From positions 1 to 5,481 of the forward strand of contig CAMCTQ010000088.1 of the NCBI GenBank assembly GCA_945878545.1: a DNA stretch of 5,481 nucleotides, given 5' to 3'. The notes under the pieces are model-generated. The model saw only the letters and a list, made by a program, of their open reading frames with translations. It did not search any database and was not told the DNA's origin. The stretch is from Rickettsia typhi (GTDB lineage: Bacteria; Pseudomonadota; Alphaproteobacteria; Rickettsiales; Rickettsiaceae). Both the position numbers and the translations under genes were made by a program. The number at the start of each line of letters is the position of its first letter. Within the stretch, counting starts at the first letter, position 1. Shown here in pieces: positions 1 to 5,481 of the stretch.

Positions 1-52
1 AAAACAAACACTACTCAAACGTTCACTTGAAATTAAAGAGCTTAACCCAGTC

Positions 53-412
53 TTATTCTGACATAGCAATATTTCTTACTAAGTTAATAATGGCCCGTTT
101 AACAGATTCATCTTTTATTTTAGAAAATTGCTCTATCAAAACGGTTTGAAGTTTAAAATTGGGACAAGCTGTAGATATTGTGTTTTTAAAGATTTGTTCT
201 ACAGGAATCTGGAGCTTGTTTACAATTTTTTCTAAAGTACCAGCAGAGATTCTGTTAGTACCTTTTAGATATTTTTGTATTTGTTGTACTGATAATCCTA
301 GATATTTAGCTAATTCTTTACCAGACACTCCTCTGATTATGCAATAATCATAGGCTAATCTAGAAATTTTTTTGTCTTCTGTAAGAATGCGTCTTATTGG
401 TCGTTTGTTCAT
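53..412 (-). CDS. XRE-family helix-turn-helix transcriptional regulator, 119 aa
   Basis: Probable small cytoplasmic DNA-binding repressor or regulator. The Cro/C1-type helix-turn-helix covers about residues 18-75: 'GVSGKELAKYLGLS' forms the first helix and the turn, 'VQQIQKYLKGTNRIS' is the recognition helix and following loop, and 'LEKIVNKLQIPVEQIF' is the closing helix with the usual 'P..[FI]F' ending. In this subfamily, common in alphaproteobacteria, the glutamine pair and 'QKY..G.NRIS' are hallmarks. Residues 76-119 form a short tail ending in a helix (about 92-116) with an 'IKDESVKRAIINLVRNIA' pattern that I take to be for dimerisation. The ATG at 410-412 is the first start that leaves the domain whole, but no clear Shine-Dalgarno precedes it. 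It lies downstream of a decayed gene on the same strand, so its target is unknown. It looks intact; family assignment is firm, function is not. Confidence 0.88.
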   Translation of the reverse strand: MNKRPIRRILTEDKKISRLAYDYCIIRGVSGKELAKYLGLSVQQIQKYLKGTNRISAGTLEKIVNKLQIPVEQIFKNTISTACPNFKLQTVLIEQFSKIKDESVKRAIINLVRNIAMSE

Positions 413-555
413 GATATTTATTATTATCTGTTAAATTCTGGTTGTAATGCTTATATTAAGTAACTGTAGTTTTTTTCGCTCTACAAAAAGCAATTTTTGC
501 TTAGAGTTCTTGGACTTCTGAGTTCTTATCATATTCAATTTATTAGTAAGTAATT
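413..555. other. Non-coding stretch between XRE gene and P-loop remnant
   Basis: No gene is supported on either strand. The minus strand, in the reading frame of the upstream remnant, stays open for some 40 codons after its first frame's stop, but gives low-complexity lysine- and asparagine-rich sequence with no motif. This part probably includes further decayed sequence of the P-loop gene plus the leader of the XRE gene. A short 6-bp inverted repeat (AAGCAA/TTGCTT, 488-502) is present but too weak to call a terminator. Confidence 0.4.
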
Positions 556-1015
556 CTAGATTCTTAATTTTATTTCCCCATCATCTACTGCAAACAAATG
601 GAACTTGGGCTAAATAATTAACTAGAATACTTTTCTCGCTTCCTGTATTACCAAGCACTAATATTGACCTGTCATACGCTTAATCAAAACTATCCTGATC
701 AGAAAAAACCAAATGAATTATTTCCTGTACGTTATATTTCGAGCTAAATAAGCATAATTTTCTTTTTTTATATTTATATTATTTTTTTTGCTTAGCAAAA
801 AAGTCAGAAATTGTCTCTTTGCATGATTTACTATATTGAGACTCTAATAAAAGTTTATAGAGTACTAGCCGATTCTCCTGACGTTGGTTCGATGTGACAT
901 CAATTTTGTCAACAGGGATATTATGCTTTATGATTCCTTTATTTCTGTTTTTAACATTAGATACGCTATTATAACTGCTGTGTTGAAAACTAGAATTCTC
1001 ATTGATTCCTTTCAT
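556..1015 (-). pseudogene. Decayed P-loop NTPase gene (N-terminal part)
   Basis: One reading frame starting at ATG 1013-1015 runs 78 codons to TAA (779-781), continues in the same frame to a second TAA (680-682), and then reads 'RSILVLGNTGSEKSILVNYL', a P-loop at 629-652 in which the usual GKS has become EKS. About 12 codons later (near 596-598) the frame breaks; after skipping one base it resumes as 'LFAVDDGEIKLRI' and stops at TAG 556-558. The two stops, the G-to-E and probable T-to-I changes in the Walker A region, and the frameshift are all typical of decay, and one stop (TAA, codon 112) is one transition from a glutamine codon. The original was a nucleotide-binding protein with about 115 residues before the P-loop; its family is unknown to me. 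A weak GAGAGG (1028-1033) lies before the ATG. The 78-codon front part could still be translated, but nothing in it suggests a domain. Confidence 0.72.
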
Positions 1016-1082
1016 AGTATCAATTAACCTCTCTAAAAATTATTCATCAATTTAAATACGTTCATAAAAGCTAACACTATAA

Positions 1083-1088
1083 ATTATA
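1083..1088 (-). promoter_or_regulatory. Perfect -10 box facing the P-loop remnant
   Basis: The minus strand reads TATAAT here, about 68 bases before the remnant's ATG. No TTGACA-like -35 is present at 16-18 bp; that position is occupied by one copy of the 9-bp tandem repeat at 1104-1124. This would fit an activator-dependent promoter, but in DNA this AT-rich a TATAAT can arise by chance. Confidence 0.35.
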
Positions 1089-1103
1089 AGTTTCTTCAAA
1101 AAA

Positions 1104-1124
1104 ACTATCCTAGGTACTATCCTA
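1104..1124. repeat. Tandem 9-bp direct repeat, possible operator
   Basis: ACTATCCTA occurs at 1104-1112 and again at 1116-1124, a 12-bp period close to one helical turn. It sits in the space between two divergent genes and overlaps where the -35 of the minus-strand TATAAT at 1083-1088 would fall. Spacing and position suggest a protein-binding site; there is no direct proof. Confidence 0.4.
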
Positions 1125-1215
1125 AGGAAATAACTTGCGGATGAAAAGCATTTACAAATGAGGTAAACAAGTTTAAAGGTTAAGTTTTGATTGATGTCAT
1201 TATTATATTTAAATT

Positions 1216-4200
1216 ATGTTGCTTGATACGAGCTATAAAAAATTACACGAAATATATTCAAATTACCTGAATGAAATAGGAGCGATAAAATTTACTTTTA
1301 AGGAAGTAAGCATAATAGCTTGTCTTCTTCATAACAGAGGGAATAAAAAAATAGCATCTTTGTTGTCTATCTCCCCGAAAACAGTAGAATCCCATATTCA
1401 TAACATAATGTTAAAGCTAGGCCACAATTCGAGAGAATCTATCATAGATTTTGTAGAGAAATCTGGAAAGCTACATCTTATAAAGCGATGTTATTTACAC
1501 TTGTTAGTTCAGGCTTCATTTTATAATCAACTGCAAAAAATAGGCAAAGTTCTAAACCGGCATGGTTGTATTTGTCTATTGCACAGTGGAGGTATAAATA
1601 AACAAGAGGAGAATTTATTAAAGCAGCTGCAAGTACATTTAAAAATAGTGAATATAACTTTAATCAACATAGAAGATAGTGATCAAAATACTAAAAAAGC
1701 CAAGCATAACCTATATGTTTCTTCAAAAGAACTGGTTGATAATCACCAATCACCTGAAAGCATCTTTCTCGTACTTGACAAAAATTCAGAACCCTATGAA
1801 ATTAATCATGTCAGATGTATAGATTTTAGAAAGGAAGAAAATTACTACTTATCCGTATTAGAGTTACTAAAGCAAATTTTAAATGAAACTAACTTGGATA
1901 AAATTATCCAGGAATTTAATACAGAATATAACGCTATTCTAAATAATGTAGAAGAGATAAGTATAAAAAGTAAAAATTACTATCATAATTTCTTGATTAC
2001 CTTTCTATCTAAACTATTTAAAGAAAAGGCATCAAGCATGAAACTTATTATTCTACTAGTATGTTTTAGTTGTTTTATTCTATTTATTTCATTGATTTTT
2101 ATCCAAAGAAATATTATTGCCGATAGAACTACCGATCAACAAGTTGTAAGACCAAATTTTAGTATTCCACATAAGAGCATGAGGCTAGAACGTCCTTACA
2201 TAATGGCTGAGATAAATAACAAATTAAAACATCAAAGCGATATAAAAACTGTCGTTCTTATTGGAATAGGCGGAGCTGGTAAGACTACTATAGCTCGGCA
2301 CTACGCGCTTCAACAAAAAGCTAATATTGTTTGGGAAATCAATGCGGAGACCGAAGATAATCTTATGGTCTCATTTGAGCAGTTGGCATACGCTGCTTCT
2401 CAAACTCAAGAAGAAAGGAATGAATTAAAAGAGATACAAGAAACAAAAGATTTTGATAAGAGGCAAACAAAACTGCTATTATTCGTCAGAAAGCAGCTCA
2501 AATCTTATGCTCCCTGGGTTCTGGTTTATGACAATGTAAAGACCTTTTTAGATATCCAAGCTTATTTTCCTTATGACTCTAAGGCCTGGGGTTCTGGAGA
2601 AGTTATCCTTACAACACGCAATAACAATATTGCAAATAATAGCCATATAGGCAGCAATAAAGGGGTTTTCTTTGGAGAGTTGGAAGCTTCAGAACAATTT
2701 GTCCTTTTTACTAAAGTCTTGGGCGCACAGAGTACAGAGCTTAACCCTAATCTTCAAAAAGAGCAATTTCAATTTTTACAGCACATTCCCCCTTTTCCTT
2801 TAGATGTGTTAACAGCAGCTTTTTATATTAAAGCAACAGGAATTTCTTACAAAGAATATTTAAAACGTAAAGACCGAAGCAGTGAGGAATTTGCTTTAGT
2901 TCAATCAGAGATGATAAAAGAAAATAACACTTATAATAAGAACCGCTATGGGATTATAACATTATCATTGAAACATATTATTGATAAGCATCCTGATTTT
3001 GCTGCCCTTTTATTATTTATAAGTTTATTGGATTCACAAGAAATCCCAAGAGATTTATTAGATTTATATAAGGGAGAAATAGTAGTGGATAGTTTTCTGC
3101 ATAACTTACAACAATATTCTATGATAATTGAAAAAGATTCTATATATCAACAAACTACAGTATTTTCGCTGCACCGCAGTACACAAACCATAATTTTAAA
3201 GTATTTGACAACAGTGCTAAATTTAGAAAAAAACTCTCAATTGATGGAGTCAATTGCAAAAAGTCTTGAAGAATATTTAGAAAAAATATCAGAAACAGCC
3301 GAAGAAGTTCAATTAAAGCATTTTATCCCTCATCTTGTTGCATTCATAGATAAAAAACTGGTTAGTGAAATTACCGAGGCTTATTTAAATAGTAAATTAG
3401 GATATTTTTATTGGACCATATATCGAGATTATAAAGAAGCAACAAACTTGATTGAACAAAGTTTGCCAGTATTTTCAAAGTACTATAAGACTGCGCATCC
3501 ACAAAAAGCATGGGCTTTAGGGCAATTAGGAGTAATTTATAAAAATTCTGGTGATATCAAAAAAGGCAAAAACTATCTTGAAGAAAGTCTGGCTGTATAC
3601 AAAAGTTATTATGGTACTGAAAATCATATTAAAATAGCTTGGATTTTAACACCCCTAGCAAGTATTTATAGAAAAATAGAACCTCAAAAAGCCCAAAATT
3701 ATCTAGAAAGAGCATTATCAATTTATAAAGATTTTTATGGAGAAGACGATATAAAAACTTCAGAAGTATTTGGGCACTTAGGACGTTTTCATAGAAATAT
3801 GGGACATTATGTTAAAGCAAAAGATTTACTTGAGCGAGCTATTCTTATTCAAGACAGTAATTCCGTAAAGAAGCCTATAGAATATGCTTGGTTAACCATT
3901 AATCTAGGAATCGTTTATCGAAATCTAGGTTACAATGAAAAAGCAAAAAAATTATTTGAGCGCGGATTGTCTATTAATGAAAAAACCTTAGGTAAAGAAC
4001 ATATTGACGTAGGTTGGTCACGAATCCATCTTGGTATTATTTATGGTAATCAAGGTAATTTGTTAATGGCAAAGCAGTTGATACAAGAAAGCCTTGAACA
4101 GTATAAACAGCATTATGGCCCTGATCATCCAAAAACGGCGTGGGCTTCAGAAAAGTTAGGAGTTGTTTATAGAGAATTAAGAGAGTATGCAAAGGCTAAT

Positions 4201-4593
4201 GATATACTTAATCAAAGCCTTAACATTTATAGAGAACATTATGGTACAGATTCTGCCCAAGTTGCCATTTTGATGCATAATATAGGAGAAATGAAATTTA
4301 TGGAGGGTAATTTAAAAGAAGCCGAAGAATATTTGCATAAATCTTTTGAAATATTTCAAAATCAAAACCATCCCGAAATTTATAGAGTATTAGGCAGTTT
4401 AATAGATTTGTATCTAAAGAAATCTATTAATGAAAATAATCAAAATAATATTCAACAAGGACAGATTTATCATAATAAAGCTGTCTACTTTCTTAGTGAG
4501 TTGCAACAAATCTTAAAAATTAATTTTCCAGATGATGCTCCTTATGTTAAGAAAATTAATTTAAAATACAGTTATATAGCTAAAAAAATTTAG
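1216..4593 (+). CDS. LuxR-HTH / transmembrane / NB-ARC / TPR STAND-class regulator, 1125 aa
   Basis: Likely a signal-transducing ATPase of the STAND class. Residues 25-82 are a LuxR/GerE DNA-binding domain, with 'KKIASLLSISPKTVESHIHN' as the turn and recognition helix. Residues 85-235 are an unassigned alternating strand/helix region. Residues 277-296 form a strongly hydrophobic segment with lysines before it (K266, K269, K271, K276). Residues about 320-560 are NB-ARC: Walker A GIGGAGKTT (350-358), Walker B WVLVYDN (434-440, D439), sensor-type ILTTR (464-468, R468) and a GLPL-like PPFPLD (525-530). A winged-helix part follows (about 575-665) with LHR (652-654) at the place of the MHD histidine. 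Residues 722-1056 hold eight TPRs; 1057-1125 is a helical tail. In this class the TPRs sense a ligand or partner and ATP-driven oligomerisation activates the output, here probably DNA binding. ATG 1216 follows an in-frame TAA (1210-1212) directly and is the only ATG before the HTH; no Shine-Dalgarno is visible. The frame is intact with no missing key residue. The natural ligand and target genes are unknown. Confidence 0.9.
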   Translation: MLLDTSYKKLHEIYSNYLNEIGAIKFTFKEVSIIACLLHNRGNKKIASLLSISPKTVESHIHNIMLKLGHNSRESIIDFVEKSGKLHLIKRCYLHLLVQASFYNQLQKIGKVLNRHGCICLLHSGGINKQEENLLKQLQVHLKIVNITLINIEDSDQNTKKAKHNLYVSSKELVDNHQSPESIFLVLDKNSEPYEINHVRCIDFRKEENYYLSVLELLKQILNETNLDKIIQEFNTEYNAILNNVEEISIKSKNYYHNFLITFLSKLFKEKASSMKLIILLVCFSCFILFISLIFIQRNIIADRTTDQQVVRPNFSIPHKSMRLERPYIMAEINNKLKHQSDIKTVVLIGIGGAGKTTIARHYALQQKANIVWEINAETEDNLMVSFEQLAYAASQTQEERNELKEIQETKDFDKRQTKLLLFVRKQLKSYAPWVLVYDNVKTFLDIQAYFPYDSKAWGSGEVILTTRNNNIANNSHIGSNKGVFFGELEASEQFVLFTKVLGAQSTELNPNLQKEQFQFLQHIPPFPLDVLTAAFYIKATGISYKEYLKRKDRSSEEFALVQSEMIKENNTYNKNRYGIITLSLKHIIDKHPDFAALLLFISLLDSQEIPRDLLDLYKGEIVVDSFLHNLQQYSMIIEKDSIYQQTTVFSLHRSTQTIILKYLTTVLNLEKNSQLMESIAKSLEEYLEKISETAEEVQLKHFIPHLVAFIDKKLVSEITEAYLNSKLGYFYWTIYRDYKEATNLIEQSLPVFSKYYKTAHPQKAWALGQLGVIYKNSGDIKKGKNYLEESLAVYKSYYGTENHIKIAWILTPLASIYRKIEPQKAQNYLERALSIYKDFYGEDDIKTSEVFGHLGRFHRNMGHYVKAKDLLERAILIQDSNSVKKPIEYAWLTINLGIVYRNLGYNEKAKKLFERGLSINEKTLGKEHIDVGWSRIHLGIIYGNQGNLLMAKQLIQESLEQYKQHYGPDHPKTAWASEKLGVVYRELREYAKANDILNQSLNIYREHYGTDSAQVAILMHNIGEMKFMEGNLKEAEEYLHKSFEIFQNQNHPEIYRVLGSLIDLYLKKSINENNQNNIQQGQIYHNKAVYFLSELQQILKINFPDDAPYVKKINLKYSYIAKKI
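2044..2103 (+). other. Predicted transmembrane segment inside the NB-ARC/TPR protein
   Basis: Codons 277-296 encode an uninterrupted run of Leu, Ile, Val, Phe, Cys and Ser with no charged residue, flanked by K276 on one side and QRN on the other. About 20 residues is enough to span a membrane. A second, shorter amphipathic stretch (about 255-268, with FLITFLSKLF) precedes it and might pair with it as a hairpin. Positive charges favour the N-terminal HTH side as cytoplasmic. Confidence 0.7.
3379..4383 (+). repeat. Eight tandem TPR units (kinesin-light-chain type) within the STAND protein
   Basis: The 'LG.[IV]Y' position recurs at residues 728, 771, 814, 855, 897, 939, 981 and 1023, giving spacings of 43, 43, 41, 42, 42, 42 and 42. 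Each unit carries 'A..[YL]L...L.I' in its second helix and several end in a [YF]YG or HYG turn before the next first helix. The 42-residue period is that of the TPR class often joined to NB-ARC ATPases, longer than the classic 34. Five units carry a tryptophan exactly five residues before this position. Confidence 0.9.
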
Positions 4594-4698
4594 TTATCAG
4601 TAGATCTATGCAGTTACTCTCTCAGCGCACATAGACTTTCTTGATCCAAGATAAGTAATTTTTAAATTATGTGTAGCTGAGTTATTCTAGGTCGTTAA

Positions 4699-4994
4699 TT
4701 AAAATTCTAAGTTTATCATTTCTTCAGCTAAAGCCAAATAATCTTGGGGTGATAGATTTTCGGCACGCAAGGTATCTGTAATAGAAAGTTTTGTTAATAC
4801 GAAACCGATCTCTGAAGATAATGATTTCAAAGAGGATTTGATCATTTTCCGACGACCAGAAAAAGTAATATTCGTAATTTCCTCGATTTTTGACAGTAAA
4901 TAGGCACTGGTTTTCTTTTGATACAAAAAATAACAAATTTGTTAACTATTTCTGAAGGCAAAAATCCTAAAGCTGATTGTGAAAGAATAGTGGG
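4699..4994 (-). pseudogene. rsmA: C-terminal remnant of 16S rRNA dimethyladenosine transferase, frameshifted
   Basis: The intact enzyme (RsmA, also KsgA) dimethylates two adjacent adenines in the 3'-terminal hairpin of 16S rRNA and is normally about 270 residues. Only its end is left here. The frame ending at TAA 4699-4701 reads [20 protein letters not shown], then SSLKSL, then [18 protein letters not shown], matching the family's '[FT]..RRK..[RK].[SA]L..L' and 'RAE.[LI]S...Y..[LM]A' signatures. Upstream, the second reading frame (about 4902-4979) gives [19 protein letters not shown], resembling the preceding 'F.P.PKV.SAV[VI]' segment, so a frameshift lies near 4890-4912. The S-adenosylmethionine-binding two thirds are absent: a stop (4995-4997) closes the upstream frame and no motif-I sequence is seen before the next gene. 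A functional copy presumably exists elsewhere. The tail assignment is strong; the upstream segment is less certain. Confidence 0.8.
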
Positions 4995-5010
4995 TTAAAC
5001 TAGGCAAGGG

Positions 5011-5033
5011 TGCAAAATAAAAGTTTTGTTGCA
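5011..5033. promoter_or_regulatory. Imperfect inverted repeat over the -35 region
   Basis: The stretch begins TGCAA and ends TTGCA, with 8 of 11 symmetric positions complementary. It overlaps the TTGCAT -35 of the promoter at 5029-5057, so it could be an operator. It is followed by five T (5034-5038) and might instead act as a weak terminator. Low GC makes either reading tentative. Confidence 0.3.
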
Positions 5034-5057
5034 TTTTTAGTTAATATAAATTAATAT
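5029..5057 (+). promoter_or_regulatory. Sigma-70-type promoter for the gene at 5091
   Basis: TTGCAT (5029-5034) and TAATAT (5052-5057) are separated by exactly 17 bp, close to the TTGACA/TATAAT consensus. The start of transcription would fall near 5064, leaving a leader of about 26 bases that contains the ribosome binding site AAGGAA (5077-5082), 8 bases before the ATG. Confidence 0.6.
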
Positions 5058-5090
5058 TGCTCGGCTGAATCATATCAAGGAATAGTTACT

Positions 5091-5481
5091 ATGTCCAAAC
5101 CATCACAAAAGTTAGAAATTTTAGAAGAAAAAGCAATATTTAAAGAATTAGTAGAGGAGCAACAGCCGCAAGCCCCTACAAAGGTTAGTAATATAACCAC
5201 AATTTTAGGATGGGCTTCAAACACTTTTAATAATTTCTTCAAATTGCCTCAAAATACTCCTATCAATAAATTATTTCCTCTACCTTTTAATAAAGGGCAA
5301 GCTATTTTTAATAAATATGCTACAGAGTTTTTACAAAATTCAGAAGTTAATCAGCGCATTTTTATCAATAAATTATTTGCTTTGCCTCCCAAAACATTGC
5401 AACCTATTCTTGAAGTGTATACTGCTGAGGTGGTTAAAAGCTTAAGTAATAATCAATTTATTTTTTTTAGTTATTTATGTG
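5091..5481 (+). CDS. Hypothetical repeat protein, 5' part (right end cut by window)
   Basis: An open frame of 130 codons runs from ATG 5091 off the right edge. The start is well supported: AAGGAA at 5077-5082 with 8-base spacing, and a 17-bp-spaced promoter upstream. Residues 1-25 are charged and probably helical (KLEILEEKAIFKELVEEQQ); no signal peptide is seen. Residues 58-91 and 92-125 are two copies of a 34-residue repeat, each starting INKLF.LP and ending NQ.IF, with 15 identical positions. A shorter echo, FNNFFKLP, lies at 46-53. I recognise no family. The repeat length recalls classic TPR or PPR, but the INKLF.LP start fits neither well. A tract of eight T at 5461-5468 falls at the end of the second repeat, and one added or lost base there would change the frame. 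It may be a secreted or scaffold repeat protein, but this is a guess. Confidence 0.75.
   Translation, partial: MSKPSQKLEILEEKAIFKELVEEQQPQAPTKVSNITTILGWASNTFNNFFKLPQNTPINKLFPLPFNKGQAIFNKYATEFLQNSEVNQRIFINKLFALPPKTLQPILEVYTAEVVKSLSNNQFIFFSYLC
5262..5465 (+). repeat. Two tandem 102-bp coding repeats
   Basis: Two adjacent in-frame units, 5262-5363 and 5364-5465, share an exact 15-base start (ATCAATAAATTATTT) and encode 34-residue units with 15 of 34 identical residues. The conserved positions are I1 N2 K3 L4 F5, L7 P8, Q13, I15, Y19, E22, N30 Q31, I33 F34. Divergence elsewhere shows that the duplication is old and that the protein pattern, not the DNA, has been kept. More units may lie beyond the window. 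Confidence 0.75.

Follow-up and report, generated by a model that had tools for sequence, protein, structure and literature searches.

A family of putative membrane-spanning LuxR-type regulators with an NB-ARC-TPR part in bacteria related to intracellular symbionts

The gene at 1216..4593 (+ strand) of the window, by which we mean the whole 5,481-nucleotide stretch analysed, encodes a protein of 1125 amino acids in an uninterrupted reading frame. A LuxR-type HTH is followed in it by a TIR-like domain, a predicted membrane helix, an NB-ARC domain and TPRs. We propose that this protein is a ToxR-like one-component regulator which crosses the membrane once, with the HTH and the TIR-like domain in the cytoplasm and the NB-ARC-TPR part acting in the periplasm as a switch driven by host ATP; we give this reading a probability of about 0.5. 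What the sequences themselves show is the domain order, the family-wide hydrophobic segment, the conservation of the HTH and Walker motifs, the distribution of the family and the NB-ARC-like genes that neighbour its relatives; the orientation in the membrane is inferred.

The LuxR/GerE HTH occupies residues 26-79 (1291..1452, +; PF00196, E 1.3e-11, 44.4 bits, cut-off 23.5) and the NB-ARC domain residues 330-523 (2203..2784, +; PF00931, E 5.1e-10, 39.5 bits, cut-off 23.5). The NB-ARC motifs comprise the P-loop GIGGAGKTT at 350-358 and Walker B at about 434-440, followed by GxP at 525-530 and the MHD-like H653. The TPR array at residues 718-1103 (3367..4524, +) was matched by PF13424 and other families, with an E-value of 3.7e-52 for TPR_12, and was modelled by AlphaFold2 as nine helical hairpins, which is consistent with about eight TPRs. 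Together, Pfam, hydropathy and the model confirmed the sequence-only reading that a LuxR HTH, a hydrophobic segment, a complete NB-ARC and TPRs are joined in one chain. An alpha/beta domain with a TIR/SEFIR- or receiver-like fold and poor conservation, absent from that reading, was modelled at residues about 118-222 (1567..1881, +), in the interval between the HTH and the helix. The relatives P0001 and P0003 share 84% and 78% identity with the protein over 99-100% of its length. A scan of the window for DNA repeats gave nothing with bearing on the regulator architecture.

In a 118-row alignment, G350, G353, G355 and K356 of Walker A were found in all rows, D439 in 104 and H653 in 115; with the PF00931 match, these counts identify a STAND/NB-ARC domain with Walker A, Walker B and the subsequent motifs. 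Residues F26, T27, E30, A47, T56, H60, N63 and K67 of the HTH were each kept in at least 110 rows, and position 29, a K in the window protein, is R in 111 rows. Of the parts measured, the HTH shows the strongest conservation, with a mean top-residue frequency of 0.72, compared with 0.60 for NB-ARC and 0.33 for the hydrophobic segment. This argues against a membrane-associated anti-phage STAND protein with a vestigial HTH, a very improbable alternative that is related to the defence-type sensor proposed earlier. STAND proteins with sensor repeats do act in defence, and PADLOC reported a match to VakA (E 5.7e-4), but it is confined to some 70 residues at the P-loop (345-414), with 18.5 bits. VakA was the sole such match, none extended over the protein, and 229 pattern matches in viral contigs included no relative.

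The hydrophobic maximum at residues 278-296 (mean Kyte-Doolittle value 3.21) is the sole peak of at least 1.6 in the chain. We assayed the family for a 19-mer with a Kyte-Doolittle mean of at least 1.6 located 115 to 35 residues N-terminal of the P-loop. Of 153 proteins entered (the query and P0001-P0152), 11 without a P-loop and 6 with fewer than 400 residues after it were removed. Such a segment was present in 129 of the 136 assessable relatives, in contrast to 1 of 110 NB-ARC-TPR controls, which remained from 120 after exclusion of 10 whose P-loop lies too close to the N-terminus. It was also present in all 40 ORFs that passed an HTH and P-loop pattern in regions taken from genomes; L159, among the genome-region ORFs, is almost identical to P0018. 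The other seven relatives, and also L003, showed sub-threshold hydrophobicity. An uncharged core of 19-25 residues was found in 115 sequences. The segment is thus a family trait whose sequence drifts, in contrast to the preserved HTH and Walker motifs.

AlphaFold2 modelled this region as one unbroken, free-standing helix at residues 275-303 (2038..2124, +; hydrophobic core 277-296) of moderate confidence (block pLDDT 50, 73 and 66), with linkers of pLDDT below 50 on both sides. The hairpin, re-entrant loop or buried core considered earlier is not supported by this model or by the uncharged cores, and the membrane-tethered regulator named as another possibility gains family-wide support from the predictions. 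A further reading is a membrane-crossing protein that works by regulated proteolysis: an outside signal would trigger a cut within or close to the helix, and the HTH-TIR-like part would be freed into the cytoplasm. The long low-confidence linker at 247-275, which precedes the helix on the cytoplasmic side, favours this, and so does the separable HTH module, which occurs with other C-terminal parts; the linker is unconserved (mean top-residue frequency 0.33), and we regard this route as unlikely.

The segment N-terminal to the helix (residues 262-276; 1999..2043, +) is basic. Across the family, K+R make up 34.3% of the 10 residues before the core and 18.4% of those after it, against a background of 13.1%, and this excess is concentrated at the edge of the helix. 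Among 129 proteins, K+R in the 10-residue flanks was higher on the N-terminal side in 105, higher on the C-terminal side in 10 and equal in 14 (sign p 4e-21). The basic N-terminal flank predicts that the HTH is inside and NB-ARC-TPR outside, and together with the signal-peptide-like starts of neighbouring gene products it makes this orientation likely. To our knowledge, NB-ARC proteins are otherwise known only as cytoplasmic. The earlier view that an ATP-dependent domain could not work outside the cytoplasm is called into question by the same two lines of evidence. In 14 fusions and Rickettsia relatives the bias was weak (15-residue flanks: N-terminal side higher in 8, equal in 5, C-terminal side higher in 1). 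The window protein has no cysteine C-terminal of the helix. Scarcity of cysteine was not kept as evidence that this part lies outside, because NB-ARC-TPR controls are cysteine-poor as well: the C-terminal part contains 0.63% cysteine versus 0.72% in the controls, hardly different, and base composition differs too. Thus, an oxidising compartment gains no support from these values.

It is possible, if doubtful, that the helix is an anchor, as a surface helix or re-entrant loop, of a membrane-attached STAND regulator whose HTH and NB-ARC-TPR parts are both cytoplasmic. Intact NB-ARC motifs are easiest to explain with cytoplasmic ATP, the cysteine content resembles that of soluble controls, a strong segment is absent in 7 of the 136 relatives, and several fusions show only a weak bias in charge. 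Nevertheless, the predicted helix of 29 residues with its uncharged core of 19-25 corresponds to one full crossing, the charge bias of the main family is strongly one-sided, and linked NB-ARC-like genes have signal-peptide-like starts.

These linked genes were found next to relatives; the window contains no such NB-ARC-like partner. In related genomes, we found seven proteins with kinase-like motifs and a P-loop part (P0273 included; G040:C96, of which only residues 125-494 are present at a contig edge, was left out). Six of them adjoin a regulator gene, and the seventh occupies a whole 4.6-kb contig. An N-terminal hydrophobic stretch is present in all seven, followed by xxA|ME in six, and GMGGxGKT and YDNV are retained in all. 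In a wider group of NB-ARC-like ORFs from genome regions, an N-terminal 12-mer of at least 1.6 was seen in 15 of 18, versus none of the six regulators listed alongside; a 728-aa ORF in L138, with another kind of P-loop, was not counted. Regulators with a paired NB-ARC-like gene occur at three places in the tree. A signal-peptide rule was positive for two of the five intact-pair partners (L123 and L124), and the other three were judged from hydrophobicity and by eye. Pfam NB-ARC exceeded its cut-off in only one of the five partners scanned (L124) and DUF7779, which comes after NB-ARC in a Rickettsia relative, in all five. The motifs GDA[HQ]xxN and ID..GDPAED in the seven-protein alignment are presumably kinase motifs. 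PF02958 (EcKL) scored 20.5, 18.0 and 13.5 bits, under its cut-off of 22, in three of four partners, and the fourth was unlisted; P0273 matched no kinase Pfam at 1e-3. A profile search of partners against the PDB gave matches to Sel1 and other TPR-like repeats and, over a short stretch, to AfsR, with no kinase among the 60 of 66 matches listed, so the label 'kinase' is taken from the motifs only. Exported proteins were not enriched near regulators in general (adjacent 20/72 versus farther 65/212, p 0.77; 49 regions minus 11 without a gene passing the regulator pattern).

The N-terminal module, helix included, also occurs with other C-terminal parts. Eight proteins carry it with a TPR-like part and no NB-ARC, each with the segment, and it was also found with a different ATPase and with a Rickettsia NB-ARC.

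The bacteria that carry the family are relatives of known intracellular symbionts. The window protein was matched by 240 proteins, with up to 14 matches in a single genome, several of which are pieces of one gene; the combination is thus not rare, contrary to the earlier impression. The genome contig scan gave at least 14 loci, one of them in the TPR part only. Of 337 genomes sampled from the class, 13 gave profile matches, with two candidates scored per genome. The listed matches extended to the HTH in 18 of 24 positive genomes of the order and 11 of 13 of the class. Tlc, a family of ATP importers, was found in 12 of the 13 positive genomes of the class versus 28 of 324 negative ones. Within the order, Tlc showed no link with the family (20/24 positive versus 15/18 negative, Fisher p 1.0); with positives restricted to matches reaching the HTH, the counts were 16/18 versus 19/24. 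The class-level link may reflect common descent. Positive genomes without a Tlc match include G023, G032, G478, G005, G026 and G008; in the last two, the profile matches begin after the HTH.

By analogy with STAND biology, the proposed ToxR-like regulator could work as follows. Ligand binding by the TPRs would let NB-ARC exchange ADP for ATP, putatively of host origin, and oligomerise. Clustering outside would bring the helices close to one another, and with them the TIR-like and HTH domains inside; the gathered GerE domains could then occupy a promoter as a dimer or a larger oligomer. In linked loci, a candidate target is perhaps the adjacent gene itself. More tentatively, we suggest that intracellular bacteria may have relocated STAND (NLR-type) signalling to a site beyond their cytoplasm. 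The membrane-spanning regulators, along with the exported kinase-NB-ARC-repeat proteins linked to them, would draw on host ATP in the periplasm or the host, detect host molecules and pass the signal to the DNA of the symbiont, like a Toll-like receptor in mirror image. It is assumed that STAND ATPases function in the cytoplasm; a family with an outside ATPase, if true, would break this assumption, in lineages whose known members are bathed in host ATP. It would also offer uncultured intracellular symbionts a candidate route to sense the host-cell interior and alter gene expression.

The architecture was not described in any title or abstract start among the literature matches listed. The previously noted contrast with MalT-like (LAL) proteins is correct. 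These share a LuxR HTH, a STAND ATPase and a TPR-like sensor with the window protein, and their activation by oligomerisation parallels the mechanism proposed here, but they carry the HTH at the C-terminus and have no membrane helix; in the window protein the HTH lies at 26-79. The layout of AfsR-type proteins is closer: these actinobacterial proteins have the same order of DNA-binding domain, NB-ARC and TPR and no membrane segment. The window protein differs in its membrane helix and in having GerE instead of a SARP DNA-binding domain; the match to NF053617 (37.7 of 1430 bits) was confined to the TPR part, and it was also through the TPRs that the family profile reached the AfsR chains 8k60 and 8jke. 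FxsT (FxSxx-COOH TPR) and cyanobacterial NB-ARC-TPR proteins share the NB-ARC-TPR core (NF040586, E 1e-53, with 183 of 300 bits and the best stretch in the TPR part), but lack the membrane segment N-terminal of the P-loop, which was seen in just 1 of the 110 controls tested. A transmembrane transcription regulator (TTR), as defined in the TTR survey PMC10269533, has a DNA-binding domain and at least one transmembrane region in its chain; none of the terms LuxR, GerE, NB-ARC and tetratricopeptide appears in the main text of the survey. The window protein has the former (GerE, 44.4 bits, cut-off 23.5) and, as predicted from hydropathy, the modelled helix and 129 of 136 relatives, the latter. Like ToxR/CadC-like TTRs, it combines in a single chain a DNA-binding domain, a predicted membrane helix and a sensor at the C-terminal end, and it would bind DNA from the membrane. 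Their topology, with the DNA-binding part inside and the sensor outside, would agree with the 105-to-10 charge bias and the signal-peptide-like linked proteins, the bias being weak in the 14 fusions. It differs from them in the GerE/LuxR HTH, with no winged-helix family, OmpR/ToxR-type included, in its Pfam matches, and in the NB-ARC-TPR sensor. As in NLR-like TIR-NB-ARC-repeat proteins, a TIR-like fold lies N-terminal of NB-ARC, but in the window protein this fold shows poor conservation, is attached to an HTH and is separated from NB-ARC by the predicted membrane helix.

The ORF at 1216-4593 on the forward strand encodes a protein of 1125 aa. Pfam placed a GerE/LuxR HTH at residues 26-79, an NB-ARC domain at residues 330-523, and TPRs in the C-terminal 400 residues, and the sole strongly hydrophobic peak covers residues 278-296 (mean Kyte-Doolittle 3.21). 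This confirmed the sequence-only reading, which had put these domains and a hydrophobic segment in one chain. The protein was modelled with AlphaFold2 from a 63-row alignment (mean pLDDT 86.0, pTM 0.63). After the HTH, the model has a long helix (86-113) and an alpha/beta domain with five strands, then a linker with pLDDT <50 (247-275) and one continuous helix of moderate confidence (275-303; block means 50, 73, and 66). A second weak stretch (301-307) precedes the NB-ARC domain and nine helical hairpins. In Foldseek, the top PDB match to the whole model was 6mfv (E 3.7e-13), a STAND protein whose sensor is made of TPRs.

Relatives were collected by a protein search with the window protein (240 relatives, 120 listed) and by a search with residues 1-276 (68 proteins, 32 new). 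From the test set of 153 proteins (the window protein and 152 others), 11 without a P-loop and 6 with fewer than 400 residues after it were left out. A segment with hydrophobicity of at least 1.6, lying between 115 and 35 residues ahead of the P-loop, was present in 129 of the remaining 136. The segment is a feature of the whole family; the original observation was correct and understated. It was found in one of 110 testable NB-ARC-TPR controls (120 listed for a cyanobacterial relative) and in all 40 ORFs from fetched genome regions that passed the HTH and P-loop pattern; in a further regulator (L003), the segment is under the threshold. The L009 regulator, whose HTH match is weak (20.9 bits; cut-off 23.5), lacks a clear helix in the expected position. 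The uncharged core measures 19-25 residues in 115 sequences, and the top-residue frequency in the segment is 0.33 vs. 0.72 for the HTH and 0.60 for NB-ARC. Hydrophobicity and length are thus kept while the sequence drifts, as expected of a membrane span and unlike the buried core proposed earlier as one option.

The 10 residues preceding the core contain 34.3% K+R and 4.3% D+E in the 129 relatives, and the 10 residues following it 18.4% and 10.4%; the background is 13.1% and 11.7%. Per protein, the K+R count of the flank is higher on the N-terminal side in 105, on the C-terminal side in 10, and tied in 14. By the positive-inside rule, the HTH would lie inside the cytoplasm and the NB-ARC-TPR part outside. 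HTH function requires a cytoplasmic location, and the HTH residues are conserved across the family. The NB-ARC domain that would lie outside has an intact nucleotide site, with G350, G353, G355, and K356 in 118/118 rows and D439 in 104 (N in 14); among the further positions, R468 is kept in 76 rows, P528 in 118, and H653 in 115. The ways out listed in the sequence-only reading for a segment between these domains omitted the simplest one, an ATPase truly outside, to which the charge bias points. Topology, like the signal peptides and kinase motifs below, was predicted by simple means, and a protein membrane-attached yet wholly cytoplasmic is possible. Cysteine content, tested as a sign of outside location, showed no useful difference from controls.

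Evidence independent of the charge argument for an external NB-ARC-TPR part came from linked genes. The gene adjoining the L010 regulator encodes P0273 (1344 aa), whose start resembles a signal peptide and which carries kinase-like motifs, a P-loop part that includes DUF7779, and Sel1 repeats. When 42 genomes of one order were searched along with 11 others, seven P0273-like proteins were obtained, P0273 counted. Six of their genes adjoin a regulator gene, on the same strand at L121, L122, L124, L125, and L129 and convergently at L123. The gap to an intact regulator is at most about 70 bases; at L129, where the regulator gene is split in two, ~160 bases separate the partner from the end of the closer fragment. 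The remaining gene (L126) takes up the whole of its 4.6-kb contig. Each of the seven proteins keeps GMGGxGKT and YDNV and has an N-terminal hydrophobic stretch, followed by xxA|ME in six; of the five partners encoded beside intact regulators, a crude signal-peptide rule picked out only L123 and L124. The Pfam cut-off was passed by DUF7779 in 5/5 scanned partners and by NB-ARC in 1/5 (L124), so the label NB-ARC-like rests on DUF7779 and the two motifs. In a wider group of 18 NB-ARC-like ORFs from fetched regions, the N-terminal 12-mer reached at least 1.6 in 15; L136 was weaker (1.42), L131 had none (1.13), and the L134 start was not judged because its first methionine sits after the P-loop. 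The maximum for six regulators in the same comparison was 1.47. Paired regulators occupy three distinct positions in a tree of 74 tips. From these starts and the six linked genes, NB-ARC-like proteins apparently bound for export exist in these bacteria, six of them tied to the regulator family. Exported proteins are not enriched among regulator neighbours in general. NB-ARC-like proteins with signal-peptide-like starts ending xxA|MD or xxA|ME were seen at L130, L132, L133, and L135-L138 (genomes G004 and G039), where no regulator gene in the fetched regions passed the pattern.

The window contains no partner of this type; the next same-strand gene (5091-5480), open at the window edge, has no signal-like start and no Pfam match at 1e-3, and carries INKLF.LP twice, 34 residues apart. 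On the reverse strand, a 78-aa ORF divergent from the regulator (779-1015) likewise has no Pfam match at 1e-3. A 119-aa Cro/C1-type HTH protein (53-412, reverse) best matches Wmk in NCBIfam (38.2 of 300 bits), most likely through the common HTH only. The C-terminal piece of rsmA/ksgA (4699-4926, reverse) covers only positions 189-255 of 256 in TIGR00755 (36.9 of 171 bits) and looks like a remnant, since the frame is 75 aa. Elsewhere, three clustered regulator paralogues adjoin two related lipoprotein-like genes in Caedibacter sp. 38-128 (L002, L178; G002), and on a Ca. Megaera plasmid (CP113872.1, L086) the regulator lies amid envelope-type genes (Pal, porin family, BON-domain proteins, ferritin-like).

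A genome scan gave at least 14 loci. Those listed include Caedibacter sp. 38-128, Ca. Paracaedibacter symbiosus, alphaproteobacterial MAGs, two Rickettsia endosymbionts (one merely a short piece), a Flavobacteriales MAG (possibly a mixed bin), and one actinobacterium whose match is confined to the TPRs. The three best plasmid records belong to Ca. Megaera polyxenophila from a ciliate culture; the gene is fragmented in one of them, and in another the match begins only at residue 436. Profile matches occurred in 24/42 genomes of one order (reaching the HTH in 18) and in 13/337 of an even draw of the class (11 with HTH); in the order of a Rickettsia relative, 11/131 matched at 1e-40, 6 reaching the HTH. 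The ATP/ADP translocase family Tlc (PF03219) was found in 12/13 profile-positive genomes of the class draw vs. 28/324 others (Fisher p 2e-11). Within the order, however, the counts are 20/24 vs. 15/18, and lineage explains the link equally well. Some regulator carriers, many of them draft genomes, have no Tlc match; these include the L009 carrier (G008) and the possibly mixed 5.5-Mb Flavobacteriales MAG (L006, G005), which has nine regulator matches. The translocase carrier sits in the inner membrane, so imported host ATP would cross the periplasm en route. According to a passage in PMC4198247, this translocase, which serves to import host ATP, is typical of many bacteria with an obligate intracellular life.

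The C-terminal part is exchanged among relatives. In P0122, P0123, and P0128-P0133, all of which have the segment, the HTH-middle-helix module is joined to a helical, TPR-like region that lacks NB-ARC, and in P0140 it is joined to a different ATPase with TPRs; in P0142, the HTH shares a chain with a subsequent transporter-like Vut_1 domain. In Rickettsia relatives (L012, L063-L066), the module precedes a different NB-ARC, followed by DUF7779 in L012. The charge bias is weaker in 14 such fusion and Rickettsia proteins (15-residue flanks; N-terminal excess in 8, tie in 5, C-terminal excess in 1).

STAND ATPases use ligand-driven ADP/ATP exchange and oligomerisation as a switch, as in MalT and plant NLRs. 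In the regulator family, oligomerisation outside would bring the single helices together and pair the GerE domains inside, a direct route. Up to 14 profile matches per genome, some being pieces of one gene or broken, suggest many ligands, and at the paired loci the adjacent gene would be a natural candidate target or co-receptor. C-terminal swapping is a modular habit of one-component receptors, and we file the regulator family as a novel variant among transmembrane one-component regulators.
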